Shown here: positions 1 to 64,000 of the stretch, piece by piece
How positions within the stretch are numbered: the first letter of the stretch is position 1
Layout of the letters: each line of letters opens with the position of its first letter
Source of the DNA: Alkalicaulis satelles
Lineage (GTDB): Bacteria; Pseudomonadota; Alphaproteobacteria; Caulobacterales; Maricaulaceae
Length of the DNA: 64,000 bases
Reading direction: 5' to 3'
NCBI RefSeq assembly: GCF_008630495.1
Contig: NZ_VWOJ01000001.1
Coordinates: forward strand, 496,001 to 560,000
Notes under the pieces: generated by a model
The model's input: the letters and a program-made list of their open reading frames with translations, nothing else
Databases searched by the model: none
Told to the model about the DNA's origin: nothing
Made by a program: the position numbers and the translations under genes

Positions 1-515
1 ACCAGCTTGCCCAGCTCGGCCAGTTCGATGAAGGAGTCGGCCTGGCGGCGCAGATCGTCCGAGGCCATGGGCGGTGAGGATTTCAGGGTGGAGACCACCG
101 ACACGCGCACGCCGCGGCGTTGCACGGCCTCGACCACCTTGCGGAAATCGCCATCGCCGGAGAACAGCACGATATGGTCGAGATAGGAGGCTGACTCCAT
201 CAGATCGACGGCCAGCTCCACATCCATGTCGCCCTTAACCCGGCGCCGTCCGGTATCGTCGGAATACTCCTTGGCGGCCTTGGTGACGATCTTGAAGCCG
301 TTATAGTCCAGCCAGTCGATCAGCGGCCGGATCGGGGTGTATTCCTCGTTTTCCAGCAGCGCGGTGTAATAATTGGCCCGGATCAGCCGCCCGCGCTTGC
401 GGAATTCCTCCAGAAGCTTCTTGTAGTCGATGTCGAAATCGAGCGAGCGCGCCGCCGAATAGAGGTTCGCGCCATCAATGAACAGGCCCAGCCGCTCGTT
501 GGGATAGAAGGTCAT
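1..515 (-). CDS. NYN-domain (LabA/DUF88-type) protein, 3' end outside window
   Basis: The first 171 codons are visible; the C-terminus lies beyond base 1. The N-terminus (MTFYPNERLGLFIDGANLYS) gives the PIN-like NYN fold signature: FIDGANLY near residues 12-19, a central KGDMDVELAVDLM block and LFSGDGDF near residues 118-125, which together supply the conserved acidic residues. NYN proteins of this type are putative metal-dependent ribonucleases; LabA homologues act in regulation, but the target here is unknown. The gene diverges from folK, whose start is only about 37 bp away, so both promoters must lie in or overlap the coding ends. Family assignment is confident, function is not. Confidence 0.85.
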   Translation of the reverse strand, partial: MTFYPNERLGLFIDGANLYSAARSLDFDIDYKKLLEEFRKRGRLIRANYYTALLENEEYTPIRPLIDWLDYNGFKIVTKAAKEYSDDTGRRRVKGDMDVELAVDLMESASYLDHIVLFSGDGDFRKVVEAVQRRGVRVSVVSTLKSSPPMASDDLRRQADSFIELAELGKL

Positions 516-551
516 GGGATGCCTTTCGGTCAATCGCTGATGGATAATGCC

Positions 552-1079
552 ATGCACACCGGGATTTATATCGCTCTCGGCGCGAACCAAGCATACCGGG
601 GCGCCAGCCCGCTTCAAACGCTCAATTCAGCGATCCGCGCGCTTCATACAGCGGGCGTGGAGACCCTGGCCGCCTCGCGTCCCTGGCGCACGCCAGCCTG
701 GCCGGACCCGTCCGATCCGCCGTTTGTGAACGCCTGCATAAAGGTGCGCACTGCGCTGCAGCCGCCCGATCTGATGGCCGCGCTCCATACAATCGAAACG
801 GCGCATGGCCGCCAGCGCGGCGCGCGTAATGCGCCGCGCACGCTGGATCTCGATCTGATTGATTATGACCGCCTGCATCAGGTCCTCCCCGGCGGGCTTG
901 TCCTGCCGCATCCGCGCGCTGCGCAGCGCGCTTTCGTGCTGCTGCCGTTGCGCGAGATCGCCCCGCACTGGCGCGATCCGGCGAGCGGCGCGCGCATTGA
1001 CGCCCTGATCGGCGCCCTGCCCCTGGCCGAGCGCCAGGCCTGCCGGCGCGCGGGCGGCGTGTTGTGCACTGCGGCGTGA
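552..1079 (+). CDS. folK: 2-amino-4-hydroxy-6-hydroxymethyldihydropteridine diphosphokinase
   Basis: HPPK transfers pyrophosphate from ATP to 6-hydroxymethyl-dihydropterin in folate synthesis. The sequence shows YIALGANQ at the N-terminus, SRPWRTPAWPDPSDPPFVNA (the PxFxN region), the metal-binding TLDLDLIDYD block and the C-terminal LPHPRAAQRAFVLLPL signature. I chose ATG 552 because it begins directly before the first strand (MHTGIYIALGAN); an in-frame ATG at 519 would add 11 residues and nearly touch the divergent NYN start. About 175 residues, normal for the family. It leads a plus-strand run of housekeeping genes; folB and a pteridine-reductase-like SDR lie at 16846-18118. Confidence 0.93.
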   Translation: MHTGIYIALGANQAYRGASPLQTLNSAIRALHTAGVETLAASRPWRTPAWPDPSDPPFVNACIKVRTALQPPDLMAALHTIETAHGRQRGARNAPRTLDLDLIDYDRLHQVLPGGLVLPHPRAAQRAFVLLPLREIAPHWRDPASGARIDALIGALPLAERQACRRAGGVLCTAA

Positions 1080-1151
1080 GCCTTGAAGCCTGCAGCGCGC
1101 TGGGTTATCAGCACGGGTTCACATGATCGCTTGAATTTGGGAGCCCCGTGC

Positions 1152-1517
1152 ATGGCCCGCGTCACCGTCGAAGACTGCATCGAGAAGGTGGAGAACCGCT
1201 TTGAGCTGGTTCTGCTGGCCGCGCACCGCGCGCGCACCATTTCCGCCGGCGCCCCGCTGGCGGTGGACCGCGATAATGACAAGAATCCGGTGGTGGCCCT
1301 GCGCGAGATCGCCGAAAGCAAGATTGATCTGGACGGCCTGACTGAAAATCTCATCACCGGCCTGCAGCGCGTGATCCCGTCTGATGACGAGGAAGAAGCC
1401 GAACGCGAGAGCCGCGCTGAAGAGCGCCCGGCCCTGCCGGCGCCGGAAATGGACGAGGCGGCCATGCTCAAGGCGCTGCAGTCCGACCGCGACGGCCCGG
1501 CGGACGGCCGGCTCTAG
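1152..1517 (+). CDS. rpoZ: RNA polymerase omega subunit
   Basis: Begins [20 protein letters not shown], the conserved omega N-terminus that clamps the beta-prime C-terminus, followed by [20 protein letters not shown]. At 121 residues it is longer than the E. coli protein because of an acidic, Glu-rich tail (about residues 78-121), common in alphaproteobacteria. An upstream in-frame extension to 1083 exists but lacks family similarity, so ATG 1152 is preferred. The stop is five bases before the spoT start; rpoZ-spoT adjacency is widely conserved and matches omega's link to the stringent response. Confidence 0.95.
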
Positions 1518-1522
1518 CTCCG

Positions 1523-3781
1523 GTGAGCGCGCTGGCGACCCCGTCTGCGCCCCCGCCCGCCGACGCCATCCCCAGCGCCGACGCACTCATCGCGCGCGTC
1601 CAGGCCTACCACCCCCAGGTAGACGCCGATCTGATCACGCGCGCCTACGCCTATTCCAAGCACCACCATCAGGGGCAATTTCGCAAGTCGGGCGAGCCCT
1701 ATTACGGCCACACCGTGGCTGTGGCCATGCTGCTGGCCGATCTCAGGCTGGATGCGGCCACCATCTGCACCGGCCTGCTGCACGACACGGTGGAAGACAC
1801 CGACGCGACCCTGGAAGAGGTCCAGGACCTGTTTGGCGAGGACATCGCCCAGCTGGTGGACGGTGTCACCAAGCTGGGCCAGATGGAGCTGGGCTCCAAG
1901 CGCACCAAACAGGCTGAAAACCTGCAGAAGCTGGTGGTGGCCATCACCCGCGACGTGAGGGTGCTGCTGGTCAAGCTGTGTGACCGGCTGCACAATATGC
2001 GCACCCTCCACTTCCACTCCCGCCAGGACAAGCGCGAGCGCATCGCGCGCGAGACCCTTGAGATTTATGCGCCCCTGGCCCGGCGCATCGGGGTGAACCG
2101 GGTCTGCGTGGAGCTGGAAGACCTCGCCTTCCGCAATCTCAACCCGGCCGCCTATGAATCCATACACCACCGCTTGGAAGCCATGCGCATCGTCCGGCAT
2201 GACGCCGTGGCCGCGGTGTCTGCCGAGATTTCCCAGCTGCTGTCCGACAAGGGCATGGATTGCGTGGTGTTTGGCCGGGAGAAGCGCCCCTATTCCATCT
2301 GGCGCAAGCTGGAGCGCAAGGGCGTGTCGTTCGACGAGATCGCCGACATCTACGCGTTTCGCATCCTGACCGCGTCGCCGATTGAGTGCTATACCGCGCT
2401 CGGCCTGGTCCATCAGCGCTGGCGCAGCGTGCCCGAGCGCTTCCGCGACTATATCTCCACACCCAAGCCGAACAATTACCGCTCCTTGCACACCACCATT
2501 ATCGGCCCGTCCAACACCCGCATCGAGCTGCAGATCCGCACCCATGACATGGAGCGCGTGGCCGAGACCGGCGTTGCGGCCCACTGGCGCTACAAGGCGG
2601 GCGGCTACGCCTATGACGCAGACGCGGCCGAAGCGGCGGGCGGCGATCCGCTCGAACGCCTGCGCCCGCTGATGGAAATCCTGGAGCAGGGCGGCGATCC
2701 CGATGACTTCCTCGAGCACGCCAAGCTCGAAATGTTCGCCAACGAGGTCTATTGCTTCACGCCCAAGGGCGAGCTGATCGCCCTGCCCGGCGGCGCAACG
2801 CCGCTGGACTTCGCCTATGCAGTCCACACCGAGCTGGGCCATTCGGCCATCGGCGCCAAGATCAATGGCCGTGAACGCCCGCTGCGCACCCGGCTCAATA
2901 ACGGCGATGTGGTGGAGATCATCAAGGGCGGGGTGCGCCAGCCGCCGGCGGGCTGGGAGGATCTGGTGATCACCGGGCGCGCGCGTGCGGCCATCCGGCG
3001 CCTGATCCGTTCGTCGGAAGCCGAAGAATTCATCCGCATCGGCAAGGTGATCGCCGAGCACGCCTTCCTGCGCGAGGGCAAGGTGTTCCGCGAATCTGCC
3101 CTGGGCGAGGCCTTGCGCCGGCTGGAGCTGGAGGACGCCGAAGCGCTCTATCTGGCGCTGGGCAAGGGCCGGGTCACCTCGGTGGAATTGCTGGAAGCGG
3201 TCTATCCCGGCCATCGGGAAATGCGCGGCCGGCGCCCGCAGGACCGGGAACGCATCGCCGACGCCAAGGCCGGCCTCTATGTCCACGGACGCGGGCTCAC
3301 CCCCGGCGTCAGCCTGCATTTCGCCCCCTGCTGTTCGCCCATGCCTGGCGACCGGATTGTGGGGGTGATGGACCCGGGCAAGGGGGTGGAGGTCCACGTC
3401 ATTGACTGCGAGCGGCTGGCCACGCTGGAAGACGAGGACAATCTGGAGAACTGGATCGACCTCAAATGGACCGCTGAAGCCAGCGCCAATGCGGTCTCCA
3501 TAGGCCGGATTCTGGCCACCGTGCGCAATCAGCCCGGCGTGCTCGCCGAGATCGCAGGCGCCGTGGGCGAAGCGGGCGGCAATATCACCGATGTCAAAAC
3601 CCTGCAGCGCACGCGTGACTTTTTCGAGATGGCGTTCGATGTGGAAGTGTTTGATGCGCGTCACCTGTCCAATATTGTCGCAGCGCTGAAAACCAGCGAC
3701 CGCGTGGTGACAGCCGAGCGCGCACGCACGCCGGGCGAGGCCCCGGACTATGACAGCGAGACCCAGCAGGAGCCGGCATGA
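1523..3781 (+). CDS. spoT: Bifunctional (p)ppGpp synthetase/hydrolase, RelA/SpoT family
   Basis: A 752-residue Rel/SpoT homologue with GTG start. Order of domains: HD hydrolase (H63 in YYGHT, H87-D88 in LLHDTVEDT, and [12 protein letters not shown]), synthetase ([35 protein letters not shown]), TGS domain (about 385-445, beginning [14 protein letters not shown]), a Zn-finger/RIS region with [14 protein letters not shown], and a C-terminal ACT domain (about 660-735). The intact HD motif argues for a dual-function enzyme, as usual for the single long RSH of alphaproteobacteria. Its stop overlaps the pyrE start by four bases, implying coupled translation. Confidence 0.95.
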
Positions 3782-4365
3782 CCACCGACGATGTGCTTGA
3801 GGAATTCCGCCAGGCCGGCGCGCTTCTGGAGGGCCATTTCATCCTGTCCTCGGGCCTGCGCAGCCCCGTCTTCCTGCAAAAGGCGCTGGTGTTCCGCGAC
3901 GCCGCGCGCACCGCGCGCCTGTGCCAGGCCCTGGCGGCGAAAATCACCGGCGAAGGCCACGGCCCCTTCACCGCCATCGTGTCGCCCGCGCTGGGCGGGA
4001 TCATCCCCGGCTATGAGACGGCGCGGGTGATGGGCCTGCCTTTCCTGTTCGTGGAGCGCGACCAGGGTGAGTTCGCCCTGCGCCGCGGCTTCGAGCTGAC
4101 CGCCGCAGACAAGGTGCTGGTGATCGAGGACATCGTCACCACCGGCCTGTCCTCGCGCGAATGCATCGCCTCCATCGAGGCCCATGGCGCCAAGGTCATG
4201 GCGGTGGGCTGCCTGGTGGACCGCTCGGGCGGCAAGGCGAGCGTGGGCGTGCCGCTGGTGTCGCTGGCGACGGTGAATTTCCCGGCCTATCCGGCTGACA
4301 AGCTGCCGCCCGAGCTTGAACGCATCCCCGCCATCAAGCCGGGCAGCCGGGGGCTAACGCCGTGA
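3778..4365 (+). CDS. pyrE: Orotate phosphoribosyltransferase
   Basis: Converts orotate and PRPP to OMP in pyrimidine synthesis. The 195-residue protein contains [12 protein letters not shown] at the N-terminus, [27 protein letters not shown] and the PRPP-binding loop [13 protein letters not shown] at residues 113-125. This is the crenarchaeal/alphaproteobacterial size class. The ATG overlaps the spoT stop (ATGA), and its own stop overlaps the GTG of pdxJ by four bases, so it is embedded in one translationally coupled operon. Confidence 0.95.
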
Positions 4366-5120
4366 GCGCGCAAAAGGTCCGGCTCGGGGTCAATATCGAC
4401 CATGTCGCGACCATCCGGAATGCGCGCGGCGGCGCCCTGCCCGATCCGGTGCGCGCGGCGCATCTGGCTGTCGAGGCGGGCGCGGACGGCATCACGGCCC
4501 ATCTGCGCGAAGACCGCCGCCACATCTCCGACGCCGATATCGAGCGCCTGTCCAAGGAGCTGTCGGTGCCGCTCAATCTGGAGATGGCGGCGACCGAAGA
4601 GATGCTGGAGATCGCCCTGCGCCATACGCCGCATGCGGTCTGTCTGGTGCCCGAAAAGCGCGAGGAGCGCACCACCGAAGGCGGGCTGGACGTGGCCGCC
4701 CATCACGCCCATCTGCGCCCCTATATCGCCGCGCTGAACAAGGCCGGATGCCGGGTCTCGCTGTTCATCGAGCCTGACCCGGTGCAGATCGCGGTGGCCG
4801 AGGCGCTGGGCGCCGCCGTGGTGGAGCTGCATACCGGGACCTATTGCGAGCATTGCTTCGCCGGCCGGCGCAAGAAGGCCGCCGCCGAACTCAAGCGCCT
4901 TACTGTCGCGGCGAAAGAAGGCGCGCAGCGCGGGCTTGAGATACATGCCGGCCATGGCCTGACCTTCGACACCGTCCAGCCGGTGGCCGCCATCGCCCAG
5001 GTGCGCGAACTCAATATCGGCCATTTCCTGATCGGCGAGGCGATCTTCACCGGGCTTGCCGAAGCCGTCGGCCAGATGCGCGCCCTGATCGCCGCAGCCC
5101 GCGCGGAGAGCGCGGCATGA
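4362..5120 (+). CDS. pdxJ: Pyridoxine 5'-phosphate synthase
   Basis: PdxJ condenses 1-deoxyxylulose 5-phosphate with 3-amino-2-oxopropyl phosphate to form pyridoxine 5'-phosphate. The protein (252 residues, GTG start) opens with [17 protein letters not shown], followed by [53 protein letters not shown] and the phosphate-binding C-terminal [16 protein letters not shown]: all hallmark TIM-barrel segments. pdxJ-acpS-lepB-rnc-era order is conserved in many proteobacteria. Overlaps both neighbours by four bases. Confidence 0.97.
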
Positions 5121-5533
5121 TCATCGGGGTGGGAACCGACATCATCGATATCCGCCGCATCGAGCGCTCGCTGGAGCGCTTTGGCGACAAGTTCCGCACC
5201 CGCGTCTTCACCGAGATCGAGCAGGCCAAGGCCGCCAGCCGCCGCCGGTCTGCGGACACCTACGCCAAGCGGTTCGCGGCCAAGGAAGCCTGCGCCAAGG
5301 CGCTGGGCACCGGCATTTACCGCGGCGTGACCTGGCGCCAGATCGAAGTGATCAATCTCAAGGGCGGCAAGCCGACGCTCAAGCTCACCGGCGCCGCGGC
5401 CGAGCGCCTGGCCTTCCTGACGCCGGACGGGCTGGAAGCCCATATCCATGTCACCCTGACCGACGACCATCCCTGGGCGCAGGCCATTGTGATGATCGAT
5501 GCGCGTCCGCCCGCCCCGCCGGAGGCGGCGTGA
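5117..5533 (+). CDS. acpS: Holo-[acyl-carrier-protein] synthase
   Basis: Transfers 4'-phosphopantetheine from CoA to apo-ACP. The start [16 protein letters not shown] carries the metal-binding Asp8; the second signature, [16 protein letters not shown], supplies Glu57. 138 residues, typical, with a C-terminal [17 protein letters not shown] strand and a short proline-rich tail. Starts inside the pdxJ stop (ATGA) and ends over the lepB GTG, continuing the chain of four-base overlaps. Confidence 0.96.
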
Positions 5534-6330
5534 CGGGAAAAGATCAGGACCGCGCGCGCCGCGCCCGGCGCATCAAGCGGGCCCTGCGCCGCATGCGCGC
5601 CAATTCAAGCCTTTTATGGACGCTGGTTCTGGCCGGCGTGATCGCGCTGACGGTGCGCACCCTGGTGTTCCAGCCCTTCACCATTCCCTCGGATTCCATG
5701 CGCCCGGCGCTGGAGCCCGGCGATTACGTGGCGGTGGCCAAATGGCCCTATGGCTGGTCGCGCCTGTCCCTGCCGCTGGCGCCGCCCTTGCCGCGCGGGC
5801 GGGTGTTCGAGCGCCTGCCGGAGCGCGGCGATATCGTGGTCTTCACCCCGCCCCACGCCCCGCGCACCGCCTATATCAAGCGCGTCATCGGCTTGCCGGG
5901 CGATATGGTGACGGTCTCTGGCGCGGTGGTGCATATCAATGGCGCGCCCGTGCCGCGCGGCCTTGTCGGTGAGGAGACCCGGCTCAGCTCCGATGGCGAA
6001 ATGACGCGCTATCAGGTCTGGCAGGAAATCCTCGAAGGCGGTCGCGGCTATCTGGTCCACGACGCAGGCCCCGGCCCGCTGACCGAGTTCGGACCGGTTC
6101 TGGTGCCAGACGGCCATGTCTTCGTGCTGGGCGATAATCGCAGCGAATCGCGCGACAGCCGGGCCGCGGCGCCTGAAGGCCCGGGCATGGCGCCGGTGGA
6201 TCATATCATCGGACGCGCCGACCGGGTTCTGCTATCGGTGCGTCCCGACTTCAGCCTGTGGAAGCCCTGGACCTGGACGCGCATCCGCACCGGGCGCACC
6301 TTCCTCTCCCTCGACCCGGAGCCGAGATGA
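5530..6330 (+). CDS. lepB: Signal peptidase I
   Basis: Type I signal peptidase, 266 residues, GTG start. A basic N-terminal tail precedes one transmembrane helix (about residues 27-45). The catalytic serine is Ser56 in [16 protein letters not shown] and the general-base lysine is Lys117 in [12 protein letters not shown]; the C-terminal box [14 protein letters not shown] is present. A single N-terminal helix is normal for alphaproteobacterial LepB. Located between acpS and rnc as in many genomes, overlapping both by four bases, so it is probably co-expressed with them. Confidence 0.95.
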
Positions 6331-7007
6331 GCGACCGCATCAAGGATTTCGAAGCCCGGCTGGGGCGCCGCTTCACCGATCCGGCCCTTCTGGAGCGCGC
6401 CCTCACCCACGCCTCCCACGGCGACGGGCGCTCGCGTAGCGATTCCAATGAACGCCTGGAATTCCTGGGCGACCGGGTGTTGGGCCTGATGGCCGCCGAA
6501 GCCCTGCATGAGCGCTTTCCCGGCCTTGACGAGGGCGGGCTCGCCTCCCGGCTCAATGCGCTGGTCAACAAGGAGGCCTGCGCGCGCGCGGCCCGCCAGG
6601 TGGATCTGGGCGAAGCCCTGCGCCTGTCGCCCGCCGAAGCGCGCCTGGGCGGACGGGAGAAAGCCTCGATCCTGGCCGACGCCTGCGAAGCGGTGATCGG
6701 CGCGCTGTATCTTGATGGCGGGCTGGAGGCGGCGCGCGGCTTCTTCCTCGCCCAGTGGGGCGAGGCGCTGGACAATCTCGCCAAGCGCCCGCGCGACGCC
6801 AAGTCGCGCCTGCAGGAATGGGCCGCCCGGACCGGGCGCCCGGCCCCCGTCTACAGCGTGATCGCCCGCTCCGGCCCCGATCACCGCCCCGTCTTCACCG
6901 TGGAGGTCAGTGTCGGCGCGCTGAATGCGCAGGCCGAGGGCGCCTCCAAACAGGCCGCCGAGCGTGCGGCAGCCGATCTCATCCTGACTGCGGAGACCCG
7001 TTTATGA
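6327..7007 (+). CDS. rnc: Ribonuclease III
   Basis: Double-stranded-RNA endonuclease for rRNA and mRNA processing. The signature ERLEFLGDRVL falls at residues 42-52, and DACEAVIGALYLDGG gives the second acidic pair; a dsRNA-binding domain occupies about residues 155-224, ending KQAAERAAADLI. ATG 6327 was chosen over an upstream in-frame start because it overlaps the lepB stop (ATGA) and starts right at the family N-terminus. 226 residues. Followed by era with another four-base overlap; rnc-era coupling is conserved. Confidence 0.96.
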   Translation: MSDRIKDFEARLGRRFTDPALLERALTHASHGDGRSRSDSNERLEFLGDRVLGLMAAEALHERFPGLDEGGLASRLNALVNKEACARAARQVDLGEALRLSPAEARLGGREKASILADACEAVIGALYLDGGLEAARGFFLAQWGEALDNLAKRPRDAKSRLQEWAARTGRPAPVYSVIARSGPDHRPVFTVEVSVGALNAQAEGASKQAAERAAADLILTAETRL

Positions 7008-7924
7008 GCGACACCCCCACCCGCGCCGGCTTCGCCGCCATTATCGGCGCGCCCAATGCCGGCAAATCCACGCTTGTGAACGCCCTGGTGGGGCGCAAGG
7101 TCTCCATCGTCACCCCCAAGGTCCAGACCACGCGCTTCCAGATCCGCGGCGTGATGCTGCGCGGAAGCGCCCAGGTAGTGCTGGTGGATACGCCCGGCGT
7201 GTTCCGCCCGCGCCGGCGGCTGGACCGCGCCATGGTCGCCGCCGCCTGGGACGGCGCATCGGAGGCCGATATCATCGTCCATGTGGTCGATGCGCCCGCC
7301 CAGCTGAAAGGGTCGGGCAAGTCGGTGGAGGATGTGGAGCGGGTGATTGAAGGTCTCAAGACCCATGATCTCAAGGCGATCCTGGCCATCAACAAGATCG
7401 ATCTGGTCAAGCGCGAGGCCCTGCTGGAGCTGTCGCGCCAGCTCTATGAGACCGGCGTCTATACCGACGTGTTCATGATCAGCGCCTCCAATGGCGACCG
7501 CACGGATGATCTGGCCCAGGCGCTCGCCGACGCCATGCCCGAAAGCCCATGGCTCTATCCTGAAGACCAGATCGCGGACCTGCCCGAGCGCATGCTCGCC
7601 GCCGAGGTGACGCGCGAGAAGCTTTATCTGCGCGTCCATGAGGAGCTGCCCTACGCGCTCACCGTGGAGACCGAGAGCTGGAAGGAGCAGAAGGACGGCT
7701 CGGTGCGCATCGAGCAGACCGTCTATGTGGAGCGCGACGGCCACAAGCCGATCATTATCGGCAAGGGCGGCGCCACGCTGCGCTGGGTCGGCGAGCACGC
7801 CCGCCAGGAGCTGGAGGCCGATCTGGGCCGGCGGGTGCATCTGTTCCTGCATGTGAAGGTGCGCCCCGGCTGGAGCGAGGAGCGCGCGCGCTTTTCCGCC
7901 CTGGGCCTTGAGTTTGACGTGTAA
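7004..7924 (+). CDS. era: GTPase Era
   Basis: Ribosome-associated GTPase that binds 16S rRNA during 30S maturation. G1 GAPNAGKS is at residues 15-22, G3 is DTPG in VLVDTPGVFRP, G4 is NKIDLV, and the C-terminal KH domain contains IIGKGGATLRWVGEHARQ. A much longer frame runs upstream through rnc, but ATG 7004 starts the family N-terminus and overlaps the rnc stop. 306 residues. Its TAA shares one base with the recO ATG. Confidence 0.96.
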   Translation: MSDTPTRAGFAAIIGAPNAGKSTLVNALVGRKVSIVTPKVQTTRFQIRGVMLRGSAQVVLVDTPGVFRPRRRLDRAMVAAAWDGASEADIIVHVVDAPAQLKGSGKSVEDVERVIEGLKTHDLKAILAINKIDLVKREALLELSRQLYETGVYTDVFMISASNGDRTDDLAQALADAMPESPWLYPEDQIADLPERMLAAEVTREKLYLRVHEELPYALTVETESWKEQKDGSVRIEQTVYVERDGHKPIIIGKGGATLRWVGEHARQELEADLGRRVHLFLHVKVRPGWSEERARFSALGLEFDV

Positions 7925-8652
7925 TGGAGTGGACGGCGTCAGGCCGCATCCTGGCGGTGCGCCCGCACGGGGAAACCAGCGCCGTGGTCGAGGTGCTCAC
8001 CACCGAGCATGGCCGCCATGCGGGCCTGGTGCGCGGCGGACGCTCGCGCGCCCTGCGCCCCGTGCTGCAGCCGGGCAACAAGGTGCGCGCGGTCTGGCGC
8101 GCGCGGCTCGAAGAGCATCTGGGCGCGCTCACCATCGAGCCTGAAGAGCTGAGCGCCGGGGCGATCATGGAGGATGCGCTGGCGCTCTCCGGCCTGAACG
8201 CGCTGTGCGCCATGGCCTCGCTCTGCCTGCCCGAACGCGAGCCCCATCCCAATGTGGCCGGCGCGTTCGAGCTGGTGGCCGAACAGCTGTCTGAACCCGA
8301 TGTCTGGCCCGCGCTTTACGTACGCTGGGAGCTCGGCGTGCTGGCGGATCTGGGATACGGCCTTGATCTCAGGCGCTGCGCGGCCACAGGCGCCACGGAG
8401 AACCTTGTCTATGTGAGCCCCAAATCGGGCCGCGCGGTCAGCGCCGAAGGCGGCGCGCCGTGGAAGGACAAGATGCTCGCCCTGCCGGGCTTCCTCACCG
8501 GATCGGGCGCGCTGGCGCCGGGCGATATCGCGGCGGGGCTGAGGCTGTCCGCCCATTTCCTCGACCGCCGCGTGCTCTGGCCCGCCGACAAGCGCCTGCC
8601 CGATGCGCGCGCCCGGATGATCGAACGGCTGGAAGCGGCGGGGCGGCTTTAG
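7924..8652 (+). CDS. recO: DNA repair protein RecO
   Basis: RecF-pathway mediator that loads RecA on SSB-coated single strands. The N-terminal OB-fold begins WTASGRILAVRPHGETSAVVEVLTTEHG (segment near residues 2-29), followed by a helical domain with RWELGVLADLGYGLDLRRCA and a region resembling the zinc-binding part, although only one of the usual four cysteines (RRCAATG) is evident, as in other alphaproteobacterial RecO proteins. 242 residues. Last gene of the plus-strand operon; a GC-rich hairpin follows before the convergent pdhC. Confidence 0.92.
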   Translation: MEWTASGRILAVRPHGETSAVVEVLTTEHGRHAGLVRGGRSRALRPVLQPGNKVRAVWRARLEEHLGALTIEPEELSAGAIMEDALALSGLNALCAMASLCLPEREPHPNVAGAFELVAEQLSEPDVWPALYVRWELGVLADLGYGLDLRRCAATGATENLVYVSPKSGRAVSAEGGAPWKDKMLALPGFLTGSGALAPGDIAAGLRLSAHFLDRRVLWPADKRLPDARARMIERLEAAGRL

Positions 8653-8681
8653 GCCGCCCGGCGCGCCATCACAACAACCCT

Positions 8682-8698
8682 GGCGCGCAAGGCGCGCC
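8682..8698. terminator. Possible bidirectional hairpin between recO and pdhC
   Basis: A perfect 7-bp stem (GGCGCGC / GCGCGCC) with a three-base loop lies in the 47-bp gap between convergent recO and pdhC. There is no clear T tract on either side, so it is at best a weak intrinsic or pausing terminator. Confidence 0.3.
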
Positions 8699-8699
8699 C

Positions 8700-10088
8700 T
8701 TACATCAACATCGTCACCGGGTCTTCGATGAAGCCCTTGAAGGCGGTGATCCAGCGTGCGCCGGTGGCGCCGTCCACCACGCGGTGATCGCAGGTCAGGG
8801 TCACGGTCATGACCGTGGCCTTGGCGATGGCGCCGTCGGTGATCACCGCGCGCTCCTCGCCCGCGCCAATGCTCAAAATCATGCCCTGGGGCGGATTGAG
8901 GATGGAGGCGAAGGACTTGATCCCGAACATGCCCAGATTGGACAGCGAGAACGTGCCCCCCTGGAACTCTTCAGGCTTGAGTTTGCGCTCGCGCGCACGG
9001 GCGGCGAGGTCTTTCATCTCGGACGAGATCTGGATAAGGCCCTTGGCGTCGGCGTCAAAGATGATCGGGGTGATCAGCCCGCCCTCGATGGCCACGGCCA
9101 CCGACACGTCGGCGTGCTTGTGCAGGGCGATGCGGCCATCCTCGATCCAGCTGGCGTTGGCCTCGGGCACGCGTTTCAGCGCCAGCCCCGACGCCTTGAT
9201 CAGGATGTCATTGACCGACACCTTCACGCCGTCGGGCGCCTTGTCATTGACCTGTTTGCGGAAGGCCAAGAGCGCATCCAGCCGGCAATCCACATTGAGC
9301 GGGAAGTGCGGCACGTCGCGGAAGGACTCGGTGAGGCGCTTGGCCGAGATCTTCGTGATCCCGTCCGCCTTGCGCAGCTCATAGCGGTCCGCCGCGATGC
9401 CATAGCGCGCCAACGGTTCGTCCTCGCTGATCTCCGCACGGGCGGGCTCGGGCGCCCTGGGCGCTTCATCGCGCGCGGCGGATTTGGGCTTGGGCGCGTC
9501 CTTGGAGGCCGCCTCCACATCGCGCTTGATGATCCGCCCGCCGGGGCCGGAGCCGTCGATATCGGCGAGTTTCAATCCCGCCTGTTCGGCCAGGCGCCGG
9601 GCCAGCGGGGAGGCTTTGATACGGTCTGAACCGCCTTTCCCCCCTCCGGCCGCTTCGCGGCTGCCTCCCTCGCGCGCGGAGGAGGATGAAGCGTCATCCT
9701 TGGAGGCCTGAGCGTCTTTTCCTCCCCCGCCTGCCGGGGAGGTGTCGGCGGAGCCGACGGAGGGGGGATCGGACTTTTCAGCCGTCTCAGACTTGGACGA
9801 CTTCGATCCACCGGACCCCGCCCCCTCCAGCGCGCTCTTGTCCTCGCCCTCTTCAAGGAGCAGGGCGATGACGGCGTTGACCTTCACGCCCTCGGTTCCG
9901 GCCTCCACCAGGATCTTGCCCAGCACGCCTTCGTCCACGGCCTCGACTTCCATGGTCGCCTTGTCGGTCTCGATCTCGGCGATGACATCGCCGGACTTGA
10001 CCTCGTCGCCTTCCTTGACGAGCCAGGAGGCCAGCGTGCCCTCCTCCATGGTGGGCGACAGGGCGGGCATGAGAACTTCGATGGGCAT
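8700..10088 (-). CDS. pdhC: Pyruvate dehydrogenase E2, dihydrolipoamide acetyltransferase
   Basis: E2 core of the PDH complex, moving acetyl groups from lipoamide to CoA. Residues 1-80 form one lipoyl domain (ETDKATME with the lipoyl lysine at 43); 81-158 is a long linker; 159-196 is the peripheral-subunit-binding domain ([20 protein letters not shown]); about 230-462 is the catalytic domain with the C-terminal DHRVVDG motif. The linker contains a repeat-derived stretch (about residues 107-151) described separately. 462 residues. Third gene of pdhA-pdhB-pdhC, six bases after pdhB; E3 (lpd) is not in the window. Confidence 0.95.
9637..9768. repeat. Inverted pair of REP-like palindromes inside the pdhC linker
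   Basis: Two degenerate copies of a mobile-looking palindrome face each other within the coding sequence. The better copy (about 9717-9768) reads CCTCCCCCGCCTGCCGGGGA, then a second small stem TCGGCGGAGCCGA, then CGGAGGGGGG; the other (about 9637-9690) is its inverse. Together they encode the low-complexity peptide around [10 protein letters not shown] and [10 protein letters not shown] closer-to-consensus version sits in pdhB at 11114-11250. The element type resembles alphaproteobacterial intergenic repeats; here it is kept in frame. Confidence 0.75.
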
Positions 10089-10094
10089 AACGGC

Positions 10095-11543
10095 TTACTC
10101 CGCGTAGCAGACGGCTTTGACCGCCTTCACGATATCCTCAACGCCCGGCAGCGACAGCTTTTCCAGATTGGCGGCATAGGGCAGCGGCACGTCTTTCTGG
10201 TGCACGCGCAATGGCGGCGCATCGAGATAATCGAAGGCTTCGGCCGTCACCACCGCAGCGATTTCCGCGCCCACGCCCATGCGGCCCCAGCCTTCCTCGG
10301 CGCACACGATGCGGTGGGTTTTCTTCACGCTCTCGATGACCGTATCGGTGTCCAGCGGGCGCAATGTGCGCAGATCGATCACCTCGGCCTCGATGCCCTC
10401 TTCAGCCAGCTGTTCGGCGGCTTTGAGCGCAAAGCCCACCATGCGCGAATGGGCGGTGATGGTCACGTCAGAGCCCTCGCGGCGCACCTTGGCCTTGCCG
10501 ATGGGCAGGACCCAGTCGTCCAGGTCGGGGATCTCGAACGTCTCGCCATACATCAGCTCGTGTTCGAGGAAGACCACCGGGTTGGGATCGCGGATCGCGG
10601 CTTTCAGCAGGCCCTTGGCGTCGGCGGCGTCATAGGGCGCGATCACTTTGAGGCCCGGCACATGGGCGTACCAGCTTGAGAAATCCTGGCTGTGCTGGGC
10701 GCCCACGCGGCTGGCCGCGCCATTGGGCCCGCGAAACACCATGGGACAGCCCATCTGGCCGCCGGACATGTAGAGCGTCTTGGCCGCCGAGTTGATGAGA
10801 TGGTCGATGGCCTGCATGGCGAAGTTGAAGGTCATGAACTCGACCACGGGCTTCAGCCCGCCGAACGCCGCGCCCACGCCCAGGCCGGCAAAGCCGTGCT
10901 CGGTGATGGGCGTGTCCACCACGCGCTCAGACCCGAACTCCTGCAACAGCTCGCGCGTGACCTTGTAGGCGCCCTGGTACTCGGCCACCTCCTCGCCCAT
11001 CACGAACACGGTCTCGTCCCGGCGCATCTCCTCGGCCATGGCGTCGCGCAGGGCGTCGCGCACGGTGATCTCCTTCATGGAGGTCCCTTCGGGGATGTCT
11101 GGGTCGGAGAGGGTTTTCCCCCCTCCGGCCGCTTCGCGCCCACCTCCCCCGCGCGCGGGGGAGGAAAGGGTTTCGTCGTCGCCCGAGGATTCTTTTCCTC
11201 CCCCGCCTGCGGGGGAGGTGTCAGCGTCGTCGGACGCTGACGGAGGGGGGGATTCTGTCTTCGATGAAGCCCCGGCCCCCTCCAGCGCCCCTTCATCCTC
11301 GCCGTCTTCGAGCAGCAGCGCGATCACGGCGTTGACCTTCACGCCTTCGGCGCCTTCCTCCACCAGCAGCTTGCCGACCACGCCTTCCTCGACGGCTTCG
11401 ACTTCCATGGTCGCCTTGTCGGTCTCGATCTCGGCGATGACATCGCCGGATTTGACCGTGTCGCCGGGCTTCACGGTCCATTTGGCCAGCGTGCCCTCCT
11501 CCATGGTGGGCGACAGGGCGGGCATGAGAACTTCGATGGGCAT
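10095..11543 (-). CDS. pdhB: Pyruvate dehydrogenase E1 beta subunit with N-terminal lipoyl domain
   Basis: Residues 1-80 are a lipoyl domain nearly identical to that of the adjacent E2 ([20 protein letters not shown], lipoyl Lys43); 81-155 is a linker; from about 156 ([18 protein letters not shown]) runs the transketolase-type E1-beta domain with [20 protein letters not shown] and the C-terminal domain [13 protein letters not shown] lipoylated E1-beta is known from alphaproteobacteria. Four bases separate it from pdhA and six from pdhC. The linker (about 98-143) is translated from a palindromic repeat pair. 482 residues. Confidence 0.95.
11114..11250. repeat. Inverted pair of REP-like palindromes inside the pdhB linker
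   Basis: Copy A (about 11114-11167) contains CCCCTCCGGCCGCTTCGCGC and a stem CCTCCCCC/GGGGGAGG around GCGCGC; copy B (about 11194-11250) has CCTCCCCCGCCTGCGGGGGA, then a stem TCAGCGTC/GACGCTGA, then CGGAGGGGGG. Read in opposite directions they are the same unit, so this is a head-to-head pair about 27 bp apart. Translated on the minus strand they give [19 protein letters not shown] and [17 protein letters not shown]. The pair matches that in pdhC in architecture and peptide. Confidence 0.85.
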
Positions 11544-11547
11544 CGCC

Positions 11548-12582
11548 TCAGACCTCCACCAGCACGTCGGTATACAGCTCGCTCGGGTCCGGCTCGGGAC
11601 TGGTCTTGGCGAACTCGGCGCTTTCGTTGACGACGCGCTTGACCTCCTTGTCCATCTCCTTGAGCGCCTCCTCGTCCGACCAGCCTGCGTCGATGATCTT
11701 TTTGCGGGCCAGATCGAGCGGGTCCTTGTGATCGCGGAACTCGTTGACCTCGTCGCGGGTCCGGTATTTGGCCGGGTCGGACATGGAGTGGCCGCGATAG
11801 CGGTAGGTCTTCATCTCCAGGATGAACGGCCCCTTGCCCCCGCGCGCATGGGCGGCGGCTTTCTTGGCGGCCTCATACACCGCGATCACGTCCATGCCGT
11901 CCACCGGCTCGCCGGGAATGCCGAAGCTGGCGCCGCGCTTGTAAAGTTCGGTCTCGGAGCTGGCGCGCTTGACGCTGGTGCCCATGGCGTACTGGTTGTT
12001 CTCGATGATGTAGACCACCGGCAGGTTCCAGAGCTTGGCCATGTTGAAGCTCTCATAGACCTGGCCCTGATTGGCCGCGCCGTCGCCGAAATAGGCTGCG
12101 CAGATATTGCCATTGCCCCGGTATTTGTTGGCGAAGGCGAGCCCGGTGCCGATGGGAACTTGCGCGCCCACAATGCCATGGCCGCCGAAGAACTGCTTCT
12201 CGCGCGAGAACATGTGCATGGACCCGCCCTTGCCACGCGAATAGCCGCCCTCGCGCCCCGTCAGCTCGGCCATAACGCCGTTGGCGGTCATGCCCGCAGC
12301 CAGCATGTGGCCGTGATCGCGATAGCCGGTGATCACCTGATCGCCCGCCTCCAGCGCGCCCTGCACGCCCACCACCACGGCCTCCTGGCCGATATAGAGA
12401 TGGCAGAAGCCGGCGATGAGCCCCATGCCGTAGAGCTGGCCGGACTTCTCTTCAAACCGGCGGATCAGCAGCATGTCCTGATACCAGGCCAGCAATTGTT
12501 CTTTGGTGACCGGCAGTTTGGCAGGCTTCTTGGACGCGCCGCCGGAGCGGGACGCAGACGAGGAGGAGGATTTCGACGCCAT
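11548..12582 (-). CDS. pdhA: Pyruvate dehydrogenase E1 alpha subunit
   Basis: Decarboxylates pyruvate with thiamine diphosphate and acetylates the E2 lipoyl group. The TPP motif appears as [20 protein letters not shown] followed by VVYIIENN; the phosphorylation-loop region [11 protein letters not shown] is present. 344 residues from ATG 12582 ([15 protein letters not shown]...), after a Ser-rich N-terminus; a GTG nine bases upstream is an alternative. First gene of pdhABC; the 547-bp region upstream should hold the operon promoter but is dominated by repeats. Confidence 0.95.
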
Positions 12583-13129
12583 GTATTTCACACGCGAATT
12601 AGTTGTCGCGCTCTCCCTGTTGAGCTTGCCTGCCCTGTAGCAGGCCCCGGGGCGCGGCGTAAAGGCTGAACGGTGTTGCTGCGCTTGCGAAGTAATGGGG
12701 TGGGGAGGCAGGCGCCAGCATCAGGCGGTTGCCTCCTCACATCTCAAATATGCGTTTTCCCGGCGCACGCCGGGACCCAGGACCACGGCTGCAGCTGGGC
12801 CCCGTCTTTCGACGGGGAAACGCAAGGGGTGGAGAAAGCGTGATGCGGCGTTCTTCTTCCCTCCCCTTGATGGGGAGGGTGGGCCGGAGCTTTGCTCCGG
12901 CTCGGGTGGGGTGGACGGTAGTGGCGTCCAGATGATCTCCCGCACCCCCTCACCTTTATCCTCTCCCCCATGGTCATGGGGGAGAGGGGGCTTCTGAGGC
13001 TGAGCGTTATCCTTTGAGCTAGTGATCAGGCATTTCCGAATAGAACTCAGCGTCAAAGCCTCCTCTCCCCTCCTTGAGGGGAGAGGTAAGGTGAGGGGTG
13101 CTGCGCCGGGCTCTGAAAGGTTCGCTTCC
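12583..13129. repeat. Intergenic repeat nest upstream of pdhA (no gene seen)
   Basis: No convincing gene. At least five hairpin-forming repeats of different families are stacked here: CCCGGCG/CGCCGGG at 12759-12774; CCCCGTC/GACGGGG at 12800-12817; CCCTCCCC/GGGGAGGG at 12859-12879 followed at once by CCGGAGC/GCTCCGG at 12884-12900; CTCTCCCCCAT/ATGGGGGAGAG at 12961-12986; and CCTCTCCCCT/AGGGGAGAGG at 13062-13086. Short open frames across the region are artefacts of these repeats. The pdhA promoter probably lies in the first 150 bp or so next to pdhA; no clear -35/-10 pair was recognised. Confidence 0.75.
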
Positions 13130-15220
13130 TCACCCCGAGCGCATCAGTCTCACGCCCTCATCGCGCTCGAACAAATAGAGCAGCGTGCGCAGCGCTTCCC
13201 CGCGCTCACCGGCAAACACGTCCTCGCGCGCGGTTTCATAGCGGGCGGCTTCATCGGCCAGGGTTAGCAGGCTGGCGTGGGCGGCGAGATCGGCCAGGCG
13301 ATAGTCGGGCAGGCCCGACTGGCGCAGGCCCAGAGGATCGCCCGAACCGCGCAGGCGCCAGTCTTCTTCCGCGATCTCAAACCCGTCATCGGTGCGGCGC
13401 ATGATGTCCAGGCGCGCGCGCGCCGTCTCGCCCGGCTGGCCGTGATAGAGCAGCAAACACGTGGACGCCTTGTCGCCGCGCCCCACCCGCCCGCGCAGCT
13501 GGTGCAGCTGGGCCAGGCCAAAGCGCTCGGCGTGCTCGATTACCATGATGGTGGCGTCGGGCGCGTCCACGCCCACCTCGATCACGGTGGTGGCCACGAG
13601 GACATCGATCAGCCCGGCGCGGAAATCCTCGGCCGCCTTCTGCTTGTCGCGCGCGGGCATGCGGCCATGGACCAGACCCACCCGGCGCCCGGGCAGCATC
13701 TCGCCCAGCATGTGATGGCGCGCCTCGGCGGCGGCCAGATCCGACACATCGCTCTCTTCGACCAGCGGACACACCCAGTAGGCCCGCTCGCCCTGGCTCA
13801 GCGCGCGTTTCAGCCCCTCCACCACCTCGGCCAGGCGTTTGGCGGAGACCACACGCGTATCCGGCGCTATGCGCCCGGCGGGCTTTTCATCCAGGCGCGA
13901 CACGTCCAGATCGCCAAACGCCGCCAGCGTCAGCGTGCGCGGAATGGGCGTGGCGCTCATGGCCAGCACGTCGGGCGCGGCGCCCTTCAGGGTCAGGCGG
14001 CGCCGGTCGGAGACGCCGAAGCGGTGCTGCTCGTCAATGACGGCAAGCGCCAGATCATGGAACTCCACCGCGTCCTGAAAGAGCGCATGGGTGCCGCACA
14101 CCACATGGGCCTCGCCGCTGGCCATCTGGGCCAGCAATTCCGCCCGGCGCGCGCCCTTGTCCCGGCCCGTCAGGGCGATGACGCGGATGCCGGCGGGCGC
14201 CAGCAGCGCTTCCAGCACGCCGGCATGCTGGCGCGCGACGATCTCGGTGGGCGCCATCAGGGCGGTCTGCCCGCCCGCCTCGGCAGCGTGAGCGGCGGCC
14301 AGCGCCGCGACAAACGTCTTGCCCGAACCCACATCGCCATGGATGAGGCGCATCATGCGCAAGGGCGCTTCCAGATCGGCGCGCACGGCCTCAAACGCGC
14401 GCAGCTGGGCGCCCGTGGGCGTGAAGGGCGCGTGATCGAGCACCGCCCTCACCTTCGCGCCATCACCGGTCAGCGCGCGGCCCTTGCGGGCGCGGCGTTC
14501 GCGCCGGGCGAGCTTCAGGGCCAGCTGGTGGGCGAACAACTCGTCAAACGCCAGGCGCGCGCGGGCGGGCGATTGCGGCTCCAGATCGTCAGCGCCTTGC
14601 GGCGCATGCAGCGCCAGCAGCGAGGCGCGCCAGCCCGCCCAGCCCTCGCGCGCGGCCAGCGCCGCATCGATCCATTCGGGCAGGTCCGGCGCGGTCTCCA
14701 GCGCGCCGGCCACCGCCTTGCGCATCACCGCGCCCGACAGCCCGGCGGTGAGCGGATAGACCGGCTGGAGCAAGTCCGCGTCGGCGATCTCGCCGGGGAC
14801 GGCGATCAGGTCGGGATGGACCATCTGGATTTCAGAGCCGAAGCGCTCGGCCTTGCCCGACACCACCCGGCGCGCGCCCACAGGCAGAACCCGCATCAGG
14901 TAATCGGGCCGCGCGTTGAAGAACACCAGATGCAGAAAACCCGTCTCGTCGCGCAGGCGGACTATATAGGGCTGCTTCATGGTGGGGCGCGGCACATGGG
15001 CCTCCACCTCGCCTTCCAGCGTCACCACCCCGCCCGCATCGCCCGCATCCGAAATCAGCGCCCGGCGCGTGCGGTCCACCAGGCCGGTGGGCGGTGTGAA
15101 CAGCACATCCTTCACCCGCGGCCCGCCCACAGCCCGCGCCATCAACTCGGCCAGCTTCGGCCCCACGCCCTTCAGCGTGGTGAGGTCAGCGAACAGAGGG
15201 AATAGGGATTGGGGGCGCAT
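13130..15220 (-). CDS. recG: ATP-dependent DNA helicase RecG
   Basis: Branch-migrating helicase for stalled forks and Holliday junctions. The N-terminal wedge domain begins after LTTLKGVGPKLAELMARAVG; Walker A is GDVGSGKT, the DExH-type box is VIDEQHRFGV, SATPIPRTLTLA is motif III, and VGVDAPDATIMVIEHAERFG plus QLRGRVGRG give motifs V and VI. 696 residues, the usual length. ATG 15220 begins MRPQSLFPLF. It is divergent from the AT-rich islet that separates it from sdhE, its common neighbour in related genomes. Confidence 0.96.
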   Translation of the reverse strand: MRPQSLFPLFADLTTLKGVGPKLAELMARAVGGPRVKDVLFTPPTGLVDRTRRALISDAGDAGGVVTLEGEVEAHVPRPTMKQPYIVRLRDETGFLHLVFFNARPDYLMRVLPVGARRVVSGKAERFGSEIQMVHPDLIAVPGEIADADLLQPVYPLTAGLSGAVMRKAVAGALETAPDLPEWIDAALAAREGWAGWRASLLALHAPQGADDLEPQSPARARLAFDELFAHQLALKLARRERRARKGRALTGDGAKVRAVLDHAPFTPTGAQLRAFEAVRADLEAPLRMMRLIHGDVGSGKTFVAALAAAHAAEAGGQTALMAPTEIVARQHAGVLEALLAPAGIRVIALTGRDKGARRAELLAQMASGEAHVVCGTHALFQDAVEFHDLALAVIDEQHRFGVSDRRRLTLKGAAPDVLAMSATPIPRTLTLAAFGDLDVSRLDEKPAGRIAPDTRVVSAKRLAEVVEGLKRALSQGERAYWVCPLVEESDVSDLAAAEARHHMLGEMLPGRRVGLVHGRMPARDKQKAAEDFRAGLIDVLVATTVIEVGVDAPDATIMVIEHAERFGLAQLHQLRGRVGRGDKASTCLLLYHGQPGETARARLDIMRRTDDGFEIAEEDWRLRGSGDPLGLRQSGLPDYRLADLAAHASLLTLADEAARYETAREDVFAGERGEALRTLLYLFERDEGVRLMRSG

Positions 15221-15345
15221 GGGAGGAGTTAAGCCGCGCCGGGGATGGAGGGGAAGGGGTGAGTGGCGGGGGAAATCGTTTCACCTCAAATTGAAGCGCT
15301 GCCGGGGCGCTGATATAGGTGAATTTGGTCTTGGGAGCGCTGGCG

Positions 15346-15561
15346 ATGAAAGCTCATGAATTCGATGCGGAGTTTGATGATGGCTACAACGTTAGTGAAG
15401 CAATTGACTGGTCGAATGCGCGGCGTCCGAACGAAATGCTCCAACGGATTTCAGTGGATTTGCCTGAATGGATGATTGATGCGCTAGACCGGAAGGCGCG
15501 CAATCTGGGCATGACGCGGGAGGATCTGATAAGGCTGTGGATTGGAGCATGGTGCCTATGA
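15346..15561 (+). CDS. CopG/BrnA-type ribbon-helix-helix antitoxin-like protein
   Basis: 71 residues. The C-terminal half, RISVDLPEWMIDALDRKARN followed by LGMTREDLIRLWI, is the ribbon-helix-helix DNA-binding pattern of CopG-type antitoxins; the N-terminal FDDGYNVSEAIDWSNARRPN resembles the segment that contacts a BrnT-like toxin. No BrnT gene is adjacent. ATG 15346 has a GGGAG eight bases upstream; an upstream in-frame extension to 15319 lacks such a site. Its TGA overlaps the ATG of the next gene (ATGA), so the two are probably translated together. Base composition shifts to AT-rich here. Confidence 0.7.
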   Translation: MKAHEFDAEFDDGYNVSEAIDWSNARRPNEMLQRISVDLPEWMIDALDRKARNLGMTREDLIRLWIGAWCL

Positions 15562-15899
15562 TTGAAGTTTTAGTTTCTGGGCTCGTTTTGGCGGCAGTTT
15601 CTGCACTAGCCTGGATCGCATATAAACATCCGAAGGGATATCAGCGAATTTATGGGAAAATTCTGCTCCTAGGAGGGACAATATATTTAGGCGTTACTAT
15701 TTACTGGGTAGGGTTTATAGATGGCCAAAGCAGATTAAGAACAAAAGTAATTGATATTAGCCCAAATTACAACATTCCGATGAGCGAACTTTCGACCACT
15801 ATTATATATGCGCCTGGGTGGGCCTTTTTAATTTATATTGCATTTGCCGCATATGTGATTTTTTTGAGCCTGCTACCTAACTTGCTCAAAGAGGATTAA
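15558..15899 (+). CDS. Small AT-rich membrane protein coupled to CopG-like gene
   Basis: 113 residues with three likely transmembrane helices: about 3-24 (VLVSGLVLAAVSALAWIAYK), about 34-55 (LLLGGTIYLGVTIYWVGFID) and about 82-106 (YAPGWAFLIYIAFAAYVIFL), with a polar loop containing RLRTKVIDISPNYNIPMSEL between helices 2 and 3. No family recognised. Base composition is visibly the most AT-rich in the window, with rare-codon use unlike neighbours, suggesting recent transfer. ATG 15558 overlaps the upstream stop by four bases with a GGAG about ten bases away; GTG 15537 and ATG 15549 are alternatives. A membrane toxin partner for the CopG-like protein is possible but unproven. Confidence 0.65.
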   Translation: MIEVLVSGLVLAAVSALAWIAYKHPKGYQRIYGKILLLGGTIYLGVTIYWVGFIDGQSRLRTKVIDISPNYNIPMSELSTTIIYAPGWAFLIYIAFAAYVIFLSLLPNLLKED

Positions 15900-15941
15900 C
15901 TCCCTTCCCCCCTCCCGCCCCCTCCCCTATATCGCCCACCC

Positions 15942-16265
15942 ATGAGCGATGATCCGTTTTCCGATCCGAACCGTCCCATCAACGCGGCTGACCGGCGCAA
16001 GCGGCTGTTGTTCCGCGCCTGGCGGCGGGGGTTCAAGGAGGCTGATCTGATCATGGGGCGGTTCGCCGAGGCGCGGCTGGAGACGCTCTCTTCTGACGAG
16101 CTGGACGCGTTCGAGCGCCTGCTCGATGCACCAGACACCGAGGTTTATGGCTGGATCACCGGCACGATTGAGACGCCGCGCAATTTCGACACGCCGGTGC
16201 TGGACGCGCTCAAAGCCTTCCGCTTCCACGCCGAGGCCGCCAGCGGCGACGGGCCGTCGGCTTAA
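15942..16265 (+). CDS. sdhE: FAD assembly factor SdhE (succinate dehydrogenase assembly)
   Basis: 107 residues of the Sdh5/SdhE (DUF339) family, which promotes covalent flavinylation of SdhA. The diagnostic RGxxE motif appears in AWRRGFKEADLIMGRFAE; the helical bundle continues with LSSDELDAFERLLDAPDTEV and WITGTIETP. The ATG starts MSDDPFSDPNRP. The stop codon lies inside the hairpin of its own terminator. In related genomes sdhE sits directly beside recG; here a two-gene islet separates them. Confidence 0.92.
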   Translation: MSDDPFSDPNRPINAADRRKRLLFRAWRRGFKEADLIMGRFAEARLETLSSDELDAFERLLDAPDTEVYGWITGTIETPRNFDTPVLDALKAFRFHAEAASGDGPSA

Positions 16266-16279
16266 GCCGACGGTTTTTT
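16254..16279 (+). terminator. Rho-independent terminator of sdhE
   Basis: Perfect 10-bp inverted arms, CCGTCGGCTT (16254-16263) and AAGCCGACGG (16264-16273), followed directly by T6 (16274-16279). The hairpin has a minimal loop and includes the last sdhE codons and its TAA at 16263-16265, so translation termination and transcription termination coincide. Confidence 0.85.
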
Positions 16280-16284
16280 CGTGG

Positions 16285-16407
16285 CCGCGCAAATTATCCG
16301 AAAACCGGTCCCCACTTTTCGGTTTGCGCGGCGAGCCTGACGGCCGCCGGTTTTAAGCGGCGGCGCAATTTATCCAAAAACCGGTTCCCGCTTTTTGGAT
16401 TGCGCCG
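16285..16407. repeat. Two copies of a 47-bp palindromic intergenic repeat
   Basis: Copies at 16285-16331 and 16361-16407 share the plan GCGCAA(A/T)TTATCC(G/A)AAAA, then CCGGT(C/T)CC, then a mirrored TTTT(C/T)GG-TTGCGC arm. Each is an imperfect palindrome able to fold into one stem. Between them, GCCGCCG/CGGCGGC forms a third small stem (16343-16364). The motif resembles repeats widespread between genes of alphaproteobacteria. The remaining bases up to ftsB (16408-16515) probably hold the ftsB promoter; CTAA-N7-TTTA near 16450-16466 is reminiscent of a weak CtrA site. Confidence 0.75.
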
Positions 16408-16515
16408 GCGCCCACGCCTCACAACGAATCACCGGCGGACTCGATTCGCCTAACGCTTCCTTTACCCTGGCGCGCTAGCGTTCCGCCCGTACGATCCGCA
16501 AAAGGCGGACGGTGG

Positions 16516-16839
16516 ATGGAGGCGGCTGTGACTGCGCTAAAGCGCTTCAGCCTGACGATTGGCCTGTTGGTGTTTATCGCCTATCTGGCCTACCACGCCC
16601 TGCACGGGGAGCAGGGCGTGATCAATCATGCGCGCATCAAGGCCGACATCGCCTCCGCCGAGGCGGTGCTGGCCGAGACGCGAGCGCAGCGCATGGCCAT
16701 GGAAGACCGGGTCGCGCGCCTGGACGACCGCACCGGCGCGGTGGATGTGGACTATCTCGAAGAGCGCGCCCGCGCCGTGCTGCGTTTTGCCCACCCCAAT
16801 GAAATCGTGGTGATGACCGACCCGCAGCGCGGGTTCTAG
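16516..16839 (+). CDS. ftsB: FtsB/DivIC-like septum formation initiator
   Basis: 107 residues: short cytosolic N-terminus, one transmembrane helix (about 12-28, FSLTIGLLVFIAYLAYHAL), then a coiled coil (about 38-72, rich in Ala, Glu, Arg heptads: IASAEAVLAETRAQRMAMED) and the conserved tail DVDYLEERARAVLRFAHPNE. This is the FtsB architecture of the FtsQLB divisome complex. In many alphaproteobacteria the gene sits just upstream of pdhA; here it lies about 4 kb away on the opposite strand. Confidence 0.85.
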   Translation: MEAAVTALKRFSLTIGLLVFIAYLAYHALHGEQGVINHARIKADIASAEAVLAETRAQRMAMEDRVARLDDRTGAVDVDYLEERARAVLRFAHPNEIVVMTDPQRGF

Positions 16840-16845
16840 GCAGGT

Positions 16846-17616
16846 TCAAAGCGCTCCGAACACGTCGCGCGTGAGGCGCGGGTCGAAATGCTGCCCGCCA
16901 TCGACACACACGATCTGGCCCGAGACCGAGGGCGTATTCAGGAAATAGCGCAGCGTGCGCACCAGATCGTCCGGCGTGGGCCCGCGTGTCAGCGGGTTGT
17001 CATGATGCAGGCGTTCGAACTGCTCCACCGAATGATAGGGGCTGGGCAAGGTGAGGCCCGGCGCGGCCGCGTTGACCCGCACGCGCGGCGCCAGCGCGCG
17101 CGCCAGCATCTGCGTCATGGTCATCAGCGCGGCCTTGGACAATGTGTAGGAGAAGAAATCGGCGTTGATATTGAACAGCTTGTAGTCCAGCAGGTTGAAG
17201 ATCATCGATCCTTCAGGCGCCTGGGCCGCGAACGCCCGGCTCAGGAGCGCGGGCGCCAGCGTGTTGGCGTCCATATGCCGGCGGAAGCTGTCGGCGCTGA
17301 TGGTGTCGAAACCGTCGTCCTCAAAGATCGAGGCGGAATTGACCAGCACGCTGACCGGCCCCAGCGCCGCGCGCGCTGCATCGATCAGACCCCCGGCGGC
17401 GTCAGGATCAGACAGGTCGGCTCCCAGCGCCTCAGCCCGCCCGCCCGCATCGCGAATGGCCTGCGCAAAGGCTTCAGCTTCCTCGCGCGAGGTGTTGTAG
17501 TGGACCGCCAGCGCATAGCCGTCCTCGGCCAGGGCTTCAGCCAGCGCCCGCCCGATGCGCCTGGCCGCGCCGGTGACCAGGGCGGCGCCTTCGGGTTTCT
17601 TGACGGCGGCACTCAT
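16846..17616 (-). CDS. SDR oxidoreductase, pteridine-reductase (FolM/PTR1)-like
   Basis: 256-residue short-chain dehydrogenase. The cofactor motif is TGAARRIGRALAEALAEDG, the TGxxxRxG variant typical of PTR1/FolM pterin reductases rather than the TGxxxGxG of common SDRs. LVNSASIFEDDGFDT gives the NAG-equivalent (NSA), and YTLSKAAL the catalytic Tyr-Lys. The C-terminus VSGQIVCVDGGQHFDPR is typical of the family. ATG 17616 has GGAG eight bases upstream; a longer frame would run into folB. It faces away from folB, a folate gene, which supports a dihydropterin or dihydrofolate substrate. Exact substrate is inferred. Confidence 0.8.
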   Translation of the reverse strand: MSAAVKKPEGAALVTGAARRIGRALAEALAEDGYALAVHYNTSREEAEAFAQAIRDAGGRAEALGADLSDPDAAGGLIDAARAALGPVSVLVNSASIFEDDGFDTISADSFRRHMDANTLAPALLSRAFAAQAPEGSMIFNLLDYKLFNINADFFSYTLSKAALMTMTQMLARALAPRVRVNAAAPGLTLPSPYHSVEQFERLHHDNPLTRGPTPDDLVRTLRYFLNTPSVSGQIVCVDGGQHFDPRLTRDVFGAL

Positions 17617-17704
17617 GGGCGTGTCTCCTCGGGCGCCAAGCCAGGTGTTCATTATGCGCTCAAGCGGGCATATAGCGTGACGCAGCGAGAAAACAGAAGG
17701 CCCC

Positions 17705-18118
17705 ATGAAACTTGAACCCGTCCGCCCCGGCGCCGCACCGGCCGCCCGCCCCGCCCATGCCGGCGAGCGCACCAGCGTGCGCGTGCGCGGGCTCAGGCTG
17801 GAGGCGGAGGTGGGCGTGTACGACTCAGAGCGCGGCCGGCGCCAGCCAGTGCGCATCGATCTCACCGCCGAAGTGGACGCCAGCGCCGCCAGCCCCTCCG
17901 GGCGCCTGGCTGAAGCGGTCAATTACGCCGCGCTCGCCGAAACCGTGCGCCAGATCGTGCTGTCACGCCATCACGACCTCTTGGAAGACCTCGCCCAGCT
18001 GATCGCCGACACCCTGTTCGCCGATCCGCGCATCACGCGCCTGAACCTCGAGATCGACAAGCTCACCGCCCTGGACGACGCCGACAGCGTCGGCGTGACG
18101 CTGGAGCGCTGGCGCTAG
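17705..18118 (+). CDS. folB: Dihydroneopterin aldolase
   Basis: Cleaves 7,8-dihydroneopterin to 6-hydroxymethyl-dihydropterin, the substrate of FolK. 137 residues with a 22-residue Ala/Pro-rich leader, then VRVRGLRLEAEVGVYDSERG, VNYAALAETVRQIV, HHDLLEDLAQLIAD and the C-terminal EIDKLTALDDADSVGVTLER containing the conserved lysine. Divergent from the pterin SDR, with about 88 bp between starts that must carry both promoters. Confidence 0.9.
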   Translation: MKLEPVRPGAAPAARPAHAGERTSVRVRGLRLEAEVGVYDSERGRRQPVRIDLTAEVDASAASPSGRLAEAVNYAALAETVRQIVLSRHHDLLEDLAQLIADTLFADPRITRLNLEIDKLTALDDADSVGVTLERWR

Positions 18119-18126
18119 GACATTCA

Positions 18127-18146
18127 TTGACAGATCGATCAGTCAA
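18127..18146. promoter_or_regulatory. TetR-type operator overlapping a promoter
   Basis: TTGACAGATCGATCAGTCAA is a 20-bp dyad with a single mismatched pair, the layout of TetR-family operators. It also contains TTGACA, a perfect -35 hexamer; a weak CATGCT lies 17 bp downstream. It sits 38 bp before the hydroxylase start at 18185, so a TetR regulator probably represses that gene. No tetR gene is in the window. Confidence 0.6.
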
Positions 18147-18184
18147 ATGCATGCTCCCGTCATCCGTGAGGGAGCGCGCGCGCC

Positions 18185-19072
18185 ATGATCGACGCCTTCA
18201 TCGAGTTTGCATCCGGTCCGTGGGGGCTGTGGGCGCTGGGCGGAGTGTATTTCTCGCTGGTCATCGGCGAGCGGGTCTGGGCGGCCCTGCGCCAGCCGGG
18301 CGTCTATGACAATCGCGAGGCGCTGTGCTCGGTGGCCCTCAATCTGATGAACAGCCTGATCCATCTGGGTCTGGCCATCATCATCCCCATCGCGCTGTAT
18401 CTCACCGTATTCGAGCATGCCCGCCTGTTCACCGTGGAGGCGCTCTGGCTGGCCATCGTGCTGGCCTTCGTGGTGCACGAGCTGGCGTATTATTTTGAGC
18501 ACCGCATCTCCCACCGTGTGGGGCTGTTCTGGGCGTTTCACACGATCCACCACTCGGCCAACCAGTTCAATCACACCACGGCGGCGCGGGGATTCGTGCT
18601 CGACGGCCAGCTGCAAGGGCTGTTCGGCCTGGCCGCCGCCTGCCTGGGCGTGCCGCCTGTGGTCTATTTCGCGACCGCCTGGCTCAAGAGCGCCTACGGC
18701 ATCTGGAACCACGCCAGCTATGTGGGCGATATGGGATGGATGGAGCGCTGGTTCGCCACGCCGCGCAATCACATGGTCCATCACGGCACAGAAGCCAAAT
18801 ATATCGACAAGAACTATTCCTAGGTGCTGATCGTCTGGGACCGGCTGCTGGGGACGTTCCAGCCCTATGAGGAGCGCCCGCGCGTGGGCCTGATCGAGCC
18901 GGTGACGGACAATAATCCCCTCACCGCGCAATTTACCGGCGTGCGGCAACTCGCGGCGAAGATCGCCTCGGCGGAGCGCTGGCAGGACAAGCTCGCCTAT
19001 CTCTGGCGCCCGCCCGAATGGCGCCATGACGCGCCAAGGTCTGCAAGCCCGGCTGCCGTCCCGGCCGAATAG
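18185..19072 (+). pseudogene. Sterol desaturase/fatty acid hydroxylase family gene with in-frame amber codon
   Basis: One continuous 295-codon frame interrupted only by TAG at 18821-18823. The first part (212 residues) has membrane helices and the family's three histidine boxes: HELAYYFEHRISH, HTIHHSANQFNHTT and NHMVHHG. Family members continue after KYIDKNY with Gly and then a VLIVWDRLLGTFQP-like segment, and exactly that follows the TAG in frame (VLIVWDRLLGTFQPYEERPR). So the TAG replaces a conserved residue rather than ending a natural protein. It may be a nonsense mutation, a sequencing error, or a readthrough site; the truncated product would keep all His boxes, and a GTG directly after the TAG could allow reinitiation. 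A TetR-like operator lies upstream. Confidence 0.75.
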
Positions 19073-19073
19073 C

Positions 19074-19856
19074 TCACCCCGCCGGCTTGCGGATCCAGCC
19101 GCCCGGCGCGGAGAGCCAGGGGAATTTCTCGATCACCGGCGGCTTGCCGCCGAAATACTCCTCCACCGCGCGCGATTCACCTGGCCATTCGGTGATGCCG
19201 TACTCGTCCAGCAGCACGATCCCGCCCGGCACGATGTGGGGATAAAACGCCTTCAGCGCCGCCAGCGTCGGCTCATAGATATCGCAGTCGAGATGCAGCA
19301 GCGAGATGCGAAGGCCCGGATGGCGCTGCACATAGGCCGGCGCGGTCTCCACGATATCGCCCTCTTCCAGCACGATCCGGGGCTTTTTCGGCACGAAACT
19401 GTCGGCATTGAACAGATCGATGAGTTCCAGAAGCGTGTCCCGGAAGCCCGCAGACTCCCATCCGCCGTCGAAATTGCCCCGGTTGACCGCCCCGTCCTTC
19501 TCCGTCTCGTCGGCCTGCGACCGGCCGGTCAGGCCCTGGAAATGGTCAAATCCGATCACCTGCTTGGTGCGGTCGCCGGGGCAGAGGATTTCCAGGAAGC
19601 GCGCGAAATTGAACAGGGATTCGCCCTTGTAGACGCCGCACTCCACGACATGACCGGGCAGATTGGCGACCATCTTGAACACTTCCCAGTGGCCAAAGGC
19701 CTTGGACGCATACATGCGCCGCTGGAAGGCGTTGAGCTGGTGGATGATGTCCTCGTCGCCCGCATGGCGGCGCAGCACATCGCCATAGCGCGCATCCATC
19801 GGGCGCATGTCCGCAGCCACCGGATTGGCCTCGCGCCAGGACGCTGTCTTGCTCAT
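19074..19856 (-). CDS. TylF/MycF-family O-methyltransferase
   Basis: 260 residues. HVVECGVYKGESLFNFARFL is the SAM-binding motif I of the macrocin-O-methyltransferase (TylF) family, followed by VIGFDHFQGLTG, RISLLHLDCDIYEPTLAAL and GGIVLLDEYGITEWPGESRA, which supply the metal-binding Asp residues. Family members methylate sugar or polyketide hydroxyls; outside macrolide clusters they are commonly found with surface-glycan genes. It starts 11 bases after the stop of the dioxygenase gene and is probably co-transcribed. Substrate unknown. Confidence 0.85.
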   Translation of the reverse strand: MSKTASWREANPVAADMRPMDARYGDVLRRHAGDEDIIHQLNAFQRRMYASKAFGHWEVFKMVANLPGHVVECGVYKGESLFNFARFLEILCPGDRTKQVIGFDHFQGLTGRSQADETEKDGAVNRGNFDGGWESAGFRDTLLELIDLFNADSFVPKKPRIVLEEGDIVETAPAYVQRHPGLRISLLHLDCDIYEPTLAALKAFYPHIVPGGIVLLDEYGITEWPGESRAVEEYFGGKPPVIEKFPWLSAPGGWIRKPAG

Positions 19857-19867
19857 GATGTCAGTCC

Positions 19868-20788
19868 TCAGACGCTCGACAGGCCGGACTGGCCGGCCTG
19901 GGTGTTGACGAAATTGCCCTTCATCACCGCCACCCCGCTGGCCGCGAGATCGCGCCGGGTCTGGTCAATGCTCAGGGGATAGGGGATGGACGCATTCAGC
20001 CGCGCCAGCGCGCAATCATGCGCGTCGGGGTCCATCTCGATGAGATAGCGCAGCGATATCCGGCGCCGGTCCCCGGCGGTGGGCTGGGTGCCGTGCAACA
20101 GGCAGGCGTGCCAGTAATGCACCGCGCCCGCCGGCCCGGTCAGGCGCACGGTGTTTTCCTCGATGGCATCCCCGTGGGCGGTATAACGCGAGCGCCCCTG
20201 CGCCTTGTCCAGAAGGGTGAGCTCATGGGGGAAGATATCGGCGCCCAGCCGGTGACTGCGCGGCAGGAGATAAAGCGGCGCATCGCCCGGCCCCACGTCC
20301 TCGAGATAGACATAGACGGTGATGAAATCAGCCTCGCGCGCCGACCAGTCGATCAGGTCCTGGTGCAGGTCTATGCCCCAGAAATAGGTCATGTCGCGGT
20401 ATTCGGGCCGGATGTAAGCGCCCAGATTATTGACGTTATTGTTCTCGATGCGCGCGCGCAGCCAGACCGGGATCTCGCTGTGGGGCATGCCGACCACGAA
20501 TTTGCGGTCCATCACCTTGTGCCCCGGCCCCAGAACGCGCCGCAGCGCGCCGGTCAGGGCGTCATCAGCCTCCAGCGGCGCGATCAGCGCGTCCAGCGCC
20601 TCGGCCAGATTACGCCCCGGGCGCGGATTTGTGCCCCGGTGCACCGGGTCCGCCTCATACTCGGCCTCGGTCAGGAACAGCGAGGCGTCAAACCGGCGCG
20701 TGCGCCCCACCGCCTCCAGCAGGGCTGACAGCTGCGCAGGCGCGAAACGGCAGTCGATGCGGTCATAGCCAAGGGCTTCAAAGCTCAT
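19868..20788 (-). CDS. Phytanoyl-CoA dioxygenase (PhyH)-like Fe(II)/2-oxoglutarate oxygenase
   Basis: 306 residues with the jelly-roll signature of PhyH oxygenases: the HxD iron ligands in GIDLHQDLIDWS, the strand TVYVYLEDVGPGDAPLYLLP, and the distal histidine and 2-oxoglutarate-binding arginine in HACLLHGTQPTAGDRRRISL. Pairs with the TylF-type methyltransferase gene downstream, suggesting sequential hydroxylation and O-methylation of one small molecule or glycan. That pathway role is inference. ATG 20788 starts MSFEALGYDRIDCRF. Confidence 0.8.
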   Translation of the reverse strand: MSFEALGYDRIDCRFAPAQLSALLEAVGRTRRFDASLFLTEAEYEADPVHRGTNPRPGRNLAEALDALIAPLEADDALTGALRRVLGPGHKVMDRKFVVGMPHSEIPVWLRARIENNNVNNLGAYIRPEYRDMTYFWGIDLHQDLIDWSAREADFITVYVYLEDVGPGDAPLYLLPRSHRLGADIFPHELTLLDKAQGRSRYTAHGDAIEENTVRLTGPAGAVHYWHACLLHGTQPTAGDRRRISLRYLIEMDPDAHDCALARLNASIPYPLSIDQTRRDLAASGVAVMKGNFVNTQAGQSGLSSV

Positions 20789-20955
20789 GGGACAGGGCCC
20801 GAATGCAACGCGCCTGCAAGAGCCGGTGCAGGCAGGCCGGACGTGTGATCCCAGCGGAGCGCTGATTTGGTAAAGCCCGGCTTAAGGATTTGCGCTGGAG
20901 GGCCCCCTGCCCCTGACCGCTGACGCGGCGCACTGCGCGTCCTATCTTCTCCCCC

Positions 20956-22866
20956 ATGGCCAAGGCTGCCCGACCTGATGCGCCGCCCCTGAATGGGGCA
21001 GGCGACGCCGCCCCGGACGGGGCGGGCGGTGAGGCGCGTTCCGGGCCGCAGATCATTGCCGACTATGTCAAACAGCTGCCCCTCAAGCCCGGCGTCTACC
21101 GCATGTATGGCGCGGACGGCGAGGTGCTCTATGTGGGCAAGGCCAAGAAGCTGAAAAACCGTGTGGCCAGCTACGCCAAGACCGGCGGCCACACCAACCG
21201 CATCGCCCTGATGATCGCGCTGACGCGCGCCATGGAGTTCGTGGTCACCAGCACCGAAACCGAGGCGCTGCTGCTGGAAGCCAATCTGATCAAGCGCCTC
21301 AAGCCGCGCTTCAACATCATCCTGCGCGACGACAAGTCGTTTCCCTATATCCTCATCCGCACCGACCACGCTGCGCCCCAGCTGATGAAGCATCGCGGCG
21401 CGCGCAAGGCCAAGGGCGCGTATTTCGGCCCGTTCGCCAGCGCCGGCGCGGTCAATGACACGCTCAACACGCTGCAGAAAGCGTTCCTTCTGCGCACCTG
21501 CACCGACAGCGTCTATGACAGCCGCACCCGGCCCTGCATGCTCTACCAGATCAAGCGCTGCGCGGCGCCGTGCGTGGGCTATGTGGACGAGGCGCAATAC
21601 GCCGCTCTGGTGGCCGACGCCGACAGCTTCCTGCGCGGGCGCTCCAACCAGTTGCGTGAAGCGCTCCAGGCGCAGATGAGCGCCGCCTCCGACGCCCTGG
21701 ACTTCGAACAGGCCGGGCGCCTGCGCGACCGCATCCGCGCGCTGGCCGCCGTCACCACCCGGCAGGACATCAATCTGGACGGGGTGGAGGAGGCCGACGT
21801 GGTCGCCGTCCACTCCGAGGGCGGGCGTTCCTGCGTGCAGGTCTTCTTCTTCCGGGCGGGCCAGAACTGGGGCAACCGGGCCTTCTATCCGCGCCATGAA
21901 GCCGATGCGGACGAGGCGGGCGTGATGACCGCCTTCCTCGCCCAGTTCTATGACGACAAGCCCGCCCCGCGCCTGATCCTGACCAGCCATGCGCCTGAGG
22001 ATTCCGAGCTTCTGGCCGAGGCGCTGGCCCTGCGCGCCGGTCACCCGGTGGAGATCCGCGCGCCCCGGCGCGGCGCCAAGAAACAGCTGGTCGAGCAGGC
22101 GCTGCGCAATGCGCGCGAGGCGCTGGCCCGCCAGATGGCCGAAAGCGCCTCCCAGGCCCAGCTTCTCAAGGGCGTGGCCAAGGTGTTCGGCCTGGCCGCG
22201 CCGCCGTCGCGCATCGAGGTCTATGACAACTCCCATATCCAGGGCGCCAATGCGCTGGGCGCCATGATCGTCGCCGGGCCGGAGGGGTTCGAGAAAACCG
22301 CCTACCGGCGCTTCAACATGAAGGGCGAGGACGCGGCCACCGACGATGATTACGCCATGATGGCCGCCATGATGCGCCGGCGCTTCGCCCGGCTGGCGCG
22401 CGAGCGGGCCGAGGGCGCGCCCGCGCCCGGTCTGGTGCTGATTGATGGCGGCAAGGGCCAGCTCTCCACGGTGCAGGCGGTGATGGCCGAGCTGGACCTT
22501 TCAGACATTCCCCTCGCCGCCGTGGCCAAGGGCCCCGACCGCGATGCCGGGCGCGAGGTGTTCTACCTGCCCGGCAAGCCGCCCGTGCGCCTGCCGCCCA
22601 ATGATCCTGTGCTGTATTACATCCAGCGCCTGCGCGACGAGGCGCACCGCTTCGCCATTACCGGCCACCGCGCGCGGCGCCAGCGCCAGATGCATGACAA
22701 TCCGCTGGACGCCATTTCCGGCATCGGCGCCAAGCGCAAGAGCGCGCTGCTGAAGCATTTCGGCTCGGCGCGGGCGGTGGCGCGGGCCAATCTGGCCGAT
22801 CTTGAAGCGGTTGAGGGCGTGTCCAGAACCATGGCAAGGACGATCTATGACCACTTCCACGAATAA
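20956..22866 (+). CDS. uvrC: Excinuclease ABC subunit C
   Basis: Dual-incision nuclease of nucleotide excision repair, 636 residues. The GIY-YIG domain begins at about residue 40 (LPLKPGVYRMYGADGEVLYV, then GKAKKLKNRVASY); the UVR segment ALDFEQAGRLRDRIRAL is near 250; the RNase H-like C-terminal nuclease has EVYDNSHIQGANALGAMIV; HhH motifs end the protein (AISGIGAKRKSALLKHFGS). A 30-residue Ala/Gly/Pro-rich N-terminal extension precedes the conserved start, so a later start is possible. pgsA begins inside its 3' end; uvrC-pgsA coupling is common. Confidence 0.96.
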   Translation: MAKAARPDAPPLNGAGDAAPDGAGGEARSGPQIIADYVKQLPLKPGVYRMYGADGEVLYVGKAKKLKNRVASYAKTGGHTNRIALMIALTRAMEFVVTSTETEALLLEANLIKRLKPRFNIILRDDKSFPYILIRTDHAAPQLMKHRGARKAKGAYFGPFASAGAVNDTLNTLQKAFLLRTCTDSVYDSRTRPCMLYQIKRCAAPCVGYVDEAQYAALVADADSFLRGRSNQLREALQAQMSAASDALDFEQAGRLRDRIRALAAVTTRQDINLDGVEEADVVAVHSEGGRSCVQVFFFRAGQNWGNRAFYPRHEADADEAGVMTAFLAQFYDDKPAPRLILTSHAPEDSELLAEALALRAGHPVEIRAPRRGAKKQLVEQALRNAREALARQMAESASQAQLLKGVAKVFGLAAPPSRIEVYDNSHIQGANALGAMIVAGPEGFEKTAYRRFNMKGEDAATDDDYAMMAAMMRRRFARLARERAEGAPAPGLVLIDGGKGQLSTVQAVMAELDLSDIPLAAVAKGPDRDAGREVFYLPGKPPVRLPPNDPVLYYIQRLRDEAHRFAITGHRARRQRQMHDNPLDAISGIGAKRKSALLKHFGSARAVARANLADLEAVEGVSRTMARTIYDHFHE

Positions 22867-23458
22867 CGCCCTGCGCCATCTGCCCAATCTGGTCACCTTC
22901 GCGCGCATGGCCGCAGGGGTGTTCGGCGCGTACTGCCTCCTGGCCAGCGCGGGACAGCAGGCCGAAAGCGCAGCGCTGGCCTGGGGCGCAGCGGCGTTTG
23001 CGATCTTTATCCTGGCGGCGCTGAGCGACTGGCTGGATGGCTGGCTGGCGCGGGTTCTGGACGCGCGCAGCGCGCTGGGCGCGCTTCTCGATCCCATCGC
23101 CGACAAGGTGCTGGTGAGCGCCTATTTGCTGGCGTTCGCCGCGATCAGCGGCTGGATGATCTGGCTGGTCCTGCCCGTCGCCATCATCGTCGGGCGCGAT
23201 GGGCTGGTCACGATCTTGCGCTTCACCCGCCCCGCCCCGGCCACGCTGACCGTGACGTCAGAGGCGCGCACCAAGACGGCGCTGGCCATGATCATGACCG
23301 CCGCGCCCTTCGTGCTGGTCACCATCGATCTGGCGACGCCGGCCCGCCTGCCGGTGGAGGCCTGGTTCTTCTACTGGGTCGGCGGCGTCTGGTTCATCGC
23401 CCTGCTCACCGCCTGGACGGCGTTTCCTTATGTGAGGGCGGCGCTGGGGCGGGGTTAG
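22847..23458 (+). CDS. pgsA: CDP-diacylglycerol-glycerol-3-phosphate 3-phosphatidyltransferase
   Basis: Makes phosphatidylglycerol phosphate. The CDP-alcohol phosphotransferase motif D-G-x2-A-R-x8-G-x3-D-x3-D is exact: SDWLDGWLARVLDARSALGA followed by LLDPIADKVL. Several membrane helices follow (WMIWLVLPVAIIVG, FFYWVGGVWFIALLTAWTA). 203 residues. ATG 22847 (MTTSTNNALRHLPNLVTFAR) overlaps the uvrC end by 20 bases in another frame; a more upstream start inside uvrC has no family similarity. Confidence 0.93.
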   Translation: MTTSTNNALRHLPNLVTFARMAAGVFGAYCLLASAGQQAESAALAWGAAAFAIFILAALSDWLDGWLARVLDARSALGALLDPIADKVLVSAYLLAFAAISGWMIWLVLPVAIIVGRDGLVTILRFTRPAPATLTVTSEARTKTALAMIMTAAPFVLVTIDLATPARLPVEAWFFYWVGGVWFIALLTAWTAFPYVRAALGRG

Positions 23459-23609
23459 GGTTTCAGACTGTCCGGCGGCAGCGCAGGCCGGTCACGCGCG
23501 CCGGAAAGGAACACGCCTCAGGGGAGACCGGACAATATAAAAGTTGCCGCCGCTGTCTGGCGGGCATAGCCTGAGTGATGTCCAGATTACGCCTTGCTAG
23601 GGTTTCGCC

Positions 23610-23825
23610 ATGATCCAGACCATACTCGCAATTGCGTGCCTCATGGCGCTTGCAGCCGCCGGTTTGCTTGTCGGTCAGGCGTACTGGGCCACCCACGATA
23701 TCCGGAGCCAGGCGGCGCTAGCGCTGGATGAGTGCGGCGCCGGTAACGTGCTCAGTGTGGACCGCAACAGCTATCGCTGTCAGGCCCGCCCGGACGAGGA
23801 AACCCGCCGGGCAGGCGCTCACTGA
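23610..23825 (+). CDS. Hypothetical small secreted or membrane-anchored protein
   Basis: 71 residues: hydrophobic N-terminus (ILAIACLMALAAAGLLVGQA, residues 5-24) that could be a signal or anchor helix, then a short polar domain with two cysteines (DECGAGNVL and YRCQARPDEE) that could form a disulfide in the periplasm. AGGG lies eight bases before the ATG. No family recognised. The 151-bp gap before it holds TATAAA near 23535, possibly a -10 element. It converges on liuD. Confidence 0.45.
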   Translation: MIQTILAIACLMALAAAGLLVGQAYWATHDIRSQAALALDECGAGNVLSVDRNSYRCQARPDEETRRAGAH

Positions 23826-23844
23826 TCCCGGTCACGCCCGCCCC

Positions 23845-25833
23845 CTACCCCTCCGCCTCGCTCAGCACCACCAGGGCCGCGCCGTCGCTGACTTGCGCGC
23901 CGGTTTCGGCGTTGACGGCCTCCACCACCCCGTCGCGGGGGGCGGCCAGGGCGTGCTCCATTTTCATGGCTTCGAGCACCACCAGGGTCTGGCCCTTCTT
24001 GACTGCATCGCCCGGCTTCACGGCGACCGACAGCACCTTGCCGGGCATGGGGGCCAGGACCGCGCCGCCGCCTTCCAGGCCCTCAGCCTGGGCGGCGGCG
24101 TTATAGGGCGTGACAAGATGGGTTTCGCCCTGGGCGGAGACCAGCGCACCGCCGCCGGGCCACATCTCGAAGCGGGCGCTGACCGGCTGGCCGTCCAGGC
24201 GCGCGGTGAACAGGCCCGGCTCAAAGCGCGGGCCATCAAGGGTGAGGGTTTCGCCGCCGACCGCTGCCTCCAGACGGCCCTCAGCATAGCTCAGGCGCAC
24301 GGCGAGGCGCGCGCCGGCATGGTCCAGCCCGGCCTCGATCACCGGCGCGCCATTGGCGCGGAAGCCGTCGCGCACATCCCAGGGATCGCGCGCCAGCGCC
24401 GCCAGAGGCCCGCCATCGGCAAGGGCCAGCGCGCCCGCAATCAAGCTCAGCGCCGGGGGCGACTGGGGCGCCAGCGCGTCCAGACGCTGATCGATGAAGC
24501 GGGTGTCCACGCGGCCTGCGCGGAAATCGGGATGGGTCAGCGCCCGGCGCAGGAAGCCGGCATTGGTGCGCACCGGCCAGACGCGCGTGCGCGCATCCAG
24601 TCCCGCCACCAGCACGTCAATCGCCTCCTCACGGGTGCCGCCGTGGGTGATCAGCTTGGCGATCATGGGGTCATAGTGCAGCGACACCTCGCCCCCCTCC
24701 TCCACGCCGGAATCGGCGCGAACGCCTTCGGGGTCGCCCGGCAGGGTCAGGCGGTCCAGCCGCCCGATGGAGGGCAGGAAGCCCGAGGCCGGGTCCTCGG
24801 CATAAAGGCGCGCCTCCATGGCCCAGCCCCTGATGGCGATGCGGTCCTGTTCGGGCGCCGGTCCGCCCGCCGCCACGCGCAGCTGCAGCTCTACCAGATC
24901 ATAGCCGGTAATGGCCTCGGTGACCGGGTGCTCCACCTGCAGGCGGGTGTTCATCTCCATGAAATAGAAGCCGTCCTCGCGCAAAGGCCCGGACCCGTCC
25001 ACGATGAACTCCACCGTGCCAGCGCCCACATAATTCACCGCCTCGGCCGCGCGCACGGCGGCTGAGCACATGGCCGCGCGCACATTGGGCGTCATGCCGG
25101 GCGCGGGGGCTTCCTCGATGACTTTCTGGTGGCGGCGCTGCAGCGAGCAGTCACGCTCGAAGAAATGCACCACGCGCCCGCGCCGGTCGCCGAACACCTG
25201 CACCTCAATATGGCGGGGGCTGGCGATGAATTTCTCGATCAGCACCCGGTCATCGCCGAAGCTGGATGCGGCCTCGCGCTGACAGCTGGCCAGCGCCTCG
25301 GCGAAATCGCCCGGCGCCTCCACCTTGCGCATGCCCTTGCCCCCGCCCCCGGCCACCGCCTTGATCAGGACCGGATAGCCGATCTTGCCGGCCTCCCTGG
25401 CCAGAAATTCCGGGTCCTGATCGGCTCCGTGATAGCCGGGCGTGACCGGCACGCCGGCCTTTTCCATCAGCGCCTTGGCGCGGTCTTTCAGGCCCATCGC
25501 CTCGATGGAGTCCGGATCGGGGCCGACAAACACGATCCCCGCCTTCTGGCAGGCCCGGGCGAAATCGGCGTTCTCCGACAAAAAGCCGTAGCCTGGATGG
25601 ATGGCGTCCGCCCCGGTCTGTCTGGCCGCTTCCAGGATGAGGTCAGCCTTGAGATAGCTCTCGCGCGCCGGCGCCGGGCCCAGACGCACCGCCTGCCCGG
25701 CCAAGCGCACATGGGGCGCGTGCGCGTCCGCATCGGAATAGACCGCCACCGTGGCGATGCCCAAGCGGTGCGCGGTGCGCATGATGCGGCAGGCGATCTC
25801 GCCCCGGTTGGCGATGAGCAGCGTCTTGATCAT
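23845..25833 (-). CDS. liuD: Methylcrotonyl-CoA (acyl-CoA) carboxylase alpha subunit
   Basis: 662 residues with biotin carboxylase (about 1-445: LLIANRGEIACRIMRTAHRL, HPGYGFLSENADFA, ATP-grasp loop KAVAGGGGKGMRKV, FMEMNTRLQVEHPVTE), a middle BT-like domain and a C-terminal biotinyl domain with VVLEAMKMEHAL carrying the biotinylated lysine. This is the fused BC-BCCP layout of MCC/PCC alpha subunits. The methylglutaconyl-CoA hydratase gene upstream points to methylcrotonyl-CoA and leucine breakdown; the beta subunit is not in the window, so propionyl- or geranyl-CoA specificity cannot be excluded. Confidence 0.8.
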   Translation of the reverse strand: MIKTLLIANRGEIACRIMRTAHRLGIATVAVYSDADAHAPHVRLAGQAVRLGPAPARESYLKADLILEAARQTGADAIHPGYGFLSENADFARACQKAGIVFVGPDPDSIEAMGLKDRAKALMEKAGVPVTPGYHGADQDPEFLAREAGKIGYPVLIKAVAGGGGKGMRKVEAPGDFAEALASCQREAASSFGDDRVLIEKFIASPRHIEVQVFGDRRGRVVHFFERDCSLQRRHQKVIEEAPAPGMTPNVRAAMCSAAVRAAEAVNYVGAGTVEFIVDGSGPLREDGFYFMEMNTRLQVEHPVTEAITGYDLVELQLRVAAGGPAPEQDRIAIRGWAMEARLYAEDPASGFLPSIGRLDRLTLPGDPEGVRADSGVEEGGEVSLHYDPMIAKLITHGGTREEAIDVLVAGLDARTRVWPVRTNAGFLRRALTHPDFRAGRVDTRFIDQRLDALAPQSPPALSLIAGALALADGGPLAALARDPWDVRDGFRANGAPVIEAGLDHAGARLAVRLSYAEGRLEAAVGGETLTLDGPRFEPGLFTARLDGQPVSARFEMWPGGGALVSAQGETHLVTPYNAAAQAEGLEGGGAVLAPMPGKVLSVAVKPGDAVKKGQTLVVLEAMKMEHALAAPRDGVVEAVNAETGAQVSDGAALVVLSEAEG

Positions 25834-25913
25834 GATCGGTCCCGGTCAGGAAAGGACAGGCGTTTAGGCTGGGCCGGTTCTGAGCCAAGCGGGCGCGCGG
25901 TGCAAGCGTGCGG

Positions 25914-26711
25914 TCAGTTCTTCACCCACCAGGGCTTGCGCTTGTCCAGGAAGGCGGCCAGGCCCTCGCGGCCCTCGTCGCTGACGCGGCGCTCGGCGAT
26001 TTTGTGGGCGGTTTTGCGCATCAGACCGTCATCGATTTCCTCGCCGGTCACCATGTCCACCAGCGCCTTGGCGTCGCGCACCGCCCCGGGGGCGGCGTCA
26101 AAGGCATGGCGGGCAATGTGCTCCATGGCGTCGTCGAGATCCTCGGCGCTGTCGACCAGATGCTGGACCAGCCCGATCTGGTGGGCGAACGTCCCGTCAA
26201 ACGCCTCGCCGGTCACGAACAGGGCGCGCGCCCAGCGCGGGCCGATGGCGCGCACCACGAAGGGCGAGATGGTGGCCGGCGTCAGGCCCAGGCGCACCTC
26301 GGAAAAGCGGATTTTGGCGTCCTTGACCGCCACGGCGATATCGCAGGCCGCCATCAGACCGGCGCCCCCGCCCATAGCCGCGCCCTGGACCAGCGCCACG
26401 GTGATCTGGGGCAGGTCGTAGAGGCGGTGGAGCATGCGCGCCAGGCCCAGCGCGTCTTCCTCATTGTCCTGGCGCGTCCAGTCGGCGGCGGCCTTCATCC
26501 AGTCCAGATCGGCTCCGGCGGAAAAGCTGCGTCCGGCGCCGCGCAGGAACACGATGCGCACTTCAGCATTTGAACGCAGGATGTCGAAAATATCCGACAG
26601 GCGCGCGATGATGTCGGCGTTGAAGGCGTTGTGCTTGTCTGGACGGTTCAGCGTGATGATGGCCGCGCCGCCGGGCGTGACCTGCAAAAGGACGTCTTCG
26701 TTCTGGCTCAT
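25914..26711 (-). CDS. liuC: Methylglutaconyl-CoA hydratase-type crotonase
   Basis: 265-residue enoyl-CoA hydratase family protein. NRPDKHNAFNADIIARL opens the fold; the oxyanion-hole segments are GRSFSAGADLDWMKAAADW and VQGAAMGGGAGLMAACDIAV; SEVRLGLTPATISPFVVRAI is typical of the LiuC/AtuE branch, and FSAGADLDWM in particular resembles methylglutaconyl-CoA hydratases. It lies 80 bases upstream of the carboxylase alpha gene on the same strand, matching leucine/isovalerate operons, although liuA, liuB and liuE are absent here. Confidence 0.78.
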   Translation of the reverse strand: MSQNEDVLLQVTPGGAAIITLNRPDKHNAFNADIIARLSDIFDILRSNAEVRIVFLRGAGRSFSAGADLDWMKAAADWTRQDNEEDALGLARMLHRLYDLPQITVALVQGAAMGGGAGLMAACDIAVAVKDAKIRFSEVRLGLTPATISPFVVRAIGPRWARALFVTGEAFDGTFAHQIGLVQHLVDSAEDLDDAMEHIARHAFDAAPGAVRDAKALVDMVTGEEIDDGLMRKTAHKIAERRVSDEGREGLAAFLDKRKPWWVKN

Positions 26712-26783
26712 GGCGCGCTCTCCCTGTTCAGGGACAGAGCTTTAACGCGCCCCCGGCGCCGCGCCAAGATACCGGTGATCCCA

Positions 26784-26826
26784 TACAACAAGGCCGCTGG
26801 AGCGCCCCCCGCGCTCCAACGGCCTT
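26784..26826 (-). terminator. Strong hairpin terminator downstream of the 26850-27227 gene
   Basis: Arms of 16 bp with one mismatch, AAGGCCGCTGGAGCGC (26790-26805) and GCGCTCCAACGGCCTT (26811-26826), around a C-rich loop. Read on the minus strand the hairpin is followed by TGTTGTATGG, a moderately T-rich tail, which fits termination of the membrane-protein gene before liuC. Confidence 0.65.
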
Positions 26827-26849
26827 GAAACGTGCAACCAGACGCCCCG

Positions 26850-27227
26850 TTAGCGAGGCAGAACGATCGACTTGATCATGGACAGCACCGTAATGGCGAT
26901 CAGATAGCCCACAGCAGCAAAAGCCAGATATTGCAGATAGGCCATGTCGGTCACCGGCGGCATTTCAAAGCCAGCGCCCGCGCGCACCATGGGCAGCGCA
27001 ATATCCACAGCCACGTGGACGATAACAGCGACCACGGTGAAGATCAGGATAGCGCCGAATTGCTGCATGAGCAGCGCCATGACCAGGGCGATCACGCCCA
27101 TCTGCAGGCCCAGAAACATCCAGTTGATGTCTCCGCCCGCGGTATGCGGGCCATAAGCGGCTACACCTTCAAGCAACCAGTTCCAGACCGGCGCTATGTA
27201 ACCCCAGATCATATCCACGATTTCCAT
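26850..27227 (-). CDS. Unknown membrane protein, paralogue of 27393-27710
   Basis: 125 residues with about three transmembrane helices (38-56 FLGLQMGVIALVMALLM; 58-78 AILIFTVVAVIVHVAVDIAL; 99-120 LQYLAFAAVGYLIAITVLSM) and a basic end IKSIVLPR. The HVAVDIALPMV block and the final helix align with the neighbour gene (HVVVDALLPVL; GYLVVILILALLKRVLLRR), so they are tandem paralogues. GAGGGG lies six bases before the ATG. No named family recognised. A strong terminator follows, so the gene is probably monocistronic or ends a two-gene unit. Confidence 0.65.
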   Translation of the reverse strand: MEIVDMIWGYIAPVWNWLLEGVAAYGPHTAGGDINWMFLGLQMGVIALVMALLMQQFGAILIFTVVAVIVHVAVDIALPMVRAGAGFEMPPVTDMAYLQYLAFAAVGYLIAITVLSMIKSIVLPR

Positions 27228-27392
27228 AATAAACCCCTCGCTCCACGGCCTCCCTCGGACCGTTCACACGCCCGGAAGACTGCCCAAAGCTTAACAAATT
27301 GCAAGGAAAAATAAACCCGTTCACCCTTCGTTAGGACTCCGGGCGTGACCTCGAAAGCACGGATGATGTCGTTTCAGAGCGCACTTGCAGGG

Positions 27393-27710
27393 TTAACGGC
27401 GCAAGAGCACACGCTTGAGCAGGGCCAGAATCAGGATCACCACCAGATAGCCCGCCAGCAGGGTGGCCACATAGCGCCAGAAGGGCAGTTCCAGCACCTG
27501 GGGCAGGACCAGGGCCGAACGCCCTGTCAGAACCGGCAGCAGCGCATCCACCACCACATGCACCAGGGTCGCGGCCACCACGAACACGGGCAGGCGCGCC
27601 AGTTTGGGCAGCAGCACGGCGGCCACCAGAGCGATGATCAGGCCCTGCACCGCATTGACCTGGTTGAAGCCGGCGCGGAAAAAATCCAGCGCTTGTTGAA
27701 GCAGTTCCAT
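27393..27710 (-). CDS. Unknown membrane protein, paralogue of 26850-27227
   Basis: 105 residues from ATG 27710 (GGAGGGG three bases upstream; an alternative ATG at 27728 adds six residues). Three predicted helices with the motif HVVVDALLPVL in the second and a Lys/Arg-rich C-terminus (LLKRVLLRR). Similar in size, helix order and HxxVD motif to the 26850-27227 product 165 bases downstream, indicating local duplication. Function unknown; the conserved His and Asp within a helix could bind a metal or proton, which is speculation. Confidence 0.65.
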   Translation of the reverse strand: MELLQQALDFFRAGFNQVNAVQGLIIALVAAVLLPKLARLPVFVVAATLVHVVVDALLPVLTGRSALVLPQVLELPFWRYVATLLAGYLVVILILALLKRVLLRR

Positions 27711-27785
27711 ATTCCCCTCCCCGAGCAATGGTTAACGCCAGCATCGCCGCTTTGGCCCTTGCGATCAAGTTCGCAGCTTCGGCGC

Positions 27786-28367
27786 TCAGCGCGCCTGTTC
27801 GCCCAGCCGGCGCGCATCGGCGAGCATTCGGGTGCGCCGCTCCGCACTGCCCTCCACCATGCCGAACACCGTGCTGCGCACCGGTTTGAAGCCGGACATG
27901 CCCAGCACGCCCGTCTCCAGCGCCTTTAGCGAATGGGAGCGGAAGAATATCCGGTAGGCGGCGGCGGGCATGCCCATGGTCACGATCACGCGCGCGGACT
28001 TGCCGCGCATTTTCTGCGCCGGCCAGCGCGAGGAATCGGCGCCGGTGTCGAGGAACATGTTCGCCCGCCCCAGATGCTCCAGCAGCGCCTTGGCGCGCGC
28101 CGGAAGCATGCCCAGCCAGAGCGGATAGATCAGCACGACATGGTCGGCCGCCTGCAGCGCCGCCTGCACCGGCTGGAGCGGCTCGGGCGCAGGCTCCGAG
28201 AATGCGGCCGCGCTGGTCAGGAAGCCATAGTCCAGCGCGCCGGCGTCAAACCGGCTCACCTCATGGCCCGCGCCTTCAGCGCCTTGCTGATAGGCGTCCG
28301 CCAGGGCATGGCAGAAGCGCTGGGGCGCAGGATCAGGGTGAGCGTTGATCAGGCAGATGCGGGACAT
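27786..28367 (-). CDS. NAD(P)H-dependent quinone oxidoreductase, flavodoxin-like fold
   Basis: 193 residues of the NQO1/MdaB/KefF flavodoxin-like family. ICLINAHPDPAPQRFCHALA is the FMN/FAD phosphate-binding start, and DHVVLIYPLWLGMLPARAKA (the YPLWW-like strand-loop) plus VIVTMGMPAAAYRIFF form the flavin pocket. Such enzymes reduce quinones or nitroaromatics by two electrons. It stands alone on the minus strand, 70 bases upstream of the end of the hydrolase gene. Confidence 0.8.
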   Translation of the reverse strand: MSRICLINAHPDPAPQRFCHALADAYQQGAEGAGHEVSRFDAGALDYGFLTSAAAFSEPAPEPLQPVQAALQAADHVVLIYPLWLGMLPARAKALLEHLGRANMFLDTGADSSRWPAQKMRGKSARVIVTMGMPAAAYRIFFRSHSLKALETGVLGMSGFKPVRSTVFGMVEGSAERRTRMLADARRLGEQAR

Positions 28368-28436
28368 GAGCGCCTCCGTGGACGAGGCGTCCAGTCTAAC
28401 CCATCACCGCCCCTTGGGCACGCATGACGCAATGCT

Positions 28437-29483
28437 TCAGGCGTTCTCGAAGCTCATTTCCTGATCATCGGCCAGCGGCGCGAACCAGGGGGCCGCATTG
28501 CCTGCGCGCGCGGCCCAGCGCGGGGCGTTGTCCTTGTCCAGGATCACCGCGCGCACGCCCTCATAAAAGTCCGAACCGTCCTCGAGAAAGCGCATGGAGA
28601 CGCGCAGATCCTGGGCCATCACCTCGCGAAAATTCATCGACGCGCCCCGGCGCAGCGCCGCCAGCGTCACGGTGCAAGCGGTGGGCGATTTGCTGCGCAG
28701 GACGTCCAGCTGGCGCAAGGACCAGGAATCGCCCGCCGCTTCCAGCCGCGCCTCCATGGCCGCCACATCATCCCCGGCAAACGCGCTGTCGATCAGTCCC
28801 CGCGTCAGCGCCAGATCGCTCTGTCCAGGGTCGCCGGAAAACTCATCAAGCAGCGCCTCGGCCGCCTCGCCATCGCTATCGAGCGTCCGGGTCTCGAAGG
28901 CCTCGATCAGGGCGGGGCGCTGCTCGCTGGGCACGTAATGGGTGGCGACGCCTGTCAGGATGCAGTCAGCGGCCTTCAGGCGCGCGCCGGTCAGGCCCAT
29001 CCAGGTCCCCACCTCGCCGATGAGGCGCGGCAGGAAATAGGCCCCGCCCACATCGGGATGGAAGCCGATGCCCGTCTCGGGCATGGCGAAAGTGGTGCGG
29101 TCGCCGGCCACGCGGAAATCGCCATGCACCGAGACGCCGACCCCGCCGCCCATGGTGATGCCGTCGATGAGCGCGATATAGGGCTTGGGATATTCGGCGA
29201 TCAGCGTGTTGAGCCGGTATTCGTCGCGCCAGAAGCGCCAGGCGCGCCCGTCTCCCGCCTTGCCGCTCTCGGCCAGCATGCGGATGTCGCCGCCCGCGCA
29301 AAAGCCCTTCTCCCCGGCGCCGTCCACCACCACGGCCTTGACGCTGTCATCCTCGCGCCAGTCCTTGAGGGCGGCGTACATGGCGTCCACCATGTCCTGA
29401 TTGAGCGCATTGAGCGCCTTGGGGCGGTTGAGCGTAATGCGCCCGCAATCGCGCGCGCGGCGGATGATCACATCATCAGTCAT
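28437..29483 (-). CDS. 3-hydroxyisobutyryl-CoA hydrolase (crotonase family)
   Basis: 348 residues, longer than plain enoyl-CoA hydratases because of the HIBCH-type C-terminal helical domain. LNRPKALNALNQDMVDAMYA, KGFCAGGDIRMLAESGKAGD, IDGITMGGGVGVSVHGDFRV and FAMPETGIGFHPDVGGAYFL are the classic HIBYL-CoA hydrolase blocks. It frees 3-hydroxyisobutyrate in valine breakdown. ATG 29483 follows TCCTTTC and begins at the fold; a longer frame would overlap the toxin gene. Its likely partner, isobutyryl-CoA dehydrogenase, is at 31336-32472 with two toxin-antitoxin pairs in between. Confidence 0.85.
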   Translation of the reverse strand: MTDDVIIRRARDCGRITLNRPKALNALNQDMVDAMYAALKDWREDDSVKAVVVDGAGEKGFCAGGDIRMLAESGKAGDGRAWRFWRDEYRLNTLIAEYPKPYIALIDGITMGGGVGVSVHGDFRVAGDRTTFAMPETGIGFHPDVGGAYFLPRLIGEVGTWMGLTGARLKAADCILTGVATHYVPSEQRPALIEAFETRTLDSDGEAAEALLDEFSGDPGQSDLALTRGLIDSAFAGDDVAAMEARLEAAGDSWSLRQLDVLRSKSPTACTVTLAALRRGASMNFREVMAQDLRVSMRFLEDGSDFYEGVRAVILDKDNAPRWAARAGNAAPWFAPLADDQEMSFENA

Positions 29484-29500
29484 GAAAGGACGGTCCTGTT

Positions 29501-29923
29501 TCAGCGCAGGTCGAGACACGGCGCCCCCGCCAGGGCGGCGGCGCGCAACAACCCCGCATCGCGCGTCGCCAGCGGCGCGTCAAGCTCTGCGGCAAGCGCC
29601 AGATAGGCCGCATCGAAGAGGGAGAGGGTGTGTTTCATCGCCAACGCCAGAACCGCGGATAGCTGTGATATGTCGAGCGCGCCCTGAATTTCGATCTCAA
29701 GCCTTTCGAGAGCCGCGACATCCCTGTCCAGGTCGCGCCGGGCATGGAGGCTGTGGCGAGCCAAAATGTTGAGGGTTTCCCACATGAATATATGCGGTGC
29801 AGTCAGGCTGGCGGCCTCAATGGTATCGAAGAAGGCGGTTGAGGCCTGCGTCATGTTCGATGGCAGGATGAAAGCGAGCGCGGCTGATGCGTCCAGCACG
29901 ATCAGCTTTGATTGGGCGCTCAC
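29501..29923 (-). CDS. vapC: VapC-type PIN-domain ribonuclease toxin
   Basis: 140-residue PIN protein with the four acidic active-site residues: Asp11 (LIVLDASAALAF), Glu49 (MWETLNILAR), Asp104 (LFDAAYLALA) and Asp122 (PLATRDAGLL). VapC toxins cleave tRNA or rRNA until bound by their antitoxin. The start overlaps the antitoxin stop by four bases (29920-29923), the usual TA layout. The gene ends 17 bases before the hydrolase start and may be read through into it. Confidence 0.88.
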   Translation of the reverse strand: MSAQSKLIVLDASAALAFILPSNMTQASTAFFDTIEAASLTAPHIFMWETLNILARHSLHARRDLDRDVAALERLEIEIQGALDISQLSAVLALAMKHTLSLFDAAYLALAAELDAPLATRDAGLLRAAALAGAPCLDLR

Positions 29924-30366
29924 GAGCGGGCAAGCTCTTTAAGCTCTTCCCAGCTCATCGCGTCCAGAACGGGGTCGGTGGGCTGGGTTTCCCGTAATTG
30001 CCTGAACAGCTCAACCAGCTCCGGCCCGGACAGCTTGCGCGGGCACGGCTCGGGGCGTCTGGCGTTGGTGGATGCCGCTTTCAGGCTGGCGCGCAGCCGG
30101 TCGCGCAGTCCGGGATCGGCCTTCAGCATGGCTTCGGCCTCGGCGAACGGATCAGACGGCGCTTCGGCCTCGCCCTGGAAGGCGGCCTGGCCATCGCCAT
30201 CGGCTACGCCCGCAGCTCTGACGGGTCCGGCGCCGGCGCCGGCGCCATAAATTGTCGCCACCGGCTTGCCATGACGGGTGATCACCAGCGGTTCGCCCGT
30301 CGCCTCGATCTCGTCGAGCAGGCGGGACAGATGGGTCTTGGCTTCCAGCACGCCGACAAATTTCAT
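29920..30366 (-). CDS. Phd/YefM-family antitoxin with extended C-terminus
   Basis: 148 residues. MKFVGVLEAKTHLSRLLDEI followed by EATGEPLVITRHGKPVATI is the Phd/YefM DNA-binding domain (residues 1-40). A Gly/Ala-rich stretch (GAGAGAGPVRAAG) links to a long C-terminal part (70-148) with ELVELFRQLRETQPTDPVLD, presumably the toxin-neutralising region. Most Phd antitoxins are 75-90 residues, so this is unusually long. First gene of the toxin operon, behind a strong dyad operator. Confidence 0.85.
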   Translation of the reverse strand: MKFVGVLEAKTHLSRLLDEIEATGEPLVITRHGKPVATIYGAGAGAGPVRAAGVADGDGQAAFQGEAEAPSDPFAEAEAMLKADPGLRDRLRASLKAASTNARRPEPCPRKLSGPELVELFRQLRETQPTDPVLDAMSWEELKELARS

Positions 30367-30388
30367 CGCCCAGGCCTTTGCGCTTTCT

Positions 30389-30416
30389 GGTCAGACATCT
30401 GATCAGATATCTGACC
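30389..30416 (-). promoter_or_regulatory. Operator of the Phd-VapC module: two abutting 12-bp palindromes
   Basis: Two palindromes of form TCAGAYATCTGA lie end to end: TCAGACATCTGA (30391-30402) and TCAGATATCTGA (30403-30414). With flanking GG/CC they make a 28-bp dyad with one mismatched pair. It starts 23 bases before the antitoxin ATG, where an autoregulatory Phd site is expected. Confidence 0.8.
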
Positions 30417-30542
30417 ATAATGACTTAAAATCGAGCCAGATTCAATCAGAAGGCCATTGGCCTGCGCTAATCCTGCGGCCCAAACAGCCGCCGCATGGCC
30501 ATTATTGAACGTCATCGGAGCGAGGCGGGATTGAAAAACGCC

Positions 30543-30574
30543 AGCATTGCCATCATAATGATAGCAATGCTATC
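30543..30574 (+). promoter_or_regulatory. Operator of the FitAB-like module
   Basis: A 29-bp imperfect dyad (30543-30571) with arms AGCATTGC and GCAATGCT around CATCATAATGATA; its right half overlaps a second perfect 15-bp palindrome GATAGCAATGCTATC (30560-30574). The site ends about 20 bases before the antitoxin ATG and upstream of its GGAGGG ribosome site, fitting autoregulation by the ribbon-helix-helix antitoxin. Confidence 0.75.
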
Positions 30575-30594
30575 AAGTTCTGGAGGGCGCCATC

Positions 30595-30849
30595 ATGGCG
30601 GCTGTCACCATTCGCAATCTTTCCGATGACGTGCATCGCGCGCTGAAAATCCGCGCCGCGCAACACAATCGCAGCACGGAAGCGGAAATGCGCGCCATTC
30701 TGGAGGCCGCGGTTCGTCCCGAAGGGCGCAAGGGGCTGGGCACGGCGTTGGCGGAAACAAGCCGGAGATTGGGCCTGACCAACGCCGACATCGAGGCGCT
30801 GGAACTGGTCCGCGACAGGCGCCCGGCCGAGCCCATGAAGTTTGACTGA
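30595..30849 (+). CDS. FitA/VapB-type ribbon-helix-helix antitoxin
   Basis: 84 residues. AAVTIRNLSDDVHRALKIRA followed by AQHNRSTEAEMRAILEAAV is the FitA-like ribbon-helix-helix DNA-binding domain (2-40); the tail with LTNADIEALELVRDRRPAEP wraps the toxin in known complexes. GGAGGG lies eight bases before the ATG. The toxin starts 12 bases after its stop. The pair is divergent from the Phd-VapC pair with 228 bases between starts. Confidence 0.88.
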   Translation: MAAVTIRNLSDDVHRALKIRAAQHNRSTEAEMRAILEAAVRPEGRKGLGTALAETSRRLGLTNADIEALELVRDRRPAEPMKFD

Positions 30850-30861
30850 CGGACGCCTCCA

Positions 30862-31284
30862 ATGATCGTCCTCGACACCAATGTCGTTTCCGAGGCGATC
30901 AAGCCTGAACCCCACCCTCTGGTGCGTGCGTGGATGGACGCGCACGCGGGCGAGGCGTTGTTCCTGTCCAGCGTCACGGTGGCCGAACTTCTATTCGGTG
31001 TTGGCGTCCTGCCGGAGGGCAAACGGAAGGACCTGCTGGCGACCCGGGTTGATGCCCTGCTGGACGAATTCACCACCCGGATTCTGCCCTTCGACGTTCC
31101 TGCCGCGCAGAGTTACGCCGCCCTCGCGGTCCAGGCCCGGGCGGCCGGAAAAGGCTTCCCAATGCCCGACGGCTTTATCGCGGGGATCGCCGCCGCGCAC
31201 GGGTTCGCCGTGGCGTCGCGCGATGCCAGCGCCTTCCGGGCCGCGGGCCTGACGGTGATCGATCCCTGGACTGAGCCGGCCTGA
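30862..31284 (+). CDS. FitB/VapC-type PIN-domain toxin
   Basis: 140 residues of the FitB branch. Acidic residues at Asp5 (MIVLDTNVVSE), Glu42 (VTVAELLFGV), Asp103 (FPMPDGFIAGIA) and Asp121 (VASRDASAF) form the Mg-dependent nuclease site. GVGVLPEGKRKDLL is typical of FitB proteins. It follows its antitoxin by 12 bases and converges on the acyl-CoA dehydrogenase gene. Confidence 0.9.
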   Translation: MIVLDTNVVSEAIKPEPHPLVRAWMDAHAGEALFLSSVTVAELLFGVGVLPEGKRKDLLATRVDALLDEFTTRILPFDVPAAQSYAALAVQARAAGKGFPMPDGFIAGIAAAHGFAVASRDASAFRAAGLTVIDPWTEPA

Positions 31285-31335
31285 TCCGTTCCGGAGCGTC
31301 AGCCTGCTCCGCTGGCCGGTCCCAGCCGCCTGACG

Positions 31336-32472
31336 CTATTTCAGCAATTCCTTTGCAATGATCACGCGCATGATCTCGTTCGTGCCTTCCAGGATCTGGT
31401 GGACGCGCAGATCACGCACGATGCGCTCGATGGGATAGTCCTTGAGATAGCCGTAGCCGCCATGGATCTGCAGCGCCTCATTGGCGATGCGGAAGCCCAG
31501 ATCGGTGGCGAAGCGCTTGGCCATGGCGCAATAGGACGGCGCGGCCGGGTCCTTGCGGTCCAGCGCGTCTGCGGCGCGCAGCAGCATGAGCCGGCTGGCG
31601 TCCAGCTCGGTGGCCATGTCGGCCAGCTTGAACTGGGTCGCCTGGAAATCGGCCAGCGCCTTGCCGAACTGGCTGCGCTCTTTTGCATAGGCAATGGCCA
31701 GATCGGTGGCCTCGGCCGCGCCGCCCAGCGAGCAGGCGCCGATATTGATGCGCCCGCCATTGAGCCCGTTCATGGCGAACAGGAAGCCCTGGCCTTCATC
31801 CCCCAGCCGGTTCTCCACCGGCACCCGGCAGTCCTCGAACGAGACCACGGCGGTGGGCTGGGAGTTCCAGCCCATCTTCTTCTCATTGGCCCCGAAGGAG
31901 AGCCCTGGCGTCCCCTTCTCCACCACGATAGCCGACACGCCCTTGGCGCCCTCGCCGCCGGTACGGCACATGACGATATAGAGATCGCTGGTCCCGGCGC
32001 CGGAGATGAAAGTCTTGGAGCCGTTGAGCACATAGTGATCGCCATCGCGCACCGCTTTGGTGCGCAGGCTCGCCGCGTCCGAGCCGGCGCCCGGCTCGGT
32101 CAGGCAGTAGGAGCCGATCATGTCCATGGCGGTCAGGCGCGGCAGCCAGCGCTGGCGCTGCTCCTGGCTGCCCCAGCTGTCGATCATCCACGACACCATG
32201 TTGTGGATGGAGATGAAGGCGGCGGTGGATACGCACCCGCGCGAGAGCTCTTCAAAGATCAGCGCGGCGTCCACCCGGCTCATGCCCGATCCGCCCACAT
32301 CCTCGCGCGTGTAGATGCCCGCAAAGCCCATGGCGGCGCTCTCTTTGAGCACATCGACGGGGAAGTGCTTGTCCTCGTCCCACTGCGCGGCGTGGGGCTT
32401 GAGGCGGTCCTCGGCGAATTTGCGCGCCGCCTCCCGGATCAGGCTCTGGTCCTCGGTGAGCTCGAAGCGCAT
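31336..32472 (-). CDS. Acyl-CoA dehydrogenase, probably isobutyryl-CoA dehydrogenase
   Basis: 378 residues of the acyl-CoA dehydrogenase family. [20 protein letters not shown] binds FAD and substrate; the catalytic base region is [20 protein letters not shown], with Glu in the EGTNEIMR motif as in ACAD8-like enzymes; [12 protein letters not shown] is conserved. The closest functional context is valine catabolism: a 3-hydroxyisobutyryl-CoA hydrolase gene lies on the same strand downstream, now separated by two TA pairs. Substrate choice is inferred. Divergent from hemB. Confidence 0.8.
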
Positions 32473-32553
32473 GGCAAATCCTCCTAGACAAGGCGCGCGG
32501 GGGCGGGTGTTGTGCGCGCCACCGTTTTGTTATGCAGCGCGAGATACACCGAG

Positions 32554-33540
32554 ATGGCCCAGTTTCCCACCACCCGTCTGCGCCGGATGCGCCAGCATGA
32601 CTGGACGCGCCGCCTGATGCGCGAGACCACGCTGACGCCCTCGGACCTGATCTGGACGCTGGTGGTGTCCGACCGCGCGAACCCTCGCGAGCCGGTGGCC
32701 TCCATGCCCGGCGTGGACCGGCTCTCGCCCGCCGCCGCCGCGGACGCAGCCCGCCAGGCGCGCGCGCTGGGCATCCCGGCCATCGCGCTCTTTCCCCATA
32801 TCGACCCGGCGCTGAAAAACGCTGCAGGCAGCGAGGCAGGCAATCCCGACGGCCTGGTGGCGCAGGCCATCAAGGCCATGAAGGACGCCGCGCCCGAAGT
32901 GGGGATTATCTGCGATGTCGCGCTCGATCCCTTCACCGATCACGGCCATGACGGGCTGATGGAAGACGGCGTCATCCTCAATGACGCCACGGTGGAGCGC
33001 CTGTGCGACCAGGCCCTGATGCAGGCGCGCGCGGGCTGCGACGTGATCGCCCCGTCCGACATGATGGACGGGCGTGTGGGCGAGATCCGCGCGGCGCTGG
33101 ATTCGGAAGGCTTCGAGCATGTGCTGATCCTGTCCTACGCGGCCAAATACGCCTCGGCCTTCTACGGCCCCTATCGCGACGCCATCGGCAGCTCGGCGGC
33201 GCTCAAGGGCGACAAGAAGACCTATCAGATGGACCCGGCCAATACCGACGAGGCCCTGCGCGAGGTGGAGCTGGACATCGCCGAGGGCGCCGACATGGTG
33301 ATGGTCAAACCCGGCCTGCCCTATCTCGACATCGTGGCGCGGGTGAAGACCGCCTTCGCCCTGCCCACCTATGTGTTCCAGGTCTCGGGCGAATACGCCA
33401 TGATCGAAGCGGCCGCCGCAAACGGCTGGATCGACGGCGAGCGCGCCATGCTAGAGAGCCTGATGGCGTTCAGGCGCGCCGGAGCTGATGGCGTGCTGAC
33501 GTATTTCGCGCCGCGGGCGGCGAAAATCCTGAATGGCTAG
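32554..33540 (+). CDS. hemB: Porphobilinogen synthase (delta-aminolevulinic acid dehydratase)
   Basis: Condenses two 5-aminolevulinates to porphobilinogen. 328 residues from ATG 32554 (MAQFPTTRLRRMRQHDWTRR); an upstream ATG adds 14 unsupported residues. The Schiff-base lysines are Lys198 (LSYAAKYASAFYGPYRDA) and Lys252 (MVMVKPGLPYLD). The metal region reads DVALDPFTDHGHDG, with Asp in place of the zinc-binding cysteines, so this is the Mg-dependent class known from alphaproteobacteria and Pseudomonas. The stop overlaps the start of the next gene by eight bases. Confidence 0.96.
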   Translation: MAQFPTTRLRRMRQHDWTRRLMRETTLTPSDLIWTLVVSDRANPREPVASMPGVDRLSPAAAADAARQARALGIPAIALFPHIDPALKNAAGSEAGNPDGLVAQAIKAMKDAAPEVGIICDVALDPFTDHGHDGLMEDGVILNDATVERLCDQALMQARAGCDVIAPSDMMDGRVGEIRAALDSEGFEHVLILSYAAKYASAFYGPYRDAIGSSAALKGDKKTYQMDPANTDEALREVELDIAEGADMVMVKPGLPYLDIVARVKTAFALPTYVFQVSGEYAMIEAAAANGWIDGERAMLESLMAFRRAGADGVLTYFAPRAAKILNG

Positions 33541-34669
33541 GCGCCCCGAAACCCTCGCCGCCCAGGCGCTGCACCGGATCGATGTCGAGACCGGCGCGGT
33601 CATCCCGCCGGTTCATCTGGCCACAACCTATGCCCGCGATGGCGCCAACGCCCTCATCGGCGCCCATGACTATATCCGCCCCGAAGGCCCGACCCAGGCT
33701 CACGCCGCCGCCCTGATCTGCGCGCTGGAAGGCGGCGCGGATGCGCGCCTGTTCAGCTCAGGCCTCGCCGCCGCCGCCGCCGTCTTCGCCACCCTGCCCG
33801 CCGGAGCCCATGTGGTGGCGCAGACCAAGATGTATTATGGCGCGAAGAAGCTTCTGCAATCGCTAGAAACCAAAGGCGCAATCGTCCTTGCGTTTTTCGA
33901 TCCGGACGACCCCGATGCGCTGGCGCGGGCGGTTAAGCCAGGCGCCACGGCGCTCATATGGATCGAGACGCCGGCCAATCCGCTCTGGTCCGTGGTCGAT
34001 ATCGCGCGCGCTGCAGAGACCGCCCGCTCAGCCGGCGCCAGACTGGCCGTGGACAGCACCAGCGCGCCGCCCTGCACTACGCGCAGCCTCGATCTGGGCG
34101 CCGATTATGTGGTGCATTCGGCCACCAAATACCTCAACGGCCATAGCGATGTGCTGGCCGGCGCCGTGGTCACGCGCGCCAAGGACGAGGCCTGGCAGGC
34201 CCTGTGCGACCATCACAGCCTGACCGGCGCGGTCCCCGGCGCGTTCGAGGCCTGGCTGTTGATCCGGGGTTTGCGCACGCTGTTTGTGCGCTTTGAGCGC
34301 CAGAGCGCCAACGCCCTGCGCCTTGCGCAGTCCCTCGAAGGCCATCCGGGCATCGCTCAGGTGCTCTATCCCGGCCTGCCCGCCCATCCCGGCCACGCCA
34401 TCGCCGCGCGCCAGATGACCGGCGGGTATGGCGGCCTCCTCTCCCTGCGCCTCAGGGGTGGCGCGAAGGCGGCGGCGCAACTGGCTGCTTCTACTGAGGT
34501 TTTCATCCAGGCCACGTCCATTGGCGGGGTGGAGAGCCTGATCGAACACCGCAAGCCCATTGAAGGCCCGCAAAGCCCCACCCCGGACGATCTGGTGCGC
34601 CTGTCCTGCGGCCTGGAAGCGGCCGATGACCTGATGGCCGACCTGATGACGGCGCTAGAGCGGGTGTGA
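33533..34669 (+). CDS. Cys/Met-metabolism PLP enzyme (cystathionine beta-lyase/gamma-synthase family)
   Basis: 378 residues of the transsulfuration PLP family. YIRPEGPTQAHAAALICALE aligns with the Y-x-R-x2-N/G-P-T phosphate-binding block, LFSSGLAAAAAVFATLPAGA follows, WIETPANPLWSVVDI is the conserved ETPxNP, and the PLP lysine is in HSATKYLNGHSDVLAGAV. The end LVRLSCGLEAADDLMADL is standard. Whether it acts as cystathionine beta-lyase, gamma-synthase or gamma-lyase cannot be decided from motifs. ATG 33533 lies within the end of hemB. Confidence 0.88.
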   Translation: MARRPETLAAQALHRIDVETGAVIPPVHLATTYARDGANALIGAHDYIRPEGPTQAHAAALICALEGGADARLFSSGLAAAAAVFATLPAGAHVVAQTKMYYGAKKLLQSLETKGAIVLAFFDPDDPDALARAVKPGATALIWIETPANPLWSVVDIARAAETARSAGARLAVDSTSAPPCTTRSLDLGADYVVHSATKYLNGHSDVLAGAVVTRAKDEAWQALCDHHSLTGAVPGAFEAWLLIRGLRTLFVRFERQSANALRLAQSLEGHPGIAQVLYPGLPAHPGHAIAARQMTGGYGGLLSLRLRGGAKAAAQLAASTEVFIQATSIGGVESLIEHRKPIEGPQSPTPDDLVRLSCGLEAADDLMADLMTALERV

Positions 34670-34696
34670 ATATTTTTCAGCAACACCCTGAATGAT

Positions 34697-35482
34697 TTAA
34701 TCTTCAGGCGGCTTGTTCCAGCCGGTCTGGCGGCGCACCAGGGCGATGTGCCAGCTGCGCGGCAGGGCGTAGATGGCTTTCAGCACCAGGGTGAAGCGCC
34801 GCGGGAAAGTGATCTCGAACCGGCGTGATTTCAGGCCCGAGGCGATGCGCCTGGCCGCCGTCTGCGCGCTCACCATGAAGGGCTTGGGAAATTCATTATC
34901 GTCCTGGGCCGGAGTTTCCACGAAGCCGGGCGTCACCACCTGGATGTGCACGCCATAGCGGTGCAGCTCGATGGCCAGGCATTCGGCCATATTGATCAGC
35001 GCCGCCTTGGTCGCCCCGTAGGCCGAGGCGGTGGGCATGCCGCCAAAGCCGGTGGCCGAGGAGACGATGGCGATCTGGCCCTTGCGCCGCTCGGCCATGC
35101 GCCCCGTCAGGGCGCTGACGCAGGCGGCCGTGCCGTTGAGATTGACCGCGAAGGTTCTGGCGTAGTCCTCATAGGACGGCGCCTCGGCCTTCACCGGGAT
35201 ATAGATGCCCGCATTAAGCACCGCGCAGGCGATGGGGCCGTGCTCGGCCTCCAGACGCTCCACGCAGGCCGCAACGGCGGACGCATCGGTGATGTCCAGC
35301 GGAGCGGGGATGATCTTGCCGGGATGCTCTTTGGCCAGGTCTTCCAGCGCCCCGGCCCCGCGCGCGGAGACCGCCACCGTCCAGCCCTTGCGCGCCAGGC
35401 GGCGGGCGAGCGCGGCGCCGATGCCCGAACTGGCGCCGGTGATCCAGACGATCCCGTCTGCAGGCTTCACAGGCCGTGTCAT
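34697..35482 (-). CDS. Short-chain dehydrogenase in the photolyase operon
   Basis: 261 residues. TGASSGIGAALARRLARKGW is the NAD(P) motif, LNAGIYIP the NAG motif, and SSATGFGGMPTASAYGATKA the Ser-Tyr-Lys catalytic set. The C-terminus (TFPRRFTLVLKAIYALPRSW) is hydrophobic and basic, suggesting membrane association. Its ATG overlaps the photolyase stop by four bases, making it the last gene of the ChrR-like/DUF/photolyase operon. SDR genes also occur in the singlet-oxygen regulons of other alphaproteobacteria. Substrate unknown. Confidence 0.85.
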   Translation of the reverse strand: MTRPVKPADGIVWITGASSGIGAALARRLARKGWTVAVSARGAGALEDLAKEHPGKIIPAPLDITDASAVAACVERLEAEHGPIACAVLNAGIYIPVKAEAPSYEDYARTFAVNLNGTAACVSALTGRMAERRKGQIAIVSSATGFGGMPTASAYGATKAALINMAECLAIELHRYGVHIQVVTPGFVETPAQDDNEFPKPFMVSAQTAARRIASGLKSRRFEITFPRRFTLVLKAIYALPRSWHIALVRRQTGWNKPPED

Positions 35483-37023
35483 GCGCTCACCTTTTGCGTT
35501 TCAATGCCGATCCGGCGCAGGAAGCGCGCACTGTCCTCGCGCACCGCGCGGCGCTTGTCCTCGTCCATGCGCTCCAGCGTCTTGTAGATCATGGACAGGC
35601 GCTGATTGCCCTTCAGCCGGTCTTCGTTCTCCATCAGGAAATTCCAGTAGAGATAGTTGAACGGACACGCCTTCGGCCCGTTCCTGACGCTCACCTGATA
35701 GCGGCAGGACTTGCAGTAATCGCTCATCTTGTTGATGTAAGCACCTGACGCAGCATAGGGTTTGGTCGCCATGATCCCGCCGTCGGCGAACAGCGCCATA
35801 CCGTGCGTATTCGGCGCTTCCACCCATTCATAGGCGTCGGCATAGACCGCCAAATACCATTCATTGACTGGCGCCGGATCGATCCCGGCCAGCAGCGCGA
35901 AATTGCCCGTGATCATCAGGCGCTGGATATGGTGGGCGTAGGCGTGGCGCTTTGTGGTCAGGACGCAGTCGCGCACGCACGCCATCTCCGTCTCGCCCGT
36001 CCAGTAGAAGTCCGGCAGCGGGCGGCGCGCCTCCAGCACATTGCGTTCGAGATATTCGGGCATGAAGCGCCAGTAGACGCCGCGCACATATTCGCGCCAG
36101 CCCAGGATCTGGCGGATGAAGCCCTCCACGGCGTTGAGCGGCGCGCGGCCCTGTATCCACGCCTCCTCCGCCCTGCGGCAAACGGTCAGCGGATCCAGCA
36201 GGCCGCAATTGATGTAAAGCGACAGGACCGAGTGAAACAGGAAGGCCTCGCCCGCCTTCATGGCGTCCTGGTAATCGCCAAAGTTTTCAAGCCCGCGATC
36301 GATGAACCAGTCCAGCTGGGCTTCAGCGTCCTCAGCCGTGACCGCGTACCAGAAATCCTCCAGATCGCCGAACCGGTCCGGGAACTGCGCTTCCACCAGC
36401 GCCAGCACCTCGCGCGTGACGGGGTCGGGCGCAATTTTAAGGCGCTCGGGGATGTCCAGGCCCTCGGGCAGGCGCTTGCGGTTCTCGCTGTCGAAATTCC
36501 ACTGCCCGCCCGCGGGCTCATCGCCCTCCATCAGGAGGCCCGTTTCCCGGCGCATCTCGCGGTAGAAATACTCCATGGTCAGGCGCTTGCGCCCCTGCGC
36601 CCAGGCGTCAAATCGCTCATGGGTGCAGATGAAGCGGTCATCGCGCCGGATCTCCACCGGAGCGCCCAGCTGGTCTGTCCAGGTCTTCATCGCCGCCATC
36701 AGACGGTATTCGCCCGGCTCCACCACAATCAGACGGTCATGGCCGCCTTCAAGAAGCGCCCGGCGCGCCTCGCCTTCAAGCGATCCGGTATTGCCCGGCG
36801 CGTCCAGGTGGACATAGCGAACGTCTAACCCCTCGTCCTCCAGCCCTTTGGCGAAATGGCGCATGGCCGAGAAAATGAAGGCGATCTTCTTCCTGTGATG
36901 GGGCGCATAGCCGGCTTCCTCGGCCACTTCGGCCATCAGCACCGTATCGCCTGGCGCATAATCACGCAGCGAGGCCAGCGACCGCGTCAGCTGGTCGCCC
37001 AGGATCAGGCGCAAGGCGCTCAT
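35479..37023 (-). CDS. phrB: FeS-type bacterial cryptochrome/(6-4) photolyase
   Basis: 514 residues of the FeS-BCP (PhrB/CryB) family that repairs (6-4) photoproducts with FAD and a 4Fe-4S cluster. The N-terminal Rossmann part starts LRLILGDQLTRSLASL. The four cluster cysteines are visible at 349 (EMACVRDCVLT), 437 and 440 (DYCKSCRYQ) and 453 (PKACPFNYLYW), close to the Agrobacterium PhrB numbering. The FAD region includes THGMALFADGGIMATKPYAA. It starts on the last base of the upstream gene stop (TGATG) and overlaps the SDR by four bases. Confidence 0.93.
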   Translation of the reverse strand: MSALRLILGDQLTRSLASLRDYAPGDTVLMAEVAEEAGYAPHHRKKIAFIFSAMRHFAKGLEDEGLDVRYVHLDAPGNTGSLEGEARRALLEGGHDRLIVVEPGEYRLMAAMKTWTDQLGAPVEIRRDDRFICTHERFDAWAQGRKRLTMEYFYREMRRETGLLMEGDEPAGGQWNFDSENRKRLPEGLDIPERLKIAPDPVTREVLALVEAQFPDRFGDLEDFWYAVTAEDAEAQLDWFIDRGLENFGDYQDAMKAGEAFLFHSVLSLYINCGLLDPLTVCRRAEEAWIQGRAPLNAVEGFIRQILGWREYVRGVYWRFMPEYLERNVLEARRPLPDFYWTGETEMACVRDCVLTTKRHAYAHHIQRLMITGNFALLAGIDPAPVNEWYLAVYADAYEWVEAPNTHGMALFADGGIMATKPYAASGAYINKMSDYCKSCRYQVSVRNGPKACPFNYLYWNFLMENEDRLKGNQRLSMIYKTLERMDEDKRRAVREDSARFLRRIGIETQKVSA

Positions 37024-37706
37024 CAGGCGTCGGCGGGATTGGCGCGGCGCACATAGGTGACGCGCTGGCCGCGCGCCTCGAACTCGGTGCGCGCCCAGCG
37101 CCCGTTTTCGTCATACCACAGGTCCAGGGTCAGCGAGCTGGTCAGGCGGTAGCGGCGCGCAGGGATCTTGCCGCCATCGGCCTCGATCTCCTCCTCGCCC
37201 AGGAACTCCACCTCCACCTCCATCAGCGTGCCGTGCTCGGTGTTGAGCACGGACTCCGTGCCCGGCGGATAGCGCACCCAGTGGGAGGACGGCAGGATGT
37301 CAGAGGGGAATGTCTTGGACACATCGTCGCCGCCGGGATCGCGCCCGGTGACATCAAACCCCTCGCCATTGGCGCGCCCCTCCACGCGGAAAGTGTCGCC
37401 GTCTTTCAGCGTGCGGCCCTCGAACGCGACCAGGCGGCCATTATCCCAGCGCTCGGTTGAATCATGTTCGTAGCGGAACACCGTCACCGGCCCGATCCCG
37501 GCGCGCAAGCGGATGGACACTTCGGCGATCAGCTCGCCGTCATCATTCTCGCTGAAGCGCACCTCATGGGCGCCAAAGCTCGTATTGCGCCCGCGATAAA
37601 CGTCGAACTTGATCGTCTCACCCGGTCGCGCGGACATATCCGCCGAGGCCAGCGCCAGCGGCGCAGGCGCGCACATCAGGAGGGCGGCGGCGGCAAGGCG
37701 TAACAT
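37023..37706 (-). CDS. Exported protein of DUF6134-like type
   Basis: 227 residues from ATG 37706: a signal peptide (MLRLAAAALLMCAPAPLALA), then a beta-rich domain: ETIKFDVYRGRNTSFGAHEV, VSIRLRAGIGPVTVFRYEHD, WVRYPPGTESVLNTEHGTLM and a final LWYDENGRWARTEFEARGQR. This resembles a conserved periplasmic alphaproteobacterial family (DUF6134) of unknown role, itself similar to lipoprotein-like DUF3108 folds. Located between the ChrR-like gene and the photolyase, its stop overlaps the photolyase ATG by one base. A longer upstream frame is not supported. Confidence 0.75.
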   Translation of the reverse strand: MLRLAAAALLMCAPAPLALASADMSARPGETIKFDVYRGRNTSFGAHEVRFSENDDGELIAEVSIRLRAGIGPVTVFRYEHDSTERWDNGRLVAFEGRTLKDGDTFRVEGRANGEGFDVTGRDPGGDDVSKTFPSDILPSSHWVRYPPGTESVLNTEHGTLMEVEVEFLGEEEIEADGGKIPARRYRLTSSLTLDLWYDENGRWARTEFEARGQRVTYVRRANPADA

Positions 37707-37750
37707 GGAGACATCCTTTCGTCTGAGAGGCGTATTATCGGGGCGCATGA

Positions 37751-38398
37751 TCAGAAACGGCGCGTCAGCCGGCTGATACGGTCTATGCCGGCATAGACCT
37801 TGTTGGTCAGGCGCACCTGCCCCAGCTCCACCACAAAACACACGCAGGTCTGCGCGCTGTCTACCCGCGGCTGGTGCACATCGCCGGGCTCGACGCGGCA
37901 CACATCCCCGCGCGCGAAGGCGCCGCGGCCGTCATGGAAGGAACCGGTCAGCACCAGGGTCAGTTCCTCGCCGGAATGATCGTGCTCGGGCGCGCCCTTG
38001 CCAGGCGGGATGGAGATGAGGCGCGCGTCGACCCCGGGCGCACACAGGCTTTCCACGACAATCTCGCTGTATCCGCCAAGGCGCCGGCGCCAGCGCCGGT
38101 CGCCCTGGACCTCCAGCGCCCGGGCCAGCGGGGACGGCAATAATCCGGGGCGCGGATCATGCGCAACAGGCGCAACGGCGTCATCATCGAGCCGGTCGAG
38201 CGCGCGCGTGAGCGCGCCAGGCGCCAGCGCCACCCCCGGCTCGCGTTCCAGCATCGCGCCAAACGCAGCTTCAACTCCGGCCAGACGCTGGGCCGCGCGC
38301 GGCGCCATGGCCCCCTGGCAGGCCGCCAGCACGCGCACAGCGTCTGGCGCTGCGCCGGTGGCGCAATCAAGAATCCAGCCATCATCAAGCATCGTCAT
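37751..38398 (-). CDS. ChrR-like cupin regulator lacking N-terminal zinc ligands
   Basis: 215 residues. The C-terminal cupin is clear and keeps its metal residues (GKGAPEHDHSGEELTLVLTG and RVEPGDVHQPRV). The N-terminal region (about 6-50, GWILDCATGAAPDAVRVLAA then CQGAMAPRAAQRL) aligns by length and pattern with the anti-sigma domain of ChrR, but the H...H-x3-C-x2-C ligands are gone (HxxxCxxC is replaced by CQGAMAP). ChrR restrains RpoE in the singlet-oxygen response; here no sigma gene is adjacent. ATG 38398 or 38392. It heads an operon with an exported protein, photolyase and SDR. Confidence 0.75.
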   Translation of the reverse strand: MTMLDDGWILDCATGAAPDAVRVLAACQGAMAPRAAQRLAGVEAAFGAMLEREPGVALAPGALTRALDRLDDDAVAPVAHDPRPGLLPSPLARALEVQGDRRWRRRLGGYSEIVVESLCAPGVDARLISIPPGKGAPEHDHSGEELTLVLTGSFHDGRGAFARGDVCRVEPGDVHQPRVDSAQTCVCFVVELGQVRLTNKVYAGIDRISRLTRRF

Positions 38399-38426
38399 CA
38401 ATCCGCTTGTCTTTGTTATTCTGAAT

Positions 38427-38456
38427 TGTTTACGCACCCCGCTGTCAGGCGGATCA
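38427..38456 (-). promoter_or_regulatory. ECF (RpoE/ChrR-type) promoter candidate before the ChrR-like gene
   Basis: On the minus strand TGATCC (38456-38451) is followed after exactly 18 bases by TAAACA (38432-38427), 29 bases before the start at 38398. TGATCC with an 18-bp spacer and a TAA-type -10 is the promoter pattern reported for RpoE-ChrR regulons in Rhodobacter and relatives. Identification rests on sequence only. Confidence 0.6.
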
Positions 38457-38618
38457 CCATGGGCGCCGGACCGCAGCAGACAGGGGCTTATGCGGGCGCC
38501 CGGCATTGCAGGCCTGTCACGAAAAAATGGCGAAACGGATATAGGTTTCAGTTTCAGATTGTCAGGCCCATGCGGGCCTGCCAGAGTGCCCACACGCCCT
38601 CATGTGAAAGCTAACGTC

Positions 38619-40619
38619 ATGAATCTTTTGCGTGCTCTGACCGCCGCCCTGACTGTCCTCGCCTTCTGCGCCAGCGCCCAAGCTTCTGTTCCCGTCACCC
38701 GTCTGGCGCAGATGTTCGGCGAGGACGCTGACCTCATGCTGCCCGCCCTGTCGCGCAGCGGCGACCGCCTGGCGTTCCTCACCCGCAGCCAGGGCCGCAC
38801 CTTGCTGGCGGTGATGTCGCTGGAAGGCGATCCCGATACCCGCTCCATGGATGTGTCCGGCAACAAGATCCGCGATCTGTACTGGATCGACGACCGGTTC
38901 GTGATGGCCACGATCAGCACCTATTCGGGCAATGTCCAGGTGGCGGGCCAGGGGCGCAATCTGTTCGACCAATGGCTCTCCGATACCGAGTATTTCACCT
39001 TGTTTGCTGTGGACACCCGCACCATGCAATCGGTCCAGATGCTGGGCCGCGAACCCAGCCTCCTGCCGCAAAGCTCGCTTTCGCGTGTGTCGGGCGTTCG
39101 TGACGGGCGGGTGCTGATGCCCGCTTTCCGTCTGGGCGGCGGCGGCGGGCGGCCCATGCTGGAATCCACCCTGTTCAGCGTCGATCCGTCCAGCGGCACA
39201 GGCCGGGTGTTCGTGACCGAGCGCCAGCGATCGGCGGAAACGCCCATCATGAACTGGATCGCTGACGCCCAAGGCAATGCAATCGCCCGTCTGAGATTCG
39301 ACAACGCCAATGACCGCTCCACGCTGGAGCTGAGCGAGGGCAATCGCTGGCGCGCCCATCCCCACTGGGACAATCAGTCTCCCGCGGGCAGCGTGGCGGG
39401 CGTGGATGGCGACGGCTCGGGCTTCTATTCCCTGCGCTGGTCGGGCGGTTTCCGGACGCTGGCGCGCTATCCCGCGAACGGCGGCGAGCCGCATACCGCG
39501 CTCAGCGCCCCTCCGGGCCGGGACCTGTCAGGGGTCATCATTGACCCTGTCACGCGTTCCCCGGTGGGTGGAACCTATGTGGACGGCGCTCCGCGCCAGG
39601 TCTTCATCGACCCGGACCTGGCCGCCATTCATGACCTGGTGGCCGCGCGCGCGCCGGGCCTGATCATTAATGTCAGCAGCTGGAACGCCGCGCGCACCCG
39701 CGCCCTGGTCCATATTGCGACGCCGGGAGAACCGGGCACGTATTTGCTGGTCGAGCGCACCTCCGGCGAGATCGCGCCGATTGGCGACGTGCGCCCGGCC
39801 GTCGCCGATGAAGAGCTTGTGGCCCCGCGCCGCCTGATCACCTACCAGACCCGCGACGGCGTCACGCTGGAAGCCGTCATCACAGATCCGCCCGGCGCAC
39901 GGCCGGACGAGAGCCGGGCGCTGGTGGTGCTGCCCCATGGCGGACCGGCCGCCCAGGACGATGTGGGATTTGACTATATCGCCGGCTTCATCGCCGCGCT
40001 GGGCTATCGCGTGGTGCAGCCCAATTTCCGCGGCTCCACCGGCTATGGCCGGGCCTTCGAACGGGCGGGCTGGACCGAATGGGGCGGACGCATGCAGGAC
40101 GATGTCACCGACGCCCTGACCCATCTTGTGGAGACCGGCGCGGCGGACCCGGCGCGCGTGTGCATCGCCGGAGCGAGCTATGGCGGCTATGCGGCGTTGG
40201 CCGGGGCGGCGTTCACGCCCGATCTCTATCGCTGCGCCGCGGCCATCGCGCCGGTGAGCGATTTGTGGGTGTTCGCCGGCGATATCGGCGCGCGCAGCAG
40301 CCGGCGCAGCCGCCAGCGCGATTACTGGCGCAATTCAATCGGCGATCCCAATCGCGAGCGGGCCATGCTGGAAGCGCGCTCACCGGCCCGCTTCGCCGCG
40401 CAGGTTCAGGCCCCGGTGCTGCTGATCCACCCGGTGGAGGACACGGTAGTGCCCGTCAGCCAGAGCGAGCTGATGCAACGCGCGCTCGCCGGCGCGGGCA
40501 AGGATGTGCGCCTGGTGCGCCTGGACGGCGAGGATCACTGGCTGAGCTTGCCCGAAACCCGCGTGGCCATGCTGGAAGAGCTGGGCGCCTTCCTCACCGC
40601 CCATCTGGGCGCGCCTTAA
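38619..40619 (+). CDS. Secreted S9-family (prolyl oligopeptidase-like) peptidase
   Basis: 666 residues. A signal peptide (NLLRALTAALTVLAFCASAQ) is followed by a beta-propeller-like region (about 40-390) and an alpha/beta-hydrolase domain. The nucleophile elbow is CIAGASYGGYAAL (GxSYGGY), the acid is in LLIHPVEDTVVPVSQ and the histidine in LDGEDHWLS. VLPHGGPAAQDDVGFDYIAG is the oxyanion segment. This matches acylaminoacyl/dipeptidyl peptidases acting in the periplasm. ATG 38619 is chosen because an upstream extension overlaps the ChrR-like gene. Its stop overlaps that of the convergent SDR (TTAA). Confidence 0.9.
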   Translation: MNLLRALTAALTVLAFCASAQASVPVTRLAQMFGEDADLMLPALSRSGDRLAFLTRSQGRTLLAVMSLEGDPDTRSMDVSGNKIRDLYWIDDRFVMATISTYSGNVQVAGQGRNLFDQWLSDTEYFTLFAVDTRTMQSVQMLGREPSLLPQSSLSRVSGVRDGRVLMPAFRLGGGGGRPMLESTLFSVDPSSGTGRVFVTERQRSAETPIMNWIADAQGNAIARLRFDNANDRSTLELSEGNRWRAHPHWDNQSPAGSVAGVDGDGSGFYSLRWSGGFRTLARYPANGGEPHTALSAPPGRDLSGVIIDPVTRSPVGGTYVDGAPRQVFIDPDLAAIHDLVAARAPGLIINVSSWNAARTRALVHIATPGEPGTYLLVERTSGEIAPIGDVRPAVADEELVAPRRLITYQTRDGVTLEAVITDPPGARPDESRALVVLPHGGPAAQDDVGFDYIAGFIAALGYRVVQPNFRGSTGYGRAFERAGWTEWGGRMQDDVTDALTHLVETGAADPARVCIAGASYGGYAALAGAAFTPDLYRCAAAIAPVSDLWVFAGDIGARSSRRSRQRDYWRNSIGDPNRERAMLEARSPARFAAQVQAPVLLIHPVEDTVVPVSQSELMQRALAGAGKDVRLVRLDGEDHWLSLPETRVAMLEELGAFLTAHLGAP

Positions 40620-41560
40620 GGATTGAGGAGCCGTTCGCTGAGCGCCCACAGGCCTTCGGCGGCGTCCGGGTCCACTGCATAGGGGCGCACGCCCGACCAG
40701 CCGCGCTCTTGCGCGGGTTCGGCGATATTGCAGTCCTCGCAATAAGCGCCCCCGCGCCCGGTCAGCAAGGGCGAGAGCGCGGCCCATACCGTGGTGGCCG
40801 CCCCCTCCTCCACGCTCTTGAACACCGGGTGCAGAGAGCCGTCTTCGCGGATCCAGCCCATGGCGCGCATCTCCGCCTCGTCCATGTCGCGCTGCAGGGC
40901 GGTCATGATGCCGCCGGGATGCACCGAGAACGCCTCCACCCCGCGCGCGGCGTGGCGGGCGTTGAAGCCCAGCGCGAACAGCGCATTGGCGCTCTTGGAG
41001 CGGCCATAGGCCTGCCATTTGTCGTATGGCGTTTTGACGAAATCGGGATCATCAAGGTTCGCTGGCGCGATCATGTGCGCCACCGAGGACAGCGCCACCA
41101 GCCGCGCGCCGGGCCGGGTCATGAGATCACTCAAGGCGTTGGCCAGCGCGAAATGGCCCAGATGATTGGTGGCGAACTGCAGCTCGCGCCCCTGCGCCGT
41201 GCGCTGTTCGGGACAGGCCATGATGCCGGCATTGCAGATGAGGTAATCGATCACGTCGGTGCGCGCGCGCACCGCCTGCGCACACGCCGCTGCGCTGGCC
41301 GGATCGGACAGGTCCAGCGCCAGCGTCTCCACCTGGCCCAGCCCCGCCAGCGCCGCTTCGGCTTTCGCGCTGTCACGGGCGGGAACCAGCACTTTCGCCC
41401 CCGCCCCGGCCAGCGCGCGCACCGTCTCCAGCCCGATGCCCGAATACCCGCCTGTCACCAGCGCCACACGGCCCTTGAGATCATGGCTCGCGGCGATTTC
41501 ACCGGCGGTGGAGCGCGCGCCATACGGGCTGTCGACACGGCGCTGGTTCTCGATGGACAT
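40616..41560 (-). CDS. Short-chain dehydrogenase, retinol-dehydrogenase/WWOX-like
   Basis: 314 residues. VALVTGGYSGIGLETVRALA is the nucleotide motif, ICNAGIMACP the NAG motif, ALSSVAHMIAPANLDDPDFV the Ser region and YGRSKSANALFALGFNAR the Tyr-Lys pair. The extended substrate loop and length match the retinol dehydrogenase-like SDR branch, whose bacterial substrates are mostly unknown. ATG 41560 has GGAG about nine bases upstream; the longer frame adds an Arg-rich segment with no similarity. Confidence 0.85.
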   Translation of the reverse strand: MSIENQRRVDSPYGARSTAGEIAASHDLKGRVALVTGGYSGIGLETVRALAGAGAKVLVPARDSAKAEAALAGLGQVETLALDLSDPASAAACAQAVRARTDVIDYLICNAGIMACPEQRTAQGRELQFATNHLGHFALANALSDLMTRPGARLVALSSVAHMIAPANLDDPDFVKTPYDKWQAYGRSKSANALFALGFNARHAARGVEAFSVHPGGIMTALQRDMDEAEMRAMGWIREDGSLHPVFKSVEEGAATTVWAALSPLLTGRGGAYCEDCNIAEPAQERGWSGVRPYAVDPDAAEGLWALSERLLNP

Positions 41561-41673
41561 GGGCTTCGGCTCCTGAAACGCGATTGGGCGCGCAGCCTGC
41601 GCCCTCGCGCCCGCCTTGCCAAGACGCCGCTTGCGCGCCCGCGCGCGCCGCGCTAGTGCTGCGCGCCTCACTT

Positions 41674-41768
41674 GGGGAGGACCCCGCCGATGAACCAGCC
41701 GCGCTGACCACTACGTCGCGCCGCCGCCCCTGACGGGCGGCGGGATTAGCGCCGGGCCTTCCCGGCGC
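41674..41768 (+). promoter_or_regulatory. Short leader ORF plus two tandem hairpins upstream of an SDR gene
   Basis: A strong ribosome site GGGGAGG (41674-41680) precedes a five-codon frame ATG AAC CAG CCG CGC TGA (41690-41707, Met-Asn-Gln-Pro-Arg). Two GC hairpins follow: CCGCCGCCC/GGGCGGCGG (41721-41743) and GCGCCGGG/CCCGGCGC (41749-41768), the second ending 20 bases before the SDR start. The layout resembles a translated leader with attenuation-type structures. No known RNA class recognised. Confidence 0.4.
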
Positions 41769-41788
41769 GGTTCATCAGGACTGTCATC

Positions 41789-42595
41789 ATGCCATCACTG
41801 GATAATCGCATCGCGCTGGTCACCGGCGCAGGCCGCGGCATTGGCGAAGCCATCGCCCGCGCCTTTCACCGCGAGGGCGCCCATGTCCTCGTCACCGATA
41901 TCGATCAACAAAGCGCCGATACCCTCGCCGCCGAACTGGGCGAACGCGCTGAAAGCCTGGCGCTGGACGTGGGCGAGGAAGGCGACTGGCTTAAGGTGCA
42001 GGCTCACGTGACCACCCGCCATGGCGGGCTGGACATTCTGGTCAATAATGCCGGCATCACTGGGTTTCTGGAGACCGAAGGGCCCCATGATCCCGAGCAT
42101 TTCAGGCTGGAGAGCTGGCGCGCCGTGCACCGGGTCAATCTGGACGGGCTGGCCCTGGGCTGCCGCGCCGCCATCGCCCTGATGAAGCACCGCAAGGGCG
42201 GATCGATCATCAACATGTCCTCGCGTTCGGGCGTAGTGGGCATTCCCGGCGCAGCGGCCTACGCCGCGTCCAAGGCGGCGGTGCGCAATCACACCCGCAC
42301 GGTGGCGCTCTATTGCGCGCAGATGGGCTATCCCATCCGCTGCAATGCGCTGCTGCCCGCCGCCATCCTCACCCCCATGTGGGACGCCATGCTGGGCGAT
42401 GGAGCGCAGCGCGATGCGATACTGGCCGGGATCGCTGCAGGCGTGCCCATGGGCCGGTTCGGCACGCCCCGGGAAGTGGCTGAAGCGGCGGTGTTTCTGG
42501 CGGGTGATGCGTCCAGCTATATGACCGGAACCGGTCTCGATCTCGACGGCGGGATACTGGCCGGCGCCGAAGCCGCGCCGGGGCAAGGGGAGTAA
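41789..42595 (+). CDS. Short-chain dehydrogenase, hydroxysteroid-dehydrogenase-like
   Basis: 268 residues. Classical SDR motifs: [52 protein letters not shown] with [10 protein letters not shown] for Ser-Tyr-Lys, and the C-terminal [13 protein letters not shown]. The long loop after the NAG motif ([20 protein letters not shown]) is somewhat unusual. Resembles 3-beta/20-beta-hydroxysteroid or cyclohexanol dehydrogenases, but substrate is unknown. It follows a possible structured leader and converges on the mazF-like gene five bases away. Confidence 0.87.
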
Positions 42596-42599
42596 GAGA

Positions 42600-42962
42600 T
42601 CAAGCCGGGCGGGTCGGGTCGGGCAGGTCCAGGATCGCGGCGATGCGCTGGAACAGCGCAAGGCGCGTGTCCGCGCAGACCTGCCCGGCCCGACGGGCGT
42701 GACGAGCTTCAGGATCAATCGTGCGGATCTGGTCACACAGGATATAACCCGCCACCGGATCCTCGGCGTCCAGCGCCAATTTGAACGGCCAGGGCCGCTC
42801 ACTTGAAGTCACGGGACAGACCAAGACCAGGCTGGAGCCTGCATTATAACGATAGGTCGACACCACCACGGTGGGCCGGCGTCCGGCCTGTTCGCGCCCC
42901 CGCGCGGGGTCCAGTTCGAGCCAGATCACATCACCGGGCTCGTAAACGCCAGAACCGCTCAC
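42600..42962 (-). CDS. mazF: MazF/PemK-family endoribonuclease toxin
   Basis: 120 residues from GTG 42962. VYEPGDVIWLELDPARGREQ, then AGRRPTVVVSTYRYNAGSSL is the MazF/PemK barrel start with the catalytic Arg in the GREQAGRRP loop; VCPVTSSERPWPFKLAL and GYILCDQIRTIDPEAR carry the rest, including the conserved Thr/Ser. MazF toxins cut mRNA at short motifs. The GTG overlaps the antitoxin TGA (GTGA), so the start is fixed by coupling; the longer frame to 42992 runs into the antitoxin. Confidence 0.88.
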   Translation of the reverse strand: MSGSGVYEPGDVIWLELDPARGREQAGRRPTVVVSTYRYNAGSSLVLVCPVTSSERPWPFKLALDAEDPVAGYILCDQIRTIDPEARHARRAGQVCADTRLALFQRIAAILDLPDPTRPA

Positions 42963-43201
42963 CAGGGCTCTGCGCCGACTGGCGCGCCCCACTCTTCGAG
43001 CTCCGGTGTCTCCTCAACGCGCATCGCGTCAAACAGCGCTTCACGGTCCAGCGCCTGACGGGCCGGTGTCATGACAAGGCGCCCGCCCTCATAGCTCAGC
43101 TCAACCGCATCGCCCGGCGCCAGGCCGGTGCGCTCCAGAAGGTCTTTGGGGATGCGCACGCCTGCGCTCTGGCCCCACTTGCCTATCTGCACCTTGGTCA
43201 T
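42959..43201 (-). CDS. mazE: MazE/AbrB-type antitoxin
   Basis: 80 residues. TKVQIGKWGQSAGVRIPKDL followed by LERTGLAPGDAVELSYEGGR is the SpoVT/AbrB swapped-hairpin DNA-binding domain of MazE; the acidic tail VEETPELEEWGAPVGAEPW would lie in the toxin groove. ATG 43201 has GGAG eight bases upstream. First gene of the pair; a perfect dyad lies 15 bases upstream. Confidence 0.9.
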   Translation of the reverse strand: MTKVQIGKWGQSAGVRIPKDLLERTGLAPGDAVELSYEGGRLVMTPARQALDREALFDAMRVEETPELEEWGAPVGAEPW

Positions 43202-43215
43202 CACATGGCTCCGCG

Positions 43216-43248
43216 CGGCATCTGATATCCGCAAGATATCAGATGCCG
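43216..43248 (-). promoter_or_regulatory. Operator of the mazEF-like module, perfect 14-bp inverted repeat
   Basis: Arms CGGCATCTGATATC (43216-43229) and GATATCAGATGCCG (43235-43248) are exact inverse complements around a five-base centre. The dyad ends 15 bases from the antitoxin start and contains its ribosome-site side, as expected for autorepression by the MazE-like protein. Confidence 0.85.
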
Positions 43249-43369
43249 GAGCCCGCCGCCATCCCGGCGGCCTTCATGGGAACCGCAGGCATTGCGCCTT
43301 GCGCCAGGCGCGTCATCCATGAGTCTCAATATGAGGCGCGCGAGAAGCTGCGCGCGCTGGCCCCGCCCG

Positions 43370-44347
43370 CTAATCATTCGCGCGGGCTGCTGCGTCGATC
43401 TCGCCGGCGGTGAAGCGCCATTCGCGATTGCAGTATTCGCACGTCATGGCCACCGAGCCGTCGGCGCCGCTCATATGCTCGCGGTCATCGCTGGGAAAGC
43501 GCGCCAGCAGGCGGGCGAGCGAGGCGCGCTCGCAACTGCACCGGCGCGGCGCCGGGCGGCCCTCCTCCACGCGCACGCCGTCCTCATGGAACAGGCGGAA
43601 CAGCACCTGGCCGGCGGTGAGGGCCGGATCGAGCAATTCATCATCGCCCAGCGTGTCGAACAGGACCTGGGCGTGTTCGAAGGAATCCTGCGTCTCGCCG
43701 CGCGCCTCATCCCCGGCGATGCGCTGGATCAGCGCGCCCCCGGCGCGCCAGACCATATGGCCGCCGTCCAGCATCTGGCGGCCCACCGCCAGGCGCAGGC
43801 GCGTGGGCGTCTGTTCGGACTGGGCGAAATAATGCGCTGCGCTGTCGGCCAGCGTGTCGCCGGTGATGGCTGTGACGCCCTGATAGCGCTCCTTGCCCGG
43901 GCCGGGATCCAGGGTCATGGCGAAATGGCCATCCCCCAACAGGTCGCGCGCGCCGGTGCGGCTGGCCGCCTCCAGCGCCGCCACCGCATCGCCATCATAT
44001 TTGGCGTAGGCGCGCACGCCCTGGCCGGGCACGAAATCGGCCACCACGAAGGCCACCGCGCCCGTGCCCTCGATCTGGCGCCCGCCTGAATCCGGACCGC
44101 TGGCCTGGATGATCAGCTTGCCGTCGAATTTGAGCGAATCCCCGATCAGCACGGCCAGCAGCGCCGCCTCGCCCACCAGGCGGGCCACGCTGACGGGATA
44201 GTCATGGGCCGACAGAATTGCATCAGCCGCCGCGCCCAGCCGGACCAGGCGCCCGCGCACGGGCCGGCCTTCCAGCTGGAAACCGGTCACGCGGTCATCA
44301 CCCGCGCCGGTCAGGCCTGGCGCGCCAGGCGCGCCGGCGGGCGTCAT
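43370..44347 (-). CDS. hslO: Redox-regulated chaperone Hsp33
   Basis: 325 residues. Hsp33 becomes a holdase chaperone when its zinc cysteines are oxidised. The C-terminal zinc centre has CSC (RRCSCERASLARLL) and CxxC (MTCEYCNREWRF); the N-terminal domain includes VARLVGEAALLAVLIGDSLK and the GGRQIEGTG segment. It starts four bases inside the argD end (ATGA), so the two are coupled. In many alphaproteobacteria argF lies between argD and hslO; it is missing here. Confidence 0.95.
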   Translation of the reverse strand: MTPAGAPGAPGLTGAGDDRVTGFQLEGRPVRGRLVRLGAAADAILSAHDYPVSVARLVGEAALLAVLIGDSLKFDGKLIIQASGPDSGGRQIEGTGAVAFVVADFVPGQGVRAYAKYDGDAVAALEAASRTGARDLLGDGHFAMTLDPGPGKERYQGVTAITGDTLADSAAHYFAQSEQTPTRLRLAVGRQMLDGGHMVWRAGGALIQRIAGDEARGETQDSFEHAQVLFDTLGDDELLDPALTAGQVLFRLFHEDGVRVEEGRPAPRRCSCERASLARLLARFPSDDREHMSGADGSVAMTCEYCNREWRFTAGEIDAAARAND

Positions 44348-45525
44348 TGCGGCTCCAGCGCGCCCAGCGCGGCGTCCAGCGCCGCCACCGCTTCGCGCAC
44401 ATGGGTCTCGTCGATGATCAGGGGCGGCGCCAGGCGCGCCACATTATCGCCCGCCGCACCCATCAGCAGGTGTTGGGCGCGCGCATGGGCGGCCAGCGTC
44501 TTGTTGACATAGCCGTCCTTCAGCTTCAGCCCGATCAGGAGCCCGCGCCCGCGCAGCTCGGCGACCTTGTCCGCATGGGCGTCCACAAGTCCGGAGAGCT
44601 GCTGGCGCAGCGTGTTGGCGATATCGGTGACATGATCGAGGAAACCGGGCGCGGTGAGCGCGTCATACACCGCATGCCCCACCGCCATGGCCAGCGGATT
44701 GCCCCCGAAGGTCGAACCGTGAGTGCCGATTTTCATGTGCGCGCCGGCCGCTTCAGTGGTCAGGCACGCGCCCATGGGAAAGCCGCCGCCCACGCCCTTA
44801 GCCACGGCCATGATATCGGGCGCCGCGCCCGACCATTCATGGGCCCACAGCTTGCCGGTGCGCCCGGCGCCGCACTGCACCTCGTCATAGATCAGCAACA
44901 GCCCGTGCTCATCGCACAGCTCGCGCAGGCCGCGCAGGCAGACATCGGGGATCGCGCGCACCCCGCCCTCGCCCTGGACCGGCTCCACGATGATGGCCGC
45001 GGTTTCTTCGGTGATGGCGCTTTTGAGCGCCTCGTGATCGCCGAACGCGACCTGGTCAAAGCCTTCCATGCGCGGCCCGAAGCCTTCGAGATAGGCCGGA
45101 TTGCCGCCTGCATTGATGGCCCCGAACGTGCGTCCGTGAAACGCCCCGGTGAAGGTGATGACGCGGTAACGGTCCGGGCGGCCCTGGGCGAAATGGTAAT
45201 GGCGCGCGGTTTTCAGCGCGCACTCCACCGCCTCGGTTCCCGAATTGGTGAAGAACACCCGGTCGGCGAAACTGTCGCGGCAGTATTTCTCCGCCAGTTC
45301 GATCTGGCCGGGCGCGCGGAACATGTTGGAGGTATGCCACAGCTTGCCGGCCTGGTCCTGCAGCGCCTTGACCGCCGCAGGATGACAATGGCCCAGCCCG
45401 TTGACCGCGATCCCGGAAATGAAATCGAGATAGCGCGCGCCGCCGCGCGCATGCAGATACGCCCCCTCGCCGCGCTCGAAATCGATATCGGGCGGCGAAT
45501 AGGTATCCATCAGCGGTCTGGCCAT
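44344..45525 (-). CDS. argD: Acetylornithine aminotransferase
   Basis: 393-residue class-III PLP aminotransferase. YLDFISGIAVNGLGHCHPAA, FFTNSGTEAVECALKTARHY, FHGRTFGAINAGGNP, IYDEVQCGAGRTGKLWAHEW and the PLP lysine in VAKGVGGGFPMGACL match ArgD (which also serves as succinyl-diaminopimelate aminotransferase in some bacteria). ATG 45525 begins MARPLMDTYSPPDIDFERGE; a TTG at 45537 and ATG 45510 are alternatives. Coupled to hslO downstream. Confidence 0.93.
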   Translation of the reverse strand: MARPLMDTYSPPDIDFERGEGAYLHARGGARYLDFISGIAVNGLGHCHPAAVKALQDQAGKLWHTSNMFRAPGQIELAEKYCRDSFADRVFFTNSGTEAVECALKTARHYHFAQGRPDRYRVITFTGAFHGRTFGAINAGGNPAYLEGFGPRMEGFDQVAFGDHEALKSAITEETAAIIVEPVQGEGGVRAIPDVCLRGLRELCDEHGLLLIYDEVQCGAGRTGKLWAHEWSGAAPDIMAVAKGVGGGFPMGACLTTEAAGAHMKIGTHGSTFGGNPLAMAVGHAVYDALTAPGFLDHVTDIANTLRQQLSGLVDAHADKVAELRGRGLLIGLKLKDGYVNKTLAAHARAQHLLMGAAGDNVARLAPPLIIDETHVREAVAALDAALGALEPQ

Positions 45526-45574
45526 GCGTGCCCCCAAACGGTGTGCGTGAAACCCTGATCTAGGCCCCTTTGGA

Positions 45575-46441
45575 TCAGCTCTTCAAGCGCCAGCCGGAGC
45601 GCAATAGCAGATAGCATGCGGTGATGAGCGCCAGATTGAGCGCGCCGATCACCGCAACGCCCAGCATGAGATGGCTGTCGCCCGCCCCGATAAAGCCGTA
45701 GCGGAAGCCGTCGATCAGGAAGAAGACCGGGTTGATGTGGCTGATGGTGTAGAAGGGCTCGGGCAGGATCTCCACCGAGTAGAACGTGCCCGAGAGGAAC
45801 GCCAAGGGCATGATGACGAAATTGGTCACCACGGCCAGATGATCGAATTTCTCCGCCCACAGCCCGGCCATCACCCCGATCACGCCCAGCATGAGGGCCG
45901 CCGACAGGCCGAAATAGATCACCGCCCACCAGTGCGCCACGCTCACGTCCACGAAGGGCGCGATGCAGATCGCGGTGGCCAGCCCCACCAGCACCCCGCG
46001 CGTCACCGCCCCGCCGATAAAGGCCGCCGCCAGCTCGCCCGGCGACAGGGGCGGCATCAGGAAATCGACGGTGTTGTTCTGCATCTTCGCCCCGATCAGC
46101 GAGGACGAGGCGTTGGCGAAGGAATTGTTGAGCACGCCCAGCATCACCAGGCCGGGCGCCAGGAAACTGGCGTAGGCCACGCCCAGAATCTCCCCGCGCT
46201 GGGAGCCGATGGCGATGGAGAACACGATCATGAACAAAAGCGAGGTGACCACCGGCGCCAGCACGGTCTGGAAATGCACCTTGAGGAAGCGGCGCACCTC
46301 TTTCTTGTAGAGCGTCCACAGGCCCAGCCAGTTGACCGGCCCGAAGGCGCGCGGGGTGAGGCCGGCATGGGCGGCGGCGCCGGCTTCACCGCGCGCGCGC
46401 CCATCGCGCGAAGTGGTCACAGAGGCCTGCAGGTCATCCAT
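45575..46441 (-). CDS. ABC-2 type transporter permease
   Basis: 288 residues. After a hydrophilic N-terminus (about 1-50), LWTLYKKEVRRFLKVHFQTV leads into six membrane helices typical of the ABC2_membrane family (VVTSLLFMIVFSIAIG, ASFLAPGLVMLGVLNNSFAN, FNFV-type central loop, FVIMPLAFLSGTFYSVEILP, SHINPVFFLIDGFRYGF). Similar to YadH-like exporters for lipids or drugs. The ATPase subunit is not adjacent on either side, so its partner must be encoded elsewhere. ATG 46441 (MDDLQASVTTSRDGR) is favoured over an upstream frame. Confidence 0.85.
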   Translation of the reverse strand: MDDLQASVTTSRDGRARGEAGAAAHAGLTPRAFGPVNWLGLWTLYKKEVRRFLKVHFQTVLAPVVTSLLFMIVFSIAIGSQRGEILGVAYASFLAPGLVMLGVLNNSFANASSSLIGAKMQNNTVDFLMPPLSPGELAAAFIGGAVTRGVLVGLATAICIAPFVDVSVAHWWAVIYFGLSAALMLGVIGVMAGLWAEKFDHLAVVTNFVIMPLAFLSGTFYSVEILPEPFYTISHINPVFFLIDGFRYGFIGAGDSHLMLGVAVIGALNLALITACYLLLRSGWRLKS

Positions 46442-46541
46442 CGTCACGGTCCTCGCCCGCCCTTGCTCGAGAGCGCTCCTGTCTAGCACGCGCAGGCGCG
46501 CCCCGGCGCCCCCAGGCTGCACACGCATGCCAGGCGGAGCC

Positions 46542-49500
46542 TCACGCCAGCTCCACCCCGGCCACGCCATCGAGACCCTTGAGCGCGGCGCGCGCAGCCG
46601 GATCAAGGGCGTGCTCGCCCGGCAGGCGCAGCTCGGCCCGGCGCCCGTCGGCCAGCGCCATCACCAGATGCACCTGCCCGCGCGGGCCGGGCCGGGCGGC
46701 GGCGTGCGCCAGCCGCGCAGCCACCCCCTCCAGCGGACCAGGGCCGTCGAGATGGATGCGCAGGCTGCGGCCCTCGGCCTCCAGGGCGGCGGTGTTGATG
46801 GTTTCGGCGCTCTCCATGATCAGGCGCAGCCCCTCTTCCTGTTCCTCGATCTTCATCACCGCCATCACCGCCGATCCCGGCTCCAGCCGGTCGCGCACGG
46901 CGAACAGGATTTTGGGCGGGACCAGCGCCTCGAACTCGCCGGACGGATCGGACAGGGTGAGGAAGGCGAATTTCTCGCCCGAGCGGCGCGAGACCTTTTC
47001 CTGGCGCGCACGCACGATGGCGGCCATGCGCGCGGCGCGCGCGCCCTCGGCGGCCCGGGCGGGCAGATCGGCGAACAGCACCACGCCGCGCCGGGCCAGC
47101 CCGTCGCGCAGATCATCAAGGGGGTGGCCGGACAGATAGAATCCCACCGCCGACAATTCCTCGTCCAGACGGCGCACCGGGTCCCAGAACTCCCCCTCGG
47201 GCAGGCGCGGGCGTTGCAGTCCCGGCCCGCCGCCGCCCCCGCCGAACAGGGAGACCTGCGCGCTTTCGCGCTCGGACAGGGCGTGCTGGGAGAAGGCCAG
47301 CAGGGTCTCGGCGGCGGCCAGGGCGCGCGCCCGGTCCGGCTCAAGCGCGTCGAACGCCCCGGCCCGGGCGAGATTTTCAAATGCGCGCTTGTTGACCTGA
47401 CGCGGATCGACGCGCCCGGCGAAATCGAACAGATCGCGGAACGGCCCGCCCTCGCCGCGCACCCGCGCGACATGCTCCATGGCCGAAAAGCCCACATTGC
47501 GCACCGCGCCCAGGCCATAGCGCACCGCGCCGTCCTCCACCGAAAAATCGGCCTGGGACGCGTTCACATCAGGCGGCAGAACGGTGATGCCCATGCGCCG
47601 GGCTTCCTGGAAGAACACGGCGAGCTTGTCGGTATTGGCCCGGTCCAGGCTCATCAGCGCGGCCATGAAGGCCACGGGATGATTGGCCTTCAGCCAGGCG
47701 GTCTGGTAGGCGATGGCGGCGTAGGCGGCGGCGTGGGACTTGTTGAAGCCGTAGCCGGCGAACTCATTGACCAGGTCGAAGATGAAATTGGCGCGCGCGC
47801 GCGGCACGCCGCGCTGTTCGGCGCCGTCCAGAAAGCGCACGCGCTGCTGGTCCATCTCCTCTTTCTTCTTCTTGCCCATGGCCCGGCGCAACAGATCGGC
47901 CTCGCCCAGCGAATAGCCCGACAGGATCTGGGCGATCTGCATCACCTGTTCCTGGTAGATGATGACGCCGTAGGTCTCTTTCAGGACCGGTTCGAGATCG
48001 GGGTGGAGATAGTCCGGCTCGGCGCGCCCGGACTTGCGCTCCACATAGGTGTCGATGTTCTTCATCGGCCCGGGCCGGTAGAGCGAGATCAGCGCGATCA
48101 CGTCCTCGATGGTGTCGGGCTTGACCTTGCGCAGGGTGTCGCGCATCCCCGTGCTTTCCAGCTGGAACACCCCGATGGACGCGCCCGAGGCCAGAAGCTC
48201 ATAGCTGGCCGGGTCGTCAAAGGTCAGCGCATCAAGGTCCGGGCGCTCGGCGCCGGATGATTGAATATAGTCCAGCGCGCGCTGGATGACGGTCAGGGTT
48301 TTCAGGCCCAGGAAGTCGAACTTCACCAGTCCCGCAGGCTCGACCCATTTCATGTTGAACTGGGTGGCGGGCAGATCGGCGCGCGGGTCCTGATAGAGCG
48401 GTACCAGCTCGGTGAGCGGGCGGTCGCCGATCACCACGCCGGCGGCGTGGGTGGAGGCGTTGCGGTTGAGCCCCTCAAGCTGCAGCGCCACCTCGATCAG
48501 CCGCGCCACCATGGGGTCGCTGTCGCGCAAGTCCTGCAGCCGGCTTTCGCTTTCCAGCGCCTGGGCCAAAGTCACCGGCGCGGCCGGATTGGCGGGCACC
48601 AGCTTGGCGATGCGGTCCACCAGCCCGAAGGGCAGCTGCAGCACCCGGCCCACATCGCGCACCACGGCGCGCGCCTGCAGGGTGCCAAACGTGATGATCT
48701 GGGCCACCCGGTCCGCGCCGTAGCGCTGCTGGACATAGCGGATCACCTCCCCGCGCCGGTCCTGGCAGAAATCGATATCGAAGTCGGGCATGGACACCCG
48801 CTCGGGATTCAGAAACCGCTCGAACAGCAGGCCGAAGCGCAAGGGATCAAGATCGGTGATGGTGAGCGCCCAGGCCACCACCGAGCCCGCGCCTGAGCCC
48901 CGGCCCGGCCCGACGGGAATATTCTGGGCCTTGGACCACTGGATGAAGTCCGACACGATCAGGAAATAGCCCGGAAAGCCCATGGTCTCGATGACCGAGA
49001 GCTCGAAGTCGAGCCGGGATTCATACGTCTCGCGCGGCGCGGCCAGCTCGATGCGCGCCAGCCGCGCGTCGAGCCCCTCTCGCGCACGCGCGCGCAATTC
49101 CTCAGCCTCATCGCGCCCGCCCTCGGTGGGAAAGCGCGGCAGGATGGGCGCGGCGGTGTGCACGCGCACCGCGCAGCGCCGGGCGATCTCCAGCGTGGCG
49201 TCGAGGGCTTCGGGCAGGTCGGCGAAACGCGCCGCCATCTCCTCGCCGGACTTGAAATAATGCTCCGGCGTGACGGTGCGCCGGTCCGACTGGCTGACAT
49301 AGCTGCCCTGGGCGATGCACAGGAGCGCATCATGGGCGCCATGCTGGTCAGGCCGGGCGAAAAACGGCTCATTGGTGGCCACAAGCGGCAGGCCGCGCGC
49401 ATAGGCGCGGTCGATGAGATAGTCTTCAGCGGTCAGGTCATCGGGACGGCCATGGCGCTGGAGCTCGAGATAGAGCCGGTCGCCGAAGGCTGCGCCGAGC

Positions 49501-49985
49501 TGGTCCAGCAGCGCATCGGCCGGTCCCGTGCGCCCTGCGCAGACCAGCCGGTTGATCAATCCGTCATGCCCGCCGGTCAGGCAGATGAGGCCGTCCGCGC
49601 GCGCCAGCACCGCCTCCAGGCTCACATGGGCGGGCTCGGCCGGGTCGATATCAAGCCATGCCGCGGAGGACAGCGCCATCAGATTGGCGTATCCGGCCTG
49701 GTTCTGGGCCAGCAGCACCAGCGTGCCGTCCGGCCCGCCGCGCTCGCCGGCCCGCGCGTTTTCAAGCTCCACCGACAGGGTGCAGCCAATGATGGGCTGC
49801 ACGCCCGCCCCGGCCAGATATTCGGAATATTCCAGCGCGCCGAACAGATTATTGGTGTCGGTCAGCGCTGCGGCGGGCATGTCATGGGTGCGGCACAGCT
49901 CGGCGATCTCGCCGATGCGCAGCGCACCCTCCAGCAGCGAATAGGGCGAGCGCACACGCAGATGGACAAAGGGGCGCTGGCTCAT
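46542..49985 (-). CDS. dnaE: DNA polymerase III alpha subunit
   Basis: 1147-residue replicative polymerase of the DnaE1 class. PHP domain at the N-terminus ([35 protein letters not shown]), catalytic aspartates in [20 protein letters not shown] and [20 protein letters not shown], thumb/fingers with [18 protein letters not shown] and [20 protein letters not shown], then HhH and an OB-fold (about 985-1070), and a short beta-binding tail. Length normal. A 30-codon membrane-peptide gene with SOS-like boxes is 87 bases upstream on the same strand and may share transcripts. Confidence 0.97.
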
Positions 49986-50072
49986 GGGGCGAGCTCCGCG
50001 AGAGGGGCGGGAATCGGGACGGCCCCTACCCTAGACGAGGCCGGGCGGGCCGGTCACCCGCGTGTGGCCGCT

Positions 50073-50165
50073 TCAGGCGGCCATGGCGGCTGAAACCGTC
50101 AGGGCCAGAGTGACGAAACCGGCGATGACGGCGGCCGAGGCGATATCTTCGATGAGGCTGCGCAT
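50073..50165 (-). CDS. Putative SOS-controlled membrane micropeptide (SidA-like candidate)
   Basis: A 30-residue frame: Met-Arg-Ser-Leu-Ile-Glu-Asp-Ile-Ala then one continuous hydrophobic helix (ASAAVIAGFVTLALTVSAAM, residues 9-28), ending Ala-Ala. GGGAG lies seven bases before the ATG. Upstream is a sigma70-like promoter containing two LexA-like boxes, and beyond that the terminator of the lol operon, so the gene has its own transcription unit ahead of dnaE. Length, single helix and control resemble SidA of Caulobacter crescentus, a 29-residue SOS-induced division inhibitor. Sequence homology to SidA was not verified. Too short to be certain it is translated. Confidence 0.5.
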   Translation of the reverse strand: MRSLIEDIASAAVIAGFVTLALTVSAAMAA

Positions 50166-50203
50166 GGCGGAACTCCCTAGGTCTGACGCCGCCCGACGCG
50201 GCT

Positions 50204-50253
50204 ATTCCTGTTTTGTTCCCCACACCCTATTCGCCTTTTGTTCCGCCCGTCAA
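50204..50253 (-). promoter_or_regulatory. Promoter with two LexA-like boxes (ATTC-N7-GTTC)
   Basis: Plus-strand ATTCCTGTTTTGTTC (50204-50218) and ATTCGCCTTTTGTTC (50229-50243) each match the alphaproteobacterial LexA box GTTC-N7-GTTC except for the first base. On the minus strand TTGACG (50253-50248) and TAGGGT (50229-50224) form a -35/-10 pair with an 18-bp spacer. One box fills the spacer, the other covers the probable start region, an arrangement suited to repression. Confidence 0.55.
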
Positions 50254-50256
50254 GCG

Positions 50257-50286
50257 AAAAACGAATCACCTGCCAGGCAGGTGATT
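50257..50286 (-). terminator. Rho-independent terminator after lolD
   Basis: Arms AATCACCTGCC (50264-50274) and GGCAGGTGATT (50276-50286) are exact inverse complements; on the minus strand the stem is followed by CG and T5 (bases 50261-50257). It ends the proS-lolE-lolD transcripts before the micropeptide promoter. Confidence 0.75.
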
Positions 50287-50317
50287 TCCGCGACAATGAA
50301 CACTGGGTCGCCGGCGC

Positions 50318-51002
<685 letters not shown>

Positions 51003-51010
<8 letters not shown>

Positions 51011-52334
51011 TGCGCAGCGCCTCCACCGGATCGATGCGGCCCGCACGCCAGCTGGGCAGAAGCGTGGCCAGCAGCGCCATGGCGAAGCCCCAGGCGGACA
51101 CGAACACCACCTCCGCCCAGTCCACCCGCGCGGGCAGGCGGTAGAGCTTGTAGACGGTGGGATCGAAGATATTGACGCCCGTCGTCAGCGCGATGGCGTC
51201 CTGGATCGGGCCGATAAAGGCCACGAATAACAGCCCCAGCACGATGCCGCAGGCGGTGCCGAACGAGCCGATGGCCGCGCCCGAGATCAGGAAGATGCGC
51301 ATCACCGCCCCGCGCGTGGCGCCCATGGTGCGCAATACGGCGATGTCGCGGGTCTTGTTCTTCACCAGCATGACCACGCCCGAAATGATGTTCAGCGCAG
51401 CGATGGCCACGATGATGGACAGGATCAGGCGCATGGCGATGCGCTCCACCTGCAGGGCGTTCCAGAAGGCGGCGTTCTCCGCGCGCCAGTCGAACACCAC
51501 CGTGCCCGGCGGCGCCATGGCGTTGATCCGGTTCATCACCGTCTCGGGCGCGTCGGGATGGGTCAGGCGCACATCGATATAATCGCCCGCCGAGGAGCGG
51601 TTGAAGAACAGGGCGGCCTGCTCGATGGGCATATAGACCAGGATCGCGTCGAGATCCTGCACCCCCACGGTCAGCACCCCGCCCACCAGATAGGTCTTGG
51701 AGCGCGGCGCCACGCCCAGCGCCGTCTGGGCGCCGCGCGGGGTGACCAGCGTCACCTCGTCGCCTGCCGTCACGCCCAGGCGCGCGGCCATGGCCGTGCC
51801 GATGACGATGATGTCGCCGCCATGGCGGCCCTCGCCGAAGCCTTCCGCCGAGCCGTAAATAATGCCCCCGCCCGCCTCGCGCACGCCGCCCTCGCCGGTG
51901 ACGATGTCGAAATTGACGAAGTCCGAGGCGCGCACGCCATTGACCTGCGCAAACGCCGCCTGGCCGCGCGCAGACGTGACCAGCGCCTGGCCCAGCGTCA
52001 CCGGACCGGCCTGGCGCACGCCCGGCAGGGCGGCGATGGCGTCGGCCAGATCGCTGGTCTGGGCGTTCATGTCATGAGGCAGCTGCACATAGACATGGGG
52101 CTGCGCGCCCAGAAGCCGGGTCAGCAGCTCGTGGCGGAAGCCGTTCATGATCGACATCACCGCGATCAGCGCCGTCACCGCCAGCATGATGCCGACAAAG
52201 GAGATCACGGCCACCAGGGTGACGCCGGCCTGCTGGCGCCGGGCGCGCAAGTAACGCAAGGCCAGCATGAACTCAAAGCCGCTGAACGGCCCGGCGCCGC
52301 CAGCCACGGCTTGCTTGGGCGGCGAAGCGCTCAT
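51003..52334 (-). CDS. lolE: Lipoprotein-releasing system permease (LolC/LolE family)
   Basis: 443 residues, four transmembrane helices: one near the N-terminus after [18 protein letters not shown] ([20 protein letters not shown], with [20 protein letters not shown]), a large periplasmic MacB-like domain (about 60-280), then three C-terminal helices ([60 protein letters not shown]) ending in [14 protein letters not shown]. Alphaproteobacteria usually carry one such subunit that works as a homodimer, so LolC versus LolE cannot be told apart. Overlaps proS by four bases and lolD by eight. Confidence 0.92.
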
Positions 52335-53662
52335 GGCGTGCGCCCGGCGATGATGCGCGCCACCGCGTCGGCCAGGCTCAGCTCCTCGCGCTCAGCCGTC
52401 GCGCGGCGCTTGAGCTCCACCTTGCCCTCCTTGATCCCGCGCGGGCCGATCACCAGCTGCCAGGGCAGACCAATCAGGTCCATGGTGGCGAATTTCGCCC
52501 CCGGCCGCTCGGGCGTATCGTCCAGCAGCGGCTCCAGCCCGGCCAGCGACAGCGCCTCATAGGCCTGCGCACACGCCGCATCGGTGTCCGGATCGCCGGC
52601 TTTCAGATTGATGATCCCGGCCCCGAACGGCGCCACCGCCTCGGGCCAGATGATGCCGTTGTCATCATGATGGGCCTCGATAATGGCCCCCATCAGGCGC
52701 GACACGCCCACGCCATAGGAGCCCATATGCACCGGGCGGTCCTGACCGTCGGGATGGGTGACATGAGCCTTCATCGGGGCTGAGTACTTGGTCCCGAAAT
52801 AGAAGATATGACCCACCTCGATGCCGCGCGCGCTCAGACGCCGGTCTGCAGGCGTCTCGGCCTCGAACCGGGCCGCATCGTGCATTTCCTCGGTGGCGGC
52901 GTAGAGCGCGGTGCGCTGGTCCACAAGCGGCTGCAGATCGCCGTCAAAGTCCACCTCCGGGCCCGGCGCGCCCATATCGATGAGCTGGCTGTCGCAGAAC
53001 ACCTCGCTCTCGCCGGTCTCGGCCAGGATGATGAATTCATGGCTGAGATCGCCGCCAATGGGGCCGGTGTCGGCGCGCATGGGCACCGCTTTCAGCCCCA
53101 TGCGGGCGAAGGTGTTGAGATAGGCGATGAACATGCGGTTATAGGCCGCGCGCGCCGAAGCCTCGTCCAGATCGAAGGAATAGGCGTCCTTCATCAGGAA
53201 TTCGCGCCCGCGCATGACCCCGAAGCGGGGCCGGATCTCGTCGCGGAACTTCCACTGGATGTGATAGAGGTTCTTGGGCAAATCCTTGTAGGACTTGCAG
53301 TAATTGCGGAAGATGGCGGTCACCATCTCCTCGTTCGTGGGGCCATAAAGCAGGTCGCGCTTGTGGCGGTCGGTGATGCGCAGCATCTCCTTGCCATAGG
53401 CGTCATAGCGCCCGCTCTCGCGCCACAGATCGGCCGGCTGGAGCGTCGGCATCAGGATCTCGATGGCGCCGGCGCGGTTCTGCTCCTCGCGCACGATCTG
53501 CTCGATCTTCCTGAGCACTTTGAGGCCCAGCGGCAGCCAGGCGTAAATGCCCGCCGCCTCCTGGCGGATCAGCCCGGCGCGCAGCATCAGCCGGTGCGAG
53601 ACGATCTGCGCGTCAGCCGGGGTTTCTTTCAGGACGGGAAGCAGAAATCGGCTGAGACGCAT
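52331..53662 (-). CDS. proS: Prolyl-tRNA synthetase without editing insert
   Basis: 443 residues, the short alphaproteobacterial ProRS form without the INS editing domain between motifs 2 and 3. Class II motifs: motif 1 around [20 protein letters not shown], motif 2 [20 protein letters not shown] and motif 3 [20 protein letters not shown]. The anticodon-binding domain fills the C-terminus ([35 protein letters not shown]). It overlaps lolE by four bases, an arrangement conserved in the class. 103 bases separate it from the small-membrane-protein operon upstream. Confidence 0.96.
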
Positions 53663-53765
53663 GGGGTCGGCACTCGGGGCGCTGGAGGTGAGTTTGAGCC
53701 TTCGAGCATTAGACCGCCGCGCGCGTCAGGACAAGGCGGGCGGGGCTGTGCGGCGCCCCTCCCTC

Positions 53766-53978
53766 TCAGCGCTTGCGCGCATCTTCGGCCATGCGGTCGA
53801 TGCTGGCCTTCAGGCGCCGGAACACGATCACATTCAGGATGCCCACCGCCCCGGCCACGATCAGCGTGATGCCCACTGCGGTCAGCCAGCCCGCCTCGCC
53901 AAACCGCCCCGACGCCATGAGCGCGCCCAGGATGGCGATGAGCCCGAAGACGGGGATGAGCAGGCGGACGAGAGTCAT
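53766..53978 (-). CDS. Small two-helix membrane protein (7th gene of overlapping operon)
   Basis: 70 residues: two helices (LLIPVFGLIAILGALMAS, about 5-22; WLTAVGITLIVAGAVGILNV, about 31-50) and a charged amphipathic tail FRRLKASIDRMAEDARKR. The tail after the second helix is the common design of the operon products. ATG 53978 overlaps the preceding stop by four bases; upstream frames are spurious. Last gene before proS. Function unknown. Confidence 0.65.
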   Translation of the reverse strand: MTLVRLLIPVFGLIAILGALMASGRFGEAGWLTAVGITLIVAGAVGILNVIVFRRLKASIDRMAEDARKR

Positions 53979-54550
53979 GGGGCTGAATCCTGCCGATCTG
54001 CGCGGACGGGCTTTTCGAGCGCTTGAGCGATGCGCGACAGATATTCGATCAGGACGGCGAGGATCAATAGCGGGGCGGCGAATGTTATCATGAGCGGCAT
54101 GAAAAACATGAAGCCGGGCCTGCCTTCCATGACGGCCGCAAGCAGGTTGAGGGCGATCCAGACTGTTATGTAAAGCAAGACCGCGATCATCATGAGGCGC
54201 GCCACGCCATGGGTGAAGAACCCGAACAGGCCCGGCCTGCCCGTCACGCCTGCAGCCCGGGCGACGCGCACAGCCCATTCGATCAGAATGGCGCCGGACA
54301 GAACCAGCAGGCCTGGCGCCAGGGACCAAAGGACAGAGCCGCCGAGCATAGCCAGCGCCTGACGCAGCTGTTGGCCGCCTTCATCCAGCAGGGAGTCACG
54401 AAAAGAATTAGGATCAGAGGGCGGCGATACGATCATGACGACCGCCTGGGCGAACGTGATGACGAACAGGAAGGTCATCATCGCCACGCCGATGATCGCC
54501 GCAGCACGTGTAATCGGATGGGTGAAGAAGCGCCAGGACGACGCGGTCAT
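53975..54550 (-). CDS. Membrane protein with two copies of an FFTH-2TM-IEYxxRIA module (6th gene)
   Basis: 191 residues. FFTH occurs at 8-11 (SSWRFFTHPITRAAAI) and again at 111-114 (LFGFFTHGVARLMM); each is followed by two hydrophobic helices and a closing motif: IEWAVRVARA (90-99) and IEYLSRIAQA (168-177). So the protein looks like an internal duplication of one module of 75-100 residues. A polar loop (SPPSDPNSFRDSLLDEGGQQ) lies between the helices of module 1. Overlaps both neighbours by four bases. No named family recognised. Confidence 0.7.
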   Translation of the reverse strand: MTASSWRFFTHPITRAAAIIGVAMMTFLFVITFAQAVVMIVSPPSDPNSFRDSLLDEGGQQLRQALAMLGGSVLWSLAPGLLVLSGAILIEWAVRVARAAGVTGRPGLFGFFTHGVARLMMIAVLLYITVWIALNLLAAVMEGRPGFMFFMPLMITFAAPLLILAVLIEYLSRIAQALEKPVRADRQDSAP

Positions 54551-54801
54551 GATCCGCCCTCCGGACGGGCCGGCGCGGCGCGCCTGTCCAGCGCGGCCGC
54601 GATGCGCGCCAGATATTCGATCACCAGGGAGAGCGCCAGGAAGATCACGGCCAGAGGCAGGATAAAGAAGCTGAACCCGATCGATACGGAATTCTCTTCC
54701 ACAATCTTGTAGACCGCCTCGCCCACGGCGATCACCACGATCAGAAGGCCCAGAAAGGCCACGGCGCGGGCATGGACGCTGGTGAAGAAATTGGCTCTCA
54801 C
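54547..54801 (-). CDS. Membrane protein with a single NFFT-2TM-IEYLARIA module (5th gene)
   Basis: 84 residues: NFFTSVHARA (4-13), helices at about 14-31 (AFLGLLIVVIAVGEAV) and 43-61 (FSFFILPLAVIFLALSLV), and the closing IEYLARIAAALDR (61-73), then a Pro/Arg tail. It is the single-module counterpart of its two larger neighbours, with EYLARIA shared almost exactly. Four-base overlaps on both sides. Function unknown. Confidence 0.68.
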   Translation of the reverse strand: MRANFFTSVHARAVAFLGLLIVVIAVGEAVYKIVEENSVSIGFSFFILPLAVIFLALSLVIEYLARIAAALDRRAAPARPEGGS

Positions 54802-55391
54802 AGCTCTGCCTCCGCGCCGCCCGCCAACACCTGCAGCCGCGCCGCGATGCGCGCCAGATAGGCGATGATCACCCCCAGAACGATCAGCAATAGCCCCGTA
54901 TCCAGCATGCCGACCTCACGCGAAACCTCGAACACCGGACCCCAGCCAATGATGAAGTCATCATTCTGGGGGAAGACGAAAAACAGTGCGCAATCAATTA
55001 CAAAGGCCGCGACAATCACCAGCCCGGCCCCAATGATCACGCCTGAGGGCGCGGTCATGAGCTTCATCCTCCCGGTCAGATCCGAAGTCTGGCCCGGATG
55101 TCCGGCGCGCAGCGCAGCGGGCGCGCGCCTGGCTATGCGCATGCCCAGCTCCACCATCAGGGCGAAGGCCAGGATGATGAAGGCGTATGAGAGCGGACTG
55201 ACAAGATTGAACAGGGAGAGCTGGCGGCTCAACTGGATCGGGCGGCCTGCGATTTCAGCCGTTTGGGGCGTCAGGAGCGTCAGCAACTCAACAAAGGCGG
55301 TGATTACGTAATAGGCGAAGACCAGAGCGGCGAAGACCGCCCCCGCCTTCGCGGCGGGGTGGGTGAAAAAGCGCCAGGCTGGCAGGATCAT
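54798..55391 (-). CDS. Membrane protein with two diverged 2TM modules (4th gene)
   Basis: 197 residues from ATG 55391. Begins MILPAWRFFTHPAAKAGAVF, the same WRFFTHP as the 191-residue neighbour. First module closes with VELGMRIARRA (80-90), the second, which lacks FFTH, with IIAYLARIAARL (175-186). Predicted helices at about 17-40, 62-82, 116-140 and 164-180, with an acidic loop PQNDDFIIGWGPVFEVSREV. A longer frame upstream covers the 54-residue gene in another frame and is not real. Function unknown. Confidence 0.68.
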   Translation of the reverse strand: MILPAWRFFTHPAAKAGAVFAALVFAYYVITAFVELLTLLTPQTAEIAGRPIQLSRQLSLFNLVSPLSYAFIILAFALMVELGMRIARRAPAALRAGHPGQTSDLTGRMKLMTAPSGVIIGAGLVIVAAFVIDCALFFVFPQNDDFIIGWGPVFEVSREVGMLDTGLLLIVLGVIIAYLARIAARLQVLAGGAEAEL

Positions 55392-55552
55392 GTGGTGGCC
55401 TTCGGCTCGCCGCCGCCGTCCGCCGCGCCGGCGCCATCGCGGCGGCGCAGTTCCAGCTTCAGCCTGTGCAAGCGCCACGCATAGCCCGAGACCACCGCCA
55501 CCGCGAAGCTCAGGAGGACCGCAAGCATGATCCATTCGACCAGATTGTTCAT
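55388..55552 (-). CDS. 54-residue single-helix protein (3rd gene)
   Basis: MNNLVEWIMLAVLLSFAVAV, then VSGYAWRLHRLKLELRRRDG and a short Gly/Ala/Pro tail: one transmembrane helix followed by a basic amphipathic helix. Too short for usual gene finders. It is supported by exact four-base overlaps with both neighbours (ATGA at 55388-55391 and 55549-55552). Its position among small membrane proteins suggests a shared complex, which is inference. Confidence 0.6.
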   Translation of the reverse strand: MNNLVEWIMLAVLLSFAVAVVSGYAWRLHRLKLELRRRDGAGAADGGGEPKATT

Positions 55553-55758
55553 GACGAACCTCCTGCGTGCGCCCGGTTGCGTTCAATCATCGCACTGAGC
55601 CTGACCACGGCGTGCGCTCCAGCATGAAGCACCACGCCAAGCATAATATAGCCCACCGCAACCCAGTCGTCAGGTTGGCCAAACATGGCGAACCCGAAAC
55701 ACCCCAGCGACAGGGCGTGGAAGGCGTCGCGGAAGAGCTGGGCGTGGGGCGCCATCAT
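55549..55758 (-). CDS. 69-residue two-helix membrane protein (2nd gene)
   Basis: Two moderately hydrophobic helices (FHALSLGCFGFAMFG, about 13-27; WVAVGYIMLGVVLHAGAHAV, about 32-51) followed by a charged amphipathic end (VRLSAMIERNRAHAGGSS). ATG 55758 overlaps the stop of the first gene by four bases (ATGA); ATG 55755 is next to it. Function unknown. Confidence 0.6.
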   Translation of the reverse strand: MMAPHAQLFRDAFHALSLGCFGFAMFGQPDDWVAVGYIMLGVVLHAGAHAVVRLSAMIERNRAHAGGSS

Positions 55759-56012
55759 GACGGGCGTCGCTGCCGGCGTGAGCGGCGCGCACGCGCCCGG
55801 CTCTGTTCGAAGCGCGAGCGCCAGGCCTGTGGAGGGCGGCGCATCAGCCCGCGCGTCACCAGAGCAAGGCCGAAGAGCCAGACGCCCGCAAACCCCATCA
55901 CGAAGCGCAGGCCGAATTCATCCCACGCGTGCGGCAGCCAGACGGCGCCGGCGATCAGCAGCGCGCCCGTAATCGCACTCAAAACGGCAGGGATGAGGAT
56001 GCGCCAGACCAT
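55755..56012 (-). CDS. 85-residue two-helix membrane protein (1st gene of overlapping operon)
   Basis: Helices at about 4-27 (ILIPAVLSAITGALLIAGAV) and 34-56 (LRFVMGFAGVWLFGLALVTR), then an Arg-rich tail (SRFEQSRARARRSRRQRRPS). Opens the seven-gene chain. Only 71 bases lie between its start and the gatA stop; they include the hairpin GGATGGGC/GCCCATCC (56062-56083) directly after gatA, which may terminate gatA transcripts so that a separate promoter drives this operon. No clear promoter was seen in the remaining bases. Confidence 0.6.
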   Translation of the reverse strand: MVWRILIPAVLSAITGALLIAGAVWLPHAWDEFGLRFVMGFAGVWLFGLALVTRGLMRRPPQAWRSRFEQSRARARRSRRQRRPS

Positions 56013-56083
56013 AGACGCAAGCTAGACCGATACGCGCCTCAGGGGAAGCCGCCGCGCGTCTGGATGGGCGCTACAGCCCATCC

Positions 56084-57562
56084 CTACCACCACGTCTCCG
56101 CCTTCGCCCCAAACCCCGCCGCGCGCTCGATCGCGCCGGCCACGGCGAACATGGTCTCTTCCTCCAGCGCCGGGGCGATGACCTGCAGGCCCAGCGGCAG
56201 GCCGGACTTGTCGAGGCCGGCGGGCACGCTCATGGCCGGGATGCCGGCGATATTGGCGGTCACCGTGAAAATGTCGTTGAGATACATCTCGATCGGGTCG
56301 GCCTTGGCCTTGGAGCCGATCTCGAAGGCGGCGCTGGGCGTGGCGGGGGTGAGGATGGCGTCCACCTGGCCGAACGCGGCGGTGAAGTCCTCATAGATGC
56401 GCCGGCGCACTTTCAGAGCCTTGAGATAATACGCGTCATAATAGCCCGCCGAGAGCACATAGGTGCCAATCATGATGCGGCGCTGCACCTCCAGCCCGAA
56501 CCCGGCTGCGCGCGTCTTCTCATAGGTGTCGATGAGGTCGGCGCCCTCCACCCGCGCGCCATAGCGAATGCCGTCATAGCGCGCCAGGTTCGAGGACGCC
56601 TCGGCGGGCGCGATGATGTAATAGGCCGGCAGGGCGTATTTCGTCATGGGCAGGGAGATGTCGACGATCTCGGCCCCCTGCTCTTCCAGCCATTTTGCGC
56701 CCTGGCGCCACAGCGTCTCGATCTCGCCGGGCATGCCGTCGACGCGGTATTCCTTGGGGATGCCGATGCGCAGGCCCTTGACCGAACGCCCGGCGGACGC
56801 GGCGAAGTCCGGCACCGCGCCGGGATAGGAGGTGGAATCCTTGGGGTCATGGCCCGCCATGACCTGGGTCAGCAGGGCCGCATCCTTCACCGTTTTGGCG
56901 AACGGGCCGGGGTGATCCAATGAGCTCGCAAACGCCACCACGCCCCAGCGCGAGCAGCGCCCATAGGTGGGCTTCACCCCCACCAGCCCGGTAAAGGCCG
57001 CCGGCTGGCGGATGGAGCCGCCGGTATCGGTGCCCGTGGCGCCATAGCTGATCCCGGCGGCCAGCGCAGCAGCCGAGCCGCCCGACGACCCGCCCGGCGT
57101 CAGCTTCGCCTCAGAGCCTTTCGCCCGCCACGGATTGACCACCGGGCCGGTGGCGGCGGTCTCGTTGGACGAGCCCATGGCGAACTCGTCCATGGAGGTC
57201 TTGGCGAAGAACACCGCGCCCGCATCCCAGAGATTCTGCGTGACGGTGGATTCGTATTCGGGTTTGAAGCCCTTGAGGATGTTGGACGAGGCCGTGGTCT
57301 CCACGCCCTTGACCGCGAACAGATCCTTGATGGCCACCGGCACGCCTTCCAGCGCCCCGCCCTCGCCTTTGGCCAGACGCGCATCGCTGGCGCGCGCCAT
57401 CTCCACCGCCCGCTCGCCATCGATGGAGGTGAAGCAGTTGAGCGCGCCTTGCGCGGCCTCCGCCGCCGCCACGGTCGCCTCAGCCAGCTCCACAGCGGAA
57501 AACGATTTGGCGCGCAGGCCTTCAGCGGCCTCATGCAAGGTCAGGGAGGAGAAATCAGTCAT
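56084..57562 (-). CDS. gatA: Glutamyl-tRNA(Gln)/aspartyl-tRNA(Asn) amidotransferase subunit A
   Basis: 492-residue amidase of GatCAB. The Ser-cisSer-Lys machinery is visible: [20 protein letters not shown] (lysine), [20 protein letters not shown] (serines) with [20 protein letters not shown], the amidase signature. It supplies ammonia from glutamine to misacylated tRNA. gatC is upstream with one extra gene between; gatB is not in the window. Confidence 0.95.
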
Positions 57563-57563
57563 C

Positions 57564-57887
57564 TCAGTCTTCTTTCGTACCGCTGTCTTTGGGCGGTCTT
57601 GAATTGACGAACCAGTAGGCGGCGGCGTGGCCGGTCAGAATCGCCCCGGCGGTCATCCAGCCATCAACCCGGTCCAGCTCGACCATCCGCCAATTTTCAG
57701 TGACCGGCGAAGTACCGTAAACTTGCAAGAAGAAGAGCACGCAAAAACTGGCCAGCGACACATACCAGGACAGCCAGTGACGGGTGGGAACGCCCCAGGT
57801 TTCGCGCATATGGCGTGCGGTTAAAGCCGCCACAACGCCGGCGAAGGCTGCAATCAGAAGGGCGATCACTGGAAAGAGCCACCCCAC
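57564..57887 (-). CDS. Unknown membrane protein between gatC and gatA
   Basis: 107 residues with three likely helices: about 3-23 ([20 protein letters not shown]), 39-58 ([19 protein letters not shown]) and 77-95 ([19 protein letters not shown]), and a charged tail [11 protein letters not shown]. No family recognised. It starts five bases after gatC and ends one base before the gatA ATG, so it is certainly in the gat transcript. gatC and gatA are normally adjacent, making this an insertion into a conserved pair. Confidence 0.7.
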
Positions 57888-57892
57888 GGCCC

Positions 57893-58180
57893 CTACTCCA
57901 CGCTTTTGGGCGCTACGAAGAAGCCCTCTTCGGACCGGGGCGCGTTTTTCAGCACGGCCTCGCGCATGGCGCCGTCGGTGACTGCATCCTCGCGCAGCGG
58001 CAAGGGCGTCTGCACCGCCGTGGTCATGGGCTCCACGCCGGCCACATCCACCTCGTTGAGCAGCTCAACCCATTTGAGAATGCCGTTGAGTTCGCCGGTC
58101 AGGGCGTCGAGGCGGTCGGCGGGCTCGGCGATGCGCGCCAGACGCGCGATGCGCTGCACATCCTCAGGGGTCACCGGCAT
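57893..58180 (-). CDS. gatC: Glutamyl-tRNA(Gln)/aspartyl-tRNA(Asn) amidotransferase subunit C
   Basis: 95 residues. TPEDVQRIARLARIAEPADR and LTGELNGILKWVELLNEVDV are the two conserved helices, followed by GVEPMTTAVQTPLPLREDAV and the C-terminal FFVAPKSVE typical of GatC, the small belt subunit of GatCAB. Heads the gat transcript. The 255-bp region to the divergent crotonase gene shows no further gene. Confidence 0.94.
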   Translation of the reverse strand: MPVTPEDVQRIARLARIAEPADRLDALTGELNGILKWVELLNEVDVAGVEPMTTAVQTPLPLREDAVTDGAMREAVLKNAPRSEEGFFVAPKSVE

Positions 58181-58435
58181 GGGCAGGTCTCCGGAAAAAA
58201 GCGAAGTCGGACATCAGTGAACAGGCTTGCGCGTCGAGTAGCAATCACCGTGTTGCGGCGCAAGGCGAACGGGCGGCGGGCGATGAACCGCCCTGGCGCC
58301 CAAAAGTCCGTTTTCAACACGCAATCGGGACGATAGCGGCCCGCCTGACCGGGGGATAAGCCTGCGCCTGACGGGTAGGCTGCGCCGTGACGAGGCTCTA
58401 GTCTGGCGACCAACACAAAAACGACGGGGAGGCGC

Positions 58436-59311
58436 ATGAGCTACACCACCATCACGCTGGAGCGCGACGGACCGCTGGCGGTCATCACGCTGAACCGGCC
58501 GGACGCGATGAACGCTTTCACCCTCGAGATGGGGGCTGAGCTGCGCGCCGCCTTTGACGAGACCGACGCTGACGGCAGCGTGCGCGCCGTCATCGTCACC
58601 GGCGCGGGCAAGGCGTTCTGCGCGGGCGCCGACCTGTCCACCGGGGCTGAAACCTTCAACGCCGTCGCCCAGGCCCAGGCCAGCGGAACGCTCGATGACC
58701 GCGACCCGCAATGGCGCGATTCCGGCGGGCGGCTGAACCTGCGAATCTTCAATTCCCACAAGCCTGTCGTGGCCGCCATCAACGGCGCCTCGGTGGGCAT
58801 TGGCGCCACCATGATCCTGCCCATGGACGCGCGCATCGCCCTGAAAGGCGCCAAATTCGCCTACCCCTTCACCAAGCGCGGCATTGCCTGGGACGGCTGC
58901 GCCAGCTGGTTCCTGCCGCGCGTGGTGGGGGTGGAGACCGCCCTGGACTGGGGCCTGTCAGGCCGGACCTTCCTGGCCGAGGAAGCCCATGAGGCGGGCC
59001 TTGTCAGCGCCCTGGCCGACACGCCGGGCGCTGTTATGGAGCTGGCGCTTGAGCGCGCCCGGCGCCTGATTGACGGCGGCGCGCCGGTGTCCGTGGCCAT
59101 GAACCGGCGCCTGTTATGGCGCATGCTGGGCGCATCCCATCCCATGGAGGCGCACCGTCTGGAAAGCCGGGCCATCCTGCACCGGGGCATGAGCCCGGAC
59201 GCGGCCGAAGGCGTGATGAGCTTTCTGGAAAAGCGCCCCGCCGCCTTCCCCGGGACTGTGCCGGAAAGCTACCCGCCTGGCTGGCCTTGGGATGAAGACC
59301 CGGACTACTGA
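58436..59311 (+). CDS. Enoyl-CoA hydratase/isomerase family protein
   Basis: 291-residue crotonase. LNRPDAMNAFTLEMGAELRA, GAGKAFCAGADLSTGAETFN and INGASVGIGATMILPMDARI make the CoA and oxyanion sites; FAYPFTKRGIAWDGCASWFL is where catalytic residues vary between subfamilies, and the usual second glutamate is not obvious. The C-terminal PESYPPGWPWDEDPDY is Pro/Trp/Asp-rich and unusual. GGGGAGG precedes the ATG. Single gene; substrate unknown. Confidence 0.85.
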   Translation: MSYTTITLERDGPLAVITLNRPDAMNAFTLEMGAELRAAFDETDADGSVRAVIVTGAGKAFCAGADLSTGAETFNAVAQAQASGTLDDRDPQWRDSGGRLNLRIFNSHKPVVAAINGASVGIGATMILPMDARIALKGAKFAYPFTKRGIAWDGCASWFLPRVVGVETALDWGLSGRTFLAEEAHEAGLVSALADTPGAVMELALERARRLIDGGAPVSVAMNRRLLWRMLGASHPMEAHRLESRAILHRGMSPDAAEGVMSFLEKRPAAFPGTVPESYPPGWPWDEDPDY

Positions 59312-59407
59312 GCCGCGCCTTGACCCCCCTGCATCCATGCCATAAGGGGCGAAACCGCCACGCGTTTTGATCAACGCGTCCCGCCCCTCGCCGGAGATTT
59401 CGCGCCC

Positions 59408-60652
59408 TTGCGCCTGACCTCGCCCGACCCCAGACGGCCGTCCCTGACGACCGTTGAGCTGATCGCCATGGTGGGCGGGCTAATGGCGTTGAACGCCCTG
59501 TCCATCGACATCATGCTGCCGGCCCTGGGCGTGACGGGCGAGGCGCTGGGCGCCCCGGGCAATGAGCGCCAGCTGATCATCACCGCCTATCTGTTCGGCT
59601 TTGGCGCGGCCCAGCTCCTGTTCGGCCCGCTGGCCGATTCGCTGGGCCGGCGGCGCACGCTGCTGGGCGCGCTGATCGCCTATCTCGCCGCCACAGCGCT
59701 GTGCATCATGGCGCCGGACATGACGCTGATGGTGATCGCGCGCTTCCTGCAGGGCGTGGCCGCCGCCGCGACGCGTGTGGTGGCCATCGCCCTGGTGCGC
59801 GATCTGGTGTCGGGCCGGCGCATGGCCGAGATCATGTCGTTTGCCCTGACCGTGTTCATGATCGCGCCCATCCTGGCGCCGGGCCTGGGCCAGCTCATCC
59901 TGTTCGTCGCGCCCTGGCAGGCGATTTTCGGCGCGCTGTTCGTCATGAGCGCAGGGCTCACGGTGTGGATGGCGCTGCGCCTGCCCGAAACCCTGCGCCC
60001 GGAATACCGCATCAGCCTCAATCCGGCGTCGGCCTGGCGCAATTACGTGCTGGCCGCCAGCCACCGCATGACGCTGGGCTATATGACTGCGTCCTCGCTG
60101 ATTTTCGGCGCCCTGTTCGCCTTCATCGCCAGCTCCGAACAGGTGATGGCCGAGCTTTATGGCCTGGGGGCCTGGTTCCCGGTGGCGTTCGGCGCGGTGG
60201 CGCTGGGACTGGCGGGGGCGAACATTGTCAATGCGCGCATCGTGCGCCGGCTGGGCATGCGGCGCATCTCCCATGCCGCGCTGGCCGGGTTCACGGCGGT
60301 CAATCTGATCCATCTGGCGATTGCGCTGATGATGCACCCGCCCTTCTGGCTCTATTACGCGCTTCTGACCCTGGCCCTGATGCTGTTCGCCATGGTGGGC
60401 GCCAATTTCTCGGCGCTGGCCATGGAGCCCGCCGGGGAGCGCGCCGGGACCACGGCCGCGCTCTATGGCGCGGTCACCTCCATGTCGGGCGCGGTGCTGG
60501 GGGCCCTCATCGGGCTGGCCTATGACGGCACGGTGGCGCCGCTGATCCTGGGCTTTGTGGTGATGGGCGTGCTGGCGATCGCGGTGGTGATCTGGACCGA
60601 GCGCGGCGTGATGTTCGGCGCCGGCGAGCCCTATGGCGATGAAGAGAGCTGA
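59408..60652 (+). CDS. MFS drug exporter of the Bcr/CflA family
   Basis: 414 residues, 12 predicted helices. LNALSIDIMLPALGVTGEAL and QLLFGPLADSLGRRRTLLGA (motif A between helices 2 and 3), RFLQGVAAAATRVVAIALVR and MIAPILAPGLGQLILFVAPW (motif C) are Bcr/CflA hallmarks. The best start is TTG 59408; the next in-frame ATG at 59468 would cut into the first helix. Likely exports a small molecule; substrate not predictable. Confidence 0.87.
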   Translation: MRLTSPDPRRPSLTTVELIAMVGGLMALNALSIDIMLPALGVTGEALGAPGNERQLIITAYLFGFGAAQLLFGPLADSLGRRRTLLGALIAYLAATALCIMAPDMTLMVIARFLQGVAAAATRVVAIALVRDLVSGRRMAEIMSFALTVFMIAPILAPGLGQLILFVAPWQAIFGALFVMSAGLTVWMALRLPETLRPEYRISLNPASAWRNYVLAASHRMTLGYMTASSLIFGALFAFIASSEQVMAELYGLGAWFPVAFGAVALGLAGANIVNARIVRRLGMRRISHAALAGFTAVNLIHLAIALMMHPPFWLYYALLTLALMLFAMVGANFSALAMEPAGERAGTTAALYGAVTSMSGAVLGALIGLAYDGTVAPLILGFVVMGVLAIAVVIWTERGVMFGAGEPYGDEES

Positions 60653-60667
60653 TCGCGCCTGACGGCC

Positions 60668-61561
60668 CTAGAGAGTGTCGAGGTCCACGCTGGCTTCGGT
60701 CAGCGCGCCGTCCAGGCGCCAGCCTGCGCCTTCGCCCTGCTTGAGCACATCACACAGCCAGGGCAGCAGGGCGAGGAGATCGGCCTCCAGCGTATGGGGC
60801 GGATTGACCACCACCACGCCCGCGCCCGCCAGCTTGCCCTCGCTTTCCAGATCACGCACCCACAGATCGGCGCGCAGCACCTTCTCCGGATCAAAGCCCT
60901 CTTCGAACAACAGCCATTGCGCCAGCCCCTCATCGAAGCGGTCGCAGGCCCATAAATCCTTCAGGGGCCGCCAGAAGATGAAGGTTCCGGTGGGCCAGCG
61001 CTCCAGCCCGGCGCGGGCCGCGCGCGCCATGGCCGCCATCTCGTCACGCTGTTCGAACGGCGGATCGATCATCACCAGGCCGCGCCGCTCGCGCGGGGGC
61101 AAGAGCGCGGCCAGCGCCTTGTAGCCGTCGCGTTGCTCGGCCTTGATGCGGGCGTCGCGGGCATAGCGCTGGTCCAGCGTGCGGCAGTCGGCCTCGTGCA
61201 ACTCGCACAGATGGATGCGGTCCTGCTCGCGCAGTATCGCCGCGGCGATATCGGGCGAGCCGGGATAGGCGCTCAAACCCCCGTCCGGATTGCACGCCCG
61301 CACCGTCTTCAGCCAGGGCGCCAGCGCCGCCTCCACCGCTTCAGGGCGGGACGCGTCCATGACGCGCGCCACGCCCGCCTGCCATTCGGGACTGCGCCGG
61401 GCGGCGTCGCTGGTCAGGTCATAGCGCCCGGTCCCGGCATGGGTGTCGATATAGCGCGCAGGCTTGTCCTTGCGGATCAGGTGATTGAGGCACAGCGCCA
61501 GCACGGCGTGCTTGAGCACGTCGGCGAAATTGCCGGCATGGAAGGCGTGGCGGTAATTCAT
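60668..61561 (-). CDS. rlmJ: 23S rRNA (adenine2030-N6)-methyltransferase
   Basis: 297 residues. MNYRHAFHAGNFADVLKHAV is the diagnostic RlmJ start; YIDTHAGTGRYDL is the SAM motif, and the N6-adenine catalytic DPPFEQRDEM (DPPF) is intact. RlmJ methylates A2030 of 23S rRNA. Its start overlaps the stop of the sensor kinase gene by four bases, an unusual coupling. Confidence 0.95.
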   Translation of the reverse strand: MNYRHAFHAGNFADVLKHAVLALCLNHLIRKDKPARYIDTHAGTGRYDLTSDAARRSPEWQAGVARVMDASRPEAVEAALAPWLKTVRACNPDGGLSAYPGSPDIAAAILREQDRIHLCELHEADCRTLDQRYARDARIKAEQRDGYKALAALLPPRERRGLVMIDPPFEQRDEMAAMARAARAGLERWPTGTFIFWRPLKDLWACDRFDEGLAQWLLFEEGFDPEKVLRADLWVRDLESEGKLAGAGVVVVNPPHTLEADLLALLPWLCDVLKQGEGAGWRLDGALTEASVDLDTL

Positions 61562-63045
61562 GATGCGGGCTTTAGCGCCTTGGCGCGCGTTTGGGGAGCG
61601 CCTTGCACGGCGCGCAGGCTCACTTCGAACACCGCGCCCTGCGGACCAGAGCGCGCCAGCGTCACATCCCCGCCCATGGCCCGGGTCAGCTCGCGCGCGA
61701 TGGACAGGCCCAGTCCCGCCCCGCCCGGCGCGCCGCTGCGCCCGAAAGGCTCGAACAAGGTTTCACGCACCTTGTCCGGCACGCCCGGACCGGTATCGGC
61801 CACCGCAATCACCACAAACCCGCCCTCGCGCCGGTCCAGCGCAGCGGTGAAGCGGCCCCCGCCCTCCATGGCCTGGATCGCATTGCGGAACAGGTTGAGG
61901 AATATCCGGTGCACATGGTCGGGATCGGCCTCCACCGCCACCGCCTCGTCAATCTTGTTGTCCCACCCCGCCCGGCCCGTGGCGGCCATGGCGTCGCTGG
62001 CGGCGTCATCGAGCGCCGCGCGCAGGATCAGCCGGCTCATCACCGGCGCGCGCTCCTCGGCGCGCCCGTATTGCAGCGTCTCCTGACACAGGCGCACGCC
62101 CCGGTCGACGGCGCGCACCAGGCGCGCGCCCATATTGGCCACGCGCGCATCCGGGCTCATGGCCAGACGGTCTGAGACCAGATGGGCGCTGGCCAGCACG
62201 TTTCTGAGATCATGATTGATCCGCGCCACCGCCCCGCCCAGCGCCGCCAGACGCTCGCGCTGGCGGAAGGCGGCGCGCACCTCGTCCTGCATGGCGGCCA
62301 GGGCGGTCTCCGCCTCGCCGATCTCGTCGCGCCGGCCTGAGGGGCGGAACGCGTTGGAGGCATTGCCCGGATCCTGCTGGAAGGCCGTGATCGCCTTGGC
62401 CAGCCGGCGCATGGGCCGCACGAAAACAAACAAGAGCAAGAGATAGAGCAGCCCCCCGGTCACCCCGGCAATGAACAGCGATATCCCGAAAATCCGCACC
62501 GAAAAGGCGATCAGGTCCTCGCGCAGGCCCGCTTCGGGCACGATCACGCTGATCTGTTCGTCAGGGCGGGTGCGCGGCGAGGCGATGATGCGGATATAAC
62601 GCCCGTCCGGCCCGAACACCGTGCCCCACAGGGCGAACTGGCGCTGGATAACGGTTTCGCGGGTGAGATCGGCCACGATCATGTCCGCCGCGCTGATATC
62701 GCCGCCCAGCACCAGCTCGGTGACCCCGCCATAGACCCGCGCCACCGCCACCGCCTCAGCCCCGGCCAGCAGCTCGCGCACCCGCGCCTCGCTCAGACCC
62801 TCGGCTTCGGCGGTTTCAGCCGCCAGCGCAGCCAGATGGGCCGATTCCGCCCGGGTGGTGAGCCATTCGGTGCGAAAGCCGGCCGCGGACGGGATGAAGA
62901 TCATCACCTGGGCGATGAGCACCACCAGCACGGTGAAGGCCAGCAGCTTGCCCGGCAGGGAGCGCGCCGCGCCCGCAATGCGGCCCGCCGCCGCCTGCAT
63001 CCAGGCGGCGGGGCGCGAGGCCCTGCGCTGGCGGTCCCTGCTCAA
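61558..63045 (-). CDS. Membrane sensor histidine kinase
   Basis: 495 residues: helix at about 34-55 (KLLAFTVLVVLIAQVMIFIP), periplasmic sensor (56-184), helix at about 185-209, HAMP linker, dimerisation domain with the phospho-acceptor His278 (GAVARINHDLRNVLASAHLV) and an HATPase_c domain (NLFRNAIQAM N-box, VADTGPGVPD G1, GGAGLGLSIARELT G2). No response regulator lies next to it, so it is an orphan; only rlmJ is coupled to it. The signal is unknown. Confidence 0.92.
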   Translation of the reverse strand: MSRDRQRRASRPAAWMQAAAGRIAGAARSLPGKLLAFTVLVVLIAQVMIFIPSAAGFRTEWLTTRAESAHLAALAAETAEAEGLSEARVRELLAGAEAVAVARVYGGVTELVLGGDISAADMIVADLTRETVIQRQFALWGTVFGPDGRYIRIIASPRTRPDEQISVIVPEAGLREDLIAFSVRIFGISLFIAGVTGGLLYLLLLFVFVRPMRRLAKAITAFQQDPGNASNAFRPSGRRDEIGEAETALAAMQDEVRAAFRQRERLAALGGAVARINHDLRNVLASAHLVSDRLAMSPDARVANMGARLVRAVDRGVRLCQETLQYGRAEERAPVMSRLILRAALDDAASDAMAATGRAGWDNKIDEAVAVEADPDHVHRIFLNLFRNAIQAMEGGGRFTAALDRREGGFVVIAVADTGPGVPDKVRETLFEPFGRSGAPGGAGLGLSIARELTRAMGGDVTLARSGPQGAVFEVSLRAVQGAPQTRAKALKPAS

Positions 63046-63064
63046 TCTGCGCCCCCTTCCGGCG

Positions 63065-64000
63065 TCAGTGAAACGCGTTCAACACCCCGGCCAGCGTTCT
63101 GGCGAACGGACCGAATACCGCTGATTCATAATACTTTCCGCCCGCCCTTTTGAAAATTTCCGCGCGGGTGGGATAGGCCGCGACCATATTGGTCAGATCG
63201 CGCACCGTGCCGCCGCGCGCCATAACGGCGCTGGCCAGGTGGATCAGATCATCGGCGCGCGCGCCGGCCGCATGGGCGCCCAGAAGCTTTGCGCCCTTGC
63301 CGCTGACCAGGATCACCCCGCCGCGCGTATCGCCCTCGGCGATGGCGCGGTCATTGTCCGCGAACGGCCAGCGGGTGACCTGCACCTTGGCGCCGTGAAT
63401 CTCACGCGCCTGGCCTTGCGTCAGGCCTGCATTGGCCAGCGGCGGATCGCAATACACGGCCTGGGGAATGGGCTGACTGGACTGGCGCGTGGGCAGGCCG
63501 AAATAGAGATTGCGGATGATTACCGAGCCGTGCCAGCCGGCCAGATGGGTCAGCCCGCCCTTGCCTGCGATATCGCCCGCCGCCAGCACGCGCTTGTTGG
63601 TGGTGCGCAGCCGGTCATCCACGATCAGCCCGCCTGCGTCGGTCTGAACGCCCGCCGCGTCCAGACCCAGCCCGTCCAGCACGGGTTCGCGCCCCGCAGC
63701 GGCGAGGATATGCGTGCCGGTCACGCTGCGCCCGTCGGCCAGCGTGATCTCCACGGCGCCCGGCCCGCCCGAGGCGCGCATGGGCGCCTCGCCCGTGATC
63801 AGCGTCACGCCATCGGCCTTGAGCGTCTCCAGGACCAGCGCGGCGTGCTCCGGCTCGAAGCGCGCCAGCGGCTCGCCGGGCTCGATGATCGTGACTTGAG
63901 AGCCCAGCCGGGCGAAGGCCTGGCCCAGCTCCACCCCGATAGGACCGGCGCCCAGTATGATCAGGCTCTGCGGCAGGCTTTCCAGCGACCAGATTGATTC
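63065..64000 (-). CDS. Pyridine nucleotide-disulfide (mercuric-reductase-like) oxidoreductase, 5' part outside window
   Basis: The frame runs open to base 64000, so the N-terminal FAD-binding part with the redox CxxxxC is outside. Visible: the NAD-binding motif LIILGAGPIGVELGQAFARL, FAD-contacting VLAAGDIAGKGGLTHLAGWH, and the C-terminal dimerisation domain (HLASAVMARGGTVRDLTNMV). The usual HPT histidine near the end is replaced by Tyr (AAYPTRAEI), as in several MerA-like branches not acting on mercury. Ends 19 bases before the sensor kinase start. Precise function cannot be set from this half. Confidence 0.82.
   Translation of the reverse strand, partial: ESIWSLESLPQSLIILGAGPIGVELGQAFARLGSQVTIIEPGEPLARFEPEHAALVLETLKADGVTLITGEAPMRASGGPGAVEITLADGRSVTGTHILAAAGREPVLDGLGLDAAGVQTDAGGLIVDDRLRTTNKRVLAAGDIAGKGGLTHLAGWHGSVIIRNLYFGLPTRQSSQPIPQAVYCDPPLANAGLTQGQAREIHGAKVQVTRWPFADNDRAIAEGDTRGGVILVSGKGAKLLGAHAAGARADDLIHLASAVMARGGTVRDLTNMVAAYPTRAEIFKRAGGKYYESAVFGPFARTLAGVLNAFH

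Follow-up and report, generated by a model that had tools for sequence, protein, structure and literature searches.

A putative LexA-controlled, SidA-like membrane peptide gene upstream of dnaE in Alkalicaulis satelles

In Caulobacter the SOS-induced inner-membrane protein SidA, which has only 29 residues, interacts with FtsW and stops cell division, and mutations in ftsW and ftsI suppress it, as described in PMC4211646. According to PMC12700426, Caulobacter cells without lexA form filaments owing to sidA, a gene listed as CCNA_02004 in PMC10769358, and a single LexA box is present in about 97% of the SOS promoters of this organism. YneA, SosA, ChiZ, SulA and DidA are also damage-induced division inhibitors, but they are other proteins of other sizes. 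YneA is reported to act on FtsW as well (PMC13396833) and DidA is described as SOS-independent (PMC4211646). A literature search returned no report of SidA outside Caulobacter, which is weak evidence of absence as most subscription papers were outside its scope.

We studied a 30-codon open reading frame (ORF) in a stretch of 64,000 nucleotides of the A. satelles genome, which we refer to as the window. The likeness to Caulobacter SidA consists of a length of 29-30 residues, one transmembrane (TM) helix, LexA-type boxes and a position directly upstream of dnaE, together with an acidic residue before the helix and, in most of the peptides, GF at positions 16-17. The difference is that SidA shows no significant one-to-one sequence match to the window peptide. 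Based on the sequence comparisons and on the analogy to Caulobacter we think it very likely that the ORF is a real SidA-like gene, repressed by LexA and released upon DNA damage, whose product would block septation via FtsW/FtsI/FtsN; the function is carried over from Caulobacter.

The peptide gene and its promoter

The ORF is located between a lolD-like gene and dnaE on the minus strand (50073..50165) and its product is MRSLIEDIASAAVIAGFVTLALTVSAAMAA followed by the stop codon. Both the ORF listing and the translation agree with the preliminary description of a 30-codon frame encoding one hydrophobic helix. The peptide has 30 residues with a hydropathy maximum of 2.26 over 17 residues, and the ORF listing together with its conservation characterises it as a SidA-like peptide with a single TM helix. 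The Shine-Dalgarno-like GGGAG, said to lie seven bases before the ATG, is indeed present there (50173..50177, minus strand). The gene for DNA polymerase III alpha, dnaE (46542..49985, minus strand; Pfam), begins 87 bp downstream of the ORF. On the upstream side there is a lolD-like ABC ATPase gene (50318..51010, minus strand), for which an internal ATG was taken as the start and whose frame is open to 51046, and then a lolC/E-like FtsX-type permease gene (51003..52334, minus strand; Pfam). Searches of the window peptide against Pfam, of the window and Caulobacter peptides with PADLOC and of the Caulobacter peptide against PDB sequences gave no match.

Within its own genome the ORF was the sole match to the profile of the window's family (E ≤ 10). 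Comparing it to the nearest relative we counted 11 synonymous differences and one nonsynonymous difference, and the pooled pN/pS was 0.38 (15 non-independent pairs from six loci of the genus). Judged by these codon changes the ORF is under purifying selection.

Going down the minus strand we encountered a hairpin, TTGACG, box 1, a weak -10, box 2, GGGAG, the ATG and the 30 codons. The hairpin (50264..50286, minus strand) was found after lolD by a terminator scan and resembles an intrinsic terminator with a T-rich tail. A terminator isolating the ORF from the lol operon had been described before; the hairpin itself was recovered, but it is not a conserved feature, with only 5 of 55 loci of the window's family showing a counterpart in a simple scan from -350 to -60. 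The claim of a separate -35/-10 pair was likewise upheld in part. The -35 hexamer TTGACG (50248..50253, minus strand) matches the consensus at five of six positions, but its partner at about 50224-50230 is weak, as the candidates TAGGGT and ATAGGG are both poor, and a strict sigma-70 scan of 49000-51500 returned no promoter.

Two LexA-like ATTC-N7-GTTC sites had been reported and both are present, 25 bp apart and each with one mismatch to GTTC-N7-GTTC. Box 1 (ATTCGCCTTTTGTTC at 50229-50243, minus strand; GAACAAAAGGCGAAT on the gene strand) lies inside the promoter spacer as described. Box 2 (ATTCCTGTTTTGTTC at 50204-50218, minus strand; GAACAAAACAGGAAT on the gene strand) does not cover the start region as had been proposed, but is located 39-53 bp before the ATG, close to where transcription presumably starts. 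For GTTC-N7-GTTC sites with up to one mismatch the window shows no enrichment (23 observed versus 27.2 expected), and since they occur at chance frequency a single box proves nothing alone. The evidence for these putative LexA boxes is rather the pair, the longer core shared by its members and the conservation.

The shared core TTC-N4-TTTGTTC has only five occurrences across the genome of 2.89 Mb, compared to one for the reversed-pattern control. Two of the five sites belong to the ORF promoter, one precedes lexA, one precedes uvrA and one is unexplained. The lexA site stops 18 bp short of the lexA ATG; an exact GTTC-N7-GTTC after TTGACG is found there too. At uvrA the core forms part of an exact site, which precedes the gene by about 60 bp. 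Further exact GTTC-N7-GTTC sites were detected about 80 bp before the likely ATG of recA, in the opposite orientation, and about 30 bp upstream of ssb. The core common to the lexA and uvrA promoters and the conservation of the boxes in relatives support, at the sequence level, the LexA control that had been suggested for the ORF. RecA, LexA and an FtsW/RodA-type protein are all encoded in the genome; the FtsW-like protein scored 325.7 bits, just under the cut-off of 337.5. As separate observations, the exact sites at C1:889910 and 890824 are those upstream of ssb and uvrA, and the fifth core site (C1:209176) adjoins an ORF without an NCBIfam match at E ≤ 1e-10 and is possibly a further SOS gene or a chance occurrence.

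The boxes could also control dnaE itself, in which case the ORF would be a chance frame. The terminator scan found none in the 87 bp between ORF and dnaE, as this explanation would have it, but the frame, its length and its helix are kept in 55 of the 56 loci sampled from the window's family and the codons are under selection. We therefore regard a chance frame as extremely improbable and prefer a SidA-like gene with boxes of its own.

Conservation of boxes and peptide upstream of dnaE

The upstream DNA of the relatives was located with the first 200 DnaE residues as anchor. For a locus to count as a match for the SidA-like arrangement, the 600 bp upstream of dnaE had to contain a box on the dnaE strand, exact or with one mismatch, and within the next 100 bp an ORF starting with ATG that has 24-50 codons and encodes a strongly hydrophobic segment of 17 residues. 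This rule was set after the pattern was already visible in the loci. For the window's family we used 56 loci from 59 genomes; two genomes were without a DnaE match and the weak match in G017 was dropped. The Caulobacteraceae, a name which we derived from the matches to the SidA model and from like peptides at named Caulobacter and Brevundimonas loci, were represented by 20 loci and by 8 more picked from the 61 genomes of genus g28. The Hyphomonadaceae were named from a stretch of G198 that is found letter for letter inside the Ponticaulis koreensis DSM 19734 locus and contributed 20 loci and 14 more picked from 105. Two further families, f4 and f5, were sampled with 20 loci each. The class sample comprised 60 genomes (58 families) that were chosen by hand near the top of a list with 143 matches among 152.

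A box with a TM peptide was found upstream of dnaE in 55/56 loci of the window's family, in all 28 Caulobacteraceae loci, in 11/20 loci of f4 and 19/20 of f5 (30/40 together) and in 13 of the 60 other Alphaproteobacteria. The rule missed L058 in the window's family, nine f4 loci (genera g30, g31, g32 and g37) and L123 in f5, where the peptide is present but the box is absent. One of the class matches, L289, is probably due to chance: its box is not A-rich and its profile p was 0.83. For the Hyphomonadaceae the rule gave 0/34 loci. The median gap before dnaE is 66 bp in this family (34 loci) compared to 298 bp in the window's family (49 loci), which leaves little room for a peptide gene. Overall the rule matched 126/218 loci, compared to 2/218 on the reverse strand and 19/4360 for Markov shuffles. 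The controls with altered patterns gave 20/218 (N6 spacer), 19/218 (N8 spacer) and 15/218 (CAAG core). In our view these rates are not near zero since most of the loci do encode the peptide and A-rich DNA fits the patterns loosely.

In the part of the family to which the window belongs, 14 loci have retained both boxes, each with one mismatch, at a distance of 25 bp, so that the comparison of the double box across relatives, which had been proposed as a check, spoke for the pair. TTGACG or TTGACA precedes box 1 in all 14 of these loci, four of which have it displaced by one or two bases. In a broader search for TTGA followed by C, A or T in the 22 bp preceding the first box, we detected the motif in 25/55 loci of the window's family, 13/28 Caulobacteraceae, 2/11 f4, 1/19 f5 and 11/13 class loci. 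The other 41 loci of the window's family contain at least one perfect box each, compared to the two one-mismatch boxes of the window's clade, which looks like a trade between the number and the strength of putative LexA sites. The spacing differs as well: 26/28 Caulobacteraceae loci have their boxes 17-18 bp apart, whereas the window has two ATTC boxes at 25 bp. Among the loci compared, the DnaE of the window gave 77% with that of an Oceanicaulis MAG and 69% with that of Maricaulis.

Relation to SidA

The NCBIfam model NF033228 ('cell division inhibitor SidA') is an equivalog with a curated cut-off of 35 bits. A Caulobacter-genus peptide encoded upstream of dnaE behind LexA-type boxes (L158) scored 72.3 bits, a second peptide of this genus 59.7 bits and a peptide of the Brevundimonas-like genus g21 only 20.5 bits. 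The cut-off was exceeded in 11/100 genomes of the order. All 11 belong to the Caulobacteraceae (11/20) and each match is immediately upstream of dnaE, from which it follows that sidA precedes dnaE in Caulobacter, in agreement with the preliminary description, which placed sidA near dnaE. Weaker matches were seen at this position in most of the other Caulobacteraceae genomes. Of 14 named control genomes, seven including Caulobacter vibrioides had a match at all and one exceeded the cut-off. A second, sub-threshold match to the model (28.5 bits) was encountered away from dnaE in a genome of genus g28 (G072:C3:315102-315185).

NF033228 matched neither the window peptide nor, at E ≤ 1, any of 53 peptides of the window's family. 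The comparison of family profiles gave a different picture. The hidden Markov model of the window's family scored 24/25 Caulobacteraceae, 4/6 f4, 6/19 f5 and 10/13 class peptides above composition-matched shuffles (p ≤ 0.05). With hhalign the profiles of the window's family and of the Caulobacteraceae aligned at 95.3% and 0/200 column permutations were as good; the pairings of the window's family with f4 and f5 behaved likewise. Against a mixed set the value was 97.2%. This set held 51 of 63 distinct peptides from outside the window's family, three of them with an artificial first Met, and was assembled without the class peptides L289, L290 and L310, two of which are poor scorers, so that it leans towards a match. 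Full peptide sets were used for the profile-against-peptide tests and for the hhalign tests of family pairs.

The reciprocal tests were weak, with the Caulobacteraceae, f4 and f5 profiles recovering only 10, 13 and 7 of the 53 peptides of the window's family, respectively. The profile pairs of Caulobacteraceae with f5 and with f4 do not exceed permutations (p 0.17 and 0.07) and the f5 profile found 0/25 Caulobacteraceae peptides. By these profile comparisons f5 is the weakest link among the families. For the window peptide itself we obtained 0.5 bits with the Caulobacteraceae profile (shuffle p 0.45), and its scores with the f4 and f5 profiles were also at shuffle level (p 0.30 and 0.94). It is without the GF-x-W-M and the late W that are common in many relatives. 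Homology to Caulobacter SidA is thus supported by the family profiles and not by the single window sequence, and the alignment with SidA that had been called for gave a mixed outcome.

Three broad traits of SidA are nevertheless found in the window: the ORF is directly upstream of dnaE on the same strand, encodes about 29 residues with one TM helix and follows two putative LexA boxes with one mismatch each. The product could alternatively be a toxic, membrane-active peptide under SOS control rather than a divisome inhibitor, and a short single-helix SOS peptide of this kind, DinQ, is described in PMC3567139. Such a toxin is very unlikely here in view of the positional and profile link to SidA. 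The locus and the family profiles support the SidA-like identity given in the preliminary description, although the window peptide alone is not recognisable as SidA, and the best reading is that of a divergent positional homologue of SidA outside the NF033228 equivalog.

Loci beyond the order and possible function

Applying the same rule to named loci we found the arrangement in 12/80. Five matches are within the order (Caulobacter, a Caulobacterales MAG, Brevundimonas, Oceanicaulis and Maricaulis) and six are outside (Tepidicaulis marinus, two Rhodobiaceae MAGs, an unclassified MAG, Agrobacterium sp. a22-2 and Ahrensia marina). The peptides of the latter six exceed shuffles with the profile of the window's family (p 0.002-0.026) as well as with a combined profile of the order (p 0.002). 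The match L199 was rejected as a probable chance occurrence, being above shuffles with neither profile, and the rule did not match L234, a named locus from the Caulobacteraceae.

With the Agrobacterium peptide as query we retrieved five large records that are classed as plasmids, four from Sinorhizobium (E 0.1) and one from Shinella (E 0.003). In Sinorhizobium meliloti CP090106.1 the gene order is lol permease, ABC ATPase, an unannotated 28-codon ORF and dnaE; the record is titled pSymB (3.7 Mb) yet carries dnaE. The ORF was matched by tblastn at 1486770-1486853 with an E of only 0.1 (L326 2501-2587), has GAACGGAAATAGAAC and GAACAAAAAGGGAAC upstream and encodes MADFVRDLAAFASMSLFIVSISVIALGL. 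This peptide of 28 residues resembles the others by its position between lolD and dnaE, the GAAC-N7-GAAC boxes, the single helix and the F-V-R-D before the helix. Its p was 0.002 with the combined profile of the order, 0.012 with the Caulobacteraceae profile and 0.13 with the profile of the window's family. The boxes form three overlapping GAAC pairs in 11 bp steps, two of them exact and one with a mismatch. A Ribo-seq study lists sORF25 in the 5'-UTR of S. meliloti dnaE1 and some sORFs of this kind are suggested there to be upstream ORFs (uORFs; PMC10117765). The 28-codon ORF is probably this published sORF25.

The suggestion made for the S. meliloti 5'-UTR sORFs, among them sORF25 (PMC10117765), raises the question whether the window ORF is a translated leader that tunes dnaE expression and yields a peptide without a target. 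The short distance of 87 bp to dnaE and the missing terminator would suit such a leader, and terminator-like sites between peptide and dnaE are scarce in general (8/125 loci, with about 4 expected from shuffles). However, the peptide sequence itself is constrained (pN/pS 0.38), the distance to dnaE ranges from 4 to 337 bp across the loci of the order and the counterpart in Caulobacter is known to inhibit division, so that we consider a pure leader unlikely. A leader role and a peptide role could coexist. The scarcity of terminators suggests that co-transcription of the peptide gene with dnaE is possible.

For the preferred SidA-like gene we propose the following sequence of events. The gene would be kept off by LexA bound to the two ATTC-N7-GTTC boxes, which lie within the promoter and directly behind it. 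DNA damage would lead to the RecA-driven cleavage of LexA and hence release the gene. By analogy to Caulobacter the 30-residue peptide would then insert in the inner membrane and hold the FtsW/FtsI/FtsN complex inactive, leaving the septum unclosed until the repair is done. As no terminator was found between the ORF and dnaE, transcription induced by damage may extend into dnaE as well.

Taking all loci together we find it reasonably probable, with less confidence than for the window ORF, that SidA is an ancient and fast-evolving SOS division inhibitor of the Alphaproteobacteria, encoded in the interval from lolD to dnaE, possibly on one transcript with dnaE, and covered by the existing model in only part of the Caulobacteraceae. 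It would also occur in groups such as the Rhizobiaceae (S. meliloti, probably as sORF25) and be absent from the Hyphomonadaceae locus. This predicts an effector of the damage checkpoint in many Alphaproteobacteria that is missed by the current SidA model, and illustrates how synteny, combined with a regulator site, allows a 30-residue peptide to be followed much further than sequence searches would. With one gene and one known target the prediction allows a direct and cheap test in Caulobacter and S. meliloti. A further question is why a division inhibitor has remained ahead of the gene for the replicative polymerase.

A different arrangement was observed in genus g25 of the Hyphomonadaceae. 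Here 4 of 10 loci (L125, L129, L134 and L140) contain a GTTC-N3-TTTTGTTC-type box and no peptide was found with it. The box has the opposite orientation and is located where the frame preceding dnaE ends, at its stop codon or directly behind it; in those loci dnaE itself may be controlled by LexA.
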